From positions 806,001 to 870,000 of the forward strand of contig NZ_CP032683.1 in NCBI RefSeq assembly GCF_001304615.2: 64,000 nt of DNA, in the 5' to 3' direction. Below the pieces are notes generated by a model, which had not been told where the DNA came from, searched no databases, and saw only the letters and a program-made list of their open reading frames with translations. A program made the position numbers and the translations under genes. The stretch is from Methanosarcina flavescens. Its GTDB lineage: Archaea > Halobacteriota > Methanosarcinia > Methanosarcinales > Methanosarcinaceae. Positions 1 through 64,000 of this stretch are shown piece after piece (position 1 is the stretch's first letter; each line of letters starts with the position of its first letter).

Positions 1-285
1 TATATGCCTTGACTGTTACCCTTTTGATGACCCGTAAATTCACAATCAGATTTAAAACTATGTCTTCTGAAAAGGTAAAAACATTTCTTAAAAAGGCAAC
101 TTTTCTAATAAACCGCTTGAATGCAAGCCTTTTCAAAAAAAGTTTGACCAAAAACCTTTTGAGAAAAGGTTTTATCGAAAATGGAATGCCTTTTGGATTT
201 GATAACCTTATCCCCAATCCCTATTCGGCATGATCGACAGGCGCAACGAGCGCGACATAACTTATGCTTGAGCCAAAACTCAGGC
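1..285. other. Non-coding DNA at window edge
   Basis: AT-rich sequence before the first credible gene. Short open frames occur on both strands, but they show no domain, no good ribosome-binding site and biased composition. I see no RNA gene or repeat worth naming. Confidence 0.5.
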
Positions 286-687
286 TCATACTTTGGCTTT
301 AGACTTTTCCTCAACCATTGATTTCACTTTATTACCTGATGGCCCTGACCTTAATCTTCTGTAGACGGTGTATTTACCGGTGCCATCATAGGAAACCGCA
401 TACTTACCGTCTTCTCCATCAAAAAACTTGAAGCCGTTTCTGTAAAATGCTGGATATGCTACAACGCGTGGAGGATTAATCGAATAACGCTGGTATATAT
501 TATCGTCGGCGAGAGTTTTAATCCAGTCAGGTATCGCGTCCACCTGCTGATACTTCGTCTGGACATTACGCCCAAGGATTGTATTATAAGCAAGTGAAGC
601 CTGCACTGCAACCGTTATAAGCACTACCTTAAGCAAGAAAACCCCTACAATGAACCCAGCAAGCCATGCAAGCATTAACCAGAGCAT
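286..687 (-). CDS. Hypothetical single-pass membrane protein
   Basis: I do not recognise this protein. It is about 133 residues. One strongly hydrophobic segment covers roughly residues 1-30, rich in Leu, Val, Ala and Gly. A mixed polar domain with many Tyr, Lys and Arg follows, then a basic C-terminus. This suggests an N-terminally anchored protein with most of its mass outside or inside the membrane; orientation is not clear. I chose the ATG at 687 because a GGGGGCTGGT stretch lies just upstream; an in-frame TTG at 702 is an alternative that would add five residues. It stands alone with non-coding DNA on both sides. Confidence 0.55.
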   Translation of the reverse strand: MLWLMLAWLAGFIVGVFLLKVVLITVAVQASLAYNTILGRNVQTKYQQVDAIPDWIKTLADDNIYQRYSINPPRVVAYPAFYRNGFKFFDGEDGKYAVSYDGTGKYTVYRRLRSGPSGNKVKSMVEEKSKAKV

Positions 688-702
688 AATACCAGCCCCC
701 AA

Positions 703-1150
703 AACTTCGGCTTTACTTTTAATTCGTCGTTAGTCTGCGACTACGTGAATATCTTAAACTTTTAACATCCCCACAGCCCTTAGTCGAAGAGCAACACAGT
801 AAATTGATCCCTGAATTGATCCCTGAAATTATGCTTTCAAACATAATAGAGTTTTCTATTATATTTTCTTATTGGAGAATATATATTGAATCTGGATTAT
901 TTATATCAAAAAGATGATTATTTGAATTAGGGAGATTATTTACTGGAAACTATCATGCTAAGCAAAAGCAGGGCCAATAGATTGGTCATAAGTCTTGCTG
1001 TACCTGCAGAGAACAAAAATAGGCGTTTCAATTAGAACACCTGCAACTACATGTTCTTGCACTGCTAAAAGTCTCGGATAACAACCTGAGTAGAGTGTCA
1101 TCAAGTATAATTATGCGCATTGCAGGCGTTGAAAAGTCAGATAAAAATCC
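703..1150. other. Intergenic region, no gene seen
   Basis: About 450 bases without a credible gene. A 12-bp direct repeat (ATTGATCCCTGA, twice) sits near 805-829. The rest is AT-rich and probably holds the promoter of the minus-strand gene ending at 286. Nothing else stands out. Confidence 0.5.
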
Positions 1151-2035
1151 TCAAGGATGGCGGTTAAAATCCCCTGAACTCTGCCTTAACCTGTTTACGA
1201 GGTCTCTGACAGCCTCAGCAACTTGGTATTCCGATGCTCCCCAGTGAACTACAGCACCATCAAAACTCGAGATCTTTACAAGCCCTGAGTTCTCAGACCT
1301 GCAGCAACGCGTAATGAAAGGTTTTGAGGGCATAACTATCTCAGATTTAAAAGGACAGATATTTACAAAGGAATACTCAAGCTCAGGAAAGCGCATCTCA
1401 AAAAGGGTTTTTGAAATCTCGCACCCTACCAGTAGATGTCCGTTCTCCGTTAGTACATCCGAATCCAGGCATTTTCCTTCCAGCCCAGATGCACTGCATG
1501 GGAAAACAGTGTTTTTCCCTTCAAATTGCCTTAGATCAATCACCTTTTCAATAAACCTGACCTGCAGATCCCCGAAGATTCCGCTGGCTTCAAGTTTTCG
1601 AACAACCAGGGAAAGCCAGGAAGGATAAGGAGGGGCAACATCAAGGATTTCGAGTTCAAGGATGCCGGAGAGGTCAGGCTTATGGACAAAAGTAACATGC
1701 CTATCCACACCTGTGAAAATTACCGTGTTCACTTTTTCGGTACAGAGTTTCTCGGCAGTTTCTATCAGGAGCGTGCGGTCTTTTATATTCAGTTCCTGAT
1801 CATATTTCACCACTTCTTCTCCCGAGGCTATTGTCTCAAGAGCTTCAACCTTTCGGAGCAGTCCCTCTCCGCTTTTTTTCACACGATAAATTGCATACTC
1901 TGAGTTGTCGGTCAGGGGGTCTTCTTTTTCGACAATTAGGTAGTCAGTCAGGAAATAGATTGGCTCTTCTGTGCCCGGGCAGAATGATCCTGTAACGCCC
2001 ACATTTTTGTATTCATCAGGAAAAATCATAAGCAT
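1151..2035 (-). CDS. Conserved uncharacterised protein, 294 aa
   Basis: I do not recognise a named family. The 294-residue protein looks soluble: no signal peptide and no membrane segment. It contains several Cys residues in its second half, including C-P-C-S near residue 180 and a C-C-R-S motif near residue 245, which could bind metal, though no classic iron-sulfur spacing is visible. Codon use and composition match neighbouring housekeeping genes, so a real gene is likely. Two ATG codons lie close together at the start; the outer one is taken. It lies downstream of the LeuD/HacB gene on the same strand with about 90 bp between them, so the two may be co-transcribed. Function is unknown. Confidence 0.7.
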   Translation of the reverse strand: MLMIFPDEYKNVGVTGSFCPGTEEPIYFLTDYLIVEKEDPLTDNSEYAIYRVKKSGEGLLRKVEALETIASGEEVVKYDQELNIKDRTLLIETAEKLCTEKVNTVIFTGVDRHVTFVHKPDLSGILELEILDVAPPYPSWLSLVVRKLEASGIFGDLQVRFIEKVIDLRQFEGKNTVFPCSASGLEGKCLDSDVLTENGHLLVGCEISKTLFEMRFPELEYSFVNICPFKSEIVMPSKPFITRCCRSENSGLVKISSFDGAVVHWGASEYQVAEAVRDLVNRLRQSSGDFNRHP

Positions 2036-2125
2036 CGATTGTTTTGGATAATTTGTTTTTCTGAGTGGTTGATTACTCTGAGTGAAAATCGAATTTGATT
2101 CAGTTCCAATATTTATAAGATAAAG

Positions 2126-2626
2126 TTATTCCTTTTGCTCACTCTGGACTTTTTTCCTGTGAGCTACAAGCCCGCCATCAGCCAGTATCTGGAGCAGGAA
2201 ATCTGGTAATTTGTTTCCAGTGAAAGTACCTTTTCCTGGAACTGTAACCTCGCCTTTTAAAAGGTCGACCCTGATCTCGTCACCTTCCTGACATTCAATA
2301 TCTGCTTCTATTAGAGGCAGACCCACATTGATTGCATTTCGGAAAAAGATCCTTGCAAAAGATTTTGCGACTACACAGGCAATGCCCGCATGTTTTAGAG
2401 CGAGTGGAGCCTGTTCTCGTGAGGAACCACAACCGAAGTTGCTGCCTGCCACAATAATATCACCTGGGTTTACCTTTTTTGCAAATTCCGGATCAATACC
2501 TTCCATTGCATGAGCTGCAAACATCTGCATATCCTTGGTCCGCAGGTATTTTCCGGGAATAATCGCATCCGTATCGATATCGTCTCCAAATTTCCATACT
2601 CGGCCTATTATGGGATTTTCCATCAT
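2126..2626 (-). CDS. leuD: Homoaconitase / isopropylmalate dehydratase small subunit
   Basis: Small (swivel-domain) subunit of a heterodimeric aconitase-family hydro-lyase. It works with an iron-sulfur large subunit to isomerise 3-isopropylmalate (leucine synthesis) or homocitrate-type acids (2-oxosuberate and coenzyme B synthesis in methanogens). Visible family marks are the N-terminal [10 protein letters not shown] segment, the substrate loop G-K-Y-L-R-T near residues 26-30, and the G-S-S-R-E-Q-A-P motif near residue 70. The 166-residue length is normal. YLRT is the loop reported for methanogen homoaconitase; isopropylmalate isomerases carry hydrophobic residues there, so HacB is possible. 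No large-subunit gene is in the window. The start is ATG at 2626 or the adjacent ATG at 2623. Confidence 0.9.
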
Positions 2627-2799
2627 ACTTCACCTGCCAGGTAGTTTTTTTAATAGTATATCTAGGTAGCGGGAAAACGAAGCAAAGATTTTGCAAGTCT
2701 AACTCAAAGCAAAGCGGACAATATAGAACCAGGAAAATAAAGGCATAAGGAAAAGTGGAGGAGAAGCAGTAGAGTTAGCAACAGCACACTCCGACTGCT

Positions 2800-5322
2800 T
2801 CAGACCTTTATCTCATCTCCGTTTAACACAGCTTCCTCACTTACCCTTACTTCTTTTGTCGTATTGCCGTAACTCACTACGTAGGGTCCCACAGGTGCAG
2901 TATCGAACTGAGTCTCGCCTTCAATAGGACCCTCAGTTGAATAGGGTACTGTAAACTTGTACCTGCCCTGAGAATCCGCAGTTGTAGACTGCGTGTATTC
3001 AAAGGTACGTCCCTGTCCTGTAAGGATTGTAGCGCTTATTTTGACAGTTTCAGTGGGGGATGCAGTACCTGTTATGTTTGCACCTTTGACATATTCGAAG
3101 ATCTTGACATAACCCGTATGTATCACCGGAATATTGCCTCCGAATACAAGATTATAGACCTGTTTATACACTACCTCATTGGTTTGATATGCCTCAGTCT
3201 CATGAACCATACGGTAATGCTTCATGCCGTTTGCGTCAAAAATGTGCAGCCTTGCTTCCATGGAATTGAAGTATCGGGTAGAAGGTATAGTCTCATACCC
3301 TCTGCCTGTCCAGATAGTTTGATAGTACCCCTCTGTGTCAAGAGTCCAGGCAGGCATTGCCCCAAATATGTCCGTGGCCATTCTGGCATCAGACATTATG
3401 TAACGTGCGCCTGCTTTGTCAGGTCTTGGGTCTATAGCTTCAAGCACAGCATTTCCCTCTTCTTCGGACTGGGCTGTGAAAAAGCTTGCAGCACCTGGCT
3501 GATTTTCTTCCTCAATGCTCACCCTGCGCCCTCCTACACCTGCCTGGAAAGGATTAGCATTGGGCATTCTGTGACCAAAAAACTCGATATAGTGCCCGTA
3601 GTCCCACCAGGACATAACACCGTATGCAGTATTAGGATAATCGAAAAGCTCTCCATCTTTTGGGGCTTCATAGATAGCGTTGAAGTCCATTCCAGGATCG
3701 GGGGTATTTGTCTGAAGCCATAAAGTAGCTTCCATCCAGGGTTCATTGGGGTCATTTGAGCCTTTTGCCTGAAACATTGCAGATCCATATGCTGGATAAA
3801 TCAGAAATACTACTATAGCCAGAACTGCAAGAACTTGCTGTACTTTGACAAATTTAAAAGCATTAGGGATATCTGCAGGCGATCTTACAGCACTTTTGAA
3901 CTTCTGGTCAAGTTCATTCCATTTTACCCTGTCAAGCAGCAGTCCTCCCAGATAAGCACTCAGGATTGAAACATTTATGGAATAGTAATAGGCAAAACGG
4001 TTCTGGCCGTAAATTGCAAGGAGAATTAAAAAGCTCCAGATAAGAACCAGTACTTCTTGAGGCTTTGGTTTTCTGAACAGGCTTGCAGCCAGAACAAGCA
4101 TACCCAGCAGAGAAGCAAGGAAACCTGTAACAGTGAAGTTTGCAAAAGCCTTTGAAAGAGTGAATACGCCACCCTGGTAGAATATGGAACTAGCCTCACC
4201 AATAGTAGAAGGTCCTCCCTGCTGAATCATGAAAACGGTCGTCGGGGCGTGTATAATCAGGGAATAAAGCGAAGGAGATACGATTTTAGTAATTATGAGC
4301 CCGAGAATTCCAGCTCCGAGGATGAGAAGAGGGAAGTAATAAGCCTTTAACTGCTTTATTTTGAACTCCCTTTCAAGAAAACTAAGAGCTGCAAAACCTG
4401 CCATTGTTCCAAGTGCAGTCACCACATGGAACCATGAATAGTAATAAAGGGAAAACCCCATATCAGGATGCACAAAGGGAAGGATAAGTAAAGTGCTTAC
4501 TAAAAACGTGACTATGCCTGCAAACCCCAGATAGTCGCTTGACTCATTGCGGAAATTGTCAAGTATGTACTGGAATACGGCGTAAATGAGAGTGATTAGG
4601 AGGAAAAGAGACCCTCCTGGCCAGGAGAGCTGGTAGGCGGAATACATGACACCAGCAACAACTGAGTACAGTAAAGGCTCTTTCAGGACACGGAGGTTCT
4701 TATTGAGCACATCTTCAAAACGCAGCTTTTTTTCCTTTGCCGAGATGAGAGCGAGAATGAAAAACATCATGAAGAAAGTACTGAATAGCGATTCAGCAAC
4801 ATGGTGGTCTGTAAAACCAATGAGCGAACGGGACAGAAACTGACCCGGAGCAAACGCAATTAGTATCGCAGCTAGAAGCCCTGTTTTACGCCCGCCAAGG
4901 TATTTTCCTATGTAGTAAACAGGAACAACAGTAAGAGCTCCAAGCACTGCAGGAAAATAAGCAGCTATGGTGTTAACCAGTTGGGGACTGGGACTGCCCA
5001 TCCCGAGAACAAAGGAAGTAATAGCTATCATCTGGTCGAATAATGGTCCAAAATGGATATAACTCCCGTAAGGATAATTGGTCATGGGATTGTAAAACAT
5101 CCTGTTGGGGTAATTCTCAAGCAGGACATATAAAGTACGCATATGATACCAGGCATCGTTGGTCGCGAATCTCACGATCCCGCCAGGTAAAAATACAGTA
5201 TCTGAAGGAAGTGTTCTGACCCACAAAGATACAAAACCAATTATCGCAACTGCCAGAGTATAAGGCCAGCTGGATCTTATTTTATCTTGGAATGATGATA
5301 CAGGATGATCCTGAGAACTCAT
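2800..5322 (-). CDS. aglB: Oligosaccharyltransferase AglB (STT3 family), copy 1
   Basis: Catalytic subunit that transfers a lipid-linked glycan to Asn in N-X-S/T sequons on exported proteins such as S-layer protein. The 840-residue protein has an N-terminal cytoplasmic stretch, about a dozen membrane helices to about residue 510, then an exoplasmic C-terminal domain. Catalytic marks: Asp56 in the first loop (N-D-A-W-Y-H), the D-H-H motif at about residue 172, T-I-G-E with Glu376 in the TIXE motif, and W-W-D-Y-G at 572-576. A D-x-x-M-x-x-x-I segment matches the archaeal DM/MI pocket motif. A beta-rich Ig-like tail ends the protein. Start ATG with GGGG upstream. It is one of two tandem, near-duplicate genes. 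Confidence 0.95.
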   Translation of the reverse strand: MSSQDHPVSSFQDKIRSSWPYTLAVAIIGFVSLWVRTLPSDTVFLPGGIVRFATNDAWYHMRTLYVLLENYPNRMFYNPMTNYPYGSYIHFGPLFDQMIAITSFVLGMGSPSPQLVNTIAAYFPAVLGALTVVPVYYIGKYLGGRKTGLLAAILIAFAPGQFLSRSLIGFTDHHVAESLFSTFFMMFFILALISAKEKKLRFEDVLNKNLRVLKEPLLYSVVAGVMYSAYQLSWPGGSLFLLITLIYAVFQYILDNFRNESSDYLGFAGIVTFLVSTLLILPFVHPDMGFSLYYYSWFHVVTALGTMAGFAALSFLEREFKIKQLKAYYFPLLILGAGILGLIITKIVSPSLYSLIIHAPTTVFMIQQGGPSTIGEASSIFYQGGVFTLSKAFANFTVTGFLASLLGMLVLAASLFRKPKPQEVLVLIWSFLILLAIYGQNRFAYYYSINVSILSAYLGGLLLDRVKWNELDQKFKSAVRSPADIPNAFKFVKVQQVLAVLAIVVFLIYPAYGSAMFQAKGSNDPNEPWMEATLWLQTNTPDPGMDFNAIYEAPKDGELFDYPNTAYGVMSWWDYGHYIEFFGHRMPNANPFQAGVGGRRVSIEEENQPGAASFFTAQSEEEGNAVLEAIDPRPDKAGARYIMSDARMATDIFGAMPAWTLDTEGYYQTIWTGRGYETIPSTRYFNSMEARLHIFDANGMKHYRMVHETEAYQTNEVVYKQVYNLVFGGNIPVIHTGYVKIFEYVKGANITGTASPTETVKISATILTGQGRTFEYTQSTTADSQGRYKFTVPYSTEGPIEGETQFDTAPVGPYVVSYGNTTKEVRVSEEAVLNGDEIKV

Positions 5323-5886
5323 AATTATCCCCTTTAAGAGGTAAATTTTTGCATAAATATATAATTTGTGGAGAAGAAAATCAAATAAATAATATTTGTC
5401 TGACTTAGAAAGTCAATATGCTTATTTATAATTTTATCTAATTCATATTCAGGAATTTTGTACAGTTTCATATTCAGGAACTTTGTACAGTTTTTACTGA
5501 GCCGGTCACGACAATCATCGGAAATGCCAGTATTTCCGAAGAGATCCTTGTTCCTCTGTCCCAGCAGGCTCTCTCAAGCCATTTACTATGGGACAATGCG
5601 TCTTCTAAAAGACACCCTATAAAAGACGCGGCACAAGGGCAATTTCAGTCTGAGACGCCCTAATATATTTGGAATAACTTTATTAATAGTATATAAAAGT
5701 ATATGCAAAAGCGAATTGCATAATTATAAAAGAAAGAATTATTCTTGAAGGTTACAAGATTCTGCAGGAATCTTTACTGGTGAACGCCAGAGAAGAATAA
5801 AAATAAAGATATGAGATAAAGAAAAAGAAATAAGGTGAAGAGTTGTCCTGACCGCATATCTGGAATATTTAGATCTTTATCTCTCT
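5323..5886. other. Intergenic region between the two aglB genes
   Basis: Holds the promoter of aglB copy 1. Two tandem copies of a 25-bp unit lie at 5442-5466 and 5467-5491 (TTCATATTCAGGA core). From about 5502 to 5660 a short plus-strand frame reads as unusually protein-like sequence without a start codon; it may be a decayed gene. The rest is AT-rich. Confidence 0.5.
5442..5491. repeat. 25-bp tandem repeat, two copies
   Basis: Two adjacent copies of a 25-bp unit with one mismatch, in the aglB intergenic region. Each contains CATATTCAGGA and TTTGTACAG. No function can be assigned. Confidence 0.8.
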
Positions 5887-8418
5887 TTAGGTCTTTATTT
5901 CTTCTCCGTTTAACACAGCTTCCTCACTTACCCTTACTTCTTTTGTCGTATTGCCGTAACTCACTACGTAGGGTCCCACAGGTGCAGCATCGAACTGAGT
6001 CTCGCCTTCAATAGGACCCTCAGTTGAATAGGGTACTGTAAACTCGTACCTGCCCTGAGAATCCGCAGTTGTAGACTGCGTGTATTCAAAGGTACGTCCC
6101 TGTCCCGTAAGGATTGTAGCGCTTATTTTGACGGTCTCATTGGGGGAAGCAGTACCTGTTATGTTTGCACCTTTGACGTACTCGAAGATCTTGACGTAAC
6201 CCGTATGTATTTCCGGAATATTGCCTCCAAATATAAGGTTATAGACCTGCTTGTACCAGACTTCATCGGGTCTCGTAGCATAAGGTTCGGTCTCATGAAC
6301 CATACGATACTGCTTCAAGCCATTTCCATCAAATATATGCAGCCTGGATTCCATAGAATTAAAGTACCGAGCTGAGCGAACATACCGATATCCATCTGCT
6401 GTCCAGATAGGTTGATAGTACCCTTCAGTATCAAGGGTCCACTTAGTCATTGGATCAAAAACGCCCGTAGCCATATTGACATCAGACATTATATAACGCG
6501 CTCCTGCTTTGTCAGGTCTGGGGTCTATGGCTTCAAGCACAGCACTTGCCTCTTCTTCAGAAGGGGCTGTGAAAAAGCTTGCAGCACCTGGCTGATTTTC
6601 TTCGTCAATGCTCACCCTGCGCCCTCCTACACCTGCCTGGAAAGGATTAGCATTGGGCATTCTGTGACCAAAAAACTCGATATAGTGCCCGTAGTCCCAC
6701 CAAGACATAACACCATAAGCGGTATCAGGATAATCGAAAAGCTCTCCGTCTTTAGGGGCTTCATAGATAGCGTTGAAGTCCATTCCAGGATCGGGGGTAT
6801 TTGTCTGAAGCCAAAAAGTAGCCTCCGTCCAGGGTGGATTAGGCTCACTACCTATACTTCTTGTATACAGCATAGCTGTGCTGTACACTGGAAGAATTAG
6901 CACGACTACTATGATAAGGATAGCAAGAACATGCCCTAACCTGATAGATTTGAGGAATCCAGGAATATCTTGAGGTGATTTCATATTAGTCCTGAGGCTT
7001 TCTTCGAGCATGTCCCATTTTACTACGCCAAGCAATAATCCTCCTAAATAGGCACTCAGGATTGAAACATTTATAGAATAATAATAGGCAAAACGGTTCT
7101 GGCCGTAAATTGCAAGGAGAATAAAAAAGCTCCAGATAAGGACCAGTACTTCCTGAGGCTTTGGCTTTCTGAACAGGTTTGCAGCCAGAACAAGCATACC
7201 CAGCAAAGAAGCAAGGAAACCAGTAGCCGTGAAATTTGCAAAAACTTTTGCCAGGGTGAAGACATCGTCATAGTAAAATATTGAAGAGACTTCCTGGATT
7301 GTGGAAGGCCCACCCTTCTGGATCCCGAAAACAGTTGTAGGGGCGTGTATAACCAGGGAATAAAGGGAGGGAGACGCTAATTTGGTAATTATGAGCCCAA
7401 GAATTCCAGCTCCGAGGATGAGAAGAGGGAAGTAATAAGCCTTTATTTGCTTTCTTTTAAACTCCCTTTCAAGGAAACTCAAAGCTGCAAAACCTGCCAT
7501 TGCCCCAAGCACAGTCACCACATGGAACCATGAATAGTAATAAAGCGAGAAACCCATATCAGGATGCACAAAGGGAAGGATAAGTAAAGTGCTTACTAAA
7601 AACGTGACTATGCCTGCAAACCCCAGATAGTCGCTTGACTCATTGCGGAAATTGTCAAGTATGTACTGGAATACGGTGTAAATGAAAGTGATTAGGAGGA
7701 AAAGAGACCCTCCTGGCCAGGAGAGCTGGTAGGCGGAATACATGACACCAGCAACAACTGAGTACAGTAAAGGCTCTTTCAGGACACGGAGGTTCTTATT
7801 GAACACATCTTCAAAACGCAGCTTTTTTTCCTTTGCCGAGATGAGAGCGAGAATGAAAAACATCATGAAGAAAGTACTGAATAGCGATTCAGCAACATGG
7901 TGGTCTGTAGAACCAATGAGCGAACGGGACAGGAACTGACCCGGAGCAAACGCAATTAGTATCGCAGCTAGAAGCCCTGTTTTACGCCCGCCAAGGTATT
8001 TTCCTATGTAGTAAACAGGAACAACAGTAAGAGCTCCAAGCACTGCAGGAAAATAAGCAGCTATGGTGTTAACCAGTTGGGGACTGGGACTGCCCATCCC
8101 GAGAACAAAGGAAGTAATAGCTATCATCTGGTCGAATAATGGTCCAAAATGGATATAACTCCCGTAAGGATAATTGGTCATGGGATTGTAAAACATCCTG
8201 TTGGGGTAATTCTCAAGCAGGACATATAAAGTACGCATATGATACCAGGCATCGTTGGTCGCGAATCTCACGATCCCGCCAGGTAAAAATACAGTATCTG
8301 AAGGAAGTGTTCTGACCCACAAAGATACAAAACCAATTATCGCAACTGCCAGAGTATAAGGCCAGCTGGATCTTATTTTATCTTGGAATGATGATACAGG
8401 ATGATCCTGAGAACTCAT
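5887..8418 (-). CDS. aglB: Oligosaccharyltransferase AglB (STT3 family), copy 2
   Basis: A paralogue of the adjacent gene with the same role as catalytic N-glycosylation transferase. The 843-residue protein keeps Asp56, D-H-H at about 172, T-I-Q-E (TIXE) and W-W-D-Y-G at about 573-577. The pocket motif reads D-x-x-M-x-x-x-V, with Val in place of the Ile in copy 1. DNA for roughly the first 300 codons and the last 90 codons is almost identical to copy 1. The segments around residues 460-530 and 630-720 differ strongly. This mosaic pattern fits recent duplication or gene conversion with diversification of the exoplasmic domain. The 5' flank (ATG preceded by TTATCCCC read in reverse) is also shared. 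A glycosyltransferase gene lies just upstream on the same strand. Confidence 0.95.
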   Translation of the reverse strand: MSSQDHPVSSFQDKIRSSWPYTLAVAIIGFVSLWVRTLPSDTVFLPGGIVRFATNDAWYHMRTLYVLLENYPNRMFYNPMTNYPYGSYIHFGPLFDQMIAITSFVLGMGSPSPQLVNTIAAYFPAVLGALTVVPVYYIGKYLGGRKTGLLAAILIAFAPGQFLSRSLIGSTDHHVAESLFSTFFMMFFILALISAKEKKLRFEDVFNKNLRVLKEPLLYSVVAGVMYSAYQLSWPGGSLFLLITFIYTVFQYILDNFRNESSDYLGFAGIVTFLVSTLLILPFVHPDMGFSLYYYSWFHVVTVLGAMAGFAALSFLEREFKRKQIKAYYFPLLILGAGILGLIITKLASPSLYSLVIHAPTTVFGIQKGGPSTIQEVSSIFYYDDVFTLAKVFANFTATGFLASLLGMLVLAANLFRKPKPQEVLVLIWSFFILLAIYGQNRFAYYYSINVSILSAYLGGLLLGVVKWDMLEESLRTNMKSPQDIPGFLKSIRLGHVLAILIIVVVLILPVYSTAMLYTRSIGSEPNPPWTEATFWLQTNTPDPGMDFNAIYEAPKDGELFDYPDTAYGVMSWWDYGHYIEFFGHRMPNANPFQAGVGGRRVSIDEENQPGAASFFTAPSEEEASAVLEAIDPRPDKAGARYIMSDVNMATGVFDPMTKWTLDTEGYYQPIWTADGYRYVRSARYFNSMESRLHIFDGNGLKQYRMVHETEPYATRPDEVWYKQVYNLIFGGNIPEIHTGYVKIFEYVKGANITGTASPNETVKISATILTGQGRTFEYTQSTTADSQGRYEFTVPYSTEGPIEGETQFDAAPVGPYVVSYGNTTKEVRVSEEAVLNGEEIKT

Positions 8419-8475
8419 AATTATCCCCTTTAGAAGTAAACTTTACACATTAATGAACAAATACTAAAAAGAAAA

Positions 8476-9630
8476 TTAAACTGATTGTATTAATTCAATG
8501 TAACAGTTTATAATTTTATCCCATTTTTGATCGGGAGTTTCGTAATGCTCTCTTTTGCCGAATCTGCTGAGAATGGTGTTCCTGATAGAATCGGCATCTC
8601 CCGGAGGGACAAAAAAGGTTCCTTTATACTTAGCCATAGATTCTTTCAAACCGCCGACCTCAGAAACAATAACAGGTTTTCCAAAAGACATAGCAATATG
8701 AGCAATTCCACTCTGAGAAGCTCTCAGGTAAGGCAGAACTACTACATCTGCAGCACTGAAATACACATTTACTTTATCATCAGGAATATATTCGTTTATC
8801 AGTGTAATATGATTATAAGATGGAGAGGCTTTAATCTGGTCAAGTAATTCCTTGCGATCTTCCCAGATCTCCCCGACAATAAGCAATCGGCTTTTCTCAA
8901 GAATCTCGGGGGGAAGCTGCTCAAAAGCCCTGATAAGGTAGGGAATTCCTTTATACTTTCGAATCAAACCGAAAGAAAGTATAACAAAGTCATCCTTAAT
9001 TGAGAGACTTCTTCTTGCTTCTTTTATGTCGAGCAGATCCCCATACTGGTCATAAAGCCCATGTGGGATCACATGGATTTTTTCAGGAGAAATAGAATAT
9101 CTTTTTGCAATAAGCTCTTTATCGGATTCGGAATGAGTAATATATGCATCAAGGTTTTTACGGAGCAATTTTCCTGTTGCTTTAGAGTATATGCGGATAG
9201 GAAGTATTGATTCTTCAAAAGGGTCCACTACTTCATGAAATTCGATAATTATTTTCGGTTTATGCAGTAAACCTGCAAACAGCTTCAGCAGAAGCTGCAT
9301 ATGCGCAACTGAAGAAGTCCACCACTGCAGGATTATGATATCCGGCTTTTGGGCTTTAAGAAATTGGTATGCTTGAACCCAGGTCAGTGGATTGTTATAA
9401 TCCATGCCGTCAAATACAGGAATCCCCGGTAGGAAATTCAGGTCGGAGATGTTTTTCCCTACATGGGATTTTCCTGGGAAAAGAAAAGTTGGAAGCAATT
9501 GTCGAAAGCAGACAACTGAAACATCTTTTTCCGCAGACATGGCATTTGCAAGACGTATAGTGTAATAGCTGATACCGCTCAAAAAACGTTTCGAAGGTCC
9601 GACTATGCAAACGCTTTTGTTAGATCTCAT
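8476..9630 (-). CDS. GT4-like glycosyltransferase
   Basis: Probable GT-B fold glycosyltransferase of 384 residues that adds a sugar from a nucleotide donor to a growing surface glycan at the cytoplasmic membrane face. The N-terminal Rossmann domain begins with V-C-I-V-G-P-S. The C-terminal donor domain has the typical L-S-F-G-L-I-R-K-Y-K-G segment near residue 215 and the G-K-P-V-I segment near residue 320. The classic E-x7-E pair of family GT4 is not conserved (the sequence before G-K-P-V-I is S-G-I-A-H-I-A-M-S-F). The donor may therefore differ, or the enzyme may be a divergent branch. It precedes aglB copy 2 by about 60 bp on the same strand. It is divergent from the next transferase, sharing an 80-bp promoter region. 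Confidence 0.85.
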   Translation of the reverse strand: MRSNKSVCIVGPSKRFLSGISYYTIRLANAMSAEKDVSVVCFRQLLPTFLFPGKSHVGKNISDLNFLPGIPVFDGMDYNNPLTWVQAYQFLKAQKPDIIILQWWTSSVAHMQLLLKLFAGLLHKPKIIIEFHEVVDPFEESILPIRIYSKATGKLLRKNLDAYITHSESDKELIAKRYSISPEKIHVIPHGLYDQYGDLLDIKEARRSLSIKDDFVILSFGLIRKYKGIPYLIRAFEQLPPEILEKSRLLIVGEIWEDRKELLDQIKASPSYNHITLINEYIPDDKVNVYFSAADVVVLPYLRASQSGIAHIAMSFGKPVIVSEVGGLKESMAKYKGTFFVPPGDADSIRNTILSRFGKREHYETPDQKWDKIINCYIELIQSV

Positions 9631-9710
9631 TTGCCTAAAACTATCACATTATCTTTATATTAAGCTAATGCATTAATCCGTATAGGTTCCAGTGTAAAAG
9701 AGGTTCAGCC

Positions 9711-10796
9711 TTGAAAATAGCCCAGATCTGTCCCCGTTACTCTCCTGATATAGGTGGAGTGGAAACTCACGTCAAGGAAATTAGTGAAAGGCTGGTAAGA
9801 GCAGGACATGATGTTGAGGTTATAACAACGGATCCCACAGGAAGATTGAGTAAAAGAGAGACGATAAATGGAGTAAAGGTCATAAGGTTCAGGTCTTTTG
9901 CCCCAGGGAATGCATACTATTTTGCACCTCAAATTTACTATTATCTCAAAAAACATAACTATGATGTTATTCACGCACACAGCTATCATGCTTTTCCCGC
10001 TTTTTTCTCATCCCTGGGCAAGCATGGAGGGAAATTCATACTTACGCCGCATTATCACCGGCGCGGTCATACTGCATTCAGGAATTTATTACATAAACCT
10101 TACAAGCTTCTTGGAAAGCTGATTTTCTTCAGAGCAGATTCTGTAATATGTGTATCCGAGTATGAGAAGAAGCTTGTAGAATCAGATTTCAAGGTGGCTA
10201 CAAAAACCGTAAAAATCCCTAATGGAATAAATCTAAAAGAATTTGAAAATTTGAGGCGACCGGCAAAAGGTATGAAAAGGAAAGCTGGAAGAGAAAAACT
10301 CCTTCTCTATGTGGGTCGCCTGGAAGAATACAAAGGGGTACAGTATATTATTCAGAGTTTGCCTGAACTTCATAATTTCCAGCTGAGAATTGTCGGAAAA
10401 GGGCCATATGAGACCGAACTCCGTAACATGGCAAAAAGTTTAGGGGTTGAGGGAAGAATTGAATGGTTAAAAGATCTCTCAAGAAAGGAATTACTTAAGT
10501 GCTATGCAGATGCGGATATATTTTTAATGCTTTCCTCTTACGAAGCATATGGGATAACGGTTGCTGAAGCGCTGGCTGCGGATATTCCGTGCATTGTGGC
10601 AAAGGAAAGCGCACTTGAGGAGTTTGTGGATGGGGAGAACTGTATTGGAATTGAGAATCCGGTTACAAAGGAAAAAGTGGTAAAAGCACTGAGAGAGTTT
10701 GAGAAAAAGGAAAGAAAAGGAAATTCTAGGATAGATAAAAGCATAATGGATTGGGATGAAGTCTCAGCCAGGATTGAGAAGCAGTATACCCTGTAA
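9711..10796 (+). CDS. GT4 family glycosyltransferase
   Basis: A 361-residue glycosyltransferase with a GT-B fold. The N-terminal acceptor domain carries the G-G-V-E-T-H glycine loop near residue 17. The C-terminal donor domain has L-Y-V-G-R-L-E-E-Y-K-G near residue 200 and an intact E-x7-E (E-A-Y-G-I-T-V-A-E) near residue 280, which binds the nucleotide-sugar. It probably uses a nucleotide-activated hexose such as GDP-mannose; the acceptor is unknown. The start is a TTG preceded by GAGGTT, which fits the ribosome-binding site better than any later ATG. An insertion sequence lies about 40 bp downstream, separating it from the next transferase gene in the same direction. Confidence 0.9.
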   Translation: MKIAQICPRYSPDIGGVETHVKEISERLVRAGHDVEVITTDPTGRLSKRETINGVKVIRFRSFAPGNAYYFAPQIYYYLKKHNYDVIHAHSYHAFPAFFSSLGKHGGKFILTPHYHRRGHTAFRNLLHKPYKLLGKLIFFRADSVICVSEYEKKLVESDFKVATKTVKIPNGINLKEFENLRRPAKGMKRKAGREKLLLYVGRLEEYKGVQYIIQSLPELHNFQLRIVGKGPYETELRNMAKSLGVEGRIEWLKDLSRKELLKCYADADIFLMLSSYEAYGITVAEALAADIPCIVAKESALEEFVDGENCIGIENPVTKEKVVKALREFEKKERKGNSRIDKSIMDWDEVSARIEKQYTL

Positions 10797-10826
10797 AGGA
10801 TAAATTACTCAAAATAAATATAGAGG

Positions 10827-11850
10827 AATAATTAGGCTCTGTAGAAATCCTCTAAATTCTGTTTTTACCCAAAAATTATAAAAATAAAATTGTAAAAATG
10901 CTCCTTAATTTTTTTGTCCCCACAAAAAACAAAGGAGCAATTGCTATTGTCATCAAATAAGTATATTAAATTTATTGATCTCAGTCTTAAAACGGTTCAG
11001 TCTTCCAGACTGAACCTTTACTCCTGCAAATATTCCAAACGTGTTTATACTCAACATCAGCTTCTTGTTCTTGTTTTATTGAAGGAGTATATAAGTACAG
11101 ACTACCGTGACTTTGTAGAACTTGTTGACCTCATGAACAGTATAAAGAAAAAACTTGACCTTGATAAGGTTCCTCATTACACTACTCTTCAAAAGTTTGT
11201 GTCCAGAATTCCCTCTTCATTGTTTAACCTAATTTTGTCAAAAACTCTAAAACTATTTTACTCACATGGAGAAAAAGTTCTCATTACGGCAATTGATGCA
11301 ACAGGATTTACGAGTTCTTATGCAAGTCATTATTATTCTAAGAGAACAGGGAAGCTCCGAAGGAGCTTCCTTAAAACTTCAATATCAGTAGACACTATTA
11401 AAAAAGTAATATTAGGATGGAAAATTAGCCAAAAAACAGATCATGATGTCAAGCATGCAAAGACTCTGATAAGACAATCAAACAAGTCAAGAAAGTCTCA
11501 ATGTTATGTGATGGATAAAGGATATGATTCCGAAGAAATTCATACTCTAATAAGAGAAGAGATAAAAGCAGATTCAATAGTACCTTTGAGAGAAAGAAAA
11601 AGAAAGAGAATAAACGGAAAATATAGAAAACAATTAAACAAAGACTTTGATAAGATCAAATACAATAGAAGGAATATAGTAGAGACAATAATATCTGTTG
11701 TAAAAAGGAAATTTGGAGAAACATTAAGAGCAAGAAAGGTTAGAAATCAAGTAAAAGAAGTAAAAGTTAAACTAATAGTCTATAATATAAACAAAAAAGT
11801 AATACAATTATTATGGATTAAATTAAGGATTTCTACAGAGCCAATAATTA
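10827..11850 (+). mobile_element. Complete insertion sequence with 8-bp target duplication
   Basis: The element itself spans 10835-11842 (1,008 bp). Its ends are inverted repeats beginning GGCTCTGTAGAAATCCT on the left, matched by AGGATTTCTACAGAGCC on the right. Both sides are flanked by the identical 8 bp AATAATTA (10827-10834 and 11843-11850), a target-site duplication showing intact, fairly recent insertion. It carries one transposase gene with a DDE catalytic core of the IS4/IS5 superfamily type. The 8-bp duplication and about 1-kb length would fit an ISH1-like IS5 group, but I cannot confirm the name. Related remnants lie at 26622-26855. Confidence 0.93.
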
Positions 11851-11882
11851 TTCCGGATAAAAAGAATAAATTGTTCTTTTAA
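10947..11882 (+). CDS. IS4/IS5-superfamily DDE transposase
   Basis: Transposase that cuts and joins the element's ends. The DDE triad is visible: Asp in A-I-D-A-T-G-F near residue 112, Asp in V-M-D-K-G-Y-D near residue 188, and Glu in the signature Y-x2-R-x3-E-x6-K (Y-N-R-R-N-I-V-E) near residue 250. The first third is a helical DNA-binding region. The start is uncertain: TTG at 10947 sits nine bases after AAAGGAG; TTG codons at 10941 and 10914 are also in frame. The frame has no stop inside the element. It reads through the right inverted repeat, and the last dozen or so residues come from flanking chromosome, so the C-terminus depends on the insertion site. Confidence 0.9.
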
Positions 11883-11927
11883 GGTGAAAAATTTAAAATA
11901 ATTCCGGGGTTTCTGGGGAACTTAAGT

Positions 11928-12983
11928 ATGGAAATTGATTATATAAACGGCCTGAGATCAAATGAAATATTCGCGATGTCAAAGTACCAAAGTGAAATTC
12001 ATAGCAGGTTGGACAATATCATATTAAACCGAATAGAATATCCGGACATATCAAGAGTAATCGGTATTAACAAGATCGTCGAATATCTCGGATACCCGTT
12101 TATTGTGAAAAAGAAGGTAATTGAGGATAATATTAAGCATGTGACCCGTCAGGACCTGGCGTTTCTCCTGGAGTTAATAGATTTAAAAAAAACCATTGTT
12201 ACCTGCCACGATATCATACCTATTGCATATTATAACACACGAAACCCAATCTGGAAACTTAATGCAAAAGGTTTGAGAAAAGCAGAAAAAATAATTACGG
12301 TATCCGAATTTTCTAAAAAGGATATTAGTAAGTATATAAAGTATCCGGAAGAACAGATCGAGATTATACCCCCCGCCGTAGACCATAATTTGTACTATCC
12401 AAACCGAAGCAAAGCGGCTTTAAAAAAATACAGAATAAAAGAGACTGAGAAAGTAGTCCTGTATGTAGGAGCTGAAGAACCTAGAAAAAATGTCCAGCTT
12501 CTGATAAACTCATTCAGCAAATTAAAAAATCGAATCCCGGAAGTGAAACTGCTAAAGGTAGGGATGCCTAATTATATAGGAGTAAGAGAAAAACTCCTGA
12601 AACAGATAGAGTCGCTGAATTTACAGAAAGATGTTATCTTTACGGGATATGTGTCAGAGAGTGAACTGGCAGAGATATATAATGCTGTGGATCTGTTTGT
12701 GTTCCCTTCTTTATATGAAGGATTCGGGATGCCACCTTTGGAGGCAATGGCTTGCGGGACACCTGTTATAACTTCAAATACCTCATCTCTACCGGAAGTC
12801 GTGGGAGATGCTGCCATAGTTGTAAACCCTCATGTTGCAGATAAACTTGTTGAAGAAATGTATCAATTATTAACTGATGATGGACTCAAGAAAGAGATGA
12901 TCAGGAAAGGACTTAAAAGGTCAAAAATGTTTAACTGGGATGAATCTGCAAGAAAAACTTTGAGAGTGTATAAAGAGTTGTAA
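11928..12983 (+). CDS. GT4 family glycosyltransferase
   Basis: A 351-residue GT-B glycosyltransferase, probably mannosyl- or related, acting on a lipid-linked surface glycan. The central linker has [12 protein letters not shown] near residue 180. The donor domain carries the textbook E-x7-E motif (E-G-F-G-M-P-P-L-E) near residue 265, followed by A-C-G-T-P-V-I and S-S-L-P-E-V-V-G-D, typical of WbaZ/mannosyl B-like GT4 enzymes. The start ATG has a GGGGAAC stretch 5-10 bases upstream. The gene begins about 85 bp after the insertion sequence and is followed by a GT2 gene in the same direction. Confidence 0.92.
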
Positions 12984-13090
12984 AAGAACCTTAAGATTAG
13001 AAAGAGCATACGGAGACAAATTGGGGACTTAAATAACAGGAAGTTAAAAGAAAATTACAGACTCTGGTGCAAAGAATTGGTGAATAATTT

Positions 13091-13939
13091 ATGAGTAAAA
13101 CACCACTGGTATCAATAATTTTGCCGACATACAATAGAGCATCCGTTCTTGGAGTCTGTATTGAATCCATCTTAAACCAGTCATATACCAATTGGGAGCT
13201 CTTGATTTCAGATGATTGTTCAACTGATAAAACTGTCGAGGTAATAAAAGATTACATGATCCGCGACCCCAGGATAACCGGTATGTCACATGAACACAAT
13301 CTGGGTCTCCCGCGCAATAGAAATACAGCTCTCTTTGCAGCCAAAGGTCAACTGGTGTTTTTCATTGAAGACGATCTGGTTCTGCACCTGAACTGCTTAG
13401 AGGAACTTGTCAGCACTTACAACTCCTTTGATACACATAATATCGTTATTGTTCCAAGATTGATAGAAAACACAAATCCAGATAAGGAAGCTGTCAAACG
13501 CGATGTTCCATTTTATGTAAATAAGTTCACTGGTGAAATTTTTAACAATTATGGACAGGATTCTGGAAATGTTATAGAAGTAGAGATGGGGCATGCCTGT
13601 TGCTTGTACCCAGCAAAACAGTTACAGTCTATAGGCGGGTATGAAGAAAAAGCCTATAAGGGCACATACTGCCGTGAAGAAAGCGACCTGAACATGCGGC
13701 TAATTAACAAAGGATTTAAATTTTACTTTCAGCCGGCTGCGGTAGCAGACCACAACAAAGTTAGTACAGGTGGTTGCAGACTATCCGGGCGCTTGAGACA
13801 GACCTATTTTTATGCAAGAAATCATATTATCTTTTTATTAAGAAATTTCGGGATTAAATCAACATATATGATACCCTGTTTCCTGATAGTATTAAGCCGC
13901 AGAATATTAATTAATAATTTATTTTCAAAGTCATCCTGA
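13091..13939 (+). CDS. GT2 family glycosyltransferase
   Basis: A 282-residue GT-A glycosyltransferase. The N-terminus shows the nucleotide-binding signature V-S-I-I-L-P-T-Y-N-R-A and, near residue 37, S-D-D-C-S-T-D. The metal-binding DxD-like site is F-I-E-D-D near residue 95. The C-terminal region holds E-E-S-D-L-N-M-R-L (the ED-x catalytic-base area of GT2 enzymes) near residue 198. It ends with a hydrophobic stretch that may associate with the membrane. It inverts the anomeric configuration of its nucleotide-sugar, by family rule. It follows the GT4 gene by about 100 bp in the same direction and is probably part of the same glycan pathway. Confidence 0.9.
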   Translation: MSKTPLVSIILPTYNRASVLGVCIESILNQSYTNWELLISDDCSTDKTVEVIKDYMIRDPRITGMSHEHNLGLPRNRNTALFAAKGQLVFFIEDDLVLHLNCLEELVSTYNSFDTHNIVIVPRLIENTNPDKEAVKRDVPFYVNKFTGEIFNNYGQDSGNVIEVEMGHACCLYPAKQLQSIGGYEEKAYKGTYCREESDLNMRLINKGFKFYFQPAAVADHNKVSTGGCRLSGRLRQTYFYARNHIIFLLRNFGIKSTYMIPCFLIVLSRRILINNLFSKSS

Positions 13940-14105
13940 AATAACTTGAAACTTAGAATTGTACTAATATTTATCTTAGATTTACATAAATAAAAATAAA
14001 CTGAGATTTGTATTAATATAATAAAAGTAATAATTATCCAGAAGAGATTTAAGAGTAATAGAAAATGTTTTATTTATTAACTAAATTCTTCAAAAACTGA
14101 AGCAG

Positions 14106-15323
14106 TTACTTTCCCAGAACTAAATTTCTATATTTTGAGCAGAAATTCTCACAGTTAAAATTCATTTTTGCATATTTGTAAGCTTCAGTAGAAATTTTTT
14201 CCATTAAATGCTCATTTGAGGCAAGTTCATTTATAACATTACATACGTTTTTTACAATAAGACCTTCACTTTCATTTTTTATAAGAAAACCGTTGTATCC
14301 ATTACGAATATGCTCTGATATACCTCCTACATCGGTGCTTATAGTTACGACGCCATGAGCCATTGCTTCCATTATAACTAAAGGAAAACCTTCATACCTC
14401 GATACAAGCAGCAATATATCAGAATTATCGTATATTTCTGAGACCCTTTTTTCGTCTGCAATCTCCCCTAAAAAATTACAATACTTTCTATGTTCTTCGG
14501 GAATTGAATTTATAATATCTCCTACTAAGATAAATTCAACTGGCATCTCCTTTTTATGGCAGATCTGGGAAATTTCTCCTATAAGGTGTACCCGTTTTTC
14601 TTCAGTACCACGACCTACGTACAGGATTCTCAGTGTATGTCCGTTCTTTTTCTTTCTTATTTTTTTTGGAATCTGTACACAATTTTCGATTAAAAAAATC
14701 CTATCATTCATTTTCTCAGTAATACCATTTGAATGGTACTGGTTCTTCAGATCATTCAATGTCCGCGTATTAATGACAATTCTTTTATCTAATCTATTAA
14801 CATAGGGAAGGCTGAAGTTCTCAATTCCACCCCCAAAAGCGTGTATGAGGTCTATACAGCGAATTTGCGGGTCTAAATATGGTAGCAGCCTGTAAAAGAG
14901 TAGATTATTACATCCAAAAACCGTGCAATTTTTATTACTATTGAAAACTGTAGATAATACGCCAACCCAGAAGTAGATCAAGAGAGGATTGTTCAAATAA
15001 CCAAGATTAAATATTTTAGCGTTTTGCATAAATTGCTTTTTTAATGCAGAATTTTTTGATTTATCCGCAAAAAATACGATAGGGTTATACTCTTTAAGGC
15101 AGCCAGTAATTTTTAGATGAACTTTTTCGGCTCCTCCTATATGATAGAAAGGAAAAAGGAAAAAAAGTTGTGATCTAAAAAATGGAGTAAAGAATGAGCC
15201 TGCAAATTTACCAGCTAGTATAAGAGGTTTCTCAAGAACTCTCATTACATACGGAAATATTTTCTTTAGAATACTTGTTATATACACGTATAAAATATTT
15301 TTTGACAAAGAGTAGGCCACCAA
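14106..15323 (-). CDS. GT4 family glycosyltransferase
   Basis: Glycosyltransferase with a GT-B fold and up to 405 residues. The acceptor-domain loop H-I-G-G-A-E-K-V lies near residue 60. The donor domain has L-Y-V-G-R-G-T-E-E-K-R near residue 230 and an intact E-x7-E (E-G-F-P-L-V-I-M-E) near residue 310, then D-V-G-G-I-S-E-H. The N-terminal 40 residues are hydrophobic and basic and begin at a TTG; a later ATG near residue 27 is an alternative start. The gene is clearly more AT-rich than aglB or the cdh genes, with many Asn, Lys and Ile codons ending in A or T. This suggests transfer from an AT-rich source. Confidence 0.88.
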   Translation of the reverse strand: MVAYSLSKNILYVYITSILKKIFPYVMRVLEKPLILAGKFAGSFFTPFFRSQLFFLFPFYHIGGAEKVHLKITGCLKEYNPIVFFADKSKNSALKKQFMQNAKIFNLGYLNNPLLIYFWVGVLSTVFNSNKNCTVFGCNNLLFYRLLPYLDPQIRCIDLIHAFGGGIENFSLPYVNRLDKRIVINTRTLNDLKNQYHSNGITEKMNDRIFLIENCVQIPKKIRKKKNGHTLRILYVGRGTEEKRVHLIGEISQICHKKEMPVEFILVGDIINSIPEEHRKYCNFLGEIADEKRVSEIYDNSDILLLVSRYEGFPLVIMEAMAHGVVTISTDVGGISEHIRNGYNGFLIKNESEGLIVKNVCNVINELASNEHLMEKISTEAYKYAKMNFNCENFCSKYRNLVLGK

Positions 15324-15671
15324 TATGCTACTAATTTAACTATTGTATCTTTTAATAGATTTATATGATTTTTTATGCAGATCAGATGAATTCTAAACAC
15401 AAAAAGATTTTTTTCTTATTTGAGTTTCATTTCTACTAGCAGAAGATAGAATAAGGTTAAAGCTTGAGAATACTTTAATTTTGCAATACTCATATTACCT
15501 GTGAACTATTCCTTTAACCAGAATTAGATCATAAATGCTCTTTTTATATTATCAATCAAAAACGCCCTCTCTAAACAATAAATCATTGCATATTACAATA
15601 AACTTAAATTTTTAAGTTTTGAAAATATAATATAAATTAATATTTTAATTCATACGTTTAAAATATATATC
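15324..15671. other. AT-rich intergenic region
   Basis: About 350 very AT-rich bases between two minus-strand glycosyltransferase genes. It presumably carries the promoter and leader for the gene ending at 14106. I see no ORF, RNA gene or clear repeat. Confidence 0.45.
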
Positions 15672-16823
15672 TTAATTTGAATATTTATCAATTATAGAAA
15701 GCATTTCTGCTACCACATTTTCCTCTCTATACTTTTCACTTACAGATATCGCGTTTTTTGAAAGCTTTCTATAAGTTTCAAAAGACTCAAAAACCTGCTT
15801 CATTTTTTCTGCAATTTCCTCAGAGTTAACTGAAGGTGTATAACCATTGTAGTTATTAGTTATAAATTCGGGCATTGCGCAGTGATTTGCTCCTATAACA
15901 GGTAATCCAAAAGCCATCGCTTCAAAGAATACCTTCCCAAATGGTTCAAATCTAGAAGGCATTACAAACAATGAAGAACTCATATACATATCACTTAATT
16001 CTTTTGAACTTATGTTGCTATAAAATTCAACTTCAGGAATGCGATTTATGGACTTTTTAACCTGCTTTGGTAATAAATCCCGATTCGTTACAATTCTTAA
16101 TTTCATATTTTTGAATTCATCTTTTATCTGTTGAAAAGCCTCTATAACAGCATCAATTCCCTTTCTAATTCCATCTTTACCTATGAATAATAATACAGGA
16201 TTCTCGAATCTTTCCCTAAGAATTTCCTCGGTAAGTTTTACTGTAGAATATCTGTGCCCTATTCCTGTAGTAAAAACTTTTTGCGGTTCACTGACATATG
16301 AACAGATACTCTTCCTGATCCATTCACTTGAAACAAATATACCTGCAGCGTTTTCGTAAACTTCTTGTTGAATTTTTTTATTTTTTTCCAGTATAGATAT
16401 TGGGATTCTATCAAGCATATAAGTTGTTCTTCTCTCTTTTCTCCATTTTAGAACTGTATTCGTATCAAGATCCTGAAGAGTAAAATAGGGAGTTTTATGA
16501 AATATAGCAAGGTGCCCAATTGTAATTATCGAATCTGGTTTTGAATTTGATTCATAAAATTTCAGCGCTTTTTTTTCACAGGCTCTATAACGTCTTGGAT
16601 GAATAGAATTCCGGAGGGTATAAACCCCTTTTTTGTCAAAATGGAGATAAGACAATTTGGAAAGATATTGGGTGATAAAGCTCTCATTTTCAATCGGATT
16701 GACATTACATGTGTTGTGGAGTAATCCCAGCTTTTTCAATGTTGTTGCGAGTTCATAAGGAGTTGCACTCCATACATTTGGATCCCAGCAATCACCTTCA
16801 CAATATAAGTCAATTTTTCTCAT
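15672..16823 (-). CDS. GT4 family glycosyltransferase
   Basis: A 383-residue glycosyltransferase. The donor domain shows L-L-F-I-G-K-D-G-I-R-K-G near residue 210 and the E-x7-E motif (E-P-F-G-K-V-F-F-E) near residue 305, then A-F-G-L-P-V-I and A-M-P-E-F-I. The N-terminal part contains C-E-G-D-C-W-D-P-N-V-W, unusual for the family and perhaps acceptor-related. I chose the ATG at 16823 (M-R-K-I-D-L-Y) because TTGGAG lies upstream; an upstream in-frame ATG at 16841 would add six residues. AT-rich composition matches the neighbouring transferases. Confidence 0.88.
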   Translation of the reverse strand: MRKIDLYCEGDCWDPNVWSATPYELATTLKKLGLLHNTCNVNPIENESFITQYLSKLSYLHFDKKGVYTLRNSIHPRRYRACEKKALKFYESNSKPDSIITIGHLAIFHKTPYFTLQDLDTNTVLKWRKERRTTYMLDRIPISILEKNKKIQQEVYENAAGIFVSSEWIRKSICSYVSEPQKVFTTGIGHRYSTVKLTEEILRERFENPVLLFIGKDGIRKGIDAVIEAFQQIKDEFKNMKLRIVTNRDLLPKQVKKSINRIPEVEFYSNISSKELSDMYMSSSLFVMPSRFEPFGKVFFEAMAFGLPVIGANHCAMPEFITNNYNGYTPSVNSEEIAEKMKQVFESFETYRKLSKNAISVSEKYREENVVAEMLSIIDKYSN

Positions 16824-17006
16824 CAAAATCCAATACTCCAAATATTATATACTTCGTTTTTACTTGTAGATCAATAGTTCTTATATTTTCTTACACAGAT
16901 ATTATAAATCAGGCATGGATCAAAATTTATTCTTTTTAAAACTCCTTAAAATAAGTCATATTAATTCACATAATATATAAAAAGAATGTTTTCTTTTAAA
17001 GGGAAC

Positions 17007-17807
17007 TTATCTTCTCATTAGATTGTGTAAGAGCTTTTTTATATATACATATAAGAGAAACTTTTTTGCCAGACCTAAGTATTTTCTGTTAACTTTATCG
17101 ACACTTTCATTTTCAGCCCATGAAATGAAAGATTTCAAAACATTAGCTTTTAAGTCCCAATAAGGAAGACAGAAAGCTCTTATGCTATTTTGAGGATCGT
17201 CCCTATATATTAACAAAGGTTCATTTACAAAAGCAAAGTTTGTTAACGTAGCTATTCTCAACCATAAAGCATAATCCTCTCCTACTTTTAATTTGGGATC
17301 TTCTGGAAAGTAATTAGATTTCTCTACAAGCTCTTTCTTAACTAAAACTGAACTGCAGATAATGCAGTTATCTTTAAGGAGTAAAGGAAAAGATATTTGA
17401 TCCTCAAAAATGTCATCTACATATTCTCCTGTATATTCCTGTGATGGTATATACCGTATTGCATTAGTACATGAGGCATCACATCCAATTTCTGTAGCAT
17501 GTTTGAACTGTTTTTCAAGTTTTTCTGGCAGCCATTCATCATCACTATCCAGAAAAGCTAACCATTCACCTTTGCTTGCTTTAATTCCTATATTGCGAGG
17601 AATTGATGCAAGCCCATCTTTGCCACCTTCTATCCACCGCACGCGAGGATCATTTATCGAATTAACAACCTTTTGATCGGGTGAACCGTCAACCCCACAT
17701 ACTAAGACTTCATAAGGAGAAAGGGTCTGGTTTAAGGCGCTTGAAATAGCTTTACCCAGTGTTTCCGCTCTATTCCAAGTTGGAATAATGACACTAATTT
17801 CAGCCAT
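17007..17807 (-). CDS. GT2 family glycosyltransferase
   Basis: A 266-residue GT-A glycosyltransferase. The start carries I-S-V-I-I-P-T-W-N-R-A for nucleotide binding. The metal site is L-D-S-D-D-E-W near residue 90, and a catalytic-base segment G-E-D-Y-A-L-W-L-R lies near residue 190. The C-terminus is basic and amphipathic and could touch the membrane. The start ATG at 17807 is the first codon of the motif-bearing frame. It is AT-rich like the two upstream transferase genes and lies on the same strand, about 165 bp from the next. Donor and acceptor are not predictable. Confidence 0.9.
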   Translation of the reverse strand: MAEISVIIPTWNRAETLGKAISSALNQTLSPYEVLVCGVDGSPDQKVVNSINDPRVRWIEGGKDGLASIPRNIGIKASKGEWLAFLDSDDEWLPEKLEKQFKHATEIGCDASCTNAIRYIPSQEYTGEYVDDIFEDQISFPLLLKDNCIICSSVLVKKELVEKSNYFPEDPKLKVGEDYALWLRIATLTNFAFVNEPLLIYRDDPQNSIRAFCLPYWDLKANVLKSFISWAENESVDKVNRKYLGLAKKFLLYVYIKKLLHNLMRR

Positions 17808-18241
17808 TATTTTTCACATTTATATGGTTCTTGTAAGCAGTTTCTACAAAGCACATCTTATAAGCCATATATAATTAATTTCATATTATATAGGAGGGCA
17901 GTATACAATTTGAAAAGCTTAGGATATTAAATGACTATGTTCGTACTTGCCTTTCTCCCTAAATTCGGTTGTGAGAAAAAAGGAATGATTATCGAACTAT
18001 CTCCATCACTCTTATGTTCATTTACAGGTTAACAGTGGCAAGATGGGACCAAATAATAAGATCCTACGCACTGATTTTAAAAGATTATGAAGAGTTCCAA
18101 ATCAGGAAGATTTTTCAAGAGCATTGTTATTGTACCAGGAGTAGAGTAAAATCATATAGATTTTTTATAGAAGTGAGGAAAACTTCTCCAAATCATTAAT
18201 TCCTAAAATTTGTATTAGGCATATAAAATATAAATATTGAT
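17808..18241. other. Intergenic region, no confident gene
   Basis: About 430 AT-rich bases. A 61-codon open frame on the plus strand (18014-18199) has no recognisable motif or good ribosome-binding site and is probably chance or a fragment. No RNA gene is seen. Confidence 0.45.
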
Positions 18242-19726
18242 TCACAACCAACCTGGCCAAACAAAACCTATACCAATTTTCTCCACTATATCTCTCATTT
18301 CAGTGTACACTTTTTTATCGAACTTCAATATCAAGAGACCATATGTCATTCCGCCGAAAACTACCGCCAGTATCGTAACCCAGATATTACTAAGCGGTAT
18401 GAAAAAACGATACCCACCAACAAGAACTCCCATCACAATCGAAGATATCATAATATTCGACAGATTCTGATGTTCCAGTCTTACTGTAATATATCTGGAT
18501 AAAACACGCCAGGCGAGTAAGGCATTCAATGTCATTGTTGCTAGCGTCGCTATTGCTGCGCCATTTATTCCAATGAGCGGGATTAGCAATATGTTCAATA
18601 AAATATTTGCCCCAACTCCGATTGCCGTAACTTTAAATGATTCCTGGGGATGATCTAGAGCATCCAGATACATCGTGAAAAAGTACTGGAATACATTAAC
18701 TATCTGTACGGCAAGGAGTATTATCAATGTATGATAGCCACGGGCAAAGTCTTCACCATAGAACGAACCTAGTAAACGATCGCCCAGCAGTACACCACCC
18801 ACGAATACTGGAATTGCCAGTATCAGAGAGTAGCTAATTGCACGTGACAGTGACTCCTCTACAAGACGGATCTCATTGGTCTTGCTCCAATGGCTGATTC
18901 TGGGCCAAAGAGTCATCCTTATTGCGGTTGAACTAAATGCGGCAATAGCTGTGAACTGGAATACTACCCTGTAGATACCTACATCTTCATTACTCATGAA
19001 ATATCCGATAAAGATCGTGTCAGCCTGTGAGAATACAAGCACTCCACTAGATGTCAAAAATAGCCAGAATGAAAATATGAATAGACTTTTAATATGATCC
19101 CATTTGAAACGCACAAAATGCAGGTCAAAAAAACGGAATTCGATTATTGCTGCTCCGATGATACCAGCTACCATGCCCCCGGCCAGACCTGCAGTTTCAT
19201 ATCCGAGGTATACTGCCGGGACCTGGAATATGACACGTAAGATATTGCTTATGCCTTCACAGGTGTTGCGTATTCCCATTTTACCCTTGCCGGCAACTCC
19301 GCTGGAGATAGGGCCTGCAATCATTGACACTAATAATGATATCAGTAACCAGACAAACATTCCTGAATCAGTAAGATCTGCGAAATAGTCTTTAAGGGCA
19401 AGTAAAATCAGTACTCCAGTTATCGTGAATACTACTCTCAATGCAAAATATGCGCTAAAATATGCATTGGATTCTTCACCTTCGCTGATGCGTTTAACTG
19501 CAGCTCCGCCAAATCCACCATCAGTAACCATGCCGATAATACCATAGTATGCTAAGAACAGGTAATACGATCCAAGTATTGAAGCACCTACAGTGCGTGC
19601 GAAATATATGGTGCTTAAGAAGCCTATGGCTGTCAATGCAATCTGCCAGAACAATGATACTATGCTCTGGCGCTGGATAGGATCGATTTTCAAGATATTC
19701 GAAAAAATAGCAACTATGTTAAACAC
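18242..19726 (-). CDS. Wzx-like polysaccharide flippase
   Basis: A polytopic membrane protein of 494 residues, with about 12-14 hydrophobic helices spread over the whole length. This is the pattern of the polysaccharide/oligosaccharide exporter (RfbX/Wzx, MOP superfamily). It probably moves the lipid-linked glycan from the cytoplasmic to the outer face of the membrane, where AglB could use it. The N-terminal F-A-R-T-V-G-A-S-I-L-G-S-Y-Y-L-F segment is typical of the first helix pair of this family. It lies between glycosyltransferases and the ManC gene on the same strand. Composition is less AT-rich than the transferases at 14-18 kb. Confidence 0.9.
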   Translation of the reverse strand: MFNIVAIFSNILKIDPIQRQSIVSLFWQIALTAIGFLSTIYFARTVGASILGSYYLFLAYYGIIGMVTDGGFGGAAVKRISEGEESNAYFSAYFALRVVFTITGVLILLALKDYFADLTDSGMFVWLLISLLVSMIAGPISSGVAGKGKMGIRNTCEGISNILRVIFQVPAVYLGYETAGLAGGMVAGIIGAAIIEFRFFDLHFVRFKWDHIKSLFIFSFWLFLTSSGVLVFSQADTIFIGYFMSNEDVGIYRVVFQFTAIAAFSSTAIRMTLWPRISHWSKTNEIRLVEESLSRAISYSLILAIPVFVGGVLLGDRLLGSFYGEDFARGYHTLIILLAVQIVNVFQYFFTMYLDALDHPQESFKVTAIGVGANILLNILLIPLIGINGAAIATLATMTLNALLAWRVLSRYITVRLEHQNLSNIMISSIVMGVLVGGYRFFIPLSNIWVTILAVVFGGMTYGLLILKFDKKVYTEMRDIVEKIGIGFVWPGWL

Positions 19727-20015
19727 GGTCCAGAAGGTCAGTTTGTTTATTGGCTAGGTTTCATGAGTTGTTGCTTACGATTTTTCTTATTGATAGTATA
19801 ATTTTTGAGTAAAAATAGTTTAGATTTCTAGCAAAATCAATACTATTTTCACTTCATATAAGCCTCAAAAATCTGCCCAAGTAATTAGTATTCTTCGCAG
19901 ATACTATTTTTACTGTAATAAATGTAAGTTTTGAAGTACAATTTTTACCCATGAACCTTATCTCGTAATTCCAGCTTATATATAAATCTGATACCTATCC
20001 AGCACTGGAGCCTGT

Positions 20016-21401
20016 TCATTTTCTCCCATAGGCATCATCAAACCTGACAATGTCCGCTTCATCTACAAGTTCACCTAACTGTACTTCAATGATCTCAAGC
20101 GGGACTTTCCCCGGGTTTGACAATCGGTGCTTTTCTCCTGCTCTGATAAAGGTACTTTCTCCCGGTCTCAGGAAAGATTGCTGCCCGCCAACTTCCACAC
20201 AGGCCATACCTTTGACAACCACCCAGTGCTCACTCCGATGATAATGCAGCTGGAGGCTTAACTTATGGTTGGGAAGTACAGTAATATTTTTAATCTTATG
20301 TTCTGCAGAGGCTTCAAGTAGGGTATATGAACCCCAGGGCCTGTAGACGGTCTGCCCAATGTCTGCCCTTTCATCCTCCCTGTCTTTAAGTGTGGTGACA
20401 ATATCTTTTACCTTCTGACTGCTTGATTTAGGACAGATCAATAGAGCATCACTGGTATCGACAACGACCATATCCTTAATATCTATGAGGGAAACAATTT
20501 TGCCGCACTTTGAATATACGAGGTTTCCATCGGAATTGAGCAAGAGAGGATCACATTGATATACCACATTTCCTTCAGGATCCTTCTCAAACTCGTCATA
20601 AATTGCAGCAAAATTCCCAAGATCACTCCATTTCTGCTCCAGTTTTACAACTGCGACCCTGTCGGATTTTTCCATTACTCCATAGTCAATGGAAATGTTG
20701 TCCACACACGCATAAATCTCATTAATGTCTTTTCCGTTTTCAAAACAGGCGGAAACAGAAGGCACATGTTTTTCAACTTCTTCAAAGAAAAGCTGTGTCT
20801 CGAAAAGGAACATTCCACTGTTCCAGAGGCAGCCTTCCTGAATGTATTTTTCTGCGGTTTCCAGATCAGGCTTTTCCCTAAATTCCGAAACCCTGTAACC
20901 CGGCCCGCAGATCTCTGAAGTTTTGATATAACCATACCCAGTATGAGGAAAAGCAGGAACAACCCCGAAAGTAACCAGATAGTCCGAAGCAAGCCCTTCA
21001 GCCGAAGAGATCGTCTGCATTGCGGTTTTGTCAAGGACATGATCCGAAGAAAAGACCCCAACTACAGAGCGTCCAAATTTTTTCTCAATTTCTCTCATTC
21101 CAAAAAAGATTGCAGGAAGAGTATTCTTGCCTTCAGGCTCGATTAAGACATTTTCTGGCGGAATCGTGTACCCTATTTCCGCAATTTGCCCGATTACAAA
21201 AAATTTCTGAGCTTCATTCGTTACAACGAAAATTTCGGAAATTTCAGAAATTTCAAGGCACCGGAGGATGGTTTCCTGGAAAAGAGATGTGTTTCCAAAC
21301 TTTAAAAATTGTTTTGGATACATTTCCCGGCTAAGAGGCCAGAGTCGCGTTCCTGAGCCACCTGCAAGAATTATTGATTTTATACCTGTCATCTCCTTCA
21401 A
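20016..21401 (-). CDS. manC: Mannose-1-P guanylyltransferase / mannose-6-P isomerase
   Basis: Bifunctional type II PMI/GMP enzyme that makes GDP-mannose from mannose-1-phosphate and GTP and interconverts mannose-6-phosphate and fructose-6-phosphate. The 461-residue length is normal. The N-terminal pyrophosphorylase signature is L-A-G-G-S-G-T-R-L-W-P-L-S-R near residue 15, and F-R-E-K-P lies near residue 175. The C-terminal cupin isomerase domain (about 345-455) has R-P-W-G-S-Y and Q-L-H-Y-H-R-S-E-H-W, the zinc-binding signature. The start is TTG at 21401 or ATG at 21392; AAGGAG abuts the ATG, so the case is open. It probably feeds GDP-mannose to the nearby GT4 enzymes. Confidence 0.95.
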   Translation of the reverse strand: MKEMTGIKSIILAGGSGTRLWPLSREMYPKQFLKFGNTSLFQETILRCLEISEISEIFVVTNEAQKFFVIGQIAEIGYTIPPENVLIEPEGKNTLPAIFFGMREIEKKFGRSVVGVFSSDHVLDKTAMQTISSAEGLASDYLVTFGVVPAFPHTGYGYIKTSEICGPGYRVSEFREKPDLETAEKYIQEGCLWNSGMFLFETQLFFEEVEKHVPSVSACFENGKDINEIYACVDNISIDYGVMEKSDRVAVVKLEQKWSDLGNFAAIYDEFEKDPEGNVVYQCDPLLLNSDGNLVYSKCGKIVSLIDIKDMVVVDTSDALLICPKSSSQKVKDIVTTLKDREDERADIGQTVYRPWGSYTLLEASAEHKIKNITVLPNHKLSLQLHYHRSEHWVVVKGMACVEVGGQQSFLRPGESTFIRAGEKHRLSNPGKVPLEIIEVQLGELVDEADIVRFDDAYGRK

Positions 21402-22041
21402 TATTGGTTAAAATGAATATAATCTTAATAATTAAATTGAAAGTATATACATTATTTAAAAATAAAGAATAATACCGATACACCAAAAATACCCGATTAG
21501 AGCAATATATAACAAAAGTCATTAAATAAGCTTTGCCCGGTAAAATCTTTAATTCATTATATCTACAAATACAGGCAGGGAACTCATTTAAAAAAATGAC
21601 TTACTAATAATAGAAATTTAGTTAGTTATCACTATTAAAACTGAATTTTTATAAAAATAAAACTGGCACAAAATGGAATCAGTACTAAAGAACCAGGAAG
21701 ATGAAGAAACAAGAAAAATGCTTAAAAAGGAATAAAGAACAAAAAGGTTTAATCAAGCGCTTTATTAAGGTGTTTCCTGCTGTTATTCAATTCCTGCTCC
21801 GAAAAATTGATTAAGATTCTTTTTCCTCTCCAAAAAGGATCTTTCGCTCTTCCTCATCATATTTATAGCAGCTTATGAGAGGCTTTTTCTTTCCTTTGTA
21901 TTCTTTGTCCTTTATAGGGTCCTGAGACTCGATGTCAGTTTTCTGCTCTATAAATGACCCTCCGGTAACTCCTTAAATTTCAAAAATCTCATTTCATCCT
22001 GACCAAAAAAAGTAAAAAAGTAAGTGGAATTGTAAGTGGAA
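21402..22041. other. Intergenic region with a possible broken small ORF
   Basis: AT-rich DNA upstream of manC. On the minus strand, about 21811-21958 encodes an acidic/basic, protein-like stretch ending E-E-R-K-I-L-F-G-E-E-K-E-S-stop. An in-frame stop lies just upstream and no ATG, GTG or TTG start exists, so it is either a pseudogene or starts at a rare codon. No other feature is seen. Confidence 0.45.
21811..21958 (-). pseudogene. Possible remnant of a small charged protein
   Basis: The open stretch reads about 47 residues of Lys/Glu/Asp-rich sequence, including K-P-L-I-S-C-Y-K-Y-D-E-E-E-R. A TAA lies in frame directly upstream of an AAGGAG-like motif, but no standard start codon follows before I-E-Q-K-T-D. 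The similar character of the small ORF at 22042-22182 suggests that both belong to a class of small charged methanosarcinal proteins. Whether it is translated is unknown. Confidence 0.35.
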
Positions 22042-22182
22042 TTATTTGCAGGTATCAAGGAGCGATCTCTTCTTGCCACCCCGTGCCTCGGTAGGATGGA
22101 TTGGATCGACATCAGCTACTTCTTCCCCTTCTTTTTTCTCTAATTTTTCTCCTTTTGTACCTTCCCTTCTTTCTTCAGGCAT
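22042..22182 (-). CDS. Small charged hypothetical protein, 46 aa
   Basis: A 46-codon gene. It starts M-P-E-E-R-R-E-G-T-K-G and ends R-S-L-L-D-T-C-K. GGGGGTT lies seven bases before the ATG, a plausible ribosome-binding site. The first half is rich in Lys and Glu (likely helical and solvent exposed). The second half holds D-V-D-P-I-H-P-T-E-A-R-G-G-K-K, which looks like a conserved turn-rich segment. There is no membrane segment. The function is unknown. Confidence 0.55.
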   Translation of the reverse strand: MPEERREGTKGEKLEKKEGEEVADVDPIHPTEARGGKKRSLLDTCK

Positions 22183-22737
22183 TTGTTTAACCCCCATATA
22201 TTTGCAAATTCATTTCAGTTGCATTTTCCTCTTAATCCGCCTGCCAGAATAAAATCTTCCAGTCTTTATAACAAACGCAATGGAGAATTTCTCTGTCAGG
22301 TAAAAGATTTAAACTCTCAGGTTCAAATACGGCCATAAAATTTGATATACTTATGGCTATAGGCTGTACCAGTTTGCGCTATCCCTCTTCTTCGCAATCC
22401 ACCCCCTGATTGAGCCTTCTAGGGATTACCCCTTAATTTATTATATCCATTAGATTTATTAAATTATTGCAGGAATGGTCAAAAAATTGAAGAATATTTA
22501 AACTCTTCTAAAAGGAAGTATTGGAAAGGCCAGCATTTAGAACTCAACAAAAATGATCCAGATAGACAAAATAATTAAAATTATTTGGGAGAATATATAT
22601 CCAATTAATCAGTATAAGGAAGGCGCCCAGGTGGAAATGCTCGGGTGTGAAGAAACCCGTGAGAAGATCCGCTATCACAAAACTTATCTGTTCATTTGCT
22701 CAAAAAAATTGCTTTTTACTCAGGAAAATGTGATCTC
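22183..22737. other. Intergenic region upstream of sudB
   Basis: Contains the promoter region of the sudBA pair. GCCATAA (22332-22338) and TTATGGC (22351-22357) form a 7-bp inverted repeat with a 12-base loop. A 67-codon open frame at 22553-22756 overlaps the sudB start, lacks a ribosome-binding site, and is not accepted as a gene. Confidence 0.45.
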
Positions 22738-23583
22738 ATGGCATATAAAATACTGAAAAAAGAAGAAATTGCTCCGTCGGTGCACAGGATGATAGTAAAT
22801 GCCCCTGACGTAGCAAAGGCTGCAAAAGCCGGACAGTTTATAATTCTCAGAATTAATGAGAAGGGGGAAAGGATTCCTCTCACAATTGCCGATTTTGAAA
22901 AAGACAAAGGTGAAATAACTGTAATATTTCAGGAGATGGGCAAGACTACAAAGCAGCTTGCAAAGCTTTCTGAAGGCGAATTTCTAGAAGACTTTGTCGG
23001 ACCTCTTGGCACCCCTGCCGATATCAGAAAACTCGGCACTGTCATCCTTGTAGGAGGAGGCGTAGGGGTTGCCCCAATTTATCCTCAGGCAAAAGCTTAT
23101 ACTAGAGCAGGCAATAGGGTAATTTCCATTATTGGAGCCCGAAACAAAGATCTTCTTATCCTTGAAGATGAAATGAGGAACGCCAGCTCGGAACTGTATA
23201 TTGCAACCGATGATGGCTCAAAAGGACATCACGGGTTTGTGACCGATATCATGAAAAGGATTCTGGACAGTGGCGACAAGATTGCAAGAGTCGTGATCAT
23301 CGGACCCCCAATAATGATGAAAGTAGGAACCGAAGTAGCTTCTCCTTATGATGTTGAAATCCTGGTCAGCCTTAACTCCATTATGGTGGACGGAACAGGT
23401 ATGTGCGGCGGTTGCAGGGTTACAGTTGATGGTAAAACGAAATTTACCTGCGTTGACGGGCCTGAATTTGATGCACGGAAAGTTGATTTCGTGGAACTTA
23501 TGAACAGGCTTGCAATGTACCGCAACGAAGAGACAAAAGCCGTGGAAAAGTATGAAGAGGAGTGCAGGTGCGGACTGCACTGA
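22738..23583 (+). CDS. sudB: Sulfide dehydrogenase / NfnA-like flavoprotein subunit
   Basis: The FAD- and [2Fe-2S]-binding subunit of a two-subunit ferredoxin:NADP oxidoreductase (SudB/NfnA, also called dihydroorotate dehydrogenase electron-transfer type). The 281-residue protein has a flavin-binding barrel with R-I-P-L-T-I-A near residue 45 and an NAD(P) domain with G-G-G-V-G-V-A-P near residue 105. A C-terminal Cys cluster (M-C-G-G-C-R ... F-T-C-V-D-G-P, about 222-242) binds the 2Fe-2S centre. I chose ATG 22738 because M-A-Y-K-I-L-K-K matches the usual family start; longer frames upstream lack support. The partner gene begins 10 bp after the stop. Confidence 0.92.
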   Translation: MAYKILKKEEIAPSVHRMIVNAPDVAKAAKAGQFIILRINEKGERIPLTIADFEKDKGEITVIFQEMGKTTKQLAKLSEGEFLEDFVGPLGTPADIRKLGTVILVGGGVGVAPIYPQAKAYTRAGNRVISIIGARNKDLLILEDEMRNASSELYIATDDGSKGHHGFVTDIMKRILDSGDKIARVVIIGPPIMMKVGTEVASPYDVEILVSLNSIMVDGTGMCGGCRVTVDGKTKFTCVDGPEFDARKVDFVELMNRLAMYRNEETKAVEKYEEECRCGLH

Positions 23584-23593
23584 GAAGGAGGGG

Positions 23594-25009
23594 ATGAAAA
23601 TGCAAGAAATACACGGAGAAAAGGCAGGAAAATCAAAGAAAGAAAGGACCCCAATGCCAGAACAGCCTGCCGAGGAGCGCATAAAGAACTTCAATGAAGT
23701 GGCTCTCGGCTACACAAAAGAAGATGCTCTTGCCGAAGCTTCCCGCTGCCTCTCCTGCAAGGAGCCAAAGTGTGTTGAAGGCTGCCCTGTGAATGTGGAT
23801 ATCCCGGGTTTCATCAAGCTTATCTGTGAAGAAGATTTCTCAGGGGCAATCGAAAAGATTAAAGGTACAAATGCCCTTCCTGCTATCTGCGGCCGCGTCT
23901 GTCCCCAGGAAACCCAGTGCGAAGCTCTCTGCGTACTCGGAAAGAAAGGACAGCCTGTGGCTATTGGAAGGCTCGAACGCTTCTGCGCTGATTATGAACG
24001 CCAGCAGGGGGTACAGGTTCCCGAAGTTCCAGAGCCAACAGGTAAGAAAGTAGCTGTTGTTGGATCAGGCCCGGCAGGTCTTACTGCCGCAGCAGACCTT
24101 GCAAAACTCGGCCACAAAGTAGCAGTTTTTGAATCCCTGCATAAAGCAGGCGGAGTGCTGAGTTACGGCATTCCCGAGTTCAGGCTGCCAAAAGAAATTG
24201 TGCGGCAGGAAATCGATTACATCAAGCAGCTCGGAGTTGAGTTCAAACCCAACTATATAATCGGCAGGATCAAAACCCTAGACGAGCTCTGTGACGAGTT
24301 CGATGCGGTCTTCCTGGGCACGGGCGCAGGTCTCCCAAGTTTCATGGGAATTCCGGGAGAAAACCTCAACGGCGTATACTCCGCAAATGAATTCTTGACC
24401 CGTGTAAACCTCATGAAAGCTTATGACCCTGAATACGATACAAGAGTCAGGGTCGGAAAGCATGTTGTGGTAGTAGGAGGCGGAAATGTGGCAATGGACG
24501 CCGCCCGTTCAGCCCTCCGCCTGGGCGCAGATGAGGTCAGCATAGTCTACCGCCGCGGAGAAGACGAGATGCCAGCCCGCAGGGAAGAAATCGAGCACGC
24601 TAAAGAAGAAGGCATAATCTTCAGGCTCCTTACAAATCCTGTCCGCATCCTTGGCGACGAGAAATACAATGTTACAGCCGTCGAATGCATAAAAATGGAA
24701 CTCGGCGAGCCAGACCAGTCTGGCAGGAGAAGCCCTGTCCCTGTAGAAGGCTCGGAATTCACAATCCCTGCCGATGTCGTGGTTATTGCAATCGGCACCT
24801 CCCCGAACCCGATCATCTTCAAAGGCTCGGAAGGTCTTGAGCAGAACAGGAGAGGTACTGTAGTTGCAGACGAAGAAACCGGCGCAACCTCCAAGTGCGG
24901 AGTCTTTGCAGGCGGGGACGTGGTCACAGGCGCAGCAACCGTAATCAGTGCAATGGGAGCAGGTAAGAAAGCTGCAAAAGCAATTGACGAATATTTGAAA
25001 GAAAAGTGA
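23594..25009 (+). CDS. sudA: NfnB/SudA, glutamate synthase small-subunit-like
   Basis: A partner of the preceding subunit. This FAD/NADPH-dependent oxidoreductase resembles the small subunit of glutamate synthase and carries 4Fe-4S clusters. The 471 residues include N-terminal Cys motifs C-L-S-C-K-E-P-K-C-V-E-G-C-P and C-G-R-V-C-P-Q-E-T-Q-C (about 50-110). An FAD-binding G-S-G-P-A-G-L-T-A-A lies near residue 155 and an NADPH-binding G-G-G-N-V-A-M-D-A near residue 297. The probable role is NADPH supply or bifurcation with ferredoxin; the glutamate-synthase large subunit is absent, so GltD is unlikely. Start ATG 23594 follows AAGGAGGGG. A terminator hairpin follows the stop. Confidence 0.92.
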   Translation: MKMQEIHGEKAGKSKKERTPMPEQPAEERIKNFNEVALGYTKEDALAEASRCLSCKEPKCVEGCPVNVDIPGFIKLICEEDFSGAIEKIKGTNALPAICGRVCPQETQCEALCVLGKKGQPVAIGRLERFCADYERQQGVQVPEVPEPTGKKVAVVGSGPAGLTAAADLAKLGHKVAVFESLHKAGGVLSYGIPEFRLPKEIVRQEIDYIKQLGVEFKPNYIIGRIKTLDELCDEFDAVFLGTGAGLPSFMGIPGENLNGVYSANEFLTRVNLMKAYDPEYDTRVRVGKHVVVVGGGNVAMDAARSALRLGADEVSIVYRRGEDEMPARREEIEHAKEEGIIFRLLTNPVRILGDEKYNVTAVECIKMELGEPDQSGRRSPVPVEGSEFTIPADVVVIAIGTSPNPIIFKGSEGLEQNRRGTVVADEETGATSKCGVFAGGDVVTGAATVISAMGAGKKAAKAIDEYLKEK

Positions 25010-25010
25010 G

Positions 25011-25038
25011 ACCAGAGAAATCTGGTTTCTTTTTAATT
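25011..25038 (+). terminator. Terminator after sudA
   Basis: ACCAGA (25011-25016), loop GAAA, TCTGGT (25021-25026) form a 6-bp hairpin. It is followed by TTCTTTTTAATTT, a T-rich tract. It begins one base after the sudA stop codon. Confidence 0.75.
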
Positions 25039-25121
25039 TAAGTGTGAAAGCTGCTAAATTCTGCGATATTTTACTTTTTTGAATCAGGCTGAGTAAAATC
25101 TCAATTATTTAAATATGCATC

Positions 25122-25529
25122 TCAGTTCTGCGTCCTTTTAAACTCATAAAACCTATCGATTATTTCTTTTGTCGTTCTGGAAAGTTTGATTTCCGAATTC
25201 GGAGAATAATAATCTATGTATTTTACCTCGTTGAGTGGTCGCGCAATACCGCTTGCCTTTATCAAATATACGGTGTGGTAGTCTTTAAAGTAAATACCTG
25301 AGTATGCTCTTTGCACATGCCCTGCATGCTCGAAAAGAAATCTGGCATCAGTTACAATTAATCCTGTTTCCTCTTTCAGTTCTCTAACAACCGCTTGAGT
25401 AATTGATTCTCCTTTATTTGTCCCTCCCCCGGGGAGAACATACAGTCCTCTCCTACCAGCAACTACCAGTATGCCCCTGGGAGTTTCGATAATTGCGGTG
25501 CTTCGTCTTCTTTTCCTTATCTTTAGCAT
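25122..25529 (-). CDS. Nudix (MutT-like) hydrolase
   Basis: A 135-residue Nudix-fold pyrophosphohydrolase. The Nudix box is G-x5-E-x7-R-E-L-K-E-E-T-G-L beginning at about residue 33, with the Glu cluster that binds Mg2+. The substrate (nucleotide sugar, oxidised dNTP or similar) cannot be predicted. The ATG at 25529 (M-L-K-I-R-K-R-R-R) is preferred; an upstream ATG at 25538 would add M-Y-Y. The N-terminus is strongly basic. It runs convergent with sudA, and a decayed copy of the sudA 3' end lies behind its start. Confidence 0.9.
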   Translation of the reverse strand: MLKIRKRRRSTAIIETPRGILVVAGRRGLYVLPGGGTNKGESITQAVVRELKEETGLIVTDARFLFEHAGHVQRAYSGIYFKDYHTVYLIKASGIARPLNEVKYIDYYSPNSEIKLSRTTKEIIDRFYEFKRTQN

Positions 25530-25945
25530 GTAGTACACTTCTCAACAGCAGGTCTTATTCAAAAGATAAGTAATAGAGCATCAGAGGTTTGAGAATTTAG
25601 ATTAATAAAAATCGTAAGAAATGATAGAAATATTTGTTGTTATTTCGAAACGTTTGCAAGAAGTTGTGGAATCTACAGAGCTGGTAAAACTCATCAGAAG
25701 TAATTGATGAGTATCTGAAAGAAAAGTAAAACCAGAGAGATTTAGTTTTTAAATTAAAACCATTAAATCGTATTTTTATATGTTTTCCGAGTGAGTAAAA
25801 ACGCTAACAGAAGAGATATAGAAAGTGCCTCTGTGTGTATCTCATACTTTTTTTACTTTTGATATTACGGATATCAGCAGGAAAGCCTGTATTCCTATAG
25901 ACTAGGGAACAACTGAATTCAGAAAAGTATACTCGGGAATTTATG
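25530..25945. other. Intergenic region with a sudA 3'-end remnant
   Basis: The only recognisable content is an ~80-bp stretch (about 25676-25760) that resembles the final codons and terminator of sudA. The remainder is AT-rich. There is no gene and no RNA. Confidence 0.6.
25676..25760 (+). pseudogene. Decayed duplicate of the sudA 3' end
   Basis: TAATTGATGAGTATCTGAAA (25701 on), then GAAAAGTAAAACCAGAGAGA, matches the last codons of sudA (I-D-E-Y-L-K-E-K-stop) and its downstream hairpin at 24981-25038 with a few changes. Upstream, AGCTGGTAA corresponds loosely to AGCAGGTAA of sudA. It is too short to function as a gene and probably marks an old tandem duplication or deletion. Confidence 0.75.
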
Positions 25946-26590
25946 TTATATTTCAAGTTGTTTTGGAATCCCATAGAGTTCAACATGGCAATGCATAAAC
26001 GCCGTAATTGGACTTTCTCTTTTCCATCGGGGAGAAAGTTGCATTCCTCTGTCTGGGATATCGCAGAAAGGATGGGTATTCTCGTAGAGCGTATACATGA
26101 TTGCGCCTTCTATTCGCTCAAGGATCCTAGGCTCAGTACTTACGTCCGCTACGAAAATGCAAAATTTAGATAGTTGTTTTTTGGCAGCTTCCAAAAGCTC
26201 GCTTTTCCTGCGTTCGTACTCTCTGCGTTTTTCTGGCGTCCAACCCCATCCATGCCATATCTCTTTTCGGACTCCGTGCTTCATGGCATCCATGTCTAAG
26301 ATTGTGTAATCTCCGCTCAGGTATTTCCTGGTGTGCTCGCGGAGACGTTGTGGTATCGGCCGGCGTGTAATTCCTGCTGCGTAGATTATGTAACCATTTT
26401 CATATGTAGAAGTCTGCAAGTAGACACCTGGATGCTTAGGAATCGCGGGAAGATTTGACTCCGTTTCGAATTTTGGCCATGCGTAAGGACCTTTCCACTC
26501 AATGTCTATTGCTATTTTGTCTTTAATCGGAGTATTCTCGTAAATGGACGTTTGTTTTGTTCTTTTTTTCTTTATCATCACATGAATCAT
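25946..26590 (-). CDS. GIY-YIG-like protein, 214 aa
   Basis: A 214-residue protein resembling the GIY-YIG nuclease fold. It has P-G-V-Y-L (for GIY) near residue 54, Y-I-I-Y-A-A-G (for YIG) near residue 67, a conserved-looking Arg in Q-R-L-R-E-H, and a Glu in R-I-E-G-A-I-M-Y near residue 160. These match the Tyr/Tyr/Arg/Glu active-site layout of the family. The rest is polar, with a Trp-rich insert (W-H-G-W-G-W) and many Arg and Lys residues. There is no membrane segment. It stands alone, with no defence or repair neighbour, and a MITE-like element lies just behind its start. The fold assignment rests on motif spacing only; whether it cuts nucleic acid is unproven. Confidence 0.7.
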   Translation of the reverse strand: MIHVMIKKKRTKQTSIYENTPIKDKIAIDIEWKGPYAWPKFETESNLPAIPKHPGVYLQTSTYENGYIIYAAGITRRPIPQRLREHTRKYLSGDYTILDMDAMKHGVRKEIWHGWGWTPEKRREYERRKSELLEAAKKQLSKFCIFVADVSTEPRILERIEGAIMYTLYENTHPFCDIPDRGMQLSPRWKRESPITAFMHCHVELYGIPKQLEI

Positions 26591-26621
26591 ATCTTATTTT
26601 CTTATATAGGTTACATTTTAG

Positions 26622-26743
26622 GGCTCTGTAGAAAACCTATCTAAACCAGCTTCAAGAGGCAAAAAATAGATAAGCGAAAATATATCAGGCTATTTAGTTT
26701 AAACTGGTTCATACTCGTAATCTCATAGGCTTTCTACAGAGCC
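26622..26743. mobile_element. MITE-like element with IS-type inverted repeats
   Basis: The left end GGCTCTGTAGAAAACCTAT is matched by ATAGGCTTTCTACAGAGCC on the right, an imperfect 19-bp terminal inverted repeat with one mismatch. The outer 13 bp are the same as those of the IS at 10835-11842. An inner inverted pair AACCAG/CTGGTT adds to the foldback. There is no coding capacity in the 122 bp. This fits a non-autonomous miniature element mobilised by the related transposase. Confidence 0.8.
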
Positions 26744-26768
26744 TTAAAAAATAAAAAGACTCAAGTTG

Positions 26769-26789
26769 CCTGCTTTGCAGGCAACTGCG
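26769..26789. other. Perfect hairpin GTTGCCTGC/GCAGGCAAC
   Basis: A short palindrome (GTTGCCTGC, TTT loop, GCAGGCAAC) between the MITE-like element and the IS fragment, followed by TGCGTAAGTCCTAC. It could be an element-end remnant or a terminator; origin unknown. Confidence 0.45.
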
Positions 26790-26799
26790 TAAGTCCTAC

Positions 26800-26855
26800 A
26801 TAAACAAAAAAGTAATAGAATTATTATGGATTAAATTAAGGATTTCTACAGAGCC
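26800..26855 (+). mobile_element. Right-end fragment of the same insertion sequence
   Basis: 56 bp identical, with one mismatch, to the right end of the complete IS (11787-11842), ending TTTCTACAGAGCC. The rest of the transposase gene is missing. The flanks of the whole 26622-26855 unit read CATTTTAG on the left and CATTTTTT on the right, matching at 6 of 8 positions. They may be an eroded 8-bp target duplication. Confidence 0.85.
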
Positions 26856-26870
26856 CATTTTTTTGGCTTC

Positions 26871-27386
26871 TTATGTTCCTTCTAATAAAGCGTTAGCTCT
26901 ATTCATATGCCCTGTACCTGAGACTACATAATTTTGAATTTTTTGTTCATAATCCAAGTTTCTCACAGGCACTCCGTAGGCTAGAGACTCATCTGCACTC
27001 ATAACTATGTATTTACCTGCTGAATTGAGGTCAGTTAATGCCTGCACCCATTCATTTTGAGCTTCTTGATATTTAGGAGATAAAGTGTAATTGCTGTTTT
27101 CATCAAGACCGCTCTGAGTGTCATTAACAAGATCCTGCCCGTATGACTTCAGCAGGTTATAATCTGAAATATTTGCAGCCATTCCTACATTATCCATATC
27201 CGACTGAATCAATGATCCATATTTCTCAATATGTTTCATCCATTCCATATCTTGATTTTCCGCATCATTCGATTGCTGTAAGCTTGCCTGAGTAGAATTG
27301 TTCTCTTTAATATTTTCAGTACAACCTATTGCCAGCATGGACACTAGCATTATAGTCAAAGCAAAAAAACATTTCTTCATGATCAA
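26871..27386 (-). CDS. Predicted lipoprotein, 171 aa
   Basis: A 171-residue protein with an N-terminal signal: basic M-I-M-K-K, a hydrophobic stretch, then the lipobox-like L-A-I-G-C near residue 22. This suggests export and attachment to the membrane through a lipid-modified Cys. The mature part is acidic, Gln/Asn/Ser rich and predicted mostly helical. It contains no recognisable enzyme motif. The start ATG is at 27386 or the next ATG six bases on. The gene ends about 15 bp from the IS fragment, so its 3' flank may have been altered by insertion. Function unknown. Confidence 0.75.
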   Translation of the reverse strand: MIMKKCFFALTIMLVSMLAIGCTENIKENNSTQASLQQSNDAENQDMEWMKHIEKYGSLIQSDMDNVGMAANISDYNLLKSYGQDLVNDTQSGLDENSNYTLSPKYQEAQNEWVQALTDLNSAGKYIVMSADESLAYGVPVRNLDYEQKIQNYVVSGTGHMNRANALLEGT

Positions 27387-27708
27387 ATCCTGTTATTTAT
27401 AATTAATATCAAAAAAATTGTGGCTTGGTGTATTAATTTTTTATTATTTTTTCAATTTTCTACAGACTTTTAATTCCTTCCTTTGCAGGATTCTCAGTTC
27501 ATTATACACTTGTTTACAGGAAAACTACTGCATTTTTGAATTTTTCCTGGAATTCTTCTCATTACATTTTTTATAGTCACGTAACAGTGAAAACGTCTCT
27601 CATTCTAAGCCGCTTTAAGACATTTTTAAAACAAGATATAAAGTACATATTCTAAAAGACAAACAGCGCTGAGAATATTCAGAAATAGCTGAAATACATC
27701 AAAATTAA
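27387..27708. other. Intergenic region, AT-rich
   Basis: About 320 bases between the lipoprotein gene and a small membrane-protein gene. It presumably includes the lipoprotein promoter. I see no RNA or repeat. Confidence 0.45.
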
Positions 27709-27888
27709 TTAAAGCTTTTCCAGCACTACTTTCAAAAGTATAATTAAAGCAAGAACCAAAATAAAAGTCCACACCAGAGGCAAAAGAATCCGCAGCAAAA
27801 AATACAGTATTATAGCTATGAGAATTAACTGAACTAAAGATATTCTTCTTCCGGCACGCAGAAAGCGGCGATTCCATCCTCTAGCCAT
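27709..27888 (-). CDS. Small membrane protein, 59 aa
   Basis: A 59-codon gene. It begins M-A-R-G-W-N-R-R-F-L-R-A-G-R-R, strongly basic, then has two hydrophobic segments. The first is about residues 19-37 and the second about 39-55, with little break between them. AAAGGTGC lies upstream of the ATG as a ribosome-binding site. The positive N-terminus and tight hydrophobic hairpin suggest an inner-membrane miniprotein. A longer frame over the same bases on the same strand (27626-27877) has poor composition and no ribosome-binding site, so I reject it in favour of this one. Family unknown. Confidence 0.65.
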   Translation of the reverse strand: MARGWNRRFLRAGRRISLVQLILIAIILYFLLRILLPLVWTFILVLALIILLKVVLEKL

Positions 27889-28031
27889 AATATAAGCACC
27901 TTTAAAACTGAGATCCTGTTTTCTTGTAAAATTGATGTCCTGTTTTTATATTTCATTTCAGGCTTTATAAATTTTGTCCAAAAAGTAATAAAAGTAAAAC
28001 CAGACCATTATAATAGGTTATTAAAAGTAAG

Positions 28032-28103
28032 CAGGTCTGCTGGGAATCGAACCCAGGTTCGGAGCTCCGGAGGCTCCAGTGATATCCTCTACACTACAGA
28101 CCT
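28032..28103 (-). tRNA. tRNA-Arg (CCG)
   Basis: A 72-nt cloverleaf is drawn directly from the sequence. The 7-bp acceptor stem is AGGTCTG/CAGACCT. The D arm uses GTG/CAC. The anticodon stem is GGAGC/GCTCC with loop CTCCGGA and anticodon CCG (minus strand, at 28068-28070), reading codon CGG. The T stem is CTGGG/CCCAG with loop TTCGATT. The discriminator base is G, and CCA is not encoded. No intron is seen. Confidence 0.95.
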
Positions 28104-28113
28104 TCATATGGAA

Positions 28114-28138
28114 ATATTCAAATTTGAGGAAAATTTGA
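28114..28138. repeat. Perfect inverted repeat upstream of tRNA-Arg
   Basis: ATTCAAATTT, a 5-base loop, then AAATTTGAAT form a 10-bp perfect stem about 10 bases upstream of the tRNA 5' end. It lies where a promoter or upstream terminator would be expected. A direct repeat, ATCAGTTAACTGGCTG and ATCAGTCAACTGGCTG, follows. Confidence 0.6.
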
Positions 28139-28372
28139 ATCAGTTAACTGGCTGATAAAACTGTGATCAGTCAACTGGCTGTTTATAGTGCCAAATAGCT
28201 TATAAATTTATCCCCAATAATGGAATAATTATCCTCAGACAGACAATGAAAATGAGTCCTGAGATAGATTAAGCCGGAAATTCCCGAAACCTGCGTAATA
28301 AAATTTCAGTTTTTTAGAGTAAGGCAATAGAGTTCATTTCCCGTTTCTTTTTCAGTTTTACGGCAGGAATAA

Positions 28373-28915
28373 TTATTCTTCCCATTTATGCCCATACCTC
28401 TCATCAAATACGATTTCGGAAAGAGGCTTGCGGGTTGAAGTTCTCTCTTTTGGGACGGGGTCCCCTATTGCGAGCACTGCCATGAGCTCAAGTTTTGAAG
28501 GGCAGTCGAGAATTGAGTTGACTTTCTCGTTCTGGTTCAGAATTTCTCCAAGCCAGACTCCGCCAAGGCCAAGATCGCAGGAGGCAAGGAGCATGTTCTG
28601 GATTGCGGCTCCTATCGCCTGGACATCTTTCGTCCTGTTGTACGAATTTTCGGTATCCAGAAAAACGGCAATAAGCAGAGGAGCCCCTGCAACTATACCG
28701 GAATAATGCGTACATTCCGAGAGCTTATGGATAGTCTCTCGGTCTCGAATAACAATAAAACGCCAGGGCTGGTTATTCAATCCGGAAGGAGCCCAGTGGC
28801 CTGCATTAAGGATTGTGTTGATATCTTCCTTGCTGATGGGTTTGTCCGTAAACTCCCGGACGCTCCGCCTGTTAAGGATAGTGTCAATGACTTTGCATTC
28901 TCCTTTTATTGCCAT
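28373..28915 (-). CDS. Nitroreductase-family FMN oxidoreductase
   Basis: A 180-residue FMN-dependent NAD(P)H oxidoreductase of the nitroreductase fold. The family start I-D-T-I-L-N-R-R-S-V-R-E-F lies near residues 9-21 and binds flavin phosphate. A-P-S-G-L-N-N-Q-P-W lies near residue 44, and G-L-G-G-V-W-L-G near residue 125. The physiological substrate is unknown. I chose ATG 28915 because CCGGAGGG lies eight bases upstream; a longer frame starting at 28999 would overlap ilvC. The gene follows ilvC by 70 bp on the same strand and may be the last gene of that transcript. Confidence 0.92.
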   Translation of the reverse strand: MAIKGECKVIDTILNRRSVREFTDKPISKEDINTILNAGHWAPSGLNNQPWRFIVIRDRETIHKLSECTHYSGIVAGAPLLIAVFLDTENSYNRTKDVQAIGAAIQNMLLASCDLGLGGVWLGEILNQNEKVNSILDCPSKLELMAVLAIGDPVPKERTSTRKPLSEIVFDERYGHKWEE

Positions 28916-28985
28916 TATTTCCCTCCGGATTCCATTTTCTACTTCCAGATTAATGAATTTTCTGTCTGAAACTATCTGCAAAAAA

Positions 28986-29993
28986 TCAGTCGTCATCAAT
29001 CTTTTTATTGAGCCAGGGGATGTTTGCGCGAATTTGCTTTCCGACTACCTCAAGCTGATGTTCCTTTTCCTGGCGTTCCATTGCTTTGAGTACAGGGTGG
29101 TTGACCATTCCTTCGAGCACGAATTCCTTGGCAAATTCACCATTCTGGATTCTTTCCAGAGCTTCATACATGGCTTTGCGGGACTGCTCGTTAATGATCT
29201 TGGGACCGACGGTCATGCCTCCATACTCTGCGGTATTGGAAACGGAGTGCCACATCCTCTCAAGCCCACCTTCATAGATAAGATCCACAATGAGCTTGAC
29301 TTCGTGACAGGTTTCGAAGTAAGCCATCTCGGGTTGGTATCCCGCCTCCACAAGCACCTCAAAAGCGGTCTTGATAAGAGCTGAGAGTCCTCCGCAGAGG
29401 TCAACCTGTTCTCCGAAAAGGTCGGTTTCGGTTTCCTCACGGAAGGTTGTCTCATAAACACCTGCTCTCGTTGCACCGATACCTTTGGCATAAGAAAGAG
29501 CGATTTCCCTGGCGTTTCCAGTTGCGTCCTGATAGACAGCAATCAGGCCTGGCACTCCAATACCTTCGGTATAGGTTCTTCTTACGATATGACCAGGCCC
29601 TTTGGGAGCGACCATGAAAACATCAATGCTCTTCGGAGGGACAATCTGGTTATAGTGGATATTGAAGCCATGTGCGAAAGCAAGAGCATCCCCGGCTTTC
29701 AGATTTGGCTCGATTTCAGAGTAGTAAACCGAAGCCTGTTTCTCGTCCGGAAGGAGGATCATGATAACATCTGCAGTTTTTGCTGCTTCCGCCACAGACA
29801 TCACTTTCAGGCCGTCAGCCTCAGCTTTTGCCCAGCTTGGACTTCCATTTCTGAGCCCAACAATGACATTAAGCCCTGACTCGTGGAGGTTCAGAGCATG
29901 AGCGTGCCCCTGGCTTCCATAGCCCATTATTGCGATAGTCCTGTCCTTAAGTGCATCAAAAGTAGTCTCGTTATCATAGATTATCGTTGCCAT
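28986..29993 (-). CDS. ilvC: Ketol-acid reductoisomerase (class I)
   Basis: Converts acetolactate or acetohydroxybutyrate to dihydroxy acids with NAD(P)H and Mg2+, the second common step of valine and isoleucine synthesis. The 335-residue length is that of the short class I form. The Rossmann motif is [10 protein letters not shown] near residue 23. The knotted C-terminal domain carries D-L-F-G-E-Q, E-x3-D metal ligands and the C-H-E-V-K-L-I-V-D segment near residue 225. The start ATG at 29993 follows CAGGAGA; the longer frame to 30062 lacks family similarity. It is the third enzyme in ilvB-ilvN-ilvC order. Confidence 0.97.
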
Positions 29994-30159
29994 ACTTGAT
30001 TCTCCTGATGAATTCTTCAGTTTTTGAGTAAAACTCCTTATATTTCCCAGGAAGTATACCATTATGGTATCAACTTGCTTCCATGAGAACTGAGTTTCTT
30101 TAAGTACATTCTCAAAAAGTTGCTTTCTTCGGAGAGGGGCAGCATTTTAGTTTCAGGAA

Positions 30160-30179
30160 ATGCCTGAGATTTCAGGCAT
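30160..30179. promoter_or_regulatory. Hairpin between ilvN and ilvC
   Basis: ATGCCTGA (30160-30167), loop GATT, TCAGGCAT (30172-30179) form an 8-bp perfect stem. It lies about 100 bases after the ilvN stop and 170 bases before ilvC. No long T-tract follows on the minus strand, so it may be an RNA-processing or regulatory structure rather than a terminator. Confidence 0.55.
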
Positions 30180-30277
30180 CCCTTTGAGGAAACCACTGGG
30201 GGTTTTAAATCGTTTCCGGCTACCCCAATCTGTGGAAAATAATTAAGCAGCTACCTTTCATTACCTGCCCTTAATAT

Positions 30278-30763
30278 TTAAACCTTCTTTGGGCCGCGAA
30301 CCAGGGCAATCTTACCTGTCCGGACCATTTCCTTAATCCCGAACTGCCTGAAGAGTTTCTGGATTGCCTCGATTTTGGCTTCATCCCCGGTTACCTCGAT
30401 AGTCATGGATTTTGGAGCCACGTCTACTATCCTTGCCCTGAAAATATTAGCAATCTGAATGATCTCGGCTCGTGTGCTTACATCTGCAGCTACCTTAATC
30501 AGGGCGAGTTCTCTTTCTACGGAATCATCGCCCCCGATATCCGAGACCTTGATAACATCCACGAGCTTGTTAAGCTGTTTTGTGACCTGCTCGAGCACAT
30601 GGTCGTCCCCCTGGACCACAATAGTCATCCTGGAGATATCAGGGTCCTCGGTAACTCCTACAGCCAGGCTGTCGATATTGAATCCACGCCTTGAGAAAAG
30701 CGAAGCCACTCTGGAGAGGACTCCAGACTTATTTTCCACAAGGACTGCAAGTGTGTGTTTCAT
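30278..30763 (-). CDS. ilvN: Acetolactate synthase small (regulatory) subunit
   Basis: Regulatory subunit that stimulates IlvB and gives feedback control by branched-chain amino acids. The 161 residues form an N-terminal ACT domain (about 4-78, beginning [16 protein letters not shown]) and a second ACT-like C-terminal domain. The start ATG shares its A with the TGA stop of ilvB (TGATG), so translation is coupled. Normal length. Confidence 0.97.
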
Positions 30764-32526
30764 CAGTGTTCCTCCAGGTCAAGAATCCTATCAGTTGCAG
30801 TGCACAGGTCAGGCATGGCACATGAAGTGTCTGCATGCTCTTCTGGGTCAAGTATCTCGTTGATTGCAGCTCCTGCCGGCACCATAGGATAAACATTTGC
30901 TTCGCACTCAACAACGATTTCAACAACAGCAGGCCTGCCAGAATTGACAGCTTCTTCAATTGCAGGTCTTACTTCGGACGGTTTTTCAGCGCGCAGGCCC
31001 AGAGCTCCGTAGGCCTCAGCAAGCTTCACGAAATCTACACTGCCCTTGATGAAGGTGTGAGAATACCGCCTGTCATAGAACAGCTCCTGCCACTGCCTGA
31101 CCATACCCAGATAACCGTTGTTCAGGATCACTGAAACAACCGGAATATCGTTCTGGACTGCAGTTGCAAGCTCTTGAGAGTTCATCTGGAAAGAGCCATC
31201 GCCTGCAATATTGATAACGGTTTTATCTGGTTTCCCAACCTTTGCGCCTATAGCTGCAGGGAAACCGTAGCCCATTGTGCCAAGCCCGCCTGAAGTGATG
31301 AAAGTGCGGGGCTTTTTATACTTAAAGTACTGGGCAGCCCACATCTGATGTTGCCCGACTTCGGTAACTATAATTGCGTCCCCGCATGCCTCTGAAATTT
31401 GCTCGATAACAAACTGAGGCATTATAACATCAGGTGACATCTGTTTATAGGTAAGAGGATACTCTTTTTTCCAGTGGTCTATTTTTTCAAGCCATGCCTC
31501 GGAATTGCAACGTTTAATATATTTATTTAGAGATTTCAGTATCTGCTTTGCATCTCCAACAATTGGAACATGAACCTTTACATTCTTGGAGACCTCTGCA
31601 GGGTCAACATCAATATGAATAACCCTGGCATTGGGAGCAAAAGACTCGAGTTTCCCTGTCACACGGTCATCAAACCTAGCGCCCACAGCAATAATTAGAT
31701 CGGATTCCTGGACAGCATAGTTTGCATATTTGCTCCCGTGCATTCCGAGCATCCCGACGTACAGGGGATGTTCTGTCGGAATTGACCCGATTCCCATAAG
31801 AGTGGTGGTAACCGGAGCACAGATTGTCTCGGCCAGTTCTATAAGCTCGGAGCTGGCATTAGAACTTATCACTCCGCCGCCTGCGTAAATTATAGGCATG
31901 CAGGAGTTTGCTATTTCTTCGGCGGCTCGTTTGATCTGCTGGATATTGCCTTTGTAAGTCGGTTTATATCCTCTAAGTTCTACCTTGTCAGGATAGTAGA
32001 ATTCAATCTCTGCATTCTGTACGTCCTTTGGAAGGTCAATTAATACCGGGCCAGGCCTTCCGGTAGAAGCAATATGGAAAGCCTCTTTTACAATTCTTGG
32101 GAGTTCCTTTGCATCCTGTACGAGGTAGTTGTGCTTGGTAATGGGCTGGGTAATTCCCGTAATATCAGCTTCCTGGAAAGCATCGTTACCTATCAGGAAA
32201 GTAGGAACCTGGCCTGTTAAGGCTACAATAGGTACTGAGTCCATATATGCGGTAGCAATGCCTGTTACCAGGTTGGTTGCTCCGGGACCTGAAGTAGAAA
32301 CACAGACCCCGGTCTTTCCAGTAGCACGGGCGTACCCGTCCGCAGCATGAGCTGCTGCCTGTTCATGGCGCACAAGTATATGGCGCAGATCTGAATCGTA
32401 AAGTTCGTTATAGAAGGGAATGATCTGCCCTCCTGGATATCCGAAGATGGTGTCAACCCCTTCTTCTTCCAGGCACTTTATCAGAGCCCTTGCGCCATTA
32501 ACTTTTTCTGTTGACCCGGTTGTCAT
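30763..32526 (-). CDS. ilvB: Acetolactate synthase large subunit
   Basis: Thiamine-diphosphate enzyme joining two pyruvates to acetolactate, or pyruvate with 2-oxobutyrate. The 587 residues hold an N-terminal ThDP-binding domain with the catalytic Glu in R-H-E-Q-A-A-A-H near residue 55. A central FAD domain follows. The C-terminal ThDP/Mg motif [12 protein letters not shown] ends in N-N near residue 450. The last ~30 residues hold a repeated I-L-D-P-E-E-H / I-L-D-L-E-E-H, so the tail looks extended. A structured leader precedes the ATG at 32526. Confidence 0.97.
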
Positions 32527-32562
32527 TATTTAACTCCTATTTATCTAATTGAACGTAGATTA

Positions 32563-32598
32563 ACTGGACTCTCATCCTTAGGTGAGTCCGTTTCCAGT
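32563..32598 (-). promoter_or_regulatory. Structured leader of ilvB
   Basis: GGACTC (32566-32571) pairs with GAGTCC (32584-32589). ACTGG (32563-32567) could instead pair with CCAGT (32594-32598). The overlap makes the two stems mutually competing. It lies 37-72 bases upstream of the ilvB ATG, and a TATA-like CATATATAAC lies near 32675-32690 on the minus strand. Confidence 0.5.
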
Positions 32599-32744
32599 AA
32601 GGGTGTATCTATCAGAAATACTTATCTCTGATATGCTTTCGTTATGAATTTTCCAAATACATCATAATCGATCATGTTATATATGGATAAAGTTTTCTCC
32701 TGACTCCAGAAATGCCAGCGGTATGCTATTTTAAAATTTCTACA

Positions 32745-32777
32745 GCAGGAAAAAGAGAGAGGACATAAGAGTCCTCC
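32745..32777 (-). terminator. Terminator after cimA
   Basis: GAGGAC (32759-32764), loop, GTCCTC (32771-32776) form a 6-bp stem. On the minus strand it is followed by a pyrimidine tract TCTCTCTTTTTCC. It starts about 32 bases after the cimA stop. Confidence 0.65.
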
Positions 32778-32808
32778 TGAGAAGTTCTTAAAGTGCATCT
32801 TTCTGGAA

Positions 32809-34296
32809 TCATTCGACCCGTATAAGGCGGTTCATACCGTTCATTACGGCTTCTACGGAAGCCATGATAATGTCAGTTCTTGCACCGCTTGCGGTAATTA
32901 CTTTTCCGTTCTTGGAAAGTTTTACCCTTACTTCAACAAGGGCATCGGTTCCGCCAGTAATTGCGTCTACATGATATTCTTCGAGAATGATATCTTCTGC
33001 ACAGGAACTTACCGCTCTCCTGATGGCGTTGATCACGGCGTCTACAGGCCCATTACCGATTCCTGCCTGTACTATCTCTTTGTCTTTTACATTGAGCTTT
33101 ATAGATGCCGTTGGAGTCACCCGGTTTCCTGATACAATGGTAAATTCTTCCAGTTTTACGAGAGGTTCTCTATAAATATCGAGCACGGTTTCCGCTATAG
33201 CCTGCAGGTCTGCATCGGTTACGTATTTTCCCTGGTCGCCCATCTGCTTAACCCTGTTGAAAATCTCCTCGGTCTGAACATCATCAGCCTCAAGTCCCAT
33301 TTCCTTTAAGGCAAGGGAAATCGAACTCCGCCCTGCATGTTTTCCTAGCACGATCTGGCGTTGCCTTCCGATATATTCGGGACTCATAGGCTCATAGGTT
33401 GCCTTATCGGCCAGAAGACCGTGAACGTGGATACCTGCTTCGTGAGTAAATGCGTTCCCACCTACAAGAGCCTTATTGGGTGACACTGGAATACCTGTAA
33501 GCCGGCTTACAAGCCTTGAAGTCCTGTAGATCATCTCGTGTTTAATGCCGGTATCATACTTATAGAGCCATTCCAGGCTCATTATTACTTCTTCTAGAGA
33601 TGCATTCCCAGCTCTTTCTCCTAACCCGTTTACAGTTACATGGGCCTGTTTTGCCCCCGCCGCAAGCGCAGCAATCGTGTTTGCAGTCGCTAACCCGAAA
33701 TCGTTGTGGCAGTGAACGCTGATAGGGGCTTTCAGGGACGAAGATAGATCCCGGAAAATCTCAGTCGTCCTTTCAGGTACCAGAAGGCCTACAGTATCGC
33801 AGAAACATAATCTGTCAGCGCCTGCATCAACTCCATCGGCATAAACAGCCTTTAGAAAATCGGGATCTGCACGCGAAGCATCTTCTCCGCTCAGTTCCAC
33901 TATCAGGCCGTGATCCTTGGCATATTCCGTTACTTCAGCTGCGATCTGCCGTACTGCATCCCGATCCTTTTTGATTTTTGTCTTTATATGAAGGTCTGAA
34001 ACAGGTGCTACAAGATGGATAGAGTCAACGTCACACTCAAGAGCACGGTCAACATCGAACTTTACAATCCTGCAGTAGCTGCAAATTTCAGCGTTAAGCC
34101 CTGCGTTTGTAACAGCCTTGATGGAATTTCTTTCACCTTCGGAAGTGATCGCAGAACCGGCTTCAATTATCGAGACTCCCATTTCGTCAAGAGCCCGGGC
34201 AATTAAGAGCTTCTTATCCCTTGTCAAGGCAACGCCAGGTGTTTGTTCACCATCTCTCAAAGTAGTGTCCAGAAAGCGGATGTTTTCGAATAATAT
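32809..34296 (-). CDS. cimA: (R)-citramalate synthase (LeuA family)
   Basis: Condenses acetyl-CoA with pyruvate to citramalate, the entry to isoleucine in methanogens. A closely related 2-isopropylmalate synthase is the alternative. The TIM-barrel start [13 protein letters not shown] holds metal- and substrate-binding residues. [12 protein letters not shown] resembles methanogen CimA, and [12 protein letters not shown] carries the metal-binding His pair. The C-terminal ~120 residues form the LeuA regulatory domain. The first ATG/GTG/TTG in frame is a TTG at 34258-34260, inside the LDTTLRDG motif. The frame stays open to a TGA at 34303-34305, so the true start is probably ATA (34294-34296) or ATT (34297-34299), behind GAGGG. 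Confidence 0.85.
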
Positions 34297-34670
34297 AATC
34301 CCTCAGTATTTGTTTTATTAATATAGATTCATCAACAATATAGGAAATAATATTCAGATAATATACTTATTATATTATAATATTATGTCCTATTTTGCAG
34401 CTTTTAATTATTATACAAATTACATATATTTTATTCTCAGGAATACGACTTCTTCAGGAAGATCTCCAAGTTTTTGCCGTAGCTCTCTGAAAACTCTTCT
34501 TCAATAGTAGATCATAGTATTTTTAGTTTCCAGTTAACAATATGCCAAATTTGAAAAAAGAAGAAAAATCATCTGTCTATTACGTATTCCATTTTTTTCA
34601 TATTACTCAGAAAGATTTAGAACAAAAGAAAAATAAGAAAAATAAGAGAGAAAAATTTGAAAGAAAGGGC
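34297..34670. other. Intergenic region with AT-rich inverted repeats
   Basis: Between cimA and the M42 peptidase. A very AT-rich stretch near 34345-34385 (TATTATATTATAATATTATG) contains palindromic TATA-type elements and is the likely cimA promoter. The rest shows no RNA or gene; a 94-codon frame at 34542-34826 overlaps the peptidase and is a shadow. Confidence 0.5.
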
Positions 34671-35744
34671 TTAAAAATACTTGCCTACGTTTTCTATTGC
34701 TTTTACTATCAGAGAAACACATGCTTCAATATCTGCCATATCCAGGACTTCAACAGGGGAATGGATGTATCGGGTGGCGATGCTAACCGTGCCTGTAGGG
34801 ATACCTTCCTTTGTGAGGTGTATTGAGGTTGCATCGGTCGTGCCTCCTGATCCGACTCCAAGCTGATAGGGAATCTTATTTTCAGCGGCGGTTTCTCTAA
34901 GCCACTTAAGTATCTGTGGATGAACTAAAAGACCTCTTCCGGACGCGTCGGCTACGGTAATTACAGGGCCTTTCCCGAGTTCAAGTGAAGAATCAGTTTT
35001 AGTGATTCCGGGATGGTCTCCAGGAATAGTTGTATCAAGGGCAAGTGCGATAGCCGGACAAACTCCGAAAGCGCAGGTTTTTGCACCCTTTAACCCTACT
35101 TCTTCCTGAACAGTACCCACGGCAAAGACATTCGCTTCAATTTTATGTTTGGAAAGCCGCTTCATAACTTCAATAAGGATCACGAGGCCTGCACGATCGT
35201 CAAAGGCCTTGGAAGTTACCTTTCCGTTTGCCAGGGATACAAAATCCCGATCGATTGAAGCTGTTGTGCCTATCTCGATTCCAAGATTTTCAGCATCCTC
35301 CCTGTCTTTTGCCCCGATATCGATGAACATATCATCAAGCTTTACAGGCTTTTTCCTGTCTTCATCTTTCATTACATGAGGGGGTTTGGACCCGATAACT
35401 CCCGGAATCGAACCTTTTTTCCCGTGAACCATAACCCTCTGGTTAAGAAGAGTCTGGTCAAACCATCCCCCAATTCCAACAAATCTGAGAAAGCCGTTAT
35501 CATCAATATATCTGACCATGAGCCCGATTTCGTCCATATGGGCAGCTAGCATTATAGAAGGGCCTTCTCCATTTTTGACAGCTATAAGGTTTCCCATGCA
35601 GTCTTTTCGTATAGTGTCAACATAAGGCTCAAGTTCCTTTTTGAGGAGTTCCCTGATATCATGCTCAAAACCTGAGATTCCATGAGCGTTTGTAAACTTC
35701 TCAAGCAGAGATTTTATTTCTCTAAAATTTCCATCTTCTTCCAT
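34671..35744 (-). CDS. M42-family aminopeptidase
   Basis: Cytoplasmic co-catalytic metallo-aminopeptidase of family M42 (TET-type), 357 residues, likely a dodecamer that trims peptides after the proteasome. Visible marks: A-A-H-M-D-E-I-G near residue 68 (metal His and Asp), F-D-D-R-A-G near residue 180 (bridging Asp), E-E-V-G-L near residue 215 (catalytic and metal Glu), and a C-terminal R-Y-I-H-S-P-V-E-V (metal His) near residue 325. The inserted dimerisation/PDZ-like domain covers about 75-165. Start ATG 35744 with CAGGAGA upstream. It is divergent from prefoldin beta. Confidence 0.95.
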   Translation of the reverse strand: MEEDGNFREIKSLLEKFTNAHGISGFEHDIRELLKKELEPYVDTIRKDCMGNLIAVKNGEGPSIMLAAHMDEIGLMVRYIDDNGFLRFVGIGGWFDQTLLNQRVMVHGKKGSIPGVIGSKPPHVMKDEDRKKPVKLDDMFIDIGAKDREDAENLGIEIGTTASIDRDFVSLANGKVTSKAFDDRAGLVILIEVMKRLSKHKIEANVFAVGTVQEEVGLKGAKTCAFGVCPAIALALDTTIPGDHPGITKTDSSLELGKGPVITVADASGRGLLVHPQILKWLRETAAENKIPYQLGVGSGGTTDATSIHLTKEGIPTGTVSIATRYIHSPVEVLDMADIEACVSLIVKAIENVGKYF

Positions 35745-36264
35745 TTTCTAATATCTCCTGTATATCAGCTAATTTAAAGTTCAAATCGACCTTAATGAGA
35801 CTAATTGTAATTTAATGGAAATGTTATAATTACCCATGATTATCCTTTGTTAATAAATTTCTGTTAAATAAGTTATTATTAGATGATTTTTCTTGTTAAA
35901 CGATTTTCTTGTTAAACGATTTTTATTAAACAACCTTATATTAAACCATTTTTTGATAAACCACTTTTATTAAATAATTTTTAAAGTAATTTTTTGCTAA
36001 GTGAATTTTATAATATATCTACAGAGAATTTTATAATTACTTTCTCCCAGACAATTTTTATTAAATTCTCTGATTAGGATTAATAAGATCATTCTACTCA
36101 AGAATAATTATACTGTCCGCCTATTAAGGCTAACCTATTATTTAAGTTATTAGCAATTGAGGCTCCAGATTAATTCCAGGTGACGAAAGGAGATTTTTCA
36201 GAAACTGCAAGGACAGAAACATTAAAATCCCTTCAGGTTTATTGAGGACTCAGGTGAAAATAAT
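35745..36264. other. Divergent promoter region with degenerate repeats
   Basis: About 520 bases between the M42 gene and pfdB. The part from 35885 to 35982 is a degenerate 15-16-bp tandem repeat. It must contain promoters for both flanking genes. No gene or RNA is seen. Confidence 0.55.
35885..35982. repeat. Degenerate 15-16-bp tandem repeat, ~6 copies
   Basis: Units resemble TTTCTTGTTAAACGAT, then more divergent TTTTATTAAACAAC, TTATATTAAACCAT and TTTTGATAAACCAC. The TTAAAC core is the best-kept part. It lies in a divergent promoter region. Confidence 0.65.
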
Positions 36265-36618
36265 ATGAGTACAGAATTACCCCCTCAAGTTCAGAACCAG
36301 ATTGCACAGCTTCAGCAGATCCAGCAGCAGATCCAGTCTCTGGCGATGCAAAAATCACAGATTGAGGCTATGCAGAAAGAGTCCAAGATGGCTCTTGAAG
36401 AGCTGGAAAGGCTCACTGACGATGCAATAGTCTATCGCAATGTAGGAGAGCTGGTAATAAGAACGAGCAAAGGGGAGTCTATTACAAAACTGAAAGACAG
36501 GGAAGAGACACTTTCACTCAGGCTTCAGTCCATTTCCAGGCAGGAAGAAAGGCTCACAACTCGCTTTAAACAGCTTCAGGAGCAAGTCCAGCAGGCATTG
36601 GGTACCAAAGCACAATAA
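36265..36618 (+). CDS. pfdB: Prefoldin beta subunit
   Basis: A 117-residue subunit of the hexameric archaeal prefoldin (two alpha, four beta), which holds unfolded proteins for the thermosome. The protein is two long helices with heptad repeats, rich in Gln, Glu and Lys (Q-I-A-Q-L-Q-Q-I-Q-Q-Q-I-Q), linked by a short beta hairpin around V-Y-R-N-V-G-E-L-V-I near residue 52. It ends Q-A-L-G-T-K-A-Q. The start ATG lies in a GGTGAAAATA context. The alpha subunit is not in the window. Confidence 0.96.
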   Translation: MSTELPPQVQNQIAQLQQIQQQIQSLAMQKSQIEAMQKESKMALEELERLTDDAIVYRNVGELVIRTSKGESITKLKDREETLSLRLQSISRQEERLTTRFKQLQEQVQQALGTKAQ

Positions 36619-36754
36619 TTTTGTTCTTTTGTTCCCGCATATGGAACAGGAAATAAAGTATAGCTTTGTTAAACTCACATAGAAATCAACGGAATCCCAA
36701 AGTTCTTGAATCCAGGGAGATCAATGCCTATAAAAACGATAGCCAGAGTGGACA

Positions 36755-37762
36755 ATGGAAGTTGATGAAGCGGAGTTTTTCAACCGGCTCCTTGACTATC
36801 AAAACATTTTGTATTTGTGCCATCGGAACGCAGATCCGGATGCAATTAGCAGTGCTTTTGCCCTATCAGAAGCTATCGGAGGTACTATCGGACTTGTGGA
36901 TGGATGCAACCGTGTAGCTTCTGTGCTTATAGATAGACTCGGGATTGAAGTTGTGGATAAACCCAATCCTGCTGATTACGGTTTTGTTGTTGTGGTTGAT
37001 ACTTCGACAAAAGCGCAGTTGAATGACCTGGAGCTTACAAGGTATTGCGTAATTGATCACCATACAACCACAGCTCTAACAGAAAATGCCGAATTTTACC
37101 TGCACAGGAACAGTACCTCTACCGTAGAAATAGTTTACAATATCTTAAAAGCAATGGGAGCCCCGATTAACCGGCGTGTGGGGATTGGGATGCTTACAGG
37201 AATAGTTACTGATACCGGTCACTTCAAACATGCATCTGCAGACACATTCCGAACAGTGGCAAAAATTATTGAGGACAGCGGTGTCGAGTATGGGGAAGTG
37301 CTCGACCTTATGGCTGCCACTCCACAGGACATCTCCATGCGGATAGCTATCCTGAAAGCCGCCAGCCGCGTCGAGCTCGATAGAGTACAGGATATGCTTA
37401 TAGCATCCTCCCATGTCAGCTCTTTTGGGGGTTCTGCATCTTCCATGCTAATTAATATCGGAGCAGATATTGCTTTCGTTGGCACAGCCAAAGGTGAGAG
37501 TGTCAGAGTGAGTGCAAGAGCGAAGCGTGATGCTGTAAACTCCGGAGTTAACCTTGGCCAGCTAATGGAAGATATAAGTAGCGAATACAACGGCACAGGC
37601 GGCGGACATTCAGGAGCTGCCGGAATTGACGTTATTGCAGACATGAAAGAAGTGCTGAATAAGTGCAGGGAAAGAACAAAGAAAATCCTTGAAGCCTCAC
37701 TTGGGGCAAAGTCAACAGAAATATCTTGTGAGGATGAAATCGACGAGTTCGAAGATGAATGA
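36755..37762 (+). CDS. DHH-family phosphoesterase (NrnA/RecJ-like)
   Basis: A 335-residue metal-dependent phosphoesterase or exonuclease of the DHH/DHHA1 superfamily. Motifs: N-A-D-P-D-A-I-S-S near residue 28, V-V-V-D-T-S near residue 78, V-I-D-H-H-T-T (the DHH motif) near residue 100, D-T-G-H-F near residue 150, and C-terminal G-G-G-H-S-G-A-A-G near residue 290, the DHHA1 substrate-binding loop. It probably degrades short oligonucleotides or cyclic-dinucleotide products; the exact substrate is not set by sequence. The acidic tail E-D-E-I-D-E-F-E-D-E is unusual. A 14-codon frame ending at the start codon may be a leader. Confidence 0.9.
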   Translation: MEVDEAEFFNRLLDYQNILYLCHRNADPDAISSAFALSEAIGGTIGLVDGCNRVASVLIDRLGIEVVDKPNPADYGFVVVVDTSTKAQLNDLELTRYCVIDHHTTTALTENAEFYLHRNSTSTVEIVYNILKAMGAPINRRVGIGMLTGIVTDTGHFKHASADTFRTVAKIIEDSGVEYGEVLDLMAATPQDISMRIAILKAASRVELDRVQDMLIASSHVSSFGGSASSMLINIGADIAFVGTAKGESVRVSARAKRDAVNSGVNLGQLMEDISSEYNGTGGGHSGAAGIDVIADMKEVLNKCRERTKKILEASLGAKSTEISCEDEIDEFEDE

Positions 37763-38291
37763 CTTTTAAGTGAACGAATCATAGCTTAAAGGCAATTTAA
37801 GACATTATACTCCAGAACATTCTTCAGAAAATTACACTTAAGAATATATTTTAAAAACTGTACTCCAGCACAAACTTCAAATTCTGGTCACCCTCAAAGT
37901 ATCGGAACCTGTAATTTCTACAATTTACCTGCAATGAATGAATTTACCGTGCCATTCGGGACTCATAAAGGGTTTGCCGGTAAAAACTTTTCTCCTTATG
38001 CAATTAACCTTCAGGGTTTGTTTAAAATTTTTTTCAGCCTTACAGCTAATATTTATATAAGAATCCAGCTTAATCTTCAAAATCAGTCCAGCTTAATCTT
38101 CCTATTATACTTACCGGAAATATATCCACTGAAGATATTGAGAGTCCGGAATAAGAAGACAAGAAAAAGAGAAGAGAGAACAAGGACTTAAGCATGGCCT
38201 TGAAGGGACATGAAATGAGATATATATACAAAAAGCAAGCTAGAAAATATTGGGCATGAGATTAAGAGCCCAATTACAAGGTATACAGAGT
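37763..38291. other. Intergenic region with paaK promoter
   Basis: About 530 bases. A TATA-type GAGATATATATAC at about 38217-38229 lies at a suitable distance for a start of transcription near 38250, giving a short leader before paaK. An 85-codon frame at 37934-38191 has weak composition and is not accepted. Confidence 0.55.
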
Positions 38292-39605
38292 GTGAAAAAA
38301 ATGCCAGAATACTGGGATCCTGAAATCGAGACAATGCCTGTAGATGATTTAAAAAAGTTGCAGGAAGAAAAGTTGAAACAACTTGTACATTATGTGTATG
38401 AGCGCTCTCCTTTCTATAGAAAAAGGTTTGACGAACATGGTGTTAAACCGGGAGACATCCAGACTCTTGATGACATTAGAAAGTTACCTTTTACAGTTAA
38501 GCAGGATCTCAGAGACACCTATCCAACAGGTATGTTTTGCGTCCCTAATACAGAACTAGTCCGATTCCATGCTTCATCGGGTACAACAGGAAAACCGACC
38601 GTGGTGGGGTATACCCAGCATGACATTGAAGAGTGGGCTGAATCCCTTGCGAGAGGATTTACTTCTGTGGGAATGGGGGAAAATGATATTCTTCAGGTAA
38701 GTTACGGATATGGGCTTTTTACAGGTGGGCTCGGTGCCCATTACGGAAGTGAAAAGCTTGGTGCAACCGTCCTTCCTACAAGTTCCGGAAATACCGAACG
38801 CCAGCTTGAATTGATGAGAGACCTTGATGTTACTGCTATAGCCTGCACGCCTTCTTACTTCCTTTATATGATAGAGACCGCAAAAAAATTAAATATCAGT
38901 CTCAGAAGCGACACGAAATTAAAAATGGGATTTTTCGGAGCTGAACCCTGGTCCGCGGAACTCAAGAGACGCATAGAAGCTGAGTCAGGAATAAAAGCGT
39001 ATGATATTTACGGGACTTCGGAAATGAGCGGCCCTCTTTTTACCGAATGCTCGGAACAGCGCGGGATTCATATCTGGGCAGACAAATTCCTTGTTGAGAT
39101 CCTTAACCCGGAGACAGGACAACCTGTCCCTGACGGAGAAAGCGGAGAACTTGTGATCACGACTCTTACTAAAGAAGCCATGCCCCTTATCCGCTACAGG
39201 GTGAAGGACCTTACAAGAAAGTTTTCAGAGCCTTGCCCCTGCGGAAGAACCCATCCTAGAATTGCACGCATAAGCGGCCGTTCGGATGACATGATTATCG
39301 TGCGCGGAATCAATGTATTCCCAGGACAGGTAGAATCGGTCCTTATGAAGATTCCTGAAGTCGGAAACCATTTCATGATTATTGTAGACAGGATTGGTCC
39401 CCTTGACTCGATGAAGGTTCAGATTGAAATGCATGAGTCGGCTTTCAGCGATAAGATGTCAGACATGATGGCACTTAAAAGAAGGATTTCGAGTGCGTTG
39501 AAAAGCGTACTTAATCTTGCGGTTGAGGTGGAGCTGGTGGAACATGGCTCGCTGCCTCGCTCAGAAGGAAAATCAAAGAAAGTTATTGACAAACGAAAGA
39601 TTTGA
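38292..39605 (+). CDS. paaK: Phenylacetate-CoA ligase (PaaK family)
   Basis: AMP-forming aryl-acid CoA ligase of about 435 residues. It activates phenylacetate or a related aryl acid with ATP and CoA. Motifs: the P-loop-like S-S-G-T-T-G-K-P near residue 97, Y-G-Y-G-L-F-T-G-G near residue 140, Y-D-I-Y-G-T-S-E-M near residue 235 (adenylate binding), and S-G-R-S-D-D-M-I-I-V-R-G near residue 330 before the mobile C-terminal domain. In archaea the pairing with an ACT protein fits aryl-acid assimilation into aromatic amino acids. The start is GTG at 38292 or ATG at 38301. The longer frame to 38250 would overlap the predicted transcription start. Confidence 0.92.
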   Translation: MKKMPEYWDPEIETMPVDDLKKLQEEKLKQLVHYVYERSPFYRKRFDEHGVKPGDIQTLDDIRKLPFTVKQDLRDTYPTGMFCVPNTELVRFHASSGTTGKPTVVGYTQHDIEEWAESLARGFTSVGMGENDILQVSYGYGLFTGGLGAHYGSEKLGATVLPTSSGNTERQLELMRDLDVTAIACTPSYFLYMIETAKKLNISLRSDTKLKMGFFGAEPWSAELKRRIEAESGIKAYDIYGTSEMSGPLFTECSEQRGIHIWADKFLVEILNPETGQPVPDGESGELVITTLTKEAMPLIRYRVKDLTRKFSEPCPCGRTHPRIARISGRSDDMIIVRGINVFPGQVESVLMKIPEVGNHFMIIVDRIGPLDSMKVQIEMHESAFSDKMSDMMALKRRISSALKSVLNLAVEVELVEHGSLPRSEGKSKKVIDKRKI

Positions 39606-39900
39606 GAGCTTTTGGAGATCGAAAACAAAACCAGGAGGAAATACTCTGCAAGTTTTCCTTTTTGGCTCAGGTATCTCAGAATTTTTATAGAAAGGAGAGT
39701 CAGATATAAAAAAGAGTTGCGGGAATAATTACTGAATATGAGATAAAGTTACCATATGTGAAATAAATTGCCTGGTTATAACATGGAAACTGCACGCAAA
39801 CTTAAAAGATGCATAAGACATATATTATACTCCAGTAAAAAGATTAAAAAAGAAAGCAAGAGAAAATAAGAACAAGCAATATAAGGACATGGGTGCTGGA

Positions 39901-40338
39901 ATGGAAGATAAAATTATAAAGCAGATTTCCCTTTTTGCGGAAAATAAGCCTGGCAGACTTGCAAATGTTGCAGGCAAATTAAAAAGTGCCGGCATAAATA
40001 TCAGGGCGTTTACCATTGCTGAATCCGGAGACTTCGGGATAATCCGCATGGTTGTGGACAAATCCGACTATGCGCACAGTGTACTCCATGATGCAGGGTT
40101 TACTGTATCTGAAACCAGCGTGCTGGGGATCGAAATGGAGGATGTGCCCGGCAGCATGTCCCGTATTGCGGAAATATTCGGAAAAGCCAAGATTAATATT
40201 GACTATGCATATGCTTTTGTTACCAGGGAGCAGAAAGCCCTTTTAATAGTCAGGGTAAATGACATCGAAAAAGCAATTAAAACGCTTGAGAAAGAGAATA
40301 TCAAGCTCATAAGCATGAAGGAGCTTGAAAAGATCTGA
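39901..40338 (+). CDS. ACT-domain regulatory protein
   Basis: A 145-residue protein of two tandem ACT domains. The first (about 7-70) starts I-S-L-F-A-E-N-K-P-G-R-L-A-N-V, with the ligand-site Gly. The second (about 72-145) starts E-M-E-D-V-P-G-S-M-S-R-I. There is no catalytic domain. Such proteins follow PaaK-type ligases in many archaea and probably sense an aromatic amino acid. I chose ATG 39901 because GGTGCTGGA lies upstream; an ATG at 39889 would add four residues. The gap to paaK (about 295 bp) contains its own TATA-like ACATATATTATAC near 39816-39830. Confidence 0.88.
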   Translation: MEDKIIKQISLFAENKPGRLANVAGKLKSAGINIRAFTIAESGDFGIIRMVVDKSDYAHSVLHDAGFTVSETSVLGIEMEDVPGSMSRIAEIFGKAKINIDYAYAFVTREQKALLIVRVNDIEKAIKTLEKENIKLISMKELEKI

Positions 40339-40616
40339 TTTTAATTTGTAACCGGATTTTCCAGAGAAGAAAGTAATTTTTAGAGGAGAAAATAACGGAA
40401 TGATCCAGAATCAAATAAACATATTTCTCACGATTCTGGAACAGCTCTTTTTACAGCTTCTGGCATCAGGACAAAACTTTAATATGAAATCTATAGCCTG
40501 TGAAGACCTTTTTGAGATTCTAACCTAATAACTGGATATACAGAATAAATATAAAAAAGAATAAATAAGAGAAGCAAAAAAAATTGCCAGAAGAATAGGT
40601 TACCGGTTTGACTATA

Positions 40617-40970
40617 ATGGCGGAAAATAAAACTAATTTACAAGAAAACACACAAAACCCCTCAAGAAATAAGCTTGGTGGAGTCCATACAACAATTATC
40701 GGGGGAAGAGCTGGTAAAAGGCTTGTAAAATTGGTAAGCCAGCACCCTGAGGTAAAAAAGGTAATTCCGTCCGTGATTTCCGTAAAAGGCATTGCAGGAG
40801 GAAGTTTGACCGGAAAAGTATTGCGTGCGGATGTAAGAGGGAACTTGAGGCTATTGCTCTCTGAAGGCAGGAGTTTCCAGGAAATAAGACTAGTAACAAC
40901 AGTCGGGACCGCAGAGGAGGGAGACAGAATTATGAACGAACTCAATGGAATCTTAAGAGCTGCCCTCTGA
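40617..40970 (+). CDS. DUF2103-type conserved protein
   Basis: A 117-residue protein matching an archaeal family of unknown function (DUF2103). The N-terminal ~20 residues are polar and probably disordered. The core has G-G-V-H-T-T-I-I-G-G-R-A-G near residue 25, I-S-V-K-G-I-A-G-G-S near residue 58 and V-T-T-V-G-T-A-E-E-G near residue 94. The Lys/Arg content suggests nucleic-acid or phosphate binding, but this is only a guess. The start ATG 40617 (M-A-E-N-K) is used; a TTG at 40608 is in frame. It ends 24 bp before the methanogenesis-marker gene and is probably co-transcribed with it. Confidence 0.82.
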   Translation: MAENKTNLQENTQNPSRNKLGGVHTTIIGGRAGKRLVKLVSQHPEVKKVIPSVISVKGIAGGSLTGKVLRADVRGNLRLLLSEGRSFQEIRLVTTVGTAEEGDRIMNELNGILRAAL

Positions 40971-40993
40971 GGCGTTAAGGGAGAGACAAATAA

Positions 40994-41971
40994 TTGGCGT
41001 TTATAGGGATTGATCACGGCACAACTGCAATGCGTTTTGCTCTGATAGAAGGGGAAAAGGTTCTGACCTTTGAGCTTGGGAGGGCTGAGGCAGCTGCCAT
41101 GTCCGAAAATGAGATTCTGACTTCGATCGAGGAGAATTTTAAAGTCCGATGTGAGACAATTGACCTGATTGCACTAACGTACTCAATGGGAGACGGCTTT
41201 TCCGCAATTAAGGATGTAAGAAGCCTGGAAGGAAGAGGGCTCAAAAGCATAGAAGGGGCTGGAAAAAAAACCGGTGGAGGCACAAGGATTTTTGATGCCA
41301 TCCGAAACTCAGGAATTCCGTCGATAGCAATTCCCGGTCTTCATGCTGAGAGCAAGGTGGACCCCAGAATGAAGGTATTTTCCCACCTCACAAGCCCGGA
41401 GAAACTAGGAATTGCTTACCATATCCTCTGCCTTGGCTATAAGAATTTCGTAGTTTCCGACATAAGCTCAAACACTGTTACCCTTGCCGTTGCCGATGGT
41501 AAGGTCGTTGGTGCAATTGATGCCTGCATATTTGCTCCAGGCGTCCATCACGGCCCTCTTGATCTGCAAGCAATCAGGAATGTGGATAATGGATACTGCA
41601 CTGCAAACCAGGCTTTTGTAGAAGCAGGAACTCTAAAAATGACCCCGTACAAAGATAGGGAAGAATTACTCAGTGCGGCCGGAAAAAAAGAAGGTCCCGC
41701 CCTTCTTGCCCTTGATACAATTGCATTGTTTGCAGCTATGGAAATTACCTCAATGCAGCTTCTTCTTAAGAGCTATGAGGCAACTGGAGAGATCTTTCTT
41801 GCAGGATCAGTAGGGGAGTTCGAATATGTACAGAAAAAAATCCGCGCGCATCTGGGGCAGGAATGCCAGTGTCTCGGAAAGTGGCACGCTGCAATAGGCT
41901 GTGCTGAAATAGCGAGGGATGTTTTTGCTGGAGAAAAAAGTATCCTTGGCGTAGACGTCAGTTATCCTTAA
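40994..41971 (+). CDS. Methanogenesis marker protein 12
   Basis: A 325-residue protein of the ASKHA (actin/hexokinase-like) fold found in methanogens and named methanogenesis marker 12; its function is unknown. The N-terminus F-I-G-I-D-H-G-T-T-A-M-R-F-A is a phosphate-1 motif. G-G-G-T-R-I-F-D lies near residue 95 and D-I-S-S-N-T-V-T near residue 156 (phosphate-2 type). Cys-His motifs (E-C-Q-C-L-G-K-W-H) lie near residue 295. The start is TTG at 40994, preceded by GGGAGAG; the next ATG would remove the phosphate-1 motif. It supports a methanogen origin. Confidence 0.93.
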   Translation: MAFIGIDHGTTAMRFALIEGEKVLTFELGRAEAAAMSENEILTSIEENFKVRCETIDLIALTYSMGDGFSAIKDVRSLEGRGLKSIEGAGKKTGGGTRIFDAIRNSGIPSIAIPGLHAESKVDPRMKVFSHLTSPEKLGIAYHILCLGYKNFVVSDISSNTVTLAVADGKVVGAIDACIFAPGVHHGPLDLQAIRNVDNGYCTANQAFVEAGTLKMTPYKDREELLSAAGKKEGPALLALDTIALFAAMEITSMQLLLKSYEATGEIFLAGSVGEFEYVQKKIRAHLGQECQCLGKWHAAIGCAEIARDVFAGEKSILGVDVSYP

Positions 41972-42008
41972 AAAGCAGGAAAGGAATATTATAAAAGAGC
42001 AGTATAAA

Positions 42009-42614
42009 TCAGGTCTTTTCTACACAGGTTTTATCTACGGACCCTTCATAAATGCTGTCCTGGTATTCCGCTGCATCAACTCCTCCTTCACCTGAGCCCA
42101 CTCCATCAGAGTCATCATAACTGCTCATTTTATCCTTCTTCATAAGAATAACATAGTCCGCAGAATTTTTGAGAGCTGTGGAAAAACCGGGTTCAACCCC
42201 GAAAATAATAGTCTCTTTGCCGTGTTCGTTTGCTTTGTTCAGCAGCGGTTTAAAGTCAGCATCCCTAGTCACGATTGCAAGGGTGTCAATGTTGGGATTA
42301 TGTACTAGCTCCATGCCCTCTACTGCGAGGCGCACATCAACATCGCTGGAACAGATTATAGGCTCAAGCCCATGATTCTCGATAGCTTCCACAAGCTTGT
42401 CAGAGGCGTACTGGTTTAGGAAAACACGCCCGATTTTGATATTTCCATAGTCTTTGAGGACGTCCCTTATCTCCTCGAGATTTACATCAAATTCTTTTCT
42501 GAGAATGTTCGGACCATCCACTAGAAGTCCTATTTTCCGCCTGCCAATTTCTTTTTTCGAGCGGAGGTATTTTGAGATGGAATCAATTCCGCTTTTTACA
42601 GGTTTCATTATCAA
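42009..42614 (-). CDS. NYN-domain (LabA/DUF88-like) protein
   Basis: A 201-residue protein with a PIN-like NYN domain, typical of RNA-processing ribonucleases. Acidic sites: I-G-L-L-V-D-G-P-N-I-L near residue 30, C-S-S-D-V-D-V near residue 88, and V-T-R-D-A-D-F near residue 115. The C-terminal ~45 residues are Asp/Glu/Gly rich and likely disordered. The start is ATG at 42614 or the inner ATG (M-K-P-V-K) six bases later. It runs convergent with the marker-12 gene. RNase activity is inferred from the family only. Confidence 0.88.
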   Translation of the reverse strand: MIMKPVKSGIDSISKYLRSKKEIGRRKIGLLVDGPNILRKEFDVNLEEIRDVLKDYGNIKIGRVFLNQYASDKLVEAIENHGLEPIICSSDVDVRLAVEGMELVHNPNIDTLAIVTRDADFKPLLNKANEHGKETIIFGVEPGFSTALKNSADYVILMKKDKMSSYDDSDGVGSGEGGVDAAEYQDSIYEGSVDKTCVEKT

Positions 42615-43047
42615 TGTCCTCTGTGATTTTGCAGTTCACGGAACCTGTACTCATTATTTGTTTGCGCTATATGACTGCACATCGCCAGTTTTGGGGAAAA
42701 GCTACGTTTCTAGCAGCCCTCCGATCCGCCGATGAGAGTTAATGGCTCAACTACTACTTTTGGGGTTCAAAGTTCCGAATCTCTAAGATTTAAAATTCTA
42801 GTACCGCAATTTGCATAAATCGGTTAATACTAATATCTGCTTTTCTGTAGTAAAACATTTGCATATTAAGGCAATCAAATTCTGTAGTAAAACATTTGCA
42901 TACTAAGGCAATCAAAGTTTGTAACTTTGTTCTTATGTAAATTAATAGGCTGATAAACTGGAGACTTTTCCTGCAAAAAAAACGGGAAGAAAATTCCGTC
43001 AGGACAAAAATTCTGACTTATAAAAATATAGTATATAATTTATAGAA
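42615..43047. other. Intergenic region with a 37-bp tandem repeat
   Basis: Contains the promoter of the NYN gene and, at 42843-42916, two tandem 37-bp copies. The rest is AT-rich without ORF or RNA. Confidence 0.6.
42843..42916. repeat. 37-bp tandem direct repeat, two copies
   Basis: TTCTGTAGTAAAACATTTGC plus 17 further bases occurs at 42843-42879 and 42880-42916 with one mismatch (T/C). There is no spacer, so it is not a CRISPR array. A recent slippage or recombination event is likely. Confidence 0.9.
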
Positions 43048-43467
43048 TTATAATTTATCGGAGAAAGGCCCTTTTTTTACTTCCCGGATGACATACGGAG
43101 ATTCTTTAAGTTCAAAGAGATTTTCTGTTTTCCGTCCTTTTTTACGCCTTAAGTACTGGATTTCTCCGAGTTTCTCTAGAAAAGCCTCATAAACTCGCAT
43201 AAACTGTTCAAATTCTGTGTCATTAAGCTCAATCAATCCTTCCCTACCTGCAAGCCAGTCGTAGACCTGGAGAAGAACAATTTCCCTTAACCTTTTAAGG
43301 TTTTCATCCTCAGGCGGTCTTTCGAAGTATAAAGTCTTTTTCAACTCAGGAGACCAGGCTGCAAATAGCCTCCTGAAATTTAACACCTGAATAGGGATTT
43401 TCTCTCCAGGCTCGGGTCTTGGATAATATGTACTCTCGAGAAGGTTATCTTCTCCCAGATTTACCAC
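43048..43467 (-). CDS. Uncharacterised protein downstream of rhomboid
   Basis: A 139-residue soluble protein that I do not recognise. It is rich in Glu, Lys, Arg and Leu, with a likely helical core (L-K-R-L-R-E-I-V-L-L-Q-V-Y-D-W-L) near residue 60 and a basic R-R-K-K-G-R-K near residue 110. It begins at GTG, overlapping the rhomboid stop by seven bases, so the two are translationally coupled. It may act with the protease. Confidence 0.72.
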   Translation of the reverse strand: MVNLGEDNLLESTYYPRPEPGEKIPIQVLNFRRLFAAWSPELKKTLYFERPPEDENLKRLREIVLLQVYDWLAGREGLIELNDTEFEQFMRVYEAFLEKLGEIQYLRRKKGRKTENLFELKESPYVIREVKKGPFSDKL

Positions 43468-44123
43468 CTGCCGATGTATCTGTATTTTGCAGCATTTTCT
43501 TGAATCTTCTTAATACGAAGTCCCATATAGAGACCAACAAAAAGGCCGCTAAGGTGGGCTGTATGGGCTATCATATCTGATGAGCCAGCCATAAGGAAGT
43601 CAAAGAGAGCAAAAAGCACAAGAGCATGTTTTAACTTCATTGGGATAAAGTAGACATAGACGCGGATATCCGGCTCAAGCATTGTAAGAGCTGCAAAGAC
43701 TCCGTAGATCGCTCCGCTTGCGCCAATCATCGGGCCAGGTGAGATACTGAAAATTGGCCCGCTTAAAAAGGTGTACCCTATTGCTGACAGAATCCCAGAA
43801 GTGAAAAAGATTGCCAGAAGCTGTCTGTTTCCGGCCCGTGTCTCGAGTGCAGTCCCGAAGAAGTACAGGACAAGCATATTGAATAAAAGATGCAATAAAC
43901 TGGTATGTAAAAACATGTATGTGACAAGTGTCCAGGGTCTTGTCACGAGAAAATTAGGGTCAAATTGAAAAGCGCTTACATAGAAGTAACCTATATTCGG
44001 AATCATCTCCAAGAAGAATGAAAGTGTGCAGAGAATAATGATTACTATCGTTGGGCTTGCCAGAATAGAGTTTTTACCCGCCACACTTTCCACCTCCAGG
44101 AATATAAGATACGTTAAGTTCAA
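43461..44123 (-). CDS. Rhomboid-family intramembrane serine protease
   Basis: A 220-residue integral membrane protease with about six helices. The catalytic Ser lies in G-A-S-G-A-I-Y-G near residue 137 and the catalytic His in A-H-T-A-H-L-S-G near residue 189. H-L-L-F-N-M near residue 78 is the conserved His-Asn segment of the oxyanion region. It would cleave transmembrane helices of unknown substrates. A longer N-terminus is included; the true start could be a later Met. It overlaps the next gene. Confidence 0.93.
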   Translation of the reverse strand: MNLTYLIFLEVESVAGKNSILASPTIVIIILCTLSFFLEMIPNIGYFYVSAFQFDPNFLVTRPWTLVTYMFLHTSLLHLLFNMLVLYFFGTALETRAGNRQLLAIFFTSGILSAIGYTFLSGPIFSISPGPMIGASGAIYGVFAALTMLEPDIRVYVYFIPMKLKHALVLFALFDFLMAGSSDMIAHTAHLSGLFVGLYMGLRIKKIQENAAKYRYIGRW

Positions 44124-44615
44124 ACATATTTCCTACTTCTCTCCCGATTTAGTTAATATAAAAGTGCAATAATATGAGGCAATAAGACTACCTCAACAGC
44201 AACCCAGATAAAGTGATCTCAGCTCAAAATGGTTCAGTAATGTCATTTAAGATCCAGTAATCTCATTTTAATTGATTTATGAACTAGAATTTAATAGCTT
44301 ATAAGCTAAGTGCTCTAAGAAGCCTGTGAATTCCGGATACACTGGTTTAGATGCTCACCTTAATTATGGAATTCTATTTTAAGAGTTTTTACGTTTAACA
44401 AGCAGGTTTCTCTTCATTTAAACCTTTCAATGAGATAAATCCGAAGCTTAAAGCTTAAAGATGGATTAGAAACTTAATTTTTGAAGAAACATTATATTAT
44501 TTCAGGAACAGACCTATTCAGGAAAATCAGTTTAAAAATAGATGTGTCCATATGTGGATTTATTCAAGAACTGATTAACTCAAGATAGATTTGCCCAGAG
44601 GCAGAGATATCCGAG

Positions 44616-44707
44616 AGTGATCAAGTGAAGAATGGATATATCCAGGTAAGATTTATTCAAGAGTGATCAAGTGAAGAACGGATGTATTCAGATAAGATCA
44701 TTCAAGA
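44616..44707. repeat. 46-bp direct repeat, two copies
   Basis: AGTGATCAAGTGAAGAA starts each unit (44616 and 44662). The second copy has several substitutions. It lies upstream of cdhA, before the TATA box; function unknown. Confidence 0.7.
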
Positions 44708-45214
44708 CGTGGTAAATCTCATTTAAATTGAAATATACATTATTTAATTTGGAAAATATATTAATTAATATTTAAATGAGAATATTATATTTATTCTTTT
44801 CTTGAAAAAACGAAAAATAGTTTACGGCATTTACAGTGTAAAGCTGCATGGTACTGCTAAGCCTATAAATAATTTTCCATTTATTTATTGATTATAAAAT
44901 TATAAAATTTGAAATATAATTTAAAATTATATTTTCTCCTAAACGATAAGTTTTGTTTAAGGATAAGACTACTATTTGGTAACAAATATTCATAGAATTT
45001 TTTGTTTTACAAGTGAATAAAAAGACTAATTAGTAAGAAATAGTAACACTAAAAAAGAAATTATCAGCACTGCATAGAATCTTAATAGAAAACCAGCATC
45101 TAAAGCCTCAAGTTTAGTTTTTGTATAACGGGATTAAATAAGTTTTTAGAGTATACCGATTTCGAATATTCCATTTTACCCTTCTCGAAATGGCATGCTA
45201 CAAATTAGAAAATG

Positions 45215-45221
45215 TTATATA
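45215..45221 (+). promoter_or_regulatory. cdh operon TATA box
   Basis: TTATATA flanked by AATG and GATTTGG. Transcription would start about 25 bases on, near 45240-45246. That leaves a leader of roughly 370 bases before the cdhA ATG at 45615, in line with the long leader known for methanosarcinal cdh genes. Confidence 0.7.
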
Positions 45222-45267
45222 GATTTGGTACGTTAAGACATTTAATTAGTGTTTATTATCCATCGGT

Positions 45268-45321
45268 AGCGACCCCGTCTTAGGATTGAGGTCTCGATCG
45301 CTGGTAAAAACGGTTTTTTTT
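45268..45321 (+). promoter_or_regulatory. First leader hairpin plus oligo-T run
   Basis: AGCGA (45268-45272) pairs with TCGCT (45298-45302). GACC (45271-45274) with GGTC (45290-45293) is an overlapping alternative. About 10 bases after it, GG is followed by eight T residues (45314-45321). Hairpin plus T-run resembles an attenuator. Confidence 0.55.
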
Positions 45322-45424
45322 GAGAAGAAAAGGGCGTAAAAAAGGTTTTGAAGAGTGTTAAAGCCCTAAAAACGACTTTACAAAGAAATATTCCCTCTAA
45401 AAACGGTTCTATTTGAAAAAAACG

Positions 45425-45474
45425 CTGATAAAATGCTTAATTGTTGGAAGAAATAGTTAAAAGCATTTTATCAG
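45425..45474 (+). promoter_or_regulatory. 14-bp perfect stem-loop in cdh leader
   Basis: CTGATAAAATGCTT (45425-45438) and AAGCATTTTATCAG (45461-45474) are perfectly complementary, with a 22-base loop. It lies about 140 bases before the cdhA start. It could affect transcript elongation, stability or a protein contact. Confidence 0.8.
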
Positions 45475-45614
45475 AGAAGCATTATTTAAACGATTGTAAC
45501 TTTAAAGGAGACGGCAGATACATAATTTATAATCATGAAGAATAAGCCGAATAATATAAATTGCAATCGTCTTGGTGAAGTCGACTTTAAACAAATTTAG
45601 GAGGTAAAGCTCAA

Positions 45615-48029
45615 ATGAGCAAACTAACTACCGGGAGTTTTTCTATAGAAGATCTGGAATCCGTTCAGATCACTATTAATAACATTGTAGGTGCAGCAAA
45701 GGAGGTTGCCGAAAAAGCAGAAGAAGCAGGTCCTATGGGTCCTACCCCCTTCCCCTCAATCGCTACATTAAGGGACTGGAGTTTTACACTGTTTGACCGC
45801 TATGAGCCGGTTTACACCCCCATGTGTGATCAGTGTTGCTACTGTACCTTTGGACCGTGTAACCTGGAAGGAAACAAGAGAGGTGCTTGTGGTCTTGATA
45901 TGAAAGGTCAGGCTGCAAGAGAGTTCTTCCTGCGCTGCCTCACAGGCTGTGCATGTCACAGTGCCCATGGCCGCCACTTGCTTGATCACATTATTGACCT
46001 TTTTGGCGGAGATATGCCGATTAACATGGGAGCTTCAAATGTCATTGCCCCCAATATTCAGCTTGTCACAGGTCGGCAGCCGAAGACCCTTGACGACCTC
46101 AAACCTATAATGGAGTATGTCGAGGAAGAGCTGGGCCAGTTACTTGCAACTGTACACGCAGGACAGGAAGCAGCAGCAATTGACTATGATAACAAGGCAA
46201 TGATGGCCGGATATCTTGACCATGTAGGTATGGAAGTTTCCGATATTGCACAGGTTACTGCACTCGGCTTCCCGAAATCCGATCCCGAAGCTCCTCTTGT
46301 TGAGACCGGCATGGGAACAATTGATGCTTCAAAGCCAGTTATTATTGCCATTGGACACAACGTTGCCGGTGTCACCTACATCATGGACTACATGGAAGAG
46401 AATGGCCTTGATGACAAGATGGAAATCGGAGGTCTCTGTTGTACTGCATTTGATATGACCAGGTACAAGAGAGAAGACCGGAAAGCCCCCTATGCAAAGA
46501 TTGTCGGTACCATTTCAAAGGAACTGAAGATCGTACGCTCCGGAATTCCGGATGTGGTCGTTCTCGACGAGCAGTGCGTAAGAGCAGACCTCGTAGAAGA
46601 AGGAAAGAAACTCAAGATTCCAATTATTGCATCCAACGAAAAGATCATGTACGGTCTGGAAGACAGGACCAATGATGATGTAGATGCAATCGTAGAAGAC
46701 TTGGTAAGTGGTAAGATCCCTGGCTGTGTGATGCTGGATTATGAAAAACTGGGAGAACTTGTGCCAAAAGTCGCTCTGAAGATGGCTCCAATCCGTGAAG
46801 CCGAAGGGCTCTCAGCCATCCCCACAGACGAAGAAATGAAAGTCCTCGTGTCCAAATGTGTAGAATGTGGAGAATGTGCACTTGCATGCCCAGAAGAGCT
46901 AGAAATCCCTGCAGCAATTGCAGTAGCTAAGGGAGGAGACTACTCTGCTCTGGAAGAACTGCATGACCTTTGTGTAGGTTGCCGCAGATGTGAGCAGGTC
47001 TGCAACAAGGAAATCCCCGTCCTGAACTTGATTGAGAAAGCTGCCCAGAAGGCCATTGCAGAAGAAAATGGTCTTGTAAGAGCCGGAAGAGGTCAGGTAA
47101 GCGATCCAGAGATTAGGGCAGAAGGCCTGAACCTGGTTATGGGTACGACACCTGGTGTTATTGCAATCATTGGATGTGCCAACTATCCTGCAGGTTCTAG
47201 GGATGTTTACAACATCGCAGAAGAATTCCTTAATAGGAATTACATTGTTGCAGTTTCCGGATGTTCTGCAATGGATATTGGCATGTACAAGGATGCTGAC
47301 GGCAAGACCCTCTATGAGAGATTCCCGGGCAGATTCGAGAGAGGTAATATCTTTAACACCGGATCATGTGTTTCGAACGCTCACATTTCGGCTACATGTC
47401 ATAAGGTTGCTGCAATATTTGCAAGCAGAAACCTATCAGGCAACCTTGCCGAGATTGCAGACTATACACTCAACCGTATCGGTGCAGTAGGACTTGCATG
47501 GGGTGCATACTCTCAGAAGGCAGCAGCTATCGGTACCGGATGTAACATGTTTGGTATTCCTGCAATAGTCGGTCCTCACAGCGGTAAATACAGGAGAGCC
47601 CTGATCGCAAAGACCTATGATGAGAACAAGTGGAAGGTTTACGACAGCAGAAACGGTTCAGAACTGGCTATTCCACCAGCTCCGGAGTTCCTCCTTACCA
47701 CTGCAGAAACCTGGCAGGAAGCCTGTGTTATGCTGGCAAAGAACTGTATCCGTCCGTCTGACAACAACATGGGCAGATCTATCAAGCTCACCCACTGGAT
47801 AGAACTAAGCGAGAAGTATCTTGGTGTTATGCCGGATGACTGGTGGAAGTTTGTCAGGCACGAAGCTGACCTGCCTCTCTCCAAGCGTGAACAACTCCTG
47901 AAGATACTTGAAGCCGAGCACGGATGGGAGATCGACTGGAAGAAGAAGAAGATCATTTCCGGCCCGAAGATTAAGTTCGATGTCTCTTCGCAGCCAACTA
48001 ACCTTAAGAGACTTTGCAAGGAGGCCTGA
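45615..48029 (+). CDS. cdhA: CO dehydrogenase alpha subunit of ACDS
   Basis: The 804-residue catalytic subunit of the acetyl-CoA decarbonylase/synthase complex that interconverts CO and CO2. The N-terminal [12 protein letters not shown] and downstream Cys residues bind clusters D and B. Two ferredoxin-type motifs, [12 protein letters not shown] (near 414) and [11 protein letters not shown] (near 453), are typical of archaeal CdhA and absent from bacterial CooS. Conserved Cys in G-C-S-A-M-D, G-S-C-V-S-N and G-T-G-C-N-M bind the Ni-Fe C-cluster. Start ATG 45615 follows TTTAGGAGG. First gene of the operon. Confidence 0.98.
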
Positions 48030-48031
48030 AG

Positions 48032-48544
48032 ATGGTTGACACTACTAAGAACACCAAACTGTTTACCAGCTATGGTGTAAAGACTTCAAAGGCTATAACC
48101 ACGGAAGTTGCCGCCAAGCTGATCTCAAAGGCAAAGAGACCACTTCTCGTGGTAGGCACTGGAGTTCTCGACCCTGAACTTCTTGACCGCGCAGTGAAGA
48201 TTGCAAAGGCAAAGAACATCGCAATTGCAGCAACCGGTACCTCAATGCCAGGATTTGTGGACAAGGATGTCAATGCCAAGTACATCAACCTTCACCAGCT
48301 TGGCTTCTACCTGACCGACCCCAACTGGCCAGGGCTTGATGGCAACGGGAACTATGATACAATAATTCTCCTGGGCCACAAGAAGTATTACATCAACCAG
48401 GTACTATCAGCAACTAAGAACTTCAGTGACGTAAAAGCAATTTCAATAGACAGGAATTACATCCAGAATGCAACGATGTCCTTCGGAAACCTTAGCAAGG
48501 CAGATCATGTTGCAGCACTGGACGAGGTAATTGACCTTTTATAA
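48032..48544 (+). CDS. cdhB: CO dehydrogenase epsilon subunit of ACDS
   Basis: A 170-residue subunit that binds CdhA in the alpha2-epsilon2 CO dehydrogenase module; it has no metal-binding motif and a Rossmann-like fold. It begins M-V-D-T-T-K-N-T and shows [12 protein letters not shown] near residue 40 and I-L-L-G-H-K-K-Y-Y near residue 112. The start ATG is two bases after the cdhA stop, with AGGAGG inside the end of cdhA, so translation is coupled. Confidence 0.97.
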
Positions 48545-48567
48545 ATTTAATTTAGGAGGCGAAATTA

Positions 48568-49986
48568 ATGGCAGAATTCCCATTTGAGATTTCCCCAATG
48601 TTTGAAGGAGAGAGAGTAAGAAAGGAAGGAATGTTCGTAGAACTCGGTGGCCCGAAGTCACTTGGTCTTGAGCTTGTCCGTGCAAAGCCTATGGATGAGA
48701 TCGAAGATGACAAGGTTACAATTGTCGGTCCCGACCTCAAGGATATGGAAGAGGGAAAAACCTACCCCTGGGCAATGATCTTCAACGTCGGCGGAGAACT
48801 TGTAGAGCCTGACCTTGAGTCTGTCATCGAAAGGCGTGTCCACGACTTCATTAACTATTGCCAGGGCATTATGCACCTGAACCAGAGGTACGATGTCTGG
48901 ATGAGGATTTCCAAGGATACAGCTGCAAAGCTGGACTCACTCGAGCCTTTCGGAAAGGCTGTCATGATGCTTTTCAAGACAGAACTGCCTTTCATCGAGA
49001 AGATGCAGGTGACCTTCTATACCGACCAGGCTGAAGTCGAAAAGCAGATGACAGAAGCAAAGGAGATTTTCAAGGCAAGAGATGCCAGGACGAAAGACCT
49101 GCACGACGAAGATGTGGATGTATTCTACGGATGTACACTCTGCCAGTCCTTTGCTCCAACAAACGTCTGTGTAGTTTCCCCTGACAGAGTTTCTCTCTGT
49201 GGTGCAATCAACTGGTTTGACGGCCGTGCAGCAGCAAAAGTGGATCCAGAAGGCCCACAGTTCTCAATTGACAAGGGTGAACTCCTCGATGCCAACACAG
49301 GTGAATACTCAGGAGTAAACGAAGTTGCCAAGAAACTTTCAAGTGGCGAGTACGAAAAGGTTAAACTCCACTCATTCTTCGATGCTCCTCACACATCCTG
49401 CGGATGTTTCGAAGTAGTCGGCTTCTATATCCCTGAAGTAGATGGTATAGGCTGGGTTAACAGAGAATATCAGGGAATGGCTCCGAACGGCCTTGGTTTC
49501 TCAACAATGGCTGGTCAGACAGGCGGTGGAAAGCAGATCGTGGGATTCCTGGGTATTGGTGTCAACTACTTCTACTCCCCCAAGTTCATCCAGGCTGATG
49601 GAGGATGGAACAGAGTTGTATGGCTGCCGTCAATGCTCAAGGAAAATATCGATGAAGCCATTCCTGAAGACATAAAGGATAAGATTGCAACAGAAAAGGA
49701 TGCAACGGACATTGAGTCCCTGAAAGCTTTCCTACAGGAGAAGAACCACCCGGTTGTAGCAAACTGGGCAGCTGCAGAAGAAGAGGAAGAAGAAGAGGAA
49801 GAGGGAGAAGAGGAAGTAGCTGTTGAAGCAGCTCCAATGATGATGCCAGCAGCAGGCTTCCAGATGCCAGCAATGCCAGCAATGCCGATGATGTCCGGAG
49901 GAGCCAGTGGAATTAAACTGACCTTCAAGAACGCAAAGATTACGATCGACAGGATGATCATCAGCGAAAAGAAGGAAAAGAAATAA
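48568..49986 (+). CDS. cdhC: Acetyl-CoA synthase beta subunit of ACDS
   Basis: The 472-residue subunit carrying the Ni-Ni-4Fe4S A-cluster, where CO, methyl and CoA meet to form or split acetyl-CoA. Metal-binding Cys: F-Y-G-C-T-L-C-Q near residue 190 and H-T-S-C-G-C-F near residue 278. A run of about ten Glu (E-E-E-E-E-G-E-E-E) near residue 400, then a Met/Pro/Ala-rich stretch, forms a flexible linker to the C-terminal tail. The archaeal form lacks the N-terminal CODH-contact domain of bacterial AcsB. Start ATG 48568 follows TTAGGAGG. Confidence 0.98.
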   Translation: MAEFPFEISPMFEGERVRKEGMFVELGGPKSLGLELVRAKPMDEIEDDKVTIVGPDLKDMEEGKTYPWAMIFNVGGELVEPDLESVIERRVHDFINYCQGIMHLNQRYDVWMRISKDTAAKLDSLEPFGKAVMMLFKTELPFIEKMQVTFYTDQAEVEKQMTEAKEIFKARDARTKDLHDEDVDVFYGCTLCQSFAPTNVCVVSPDRVSLCGAINWFDGRAAAKVDPEGPQFSIDKGELLDANTGEYSGVNEVAKKLSSGEYEKVKLHSFFDAPHTSCGCFEVVGFYIPEVDGIGWVNREYQGMAPNGLGFSTMAGQTGGGKQIVGFLGIGVNYFYSPKFIQADGGWNRVVWLPSMLKENIDEAIPEDIKDKIATEKDATDIESLKAFLQEKNHPVVANWAAAEEEEEEEEEGEEEVAVEAAPMMMPAAGFQMPAMPAMPMMSGGASGIKLTFKNAKITIDRMIISEKKEKK

Positions 49987-50042
49987 TTGAGTGACAACAG
50001 GCAATAGCCTGAAACGGAAAAACAATATAAAAGGGGTATTCT

Positions 50043-50804
50043 GTGACGAGAGTAATTGCAATAACGGGAAAAGGTGGGACTGGTAAAACAGCAGTAGCGG
50101 CTCTTCTGATCCGCTACCTTTCCAAAAAAGGGAAGTTTCTGCTGGCAATAGATGCAGATGCAGATACTAACCTGCCTGAGACCCTTGGATGTGAGGATGT
50201 AAAATCTGTCGGAGATGCAAAAGAGTATTTACAGGCTGAAATTACAAAACCAAGGCCTGACAATCCCGATATGAATAAAGAATCGGTACTTAAGAGCAAG
50301 GTCTATGAGATCATTGAAGAAATGCCTGGTTATGATCTCCTGGTTATGGGTAGGCCAGAAGGCTCGGGATGTTACTGCTATGTAAACAATCTGCTAAGAG
50401 GCATAATGGATAAACTGATCATGAATTATGATGTGGTTATCATTGATGCGGAAGCAGGACTTGAGCACTTTAGCCGAAAAATTATCAGGGATATCGATGA
50501 TCTCATCGTCGTAACTGACGCCTCAAGAAGAGGATTCAGGACTGCGGAAAGAATTCGTGAGCTTGTAGACGAACTGGACTCAAATATCGGAAGAATTCAC
50601 GTTATTGCAAACAAGGTTACAGATGCTAACCAAGAAGAGCTAATCAAACTGGCAGAGGATCTGAAACTTAATATGATAGGTATGATCCCGCTCGACCCTA
50701 AAATCGAGGAAATGGATATAAAAGGCATACCTCTCTTTGAAATACCGGATGATTCAATTGCTGCAGTCGAAATTGAAAGTATAGTAAAGAAACTGGGATT
50801 CTGA
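50043..50804 (+). CDS. cooC: CooC-type nickel-insertion ATPase
   Basis: A 253-residue MinD/ParA-type ATPase thought to insert nickel into CO dehydrogenase or acetyl-CoA synthase. The deviant Walker A motif is G-K-G-G-T-G-K-T at residues 9-16. A-I-D-A-D-A-D-T-N-L is the switch/Walker region near residue 36, and C-Y-C near residue 113 is the CxC metal-binding pair that makes CooC dimers. The start is GTG at 50043, with AAGGGGT upstream. It sits inside the cdh operon between cdhC and cdhD, a usual archaeal arrangement. Confidence 0.94.
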   Translation: MTRVIAITGKGGTGKTAVAALLIRYLSKKGKFLLAIDADADTNLPETLGCEDVKSVGDAKEYLQAEITKPRPDNPDMNKESVLKSKVYEIIEEMPGYDLLVMGRPEGSGCYCYVNNLLRGIMDKLIMNYDVVIIDAEAGLEHFSRKIIRDIDDLIVVTDASRRGFRTAERIRELVDELDSNIGRIHVIANKVTDANQEELIKLAEDLKLNMIGMIPLDPKIEEMDIKGIPLFEIPDDSIAAVEIESIVKKLGF

Positions 50805-50850
50805 TCCCAGTTTTCTTTTGGATCTTTAGTCCTTTCTTTTGGATCTTTAG
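50792..50850 (+). terminator. Terminator-like hairpin inside cdh operon
   Basis: ACTGGGAT (50792-50799), loop TTCT-like, ATCCCAGT (50804-50811) form an 8-bp perfect stem that covers the cooC stop codon. It is followed by TTTCTTTTGG. The T-rich unit TCTTTTGGATCTTTAG repeats at 50814-50829 and 50835-50850. It may reduce or end transcription between cooC and cdhD. Confidence 0.65.
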
Positions 50851-51084
50851 ACTTGCAAAAACCATACCGGAAAAAAGTAGGATTCTTTGCCTGTTTAAAG
50901 GCCTGATAAATATCAAAATCCATAAATAACGGAGCAGGTGTCATTTCCGCCGCAAACCCTGCTATATAAGGGATTTATGTCACGATCCCTGCAAGGGAAA
51001 GGTAAGGAAATACATCCTGTATTACATTCTTTATTATACAGTCACTCGCAAAAACGGAAAACTTACGGAAACGGTGAGGTTTAC

Positions 51085-52398
51085 ATGGCAAAGAAAATGA
51101 AGTTATCCGAAATTACAAACATGTTCGCGGGCATGGATGTAGAAGCCCTCGAAGGTGTAACTATAGAAGGGGACATTGAGATTGATCTCGGTGGACTTGG
51201 AGGCGGCTTTGACCCAATGCTTGCTGCTGCCCTCGGGCAGGAGAGTGCAGTACTTGCACAGCATTTCGCAAGAATTGCAGGAATGTTTGGATATCCTGTT
51301 AGTGTCGGTGCCCCAGCAACTGCTCCTGCAGTTTCCCCTGCTCTGGCAGCCCCCAAACTTAAGGATCTCATTCCATCCAAGTTTGACTTTGCAAACATAG
51401 AGGAATGGACAACCCAGGTCCAGGAAGTCCCAATAGGCAACACCTCTGCAGACGGCGGAAGCCGTGGAAAGAGAATTATGCTCGGTGGCGAGAAAGCCCT
51501 TCCATTCTTCCCTGATGCTCCAATGCCATACAGGAACCAGGTCACAATTGACGTGTTCGACATGAGGCTTGGGCTTGCAAAGGCTGTGAAGGAAAACTAC
51601 GACGATGTTATGGATAATCCTGGAGAATGGGCAAAGAAGAACGTTGAGAAGTTCAACGCTGACATGATCACTATTCACCTGATTTCAACCGACCCGCTCA
51701 TCAAGGACACATCCCCCAAAGATGCAGCTAAGACAGTTGAAGAGGTTCTGCAGGCTGTCGATGTGCCAATCGCAATTGGTGGATCAGGAAACCCACAGAA
51801 AGACCCACTGGTTCTTGCAAAAGCAGCAGAAGTCTCTGAAGGGGAGCGCTGCCTCCTTGCATCTGCAAGCCTGAACCTGGACTACGCTGCAATCGCAGAG
51901 GCTGCATTAAAATACGATCACGATGTCCTTTCCTGGACCCAGCTGGACATGAACGCCCAGAAGGAATTGAACAGGAAACTTATGAAGCAGTGCAACGTGC
52001 CAAGAGACAGAATTATAATGGACCCAACCACTGCAGCCCTCGGTTATGGTCTGGACTATGCTTACACCAACATGGAGCGTATCCGCCTTGCAGCCCTCAT
52101 GGGTGACGATGAACTGACCTTCCCGATGTCATCAGGTACTACAAACGCATGGGGTGCACGTGAGTCCTGGATGGTTAGCTCACCATTGAAGGAAGATTCT
52201 GACTGGGGACCCAGAGAATACAGAGGTCCTATCTGGGAAATCATTACAGGTCTGTCCCTTGCAATTGCAGGAAACGACCTCTTCATGATGATGCACCCAA
52301 CCTCAGTTGCTGTCCTGAAGCACATGACTCAGACACTCTTTGGTTCAATTGAGGCAGAGCCCGTTGACATTGCTAACTGGATTGGAGCGGAGGTGTAA
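51085..52398 (+). CDS. cdhD: Corrinoid protein delta subunit of ACDS
   Basis: The 437-residue small subunit of the corrinoid/iron-sulfur methyltransferase module that moves methyl between tetrahydrosarcinapterin and the A-cluster. The C-terminal TIM-barrel domain (about 100-437) contains [12 protein letters not shown] near residue 230, typical of cobamide-dependent methyltransfer proteins, and [11 protein letters not shown] near residue 310. The ATG at 51085 (M-A-K-K-M-K-L) is chosen because GGTGAGG lies upstream and family proteins start there; a frame to 50938 is not supported. Confidence 0.96.
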
Positions 52399-52401
52399 AA
52401 C

Positions 52402-53811
52402 ATGAAAATAAACAGCCCATTAGAAGCTTACAAGTACCTCCCGCAGACCAACTGTGGAGAATGTGGTGAAGCAACCTGTATGGCTTTTGCTTCCAAACTG
52501 ATCGACAGATCCGGCAAGACAACAGACTGTCCACCTCTCGTTAAAGAGAAGAAGTTTGCCAAGAAGCTTGCAGAGCTTGATAGGCTCCTTGCCCCTGAAA
52601 TTCGTGAAATTACAATCGGTGTCGGCGACAGAGCAGTCAAGATTGGTGGCGACGATGTGCTTTACCGTCACAAACTGACCTTCTTCAACAAGACGAAGAT
52701 GTTCTTCGATGTGACGGATACAATGGATGAGGCTGCCCTTGTCGAGAGGACAAAGAAGGTTGCTGACTTCAGGAAGTTCTATGTCGGGCGAAACCTGCTG
52801 CTTGACGGTGTAGCAATCAGGTCAGTATCCAATGATCCTGCAAAGTTTGCAGCAGCTGTCAAGAAGGTTGCAGAAGTAGGCATACCCATGATCTTCTGTT
52901 CCTTCAACCCTGCAGTCCTTAAGGCTGGACTTGAGGTAGCAAAGGATAAGAATCCACTGCTTTACGCTGCAAACAAGGACAACTGGAAGGAAGTAGGAGA
53001 ACTTGCCCTTGAGTACAATGTGCCTGTGGTAGTTTCAGCTATCAATGATCTTGATGCCCTCAAGACTCTTGCAAAGACCTTTGCAGAAGCAGGCATTAAA
53101 GATATTGTCCTTGACCCAGGAACCTCTCCAAGCGGCCAGGGTCTGAAGGAAAGCTTTACCAACTTCCTGAAGATAAGAAGAGCAGGCATTATGGGAGACA
53201 CCGAGATCGCATACCCGATCCTCGCTCTGCCAATTACTGCCTGGATGGCTGGGATTTCTGACCCTGTTAGTGCCGCATACTGGGAAACCGCAATGGCTGC
53301 CATCTTCACTATCAGGTACGGTGACATTATGATTCTCCACAGCATGGAGCCATATGCCACCCTGCCTGAAGTGCACCTTGCCGAGACAATCTACACTGAT
53401 CCAAGGACCCCTGTAGCTGTTGACTCAAAGATGTACAAGGTAGGAGAGCCGGACGAGAACTCCCCTGTGCTCTTCACAACAAACTTTGCTCTTACTTACT
53501 ACACAGTAGAGAGCGACCTGTCCTCAAACGGCATCACCTGCTGGCTGCTTGCAGTTGACACCGATGGTATTGGTGTAGAAGCAGCCGCTGCCGGCGGCCA
53601 GCTGACTGCTGACAAAGTAAAGGATGCCTTTGAAAAGTCAGGCTTTGACCTCAAGAAAGATGTTACCCACAACACTGTAATTATTCCGGGTCTTGCTGCC
53701 CGTCTCCAGGGTGACCTTGAGGATAAACTCGATGCAAGAGTCATGGTCGGTCCAATGGACTCAGGAAGGCTCCCAGGCTGGTTTGAGAAGAACTGGCCTC
53801 CAAAACAGTAA
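52402..53811 (+). CDS. cdhE: Corrinoid iron-sulfur protein gamma subunit of ACDS
   Basis: The 469-residue subunit holding a low-potential 4Fe-4S centre and, with cdhD, the cobamide. The N-terminal motif T-N-C-G-E-C-G-E-A-T-C-M-A-F, with a further Cys in T-D-C-P-P-L near residue 40, binds the cluster. The following TIM barrel and C-terminal Rossmann-like domain (about 330-460) bind the cobamide and the delta subunit. Start ATG lies three bases after the cdhD stop, within GGAGGTG, so coupling is strong. A clean terminator follows. Confidence 0.97.
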   Translation: MKINSPLEAYKYLPQTNCGECGEATCMAFASKLIDRSGKTTDCPPLVKEKKFAKKLAELDRLLAPEIREITIGVGDRAVKIGGDDVLYRHKLTFFNKTKMFFDVTDTMDEAALVERTKKVADFRKFYVGRNLLLDGVAIRSVSNDPAKFAAAVKKVAEVGIPMIFCSFNPAVLKAGLEVAKDKNPLLYAANKDNWKEVGELALEYNVPVVVSAINDLDALKTLAKTFAEAGIKDIVLDPGTSPSGQGLKESFTNFLKIRRAGIMGDTEIAYPILALPITAWMAGISDPVSAAYWETAMAAIFTIRYGDIMILHSMEPYATLPEVHLAETIYTDPRTPVAVDSKMYKVGEPDENSPVLFTTNFALTYYTVESDLSSNGITCWLLAVDTDGIGVEAAAAGGQLTADKVKDAFEKSGFDLKKDVTHNTVIIPGLAARLQGDLEDKLDARVMVGPMDSGRLPGWFEKNWPPKQ

Positions 53812-53839
53812 ATTCGAATGTGAATATGAAAATACAGAT

Positions 53840-53874
53840 CCGTGTCAAAAGACACGGAATTTTCTTCTTTTTTA
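53840..53874 (+). terminator. Terminator after cdhE
   Basis: CCGTGTC (53840-53846), loop AAAA, GACACGG (53851-53857) form a 7-bp perfect stem followed by TTTTCTTCTTTTTTAA. It begins 28 bases after the cdhE stop and ends the cdh operon. Confidence 0.9.
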
Positions 53875-54034
53875 ATTAAAAGTTAAGTACTTCTCTTTTG
53901 AGTTAGTTATAGCTTTTTGGTAGACCCAGCTTTAAGATTCTCGATCTCCATTGCTCAAATCTTAGCAATTCCGATCCGATTTACGATCTCTATACAAGGA
54001 AGCTATGGCTTAGAGATTAAAATCGTAAACAAAA

Positions 54035-54085
54035 AGCGAGGGTTCACTTCATCCCCGACCTGAAGCACTCGTGACCCTCCACGCT
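54035..54085. ncRNA. Candidate structured RNA or element end
   Basis: AGCG-AGGGT-T-CAC (54035-54047) pairs with GTG-ACCCT and, after CCA, CGCT (54071-54085), giving a 12-bp interrupted stem. Inside, TTCA and TGAA can pair around a C-rich loop. The GC content is well above the flanks. It has no partner in a terminator sense (no T-tract). It may be a small RNA or a transposon end; neither is proven. Confidence 0.4.
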
Positions 54086-54151
54086 CCCGATGTAATAAAA
54101 TAATAGGCAATGAATCAGGAAGTCACCGGTTTTAACAGGTGGCATTTCATA

Positions 54152-54841
54152 TTATATCTCATACGTTCCTTCTCCGGTAACAAGTTCACCATTTACTGTT
54201 GTCCATCCATTCTGAGATCCAAATAACTTAACTTCCATGACTTCCCAATAGCTGTTCGACTGCCATCCTCCGATCCACCATTCATTACGTGCATTCAAGT
54301 AGATAGAAATGCTGACGTTTGCATTCGAGGAGGTTTCATAGTAGGCATACATCCGGCTTTCATAATCAAATTGCTCAGACGTCCGTGAATAGGTTCTGCT
54401 GGCGTTGACATTATGCGTGAGCTTGTATTTGGGCATAAGAACCATTTCATTGCCCAGCGGGTTCATTGTGTCTATGGTCTGGTTAGAGAATACTATTGTA
54501 CTAAGATCTATACTTCTTGGCTTCTTATTTTTCAGAGAAAGCATGAGCCCATGTTCCGTATCTACTAGTGCATATTCCCATGAAGGATCATTGTTATTGA
54601 AGTGATGCTCTACGATATCCATGCCCACGGATGATGTGTTGTTTATCACCGGGAGTGGAAGGTAAAGAGTCATGTTGCTCAGGGTTGAGTCTGTAGTTAA
54701 CATTACATCGTAATCATAACTACTCCTGAGGCTCCTATCATACATCTTCTGCTTCTGGTCTTGCCACCAGATAGACAGCAACCCGGCAGAAATAATTATT
54801 AATAATATAAACCCGACACCTATTTTGTAACGAGTCTTCAT
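54152..54841 (-). CDS. Membrane-anchored exported protein, 229 aa
   Basis: A 229-residue protein that I do not recognise. The N-terminus is short and basic, followed by a hydrophobic helix (about 6-26), consistent with a signal anchor and an outward-facing domain. The exposed part is rich in Asn, Ser, Thr and Tyr, and several N-x-S/T sequons are present, which could be AglB targets. It has a beta-rich pattern. The ATG start is at 54841. It ends at the convergent structured region. Confidence 0.7.
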   Translation of the reverse strand: MKTRYKIGVGFILLIIISAGLLSIWWQDQKQKMYDRSLRSSYDYDVMLTTDSTLSNMTLYLPLPVINNTSSVGMDIVEHHFNNNDPSWEYALVDTEHGLMLSLKNKKPRSIDLSTIVFSNQTIDTMNPLGNEMVLMPKYKLTHNVNASRTYSRTSEQFDYESRMYAYYETSSNANVSISIYLNARNEWWIGGWQSNSYWEVMEVKLFGSQNGWTTVNGELVTGEGTYEI

Positions 54842-55355
54842 ATTCCATCACCTAATCCACTCTTGAGGAAATAAAACAAAGTAACAAACAAACAGGACAT
54901 GATTGGCAGAAAGAATTAAAAATACTTGTGGAATTTGTGTGACTTAGGCAATTGAGGAAATATTTATATAAGACAAATACCTATTTAATAGAGATTCAAA
55001 CTATATATTTTTTTAAATTTGCCTATAACTGATTCATTTTAATATTGCTATATATTTTGCTGGTTTTGCTTCCGGGAATTAGGGAAGCCTGAATATTCAA
55101 AAGTAAATTCGCAAATCCAGCTATTTTTAAATAGAATGAGCAGGCTTAACAGGTGAATTGCTCAGATTATATTGCAGAGATTTTCTTCCAGAGGATCTTG
55201 AAAAAGAAGTATTTTAGACTATTTATCAAAAAGCCCATTAATACTTAAGAAACGGTCACTATTTCAGGAAGAGTATAAGTAAATTTCAGGAAGATTATAA
55301 ATAATTTCAAGAAGGTTATAAATAATTTCAAGAAGGTTATAAGTAAGGATTTAAG
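54842..55355. other. Intergenic region upstream of the NMD3-like gene
   Basis: AT-rich divergent promoter region. The last 86 bases before the NMD3-like gene are a four-copy 21-22-bp tandem repeat containing TATAA-type cores. No gene is seen. Confidence 0.6.
55261..55346. repeat. 21-22-bp tandem repeat, four copies
   Basis: Units start at 55261, 55283, 55304 and 55325, reading ATTTCAGGAAGAGTATAAGT, then copies with CAGGAAGATTATAAATA or CAAGAAGGTTATAAATA. Each copy carries a TATAA-like core, and the array ends 10 bases before the NMD3-like ATG. Confidence 0.85.
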
Positions 55356-56420
55356 ATGAATTTCATCACATGCCCCAGATGCGGCAGAGAATGTTACAGG
55401 CTGTTTGACTCAGTTTGCAGGAACTGTTTTTTTGAGACTTTCAAACTGATTGAATTGCCTCATGTACTCCATGCAAGGATATGTTCAGTTTGCGGAGCGC
55501 ACCTTCATAGAAGCCGTTGGGAGAATATCGGTAGTATTGAAGATGTGGTTCTGAAGGCTGTAGAAAATGCCCTTTTCATCCACAATGAAGCCGGAGACGT
55601 GGAGATCTACCTGGAACCCAGAGAAATTACACCCTATATTTACCGGGTGAGAGCCGAAGTCGATGCTGTAGTCCGGGAAGAGCCTGTGCATGCCGAGGCT
55701 GAGACCGAGGTAAGGATTCAGCGATCAGCCTGTGACATGTGCAGCAGGGAGTCCGGAGGATACTTTGAAGCCATTATCCAGATCAGGGCTGCAGGCAGGT
55801 TTCCTACTGAAGGAGAGAAAAGCCGCTGCATGGCTATAGCCAGGGAAGCCATGGAGAGCATGAAAAGAAAGGGTGACCGTCTGGCGTTCATAAGTGAGGT
55901 TCTGGAGCAAAAAGAGGGACTTGACCTTTACATGGGTTCCATGAATGCCAGCAGGCAGGTCTGCAGGCTAATTACTTCCGAACTTGGAGGCAGCTTCTCC
56001 GAATCTCCTACCCTTGTGGGAATGAAAGATGGAAAAAATCTTTACAGAATTACTTTCTCAATGCGGCTTCCCGAATTCAGACCAGGGGATGTAATCAGGT
56101 TCAGAGGAAAAATTATCCAGATCAGGAGCTCAGGAAAAAAAGTTAACGGGATTTCCCTTGAGGATGGCTCCCGATTTATCTCAACCCCTGAAGAATTGAG
56201 AGGAGCAGAGAAAATAGGCAACATGAAGGACGCGATTTTAACAGTGCTTGTTTCAATCGAAGACAACGCCATTCTTGTGCTTGATCCTGAAACATATGAG
56301 ACTGTTGCCATAAAGAAGCCGATGTCTTTCAATGCCGAAGCAGGAAGCGAGATCCCTGTCCTGAAAACCTCATACGGGATCTTTGCACTGACACATTCCG
56401 AGATTCCGCAGGCAAAATAA
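55356..56420 (+). CDS. NMD3-like ribosomal factor
   Basis: A 354-residue homologue of eukaryotic NMD3, a 60S subunit maturation and export adaptor; in archaea the role is presumably late large-subunit assembly. N-terminal zinc-binding pairs are C-P-R-C-G and C-R-N-C near residues 6-28 and C-S-V-C-G near residue 48, then C-D-M-C-S near residue 127. The rest forms mixed alpha-beta domains with an OB-like segment near residue 245 (D-V-I-R-F-R-G-K-I). Start ATG 55356, with AAGGATT upstream. It precedes the ATP-grasp gene by 20 bp. Confidence 0.92.
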   Translation: MNFITCPRCGRECYRLFDSVCRNCFFETFKLIELPHVLHARICSVCGAHLHRSRWENIGSIEDVVLKAVENALFIHNEAGDVEIYLEPREITPYIYRVRAEVDAVVREEPVHAEAETEVRIQRSACDMCSRESGGYFEAIIQIRAAGRFPTEGEKSRCMAIAREAMESMKRKGDRLAFISEVLEQKEGLDLYMGSMNASRQVCRLITSELGGSFSESPTLVGMKDGKNLYRITFSMRLPEFRPGDVIRFRGKIIQIRSSGKKVNGISLEDGSRFISTPEELRGAEKIGNMKDAILTVLVSIEDNAILVLDPETYETVAIKKPMSFNAEAGSEIPVLKTSYGIFALTHSEIPQAK

Positions 56421-56440
56421 AAGGTTCGGAAAGAGGAAAC

Positions 56441-57616
56441 ATGCAGAATATCCTTGTGATCGGATTTAGCACCAGGAACGTTGTATGCTCTGCAAACCGG
56501 GCTGGGTATACGGTCTGCTCTATAGATGCTTTCCGTGATCTTGACCTGCAGGAATGTGCATATAAATCTACATTTCTGGAGTGCAGAACCGTAGAGGAAC
56601 TGCACCAACTCGACGCTTCCCGGATAAAAGCCCAGATGTCTGAATTCGGGCTTGAATTTGATGCCGTTGTTCCGGGTTCAGGACTGGAGATGCTTGACCA
56701 TAAAGATATTCCATGCCCTGTACTTGCCAACAGTCCGGATGCCATGCAGAAGGCTTCAGACAAACTATATCTTTCAAAAAGGCTTGAAGCCCTCGGAATC
56801 CCTCACCCACGCTGCTATTCTTCAGAGGAACTGGATGCAATAGAATACCCGATCATGATCAAGCCCGTCTCAGGCGGAGGAGGAATCTTCAACCGGGTTG
56901 CCCGGAACAGACAGGAGCTTCTAACCAGCCTCGAAGAATTGTACAAACTGAATCCCGAACTTACCGAACAGACAGTTGTTATCCAGGAATTTCTGGAGGG
57001 GATACCTTCAAGTGTTTCCTTGCTTTCTACAAAGAACGAAGCTCTTTCAGTAGCTGTGAATGAACAGTTAATAGGCATACCCTGGCTTTCGAGGCTGCCC
57101 TTTGCTTATTGTGGAAACATAACACCATTCAGGACAGATCAGGCTGAGGAAATGGAAGCCCTTGCTGAAGAATTGGTGCTTGAATTCAAGCTCCTGGGCT
57201 CAAACGGTGTGGACTTCCTGGTTTCGAAAAAAGGGCCTGCAGTACTTGAGATAAACCCGAGGTTTCAGGGAAGTCTTGACACTGTCGAGAAGGCAATGAA
57301 TATTAACATTTTTGAGGCTCATGTCGGCTGCTTCAGAGGAGATCTTCCTGAGAAACCCGAAGCTAAAGGTTTTGCTGCAAGAGGAATAATTTACTCGGAT
57401 CGAGAACTTTTTATAGACGGAAAGCTCATGGACCTCATTCTGAGGGAAAAAGGCGCTGACATTCCATGCCAAGGAACTGTTGCAGAGCCTGATGGGCCTC
57501 TTACTTCCCTGTTCGCGTGCACCTCTACCAGGGAAGAGGCAGTCCTGTCGCTTAAAAGAGGGGCAGATAGAATAAAGGTTTTTATCAAAAACCAGACGGA
57601 AAGAAAAAGTACCTGA
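56441..57616 (+). CDS. ATP-grasp carboxylate-amine ligase
   Basis: A 391-residue ATP-grasp enzyme resembling the COG2232 group of methanogens; the substrate is unknown. The N-terminal Rossmann-like domain starts I-L-V-I-G-F-S-T-R-N. The ATP-grasp core runs from about 105 to 290: K-P-V-S-G-G-G-G-I-F near residue 142 (nucleotide loop), V-I-Q-E-F-L-E-G near residue 185, and metal-binding E-I-N-P-R-F-Q-G near residue 272. It follows the NMD3-like gene with GAGGAAAC before the ATG, likely in one transcript. Confidence 0.9.
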   Translation: MQNILVIGFSTRNVVCSANRAGYTVCSIDAFRDLDLQECAYKSTFLECRTVEELHQLDASRIKAQMSEFGLEFDAVVPGSGLEMLDHKDIPCPVLANSPDAMQKASDKLYLSKRLEALGIPHPRCYSSEELDAIEYPIMIKPVSGGGGIFNRVARNRQELLTSLEELYKLNPELTEQTVVIQEFLEGIPSSVSLLSTKNEALSVAVNEQLIGIPWLSRLPFAYCGNITPFRTDQAEEMEALAEELVLEFKLLGSNGVDFLVSKKGPAVLEINPRFQGSLDTVEKAMNINIFEAHVGCFRGDLPEKPEAKGFAARGIIYSDRELFIDGKLMDLILREKGADIPCQGTVAEPDGPLTSLFACTSTREEAVLSLKRGADRIKVFIKNQTERKST

Positions 57617-57757
57617 GATTTACTAAGCATTGTTGTAAATCCAGGCTTAAAAGAATTCAATCTTTTCAGGCTAAGGAAAGTCTCCGGAATAAAAAGGGTA
57701 ATGTAAACTTTAATACTGGTATATCCAATTCATATTGGCATTCGCGAGGTGAATATA

Positions 57758-58252
57758 TTGGTCGACTTAAATGACAAGGTAATTAGAGGATATCTTATGA
57801 GCCTTGTAGGGGAAGAAGGGCTACAGATGATAGAAAAAATGCCCGAAGGTGAGGTTACGGATGAAGAAATTGCGACAGAAACCGGAATTCTGCTGAACAC
57901 CGTGAGGAGAACGCTCTTCATACTACATGAGAATAAATTTGCAATCTGCCGCAGGGAGAGAGATTCAAACAGCGGATGGTTGACATACCTCTGGCACCTG
58001 GACTTTTCTGATATAGAGCACCAGCTTATGAAGGAAAAGAAAAAATTACTCCGAAACCTGAAAACTCGCCTTGAATTCGAAGAAAATAATGTTTTCTATT
58101 CTTGCCCTCAGGGCTGTGTTCGCCTCCTTTTTGACGAAGCTACGGAAACTGAATTTCTCTGCCCTATGTGTGGAGAAGACCTGGCTTTCTACGACAATTC
58201 ATACTTTATAGAAGTCCTGAAGAAACGCGTAGATGCTCTTAGTTCGGCATGA
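57758..58252 (+). CDS. tfe: Transcription factor E (TFE alpha)
   Basis: Archaeal homologue of TFIIE alpha that stabilises the open promoter complex with RNA polymerase. The 164 residues hold an N-terminal winged-helix domain (about 1-90, with E-E-I-A-T-E-T-G-I-L-L-N-T-V-R-R) and a C-terminal zinc ribbon with Cys in Y-S-C-P-Q-G-C and L-C-P-M-C-G-E. A GTG at 57749 is in frame, but GAGGTG itself looks like the ribosome-binding site. TTG at 57758 gives M-V-D-L-N-D, so I chose that. Confidence 0.94.
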   Translation: MVDLNDKVIRGYLMSLVGEEGLQMIEKMPEGEVTDEEIATETGILLNTVRRTLFILHENKFAICRRERDSNSGWLTYLWHLDFSDIEHQLMKEKKKLLRNLKTRLEFEENNVFYSCPQGCVRLLFDEATETEFLCPMCGEDLAFYDNSYFIEVLKKRVDALSSA

Positions 58253-58262
58253 TGTGATTATA

Positions 58263-58775
58263 TTGATTACCCGAGCCGAAGCAATACAACTGCTTGAAGA
58301 AAACGGATGTGCTCCTAACGTTATCGAGCACTGTAAGGAAGTTGCGTCGCTTGCAGTTGAGATAGCAAATAAGGCAAAAGCAGCAGGACATAATGTAAAC
58401 CTGGAGATGGTAGAAATCGGAGCTCTATTGCATGATTTTGGAAGATGTAGAACTCATAAAATCGATCATGCGGCAGAAGGGTACAGGCTAGCCAAGGATA
58501 GGGGAATAGATCCTGAGATTTCCGAAATAATAAAAAGACATATAGGAGCGGGAATCTCAAAAGAAGAGGCAAGAAAATTAGGGCTTCCTGAAGATGACTA
58601 TTTCCCGCGAAGCCTGGAAGAAAAAATCGTTGCCCATGCCGACAACCTTGTTAAGGGAACGCACAGAATAACCACAGCTGAGCGGACTGCGCTCATGCGC
58701 AAGCAAGAAGTACCTGAAATTGTAATTCAAAGGGTGAATAAGCTTGCTGAAGAGATCGAAGGACTTTTCAGCTAA
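58263..58775 (+). CDS. HD-domain hydrolase (TIGR00295-like)
   Basis: A 170-residue HD-superfamily phosphohydrolase. The metal-binding pair is in L-L-H-D-F-G-R near residue 57. A second His set lies in H-A-D-N-L-V near residue 127. The substrate is probably a nucleotide or a cyclic nucleotide, unknown. The start is TTG at 58263 (M-I-T-R-A-E) or GTG at 58254; no clear ribosome-binding site is visible, so coupling with the tfe stop is likely. Confidence 0.88.
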   Translation: MITRAEAIQLLEENGCAPNVIEHCKEVASLAVEIANKAKAAGHNVNLEMVEIGALLHDFGRCRTHKIDHAAEGYRLAKDRGIDPEISEIIKRHIGAGISKEEARKLGLPEDDYFPRSLEEKIVAHADNLVKGTHRITTAERTALMRKQEVPEIVIQRVNKLAEEIEGLFS

Positions 58776-58904
58776 GTTTAGGATTTTTCAGGGGATCAGG
58801 AGATCTGAACATCCCGTAACGGAAAAAGAAAAGAAATTATTTTGCCAAATCTTCCTCCGAATTTAAATTTGGACGCATTCAATAAAAAAGAGGAGGAAAA
58901 CTTA

Positions 58905-58918
58905 TATATAACGATATT
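58905..58918 (+). promoter_or_regulatory. psmB promoter TATA box
   Basis: CTTATATATAACG upstream of psmB. The start of transcription would be near 58930-58940, giving a leader of about 100 bases before the psmB ATG. Confidence 0.55.
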
Positions 58919-59034
58919 AATAATGAGATAATGAAGTGCTAAATCCTGCGATTTAAGTTAAAAAATACTCACCTCACTAAAGCATTTTTTTTAGCGACAT
59001 TTTCTCATTTTTAACTTATTATGAGGGTATGTTT

Positions 59035-59670
59035 ATGGATAATGACAAATATCTAAAGGGCACAACTACCGTAGGAGTAGTTTGTACCGATGGTATCGTG
59101 CTCGCAAGCGAACAGAGAGCCACAATGGGGAATTTCATCGCGAGTAAAACTGCAAAAAAGGTTTACCAGGTAGATGATCTTGTAGCAATGACCATTGCAG
59201 GTTCGGTAGGGGATGCCCAGCAACTTGTCCGGCTCGTAAATGTAGAATCACAGCTCTACAAGATGCGCAGGAATGAATCAATGACAATAAAGGGTATTGC
59301 AACCTTAATGTCAAACTTCTTAAACGCCAACCGCTACTATCCCATGATGGTTCAACTCCTTATAGGAGGGGTTGACAAGAATGGGCCTGGTATCTATTCT
59401 CTGGACGCTCTTGGAGGAAGCATAGAAGAGACAAGGATCTCGGCTACAGGTTCCGGTTCTCCCATGGCATACGGAGTACTTGAAGATCAGTACAGGGAGG
59501 ACATGACTGTAAAAGAGGGCCTTGACCTTGCTATTCGGGCAATCCACAATGCAACTAAAAGGGACTCAGCGTCCGGAGAAAATATCGATGTAGTGGTCAT
59601 TACTAAGGAAGCGTTCAGGAGGCTGGACCCCGAAGAAGTAAAATCCATAAGAGCTGCATTAACTAAATAA
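59035..59670 (+). CDS. psmB: Proteasome beta subunit
   Basis: The 211-residue precursor of the catalytic beta subunit of the 20S proteasome. A nine-residue propeptide (M-D-N-D-K-Y-L-K-G) is cut to expose the nucleophile Thr at the start of T-T-T-V-G. Catalytic partners Lys (Q-R-A-T-M-G ... S-K-T-A-K-K) and Asp are conserved. The alpha subunit is elsewhere. The inner ATG at 59035 is preferred because GAGGGT lies six bases upstream; the outer ATG at 59029 is adjacent to it. Confidence 0.97.
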
Positions 59671-59779
59671 CTTAAATTGTTGGTTTTTTATTTTGACACT
59701 AAACTAACACCTTTTTCAAACTATTATTTTTTCAACACCTACATACTTTTTCATTTTTTGACAAAAAGGAAGATTCTTG

Positions 59780-61693
59780 ATGCCTATTGAAGACGTGTTA
59801 TTAGACCTCAAAAATAAAATTGAGAAAAATCTACCCGCAGGAGTTACAATTACCGATGTGGAATTTGAGGGACCCCAACTTGTACTATACACTGAAGAAC
59901 CCCGCAAATTCGCAGACGATGGGAACATAATTCGTAACCTGGCAAAAGAGCTCAGGACACGGATTGCCATGCGCCCTGACCCCAGGGTACTTGCTACTCC
60001 TGAAGACTCTATTTCTATAATCGAAGAGGTTGTTCCAAAAGAATCCGTAATCTCAAGCTACTATTTTGATCCTGACTCTGGAGAAGTAATCATTGAGGCT
60101 GAGAAGCCGGGTCTTGTGATAGGAAAGCACGGAGCCACTCTCCGTGAGATCACAAAGCAAATCGGCTGGATTCCGAAGGTTGCGCGGACTCCCCCTATCA
60201 AATCCCGTACCGTGAAAAATATAAGGGAGTTTATGAGGAACAACCTAAAAGAAAGAAAAGAAATTCTAAAATCCGTGGGGAGAAAAATCCATAAAGAATG
60301 TACCTCAAAAGATCAGTGGATAAGGATTACATCGCTTGGGGGATGCAAAGAAGTAGGGCGGAGCTGTTTCCTGTTATCGACCCCTGAGTCCAGAGTCCTG
60401 ATCGATTGTGGTGTCAATGTAGGTTCGGACGAAAACATGACTCCTTACCTGTATGTTCCTGAAGTTTTTCCCTTAAATCAGATTGATGCGGTGGTAGTTA
60501 CACATGCTCACCTAGACCATCAGGGGCTTGTTCCCTTGCTTTTTAAGTACGGATACGATGGACCTGTGTACTGCACGCCGCCTACAAGGGATCTGATGGT
60601 TCTGCTCCAGCTCGATTACATCGATGTGGCAGCAAAAGAAGGGAAGAAGATTCCCTACGAATCAGGCATGGTAGCGAAGACCCTCAAACACATAATTCCC
60701 CTGGATTATGAGGAAGTAACGGATATCGCTCCTGATATCAAACTGACTTTCCATAATGCAGGTCACATTCTGGGATCGGCCATTTCTCATTTCCATATAG
60801 GAGACGGGCTCCATAACGTGGTCTTTACTGGAGACTACAAATATGAAAAGACGCGGCTTTTTGATCCTGCTGTCAATAAGTTTCCAAGAGTTGAAACTGT
60901 CGTCAGTGAAGCTACTTATGGGAACTCAAATGCTTTCCAGCCCTCACTTAAAGACGCTGAAAGACACCTCCAGATGGTAGTTAAAAATACCGTGGAAAGA
61001 GGAGGAATTTGTCTCATCCCGGCTTTTGCGGTCGGTCGAAGCCAGGAAGTCATGATAGTGCTTGAGGAGTCTATAAGGAAAGGGCTGATTCCCGAAATTC
61101 CGGTCTATCTGGACGGAATGATATGGGAAGCAACAGCAATTCATGCTACACATCCCGAGTACCTGAACAATGACCTGAGGAAACTAATCTTCCAGAAAGG
61201 TCAGAATCCATTCCTGTCCGAGTGCTTTAGGCCTGTTGACTCTCACGAGGCGCGCCAGAAGATAATTCAGAATCCACATCCCTGTGTTATTCTCGCGACA
61301 TCAGGTATGATGAACGGAGGGCCGGTTATGGACTATTTCAAAGCCTTTGCCGAAGAACCACGCAACTCTCTGGTGTTTGTAGGGTACCAGGCGGATGGGA
61401 CAATAGGACGCAGGATCCAGAAAGGATGGAAAGAAATCCCTATGACAGGAAAAAACGGAAGTACCGAGATCATTAAGATGAACATGGAAGTTCAGGTAGT
61501 TGACGGTTTCTCAGGTCACTCCGATAGGAGACAGCTTATGGACTACATCAAGAAGATGCAGCCCCGTCCGGAAAGGGTCTTTACCGAGCATGGAGATGAA
61601 AAAGCCTGTGTTGATCTGGCAAGCTCAATTTACAAGAAACTGAAAATTGAGACCCGAGCTCTTACAAACCTTGAAACCGTAAGGTTGTTGTAA
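59780..61693 (+). CDS. aCPSF1 RNA-cleavage factor (KH-beta-CASP)
   Basis: The 637-residue archaeal CPSF1/FttA-type ribonuclease that cleaves RNA 3' ends and drives transcription termination. Two KH domains lie in the first ~150 residues, with V-I-G-K-H-G-A near residue 113. The metallo-beta-lactamase fold follows, with H-A-H-L-D-H-Q-G near residue 242, H-I-L-G-S near residue 330 and G-D-Y near residue 352. The beta-CASP domain and C-terminal H-S-D and E-H-G-D motifs complete the active site. The ATG at 59780 is used; an in-frame TTG three bases earlier is not needed. Confidence 0.95.
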   Translation: MPIEDVLLDLKNKIEKNLPAGVTITDVEFEGPQLVLYTEEPRKFADDGNIIRNLAKELRTRIAMRPDPRVLATPEDSISIIEEVVPKESVISSYYFDPDSGEVIIEAEKPGLVIGKHGATLREITKQIGWIPKVARTPPIKSRTVKNIREFMRNNLKERKEILKSVGRKIHKECTSKDQWIRITSLGGCKEVGRSCFLLSTPESRVLIDCGVNVGSDENMTPYLYVPEVFPLNQIDAVVVTHAHLDHQGLVPLLFKYGYDGPVYCTPPTRDLMVLLQLDYIDVAAKEGKKIPYESGMVAKTLKHIIPLDYEEVTDIAPDIKLTFHNAGHILGSAISHFHIGDGLHNVVFTGDYKYEKTRLFDPAVNKFPRVETVVSEATYGNSNAFQPSLKDAERHLQMVVKNTVERGGICLIPAFAVGRSQEVMIVLEESIRKGLIPEIPVYLDGMIWEATAIHATHPEYLNNDLRKLIFQKGQNPFLSECFRPVDSHEARQKIIQNPHPCVILATSGMMNGGPVMDYFKAFAEEPRNSLVFVGYQADGTIGRRIQKGWKEIPMTGKNGSTEIIKMNMEVQVVDGFSGHSDRRQLMDYIKKMQPRPERVFTEHGDEKACVDLASSIYKKLKIETRALTNLETVRLL

Positions 61694-61707
61694 CTCCTTA
61701 CAGTAAA

Positions 61708-61746
61708 GTTGCTGTGACCCCTCCAGGGGCCACAACTCTCTTTTTT
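61708..61746 (+). terminator. Terminator after aCPSF1
   Basis: CCCCT (61718-61722) and AGGGG (61725-61729), extended by GTG/CAC and GTTG/CAAC, form an 11-bp-class stem. TCTCTTTTTTG follows. It lies 15 bases after the stop. Confidence 0.85.
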
Positions 61747-61766
61747 GAAGAAAAAAATAAATTTTT

Positions 61767-62429
61767 TTACGGCCTGAACCTATTAGCAGGCTCAAGACTT
61801 AGAAGATGTTGCATTAACTGTCTGTGATCTTCTACTACCAGGTCAGCCCTATCAAGGTGTGAAGGCTCCACATATGTGGGAACTCCTATGCAGTAAATTT
61901 CGGCATTTTTTGCAGCTTCTACACCCAGGATGGCGTTTTCTATTACTACGCATTCCTCCCGCCGTACATTCAGAAGCTCGACAGCTTTAAGAAAAGGATC
62001 GGGATAGGGTTTTGAGTTTATAATATCGTCTCCCGTAACTACAATATCAAATATCCCGGGGAAAAGCTGGTTAACTATACTATGGACAATAACATGATCA
62101 GAGCCAGATACTACAGAAAGCAGGAAACGCGTTTTAAGCACCTCAAGGCATTCTTTCATTCCTTCGAAAGCTTTTAGCTCAAAGACTCGTTTGAATTCCT
62201 GCCTGTAAATTGAGGTAATAGCTTCGAAATCAAATGCTTCGGGTTCTTTCCTGGCTTTTCGGATAAGCAGAGGAAGACCATTTCTGGGATTTGAACCTTC
62301 GATTGCAAAAATATCGCTGTCCTGAATTTCCATACCCATTTCAGAGAAAGCCTTTTTCCAGGCTGCAGCATGGAAGGGCATCGAGTCCACAAGAACGCCA
62401 TCCATATCGAAAATCAATGCTTTTAACAT
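61767..62429 (-). CDS. HAD-family phosphatase / phosphoglucomutase-like
   Basis: A 220-residue HAD hydrolase of subfamily I. The nucleophile motif is I-F-D-M-D-G-V-L-V-D-S at residues 6-16. Motif II, S-V-V-S-G-S-D, lies near residue 108. Motif III-IV is K-P-Y-P-D-P-F near residue 140 and V-I-E-N-A near residue 160. A helical cap (about 18-85) resembles beta-phosphoglucomutase and phosphatases of sugar phosphates. The substrate is not determined. It converges with aCPSF1. Confidence 0.9.
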   Translation of the reverse strand: MLKALIFDMDGVLVDSMPFHAAAWKKAFSEMGMEIQDSDIFAIEGSNPRNGLPLLIRKARKEPEAFDFEAITSIYRQEFKRVFELKAFEGMKECLEVLKTRFLLSVVSGSDHVIVHSIVNQLFPGIFDIVVTGDDIINSKPYPDPFLKAVELLNVRREECVVIENAILGVEAAKNAEIYCIGVPTYVEPSHLDRADLVVEDHRQLMQHLLSLEPANRFRP

Positions 62430-63465
62430 TGTTCTGACTCCAGATTAAAACTGAATAACTTTGAATTCAAGTTCACTAATTTAAGATAACTAAATTCGTG
62501 AAGACTAAGTTAACTGGAATTCACGGGAATTAATGTAACTCAAATCCCGGCAATTAAGGTAAAAATAGCTTTGAAGCCTTAAAGCTTTCCCGGAAAATCC
62601 GGGTAGAATTATAGCTTAATTCTGTTTTCTTAGTTCTGATTTTATAGATTCGTTGTAGCTCTCATTAATTTAACATAGTTTTTATAAATAATGCATTTTC
62701 AGAATTTTAGCGTGATATTTGTCACAGATTTGGCTTCAAGGCAAGTGCACTGGACAAATTAATTCGAATGAATTTAGACAAATGAATTTAGAAAGTCATA
62801 CTGCTATTTATTGCCTGTAAATTATAATGTAGAGACATTCATATTAATTTAAAAATACATTAATCCAAAAATCGAGCAAGAGCCCCGAAATCTCGGGATA
62901 ATACCGAAACAGTTTTTAAGAGGAGAATTCTACTTAAAAGTAATAAATATAAACAGTTTCATTAAATTGTAAGAATCCCAGATCGAAAGTTTTATCAAAA
63001 ACAAATCACAGGATTGCAGTCTTAGTGCCTGAAGTGAGACGTGGCATCAAAAGAATAAAGATAAGAGATAGAAAATTGCCCTGACTTGGATAATCAGGAG
63101 AGCTTTGCTGCAGGAAATAAAACTTTCGATAAAAAATTAAGTTGATATATATAAACATTTTGGCCGCTCCCAACCCTTCATCTTTAAGAATTTAATGATA
63201 AAGAAGTAAGAGAGTGAATATATGAGATTTATGGGTGATATATTTAAACTTAATAAACAATTTAAAATTGACGTTTAAATATGTCCGAAATATTTAAATT
63301 CACCAGAGTGTCAACTTATTAAAGATAACGTATGAAAAATCTTTGGTAGGTTTTGAAGGTTATCTCATAACTCCACTCAGAGCATTGAAAGGTATGTGAC
63401 CCCCGGTGTAAAGGGTGGGAAGTCAAATGTAACCATTGGATACAAATCCAGTCGAGGGGATAGAA
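62430..63465. other. 1-kb intergenic region before ftsZ
   Basis: Divergent region between the HAD gene and ftsZ. The left part contains degenerate GGAATTCACGGGAATTAA-like repeats. The right part has TATA-type stretches (GATATATATAAAC near 63142 and ATATTTAAAC near 63240). It may form a GC-rich foldback near 63395-63425 (GACCCCCGGTGTAAAGGGTG). No gene is credible. Confidence 0.6.
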
Positions 63466-64000
63466 TTGCAATCTATAGTACAGGAAGCAATGAAATTCAG
63501 CGAAAAAGAGAAGGAATATCGGAAGAATTCCTCTTCTGATGATGACTTCGAAGAATTCGGGCAACCAAGAATCATGATTGTAGGATGCGGAGGTGCCGGG
63601 AATAACACAGTAAACCGTCTCTATAACATAGGAATAGAAGGCGCAGAAACAGTCTGTATCAATACCGATAAGCAGCACCTTGATAATGTAAGAGCTGACA
63701 AGAAAATCCTCGTTGGGAAAACCCTTACACGAGGACTGGGAGCAGGCGGTTACCCTGAGACAGGAAAAAAAGCTGCGGAGCTTGCGAGGGGCACCCTTGA
63801 AGAAGTTTTAAAGGACGTTGACCTTGTATTCATCACCGCAGGTTTAGGCGGAGGTACCGGGACAGGAGTTGCCCCTGTAGTTGCCGAAGTTGCAAAGGAA
63901 CAGGGAGCAATTGTTGTAGGAATGGTATCCAGTCCGTTCAGGGTTGAGAGAGCCCGGATTTTCAAAGCCGAAGAAGGTCTTGAGGACCTCCGCAGGGCAG
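63466..64000 (+). CDS. ftsZ: Cell-division protein FtsZ (partial)
   Basis: A tubulin-like GTPase that forms the division ring; only the first ~178 residues are present before the window ends. G-C-G-G-A-G-N-N-T near residue 40 binds GTP. The tubulin signature G-G-G-T-G-T-G lies near residue 128. The first ~35 residues are polar, a normal archaeal FtsZ leader segment. The start is TTG at 63466, with GAGGGGA about six bases upstream; an ATG at 63490 would give a shorter start without a ribosome-binding site. Confidence 0.97.

What the first reader, a model, noticed from the sequence alone, without database searches (positions are those of the whole stretch)
45215..45614. Long structured cdh leader with two hairpins and a T-run
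Seen: a TATA box at 45215-45221, then about 370 bases before cdhA. The leader holds a hairpin followed by eight T residues (45268-45321) and a perfect 14-bp stem (45425-45438 with 45461-45474). Known: a long 5' leader with an effect on expression has been reported for cdh in Methanosarcina. Inference: the first hairpin plus T-run looks like an attenuator. The second could be an RNA-binding or anti-terminator structure that tunes acetate-dependent expression.
Basis: partly seen in the sequence, partly recalled or inferred. Interest (0 to 1): 0.6.

Follow-up and report, generated by a model that had tools for sequence, protein, structure and literature searches.

The report
Methanogen cdh leader with antisense-target 5' end
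The long, folded start of a methane-making archaeon's acetate-enzyme message is real and widely conserved, and in relatives with two copies of the enzyme operon its first 18 letters are the exact complement of a repeat-derived RNA-like element beside the other copy, which points to RNA-to-RNA control between the two rather than a simple terminator switch.

Summary
A TATA box (45215-45221) precedes a ~371-nt leader of cdhA with a 5' stem-loop (P1), a T8 run and a perfect 14-bp stem (P2); the leader folds 3.9 SD better than shuffles. It is conserved in 29 of 31 genus genomes. P1 is almost invariant, occurs once per genome, and only before the acetate-type cdh operon in three related genera. P2 covaries. 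A regulatory cdh leader is already published (Anderson 2009), so that part is known. The attenuator reading is weak: a 9-nt spacer separates P1 from the T-run, and three lineages lost the T-run but kept P1. New: the first 18 nt (45244-45261, starting at the predicted transcription start) are exactly complementary to a conserved, TATA-preceded, hairpin-forming element upstream of the second cdh operon in all 18 two-operon genomes examined. Three of these carry independent compensating changes. Uncompensated changes of the 18-mer occur in 0/18 two-operon but 10/17 other genomes. That element is a diverged member of a dispersed inverted-repeat (MITE-like) family. The window's own species has one cdh operon and no partner. 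A trans-acting antisense RNA acting on the cdh leader is the best explanation; expression is untested.

The parts
45174..45198 (+). conserved box upstream of the promoter (TTTTACCC..CTCGAAAT..), candidate activator/repressor site
   Evidence: alignment of 29 genomes, conservation rises from 0.65 to 0.88-0.96 here
45200..45221 (+). BRE-like stretch and TATA box (TTATATA 45215-45221)
   Evidence: nearly invariant in 29 genomes
45244..45261 (+). 18-nt 5' end of the leader AATTAGTGTTTATTATCC: antisense target in two-operon relatives; starts at the predicted transcription start, its last two bases are the first two of the P1 stem
   Evidence: exact complement in 18/18 two-operon genomes, three compensated variants; no partner in the window genome
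45260..45304 (+). P1 stem-loop with conserved mismatches; single copy per genome, only before this type of cdh operon
   Evidence: CM R1: one strong hit in 29/31 genus genomes and 35/112 family genomes; pairs formed in 96-99% of cells without covariation
45314..45321 (+). T8 run, 9 nt after P1
   Evidence: T>=7 in 26 of 29 genus genomes, lost in L111, L114, L115
45307..45424 (+). four AAAACG repeats (45307, 45369, 45400, 45419) kept in register
   Evidence: 3-7 copies in nearly all leaders (one in L114 and L115) against ~0.5 in dinucleotide shuffles; repeats found
45331..45367 (+). P1b: AGGGC (45331-45335) with GCCCT (45363-45367)
   Evidence: 97% of cells paired, one pair with a two-sided change
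45425..45474 (+). P2: perfect 14-bp stem, arms 45425-45438 and 45461-45474
   Evidence: two-sided changes in 6 of 14 pairs across the genus; z = -6.8
45491..45569 (+). P3: CGATTGTAA (45491-45499) with TTGCAATCG (45561-45569), inner CGGC/GCCG
   Evidence: 94-97% of cells paired, 3 pairs with two-sided changes; also present before other cdhA copies
45578..45604 (+). AAGTCGACTT palindrome and ribosome-binding site AGGAGG (45599-45604)
   Evidence: nearly invariant; the ribosome-binding site is shared with second cdh operons
45615..45671 (+). first 19 codons of cdhA under constraint at synonymous positions
   Evidence: codons 1-17: commonest synonymous codon 0.948 against 0.56-0.80 from codon 35 on
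45615..48029 (+). cdhA, first gene of the cdh operon controlled by the leader
   Evidence: ORF list; identified by own knowledge of CODH/ACS sequences and genus-wide homologues

Best explanation
The region is the 5' leader of the acetate-type cdh (CODH/ACS) operon of a Methanosarcina: a ~371-nt regulatory RNA with a fixed 5' module (18-nt 5' end plus P1), A/U-rich linkers with AAAACG repeats, P2, P3 and a constrained start region. In relatives with a second cdh operon, the 18-nt end is the target of a trans-acting antisense RNA made from a domesticated inverted-repeat (MITE-like) element upstream of that operon. The element displays an 8-nt loop (AAACACUA) that can start pairing with UAGUGUUU at about +4 to +11; full pairing spans about +1 to +18 and takes the first two bases of the P1 stem, so it would open P1 at its base. 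The likely outcome is a change in early elongation, stability or 5'-end processing of the cdh message, coupling the two isoform operons. Shown: conservation, complementarity, compensating changes, promoter-like TATA of the element. Inferred: transcription of the element, pairing in cells, and the sign and level of control. In the window's species the partner is absent, so only the cis part of the leader can act there.
For: Leader conserved over 400 nt in 29/31 genomes. P1 once per genome, only before one cdhA. The 17-mer complement is exact upstream of second cdh operons. In 18/18 two-operon genomes a copy matches the genome's own 5' end at 18/18 positions, including compensated variants in G022, G023 and G038. 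Own-pair energies -24.6 and -26.8 against -16.2 to -20.7 with other genomes' copies. No other 18-nt window of the leader exceeds 15 matches (12 genomes). Proximal copies drift while the distal copy stays exact. Uncompensated target changes 0/18 two-operon vs 10/17 others, Fisher p = 1e-4, not corrected for relatedness. The element has conserved BRE/TATA and a long outer stem, and exposes the loop. Complementarity begins at the predicted transcription start, as expected for RNA. A published review says expression of the two isoforms is theorised to be regulated post-transcriptionally too (PMC4652020).
Against: No expression data: neither the element's RNA nor the duplex is shown. The 18-mer is still exact in several single-operon species (window genome, G029, G009, G012, G014), so it must have another role or the partner was lost recently. 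G022 and G038 are sisters in the tree, although they carry different changes. Some single-operon calls come from incomplete genomes. In the element the ends of the 18-mer are paired within its own hairpin.
Confidence: 0.6

Rival explanations
1. Transcription attenuator: RNA polymerase terminates at the T8 run (45314-45321) on non-acetate substrates and reads through on acetate, with P1 and P2 as regulatory structures.
For: A review of Anderson 2009 names early termination as one of two options. T>=7 is kept in 26 of 29 genus genomes. Archaeal termination can occur at U-tracts without a hairpin (own knowledge).
Against: 9-nt spacer between P1 and the T-run and no terminator-like site by rule. 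T-run lost in L111, L114, L115 while P1 is kept. No conserved competing anti-terminator fold found.
Confidence: 0.3
2. The shared 18-mer is a binding site of a DNA-binding regulator, placed at the start of the acetate-type cdh operon and, inverted, upstream of the second operon.
For: Also kept in some species without the second operon. Several copies in an array would suit a regulator.
Against: Identical compensating changes in three genomes, and in G022 and G023 not in the proximal copies, would need co-evolving binding specificity. The match ends at the predicted transcription start. The sequence is not palindromic.
Confidence: 0.2
3. P1 plus the linker is a protein- or ligand-binding leader element (stability element or metabolite sensor), independent of any antisense RNA.
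For: P1 sequence and mismatches nearly invariant over three genera, more than a plain stem needs; single copy; confined to lineages with this operon.
Against: No Rfam family matches. No ligand or protein can be named from sequence. Does not explain the covarying 18-mer; may coexist with it.
Confidence: 0.35
4. The 5' end folds back on the start codon of the same message (UGUUYAU with AUGAGCA) and hides it.
For: Predicted in the consensus fold; 99% of cells pair.
Against: The start-codon side never varies; the changes in G022 and G023 break a cis pair but keep the trans pair.
Confidence: 0.1

Closest known systems
Methanosarcina cdhABCDE 5' leader (Anderson et al. 2009, J Bacteriol 191:7123)
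   Same: Same leader type in the same genus; a long 5' UTR with an effect on CODH/ACS expression according to PMC3600222.
   Different: The original paper is not held and could not be read. As far as the held text shows, the mechanism was left open; the genus-wide P1 and covariation analysis and the trans 18-mer are additions here.
M. mazei sRNA41 acting on ACDS (cdh) messages (Buddeweg 2018)
   Same: An archaeal trans-acting RNA controlling the same enzyme complex.
   Different: sRNA41 is described as masking ribosome-binding sites; here the target is the extreme 5' end. The sRNA41 sequence is not held, so identity with the element was not tested.
M. mazei sRNA162 / sRNA154 (trans-acting archaeal sRNAs)
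   Same: Trans base pairing with messages in Methanosarcina (PMC3510493, PMC5867862).
   Different: Target and locus differ; the element here sits in tandem copies next to a paralogue of its target and derives from a dispersed inverted repeat.
Loop-initiated antisense systems of bacterial plasmids and transposons (own knowledge)
   Same: Loop of a structured RNA pairs with a single-stranded leader end.
   Different: Encoded in trans at a paralogous operon of an archaeon, not overlapping its target.

Membership tests
Methanosarcina cdh regulatory leader | long 5' UTR of about 370 nt directly before cdhA of the cdh operon | tested here: met
   TATA to cdhA distance and genus-wide conservation
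Methanosarcina cdh regulatory leader | substrate-dependent effect of the leader on expression | not testable with these tools
   reported for Methanosarcina in PMC3600222; not measurable here
intrinsic terminator-type attenuator | stable stem directly followed by a T-run | tested here: not met
   9-nt spacer; 0 terminator-like sites
intrinsic terminator-type attenuator | conserved alternative (anti-terminator) pairing | tested here: inconclusive
   consensus fold shows none; single-sequence alternatives not excluded
archaeal U-tract terminator | run of T conserved at the site | tested here: inconclusive
   T>=7 in 26/29 genus genomes but lost in three
Rfam family or known riboswitch | match to a covariance model at the curated score | tested here: not met
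   no match for the leader or for the cdh1-upstream element
trans-acting antisense sRNA and target | complementarity maintained by compensating changes | tested here: met
   18/18 two-operon genomes exact, three compensated
trans-acting antisense sRNA and target | own promoter and expressed RNA | tested here: inconclusive
   conserved BRE/TATA before each unit; no RNA data
M. mazei sRNA41 | sequence identity with sRNA41 | not tested
   sRNA41 sequence not found in the held papers consulted

The most novel reading that the evidence does not exclude
A dispersed inverted-repeat (MITE-like) element was domesticated next to a duplicated cdh operon into a trans-acting antisense RNA that pairs with the first ~18 nt of the other cdh operon's message and opens its P1 stem. 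It would couple the two CODH/ACS isoforms, while species that lost the second operon keep the bare target or let it drift.
Probability: 0.5. Interest if true: 0.85.

Novelty: new variant of a known kind. Interest (0 to 1): 0.72.

Why it matters
[quoted passage not shown] How Methanosarcina sets its level after transcription starts has been open since 2009, and how its two isoforms are coordinated since 2012. A precise 18-nt pairing with natural compensating mutants, and species that lack the partner, makes that question directly testable. It would also be a case of a mobile repeat turned into a regulatory RNA in an archaeon.

Tried and rejected
Upstream ORF attenuator: the ATG at 45535 opens a 21-codon frame but start and frame are not kept in the alignment (read by eye). 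Riboswitch/Rfam: none. AAAACG repeats as a genome-wide regulatory array: paired copies 10 against 6 for the reversed control, not convincing; function of the repeats in the leader left open. Cis pairing of the 5' end with the start codon: no covariation and broken in G022 and G023. Trans RNA for the start region: no long complement found in the own genome. Second cdh operons as carriers of P1: absent. Weaker R2 hits elsewhere as more copies of the antisense unit: the ones aligned are generic inverted-repeat elements without the 18-mer. Anderson 2009 and Matschiavelli 2012 are not held.

Full report
What is there. The window lies in a 3.28-Mb Methanosarcina genome (from its size and single cdh operon perhaps M. 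flavescens, own guess). The promoter of cdhA has TATA at 45215-45221. Using the ~23-bp distance stated for Methanosarcina in PMC11409679, transcription starts at about 45244, giving a leader of about 371 nt. It contains P1 (45260-45304), a T8 run (45314-45321), P1b (45331-45367), P2 (45425-45438 with 45461-45474, perfect), P3 (45491-45569), a palindrome, the ribosome-binding site and the start codon at 45615. The leader folds better than all 100 shuffles, z = -3.9.

Conservation. The 400-nt stretch is found at 69-96% identity in 28 other genomes of the genus, 29 of 31 with the window's own. Upstream of position 45155 the alignment is at background (0.65); promoter, 5' end, P1 and start region reach 0.9-0.99. 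A covariance model of P1 hits once in each of 29 of 31 genus genomes with E <= 2e-14; one further hit in G016 at E 0.12 is noise-level. In the family it hits 35 of 112 genomes, in 3 of 14 genera. It lies before only one type of cdhA; second cdh operons and the cdh operons of Methanolobus, Methanococcoides, Methanohalophilus and Methanomethylovorans lack it. The first codons of cdhA are also constrained at synonymous sites (0.948 for codons 1-17 against 0.56-0.80 from codon 35 on).

On the 29-genome alignment P2 has two-sided changes in 6 of 14 pairs and the whole structure beats its shuffles on most measures (that control ignores relatedness). P1 pairs in 99% of cells but shows no covariation because it scarcely varies, also when divergent sister-genus sequences are added. 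The T-run follows P1 only after nine bases, no terminator-like site is called, and the three genomes L111, L114 and L115 have lost the T-run but kept P1. Hence the classical attenuator is weakened but not excluded. The review PMC3600222 states that the mechanism in Anderson 2009 was likely either early termination or endonuclease cleavage.

The new link. Reading the leaders of second cdh operons showed the reverse complement of the first 18 nt of the P1-type leader. A pattern search across the genus found exact copies at the P1-type leader itself and in sense orientation upstream of the second operon; two to four units per genome were then read. These copies sit in ~200-nt units with a conserved BRE/TATA (GAAAACTATTTATA), a 12-bp outer stem (CTATCCGAAAAG with CTTTTCGGATAG) and the 18-mer in a hairpin whose 8-nt loop AAACACUA is open. 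The P1-type operon corresponds to M. acetivorans cdh2, judged from genome size and position (own knowledge); PMC12918732 calls cdh2 necessary for optimal acetate growth.

Tests of the link. In all 18 two-operon genomes at least one unit, always including the most distal one found, is complementary at 18 of 18 positions to that genome's own leader end. Three genomes carry changed target and unit together: G022 (one position), G023 (two positions) and G038 (one other position). In about two thirds of these genomes the proximal unit mismatches its target. Among the other 18-nt windows of the leader the best complement in the same upstream DNA is 14-15 (12 genomes). Targets that differ without compensation: 0 of 18 two-operon genomes, 10 of 17 genomes without a detected second unit (Fisher p = 1.1e-4). 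Caveats: related genomes are not independent, some single-operon calls rest on incomplete genomes, and the pattern of one and two operons needs about eight changes on the tree. G022 and G038 are sisters on that tree but changed at different positions. Operon counts were checked with CdhA.

Origin of the partner. A model of the units finds weaker dispersed relatives in every genus genome, up to 72 in one, 2 in the window genome. The ones aligned share terminal inverted repeats GAGCCTATCCGAAAAGT...ACTTTTCGGATAGGCTC and lack the 18-mer. The units therefore look like domesticated members of a MITE-like family whose interior changed until it matched the leader end.

Mechanism offered. In two-operon species the unit RNA would bind about +1 to +18 of the cdh message, starting loop to single strand, and take the first two bases of P1. 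The effect could be on early elongation, 5'-end stability or cleavage, or P1 recognition. None of this has been measured. In the window's species no partner with a close match exists, so the leader there can act only through its cis elements. The continued exactness of the 18-mer in several such species is unexplained: recent loss, or a second role.

Verdict. The leader as such is known; the trans-antisense link is, as far as the held literature shows, new, well supported by sequence evolution and untested by experiment.

Noticed in passing
G000:C1:932831-932962 (L241) and all genus genomes: A dispersed ~130-bp inverted-repeat (MITE-like) family with TIR GAGCCTATCCGAAAAGT, 1-72 hits per Methanosarcina genome at E <= 0.1; parent transposon not identified.
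   Followed up: partly
window 45615-45671: Codons 2-19 of cdhA are almost invariant at synonymous sites across the genus and nearly the same in second cdh operons, which suggests an RNA-level target extending into the coding region.
   Followed up: partly
window 45174-45198: Conserved upstream box TTTTACCC..CTCGAAAT, in some species a near-palindrome (CCCTTTTCGAAGAGGG in L103), directly upstream of the BRE: candidate regulator site.
   Followed up: no
L116 (G001:C1:5431800-5434938): Another cdhA copy in the M. acetivorans-size genome carries the 3' part of the leader (P3, palindrome, ribosome-binding site) at 82% identity without P1.
   Followed up: partly
L208 (G010:C20), 3121 on + strand: The distal unit is followed by a full ribosome-binding site and a 35-codon truncated cdhA start, a duplicated leader with a decoy start.
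   Followed up: no
window 45307-45424: AAAACG repeated four times in register in nearly all leaders, function unknown.
   Followed up: partly
G000:C1:1893119-1893201 (L120): An array of AAAAACG copies about 15 nt apart, outside the longer listed ORFs of that locus, gene context not clear.
   Followed up: no
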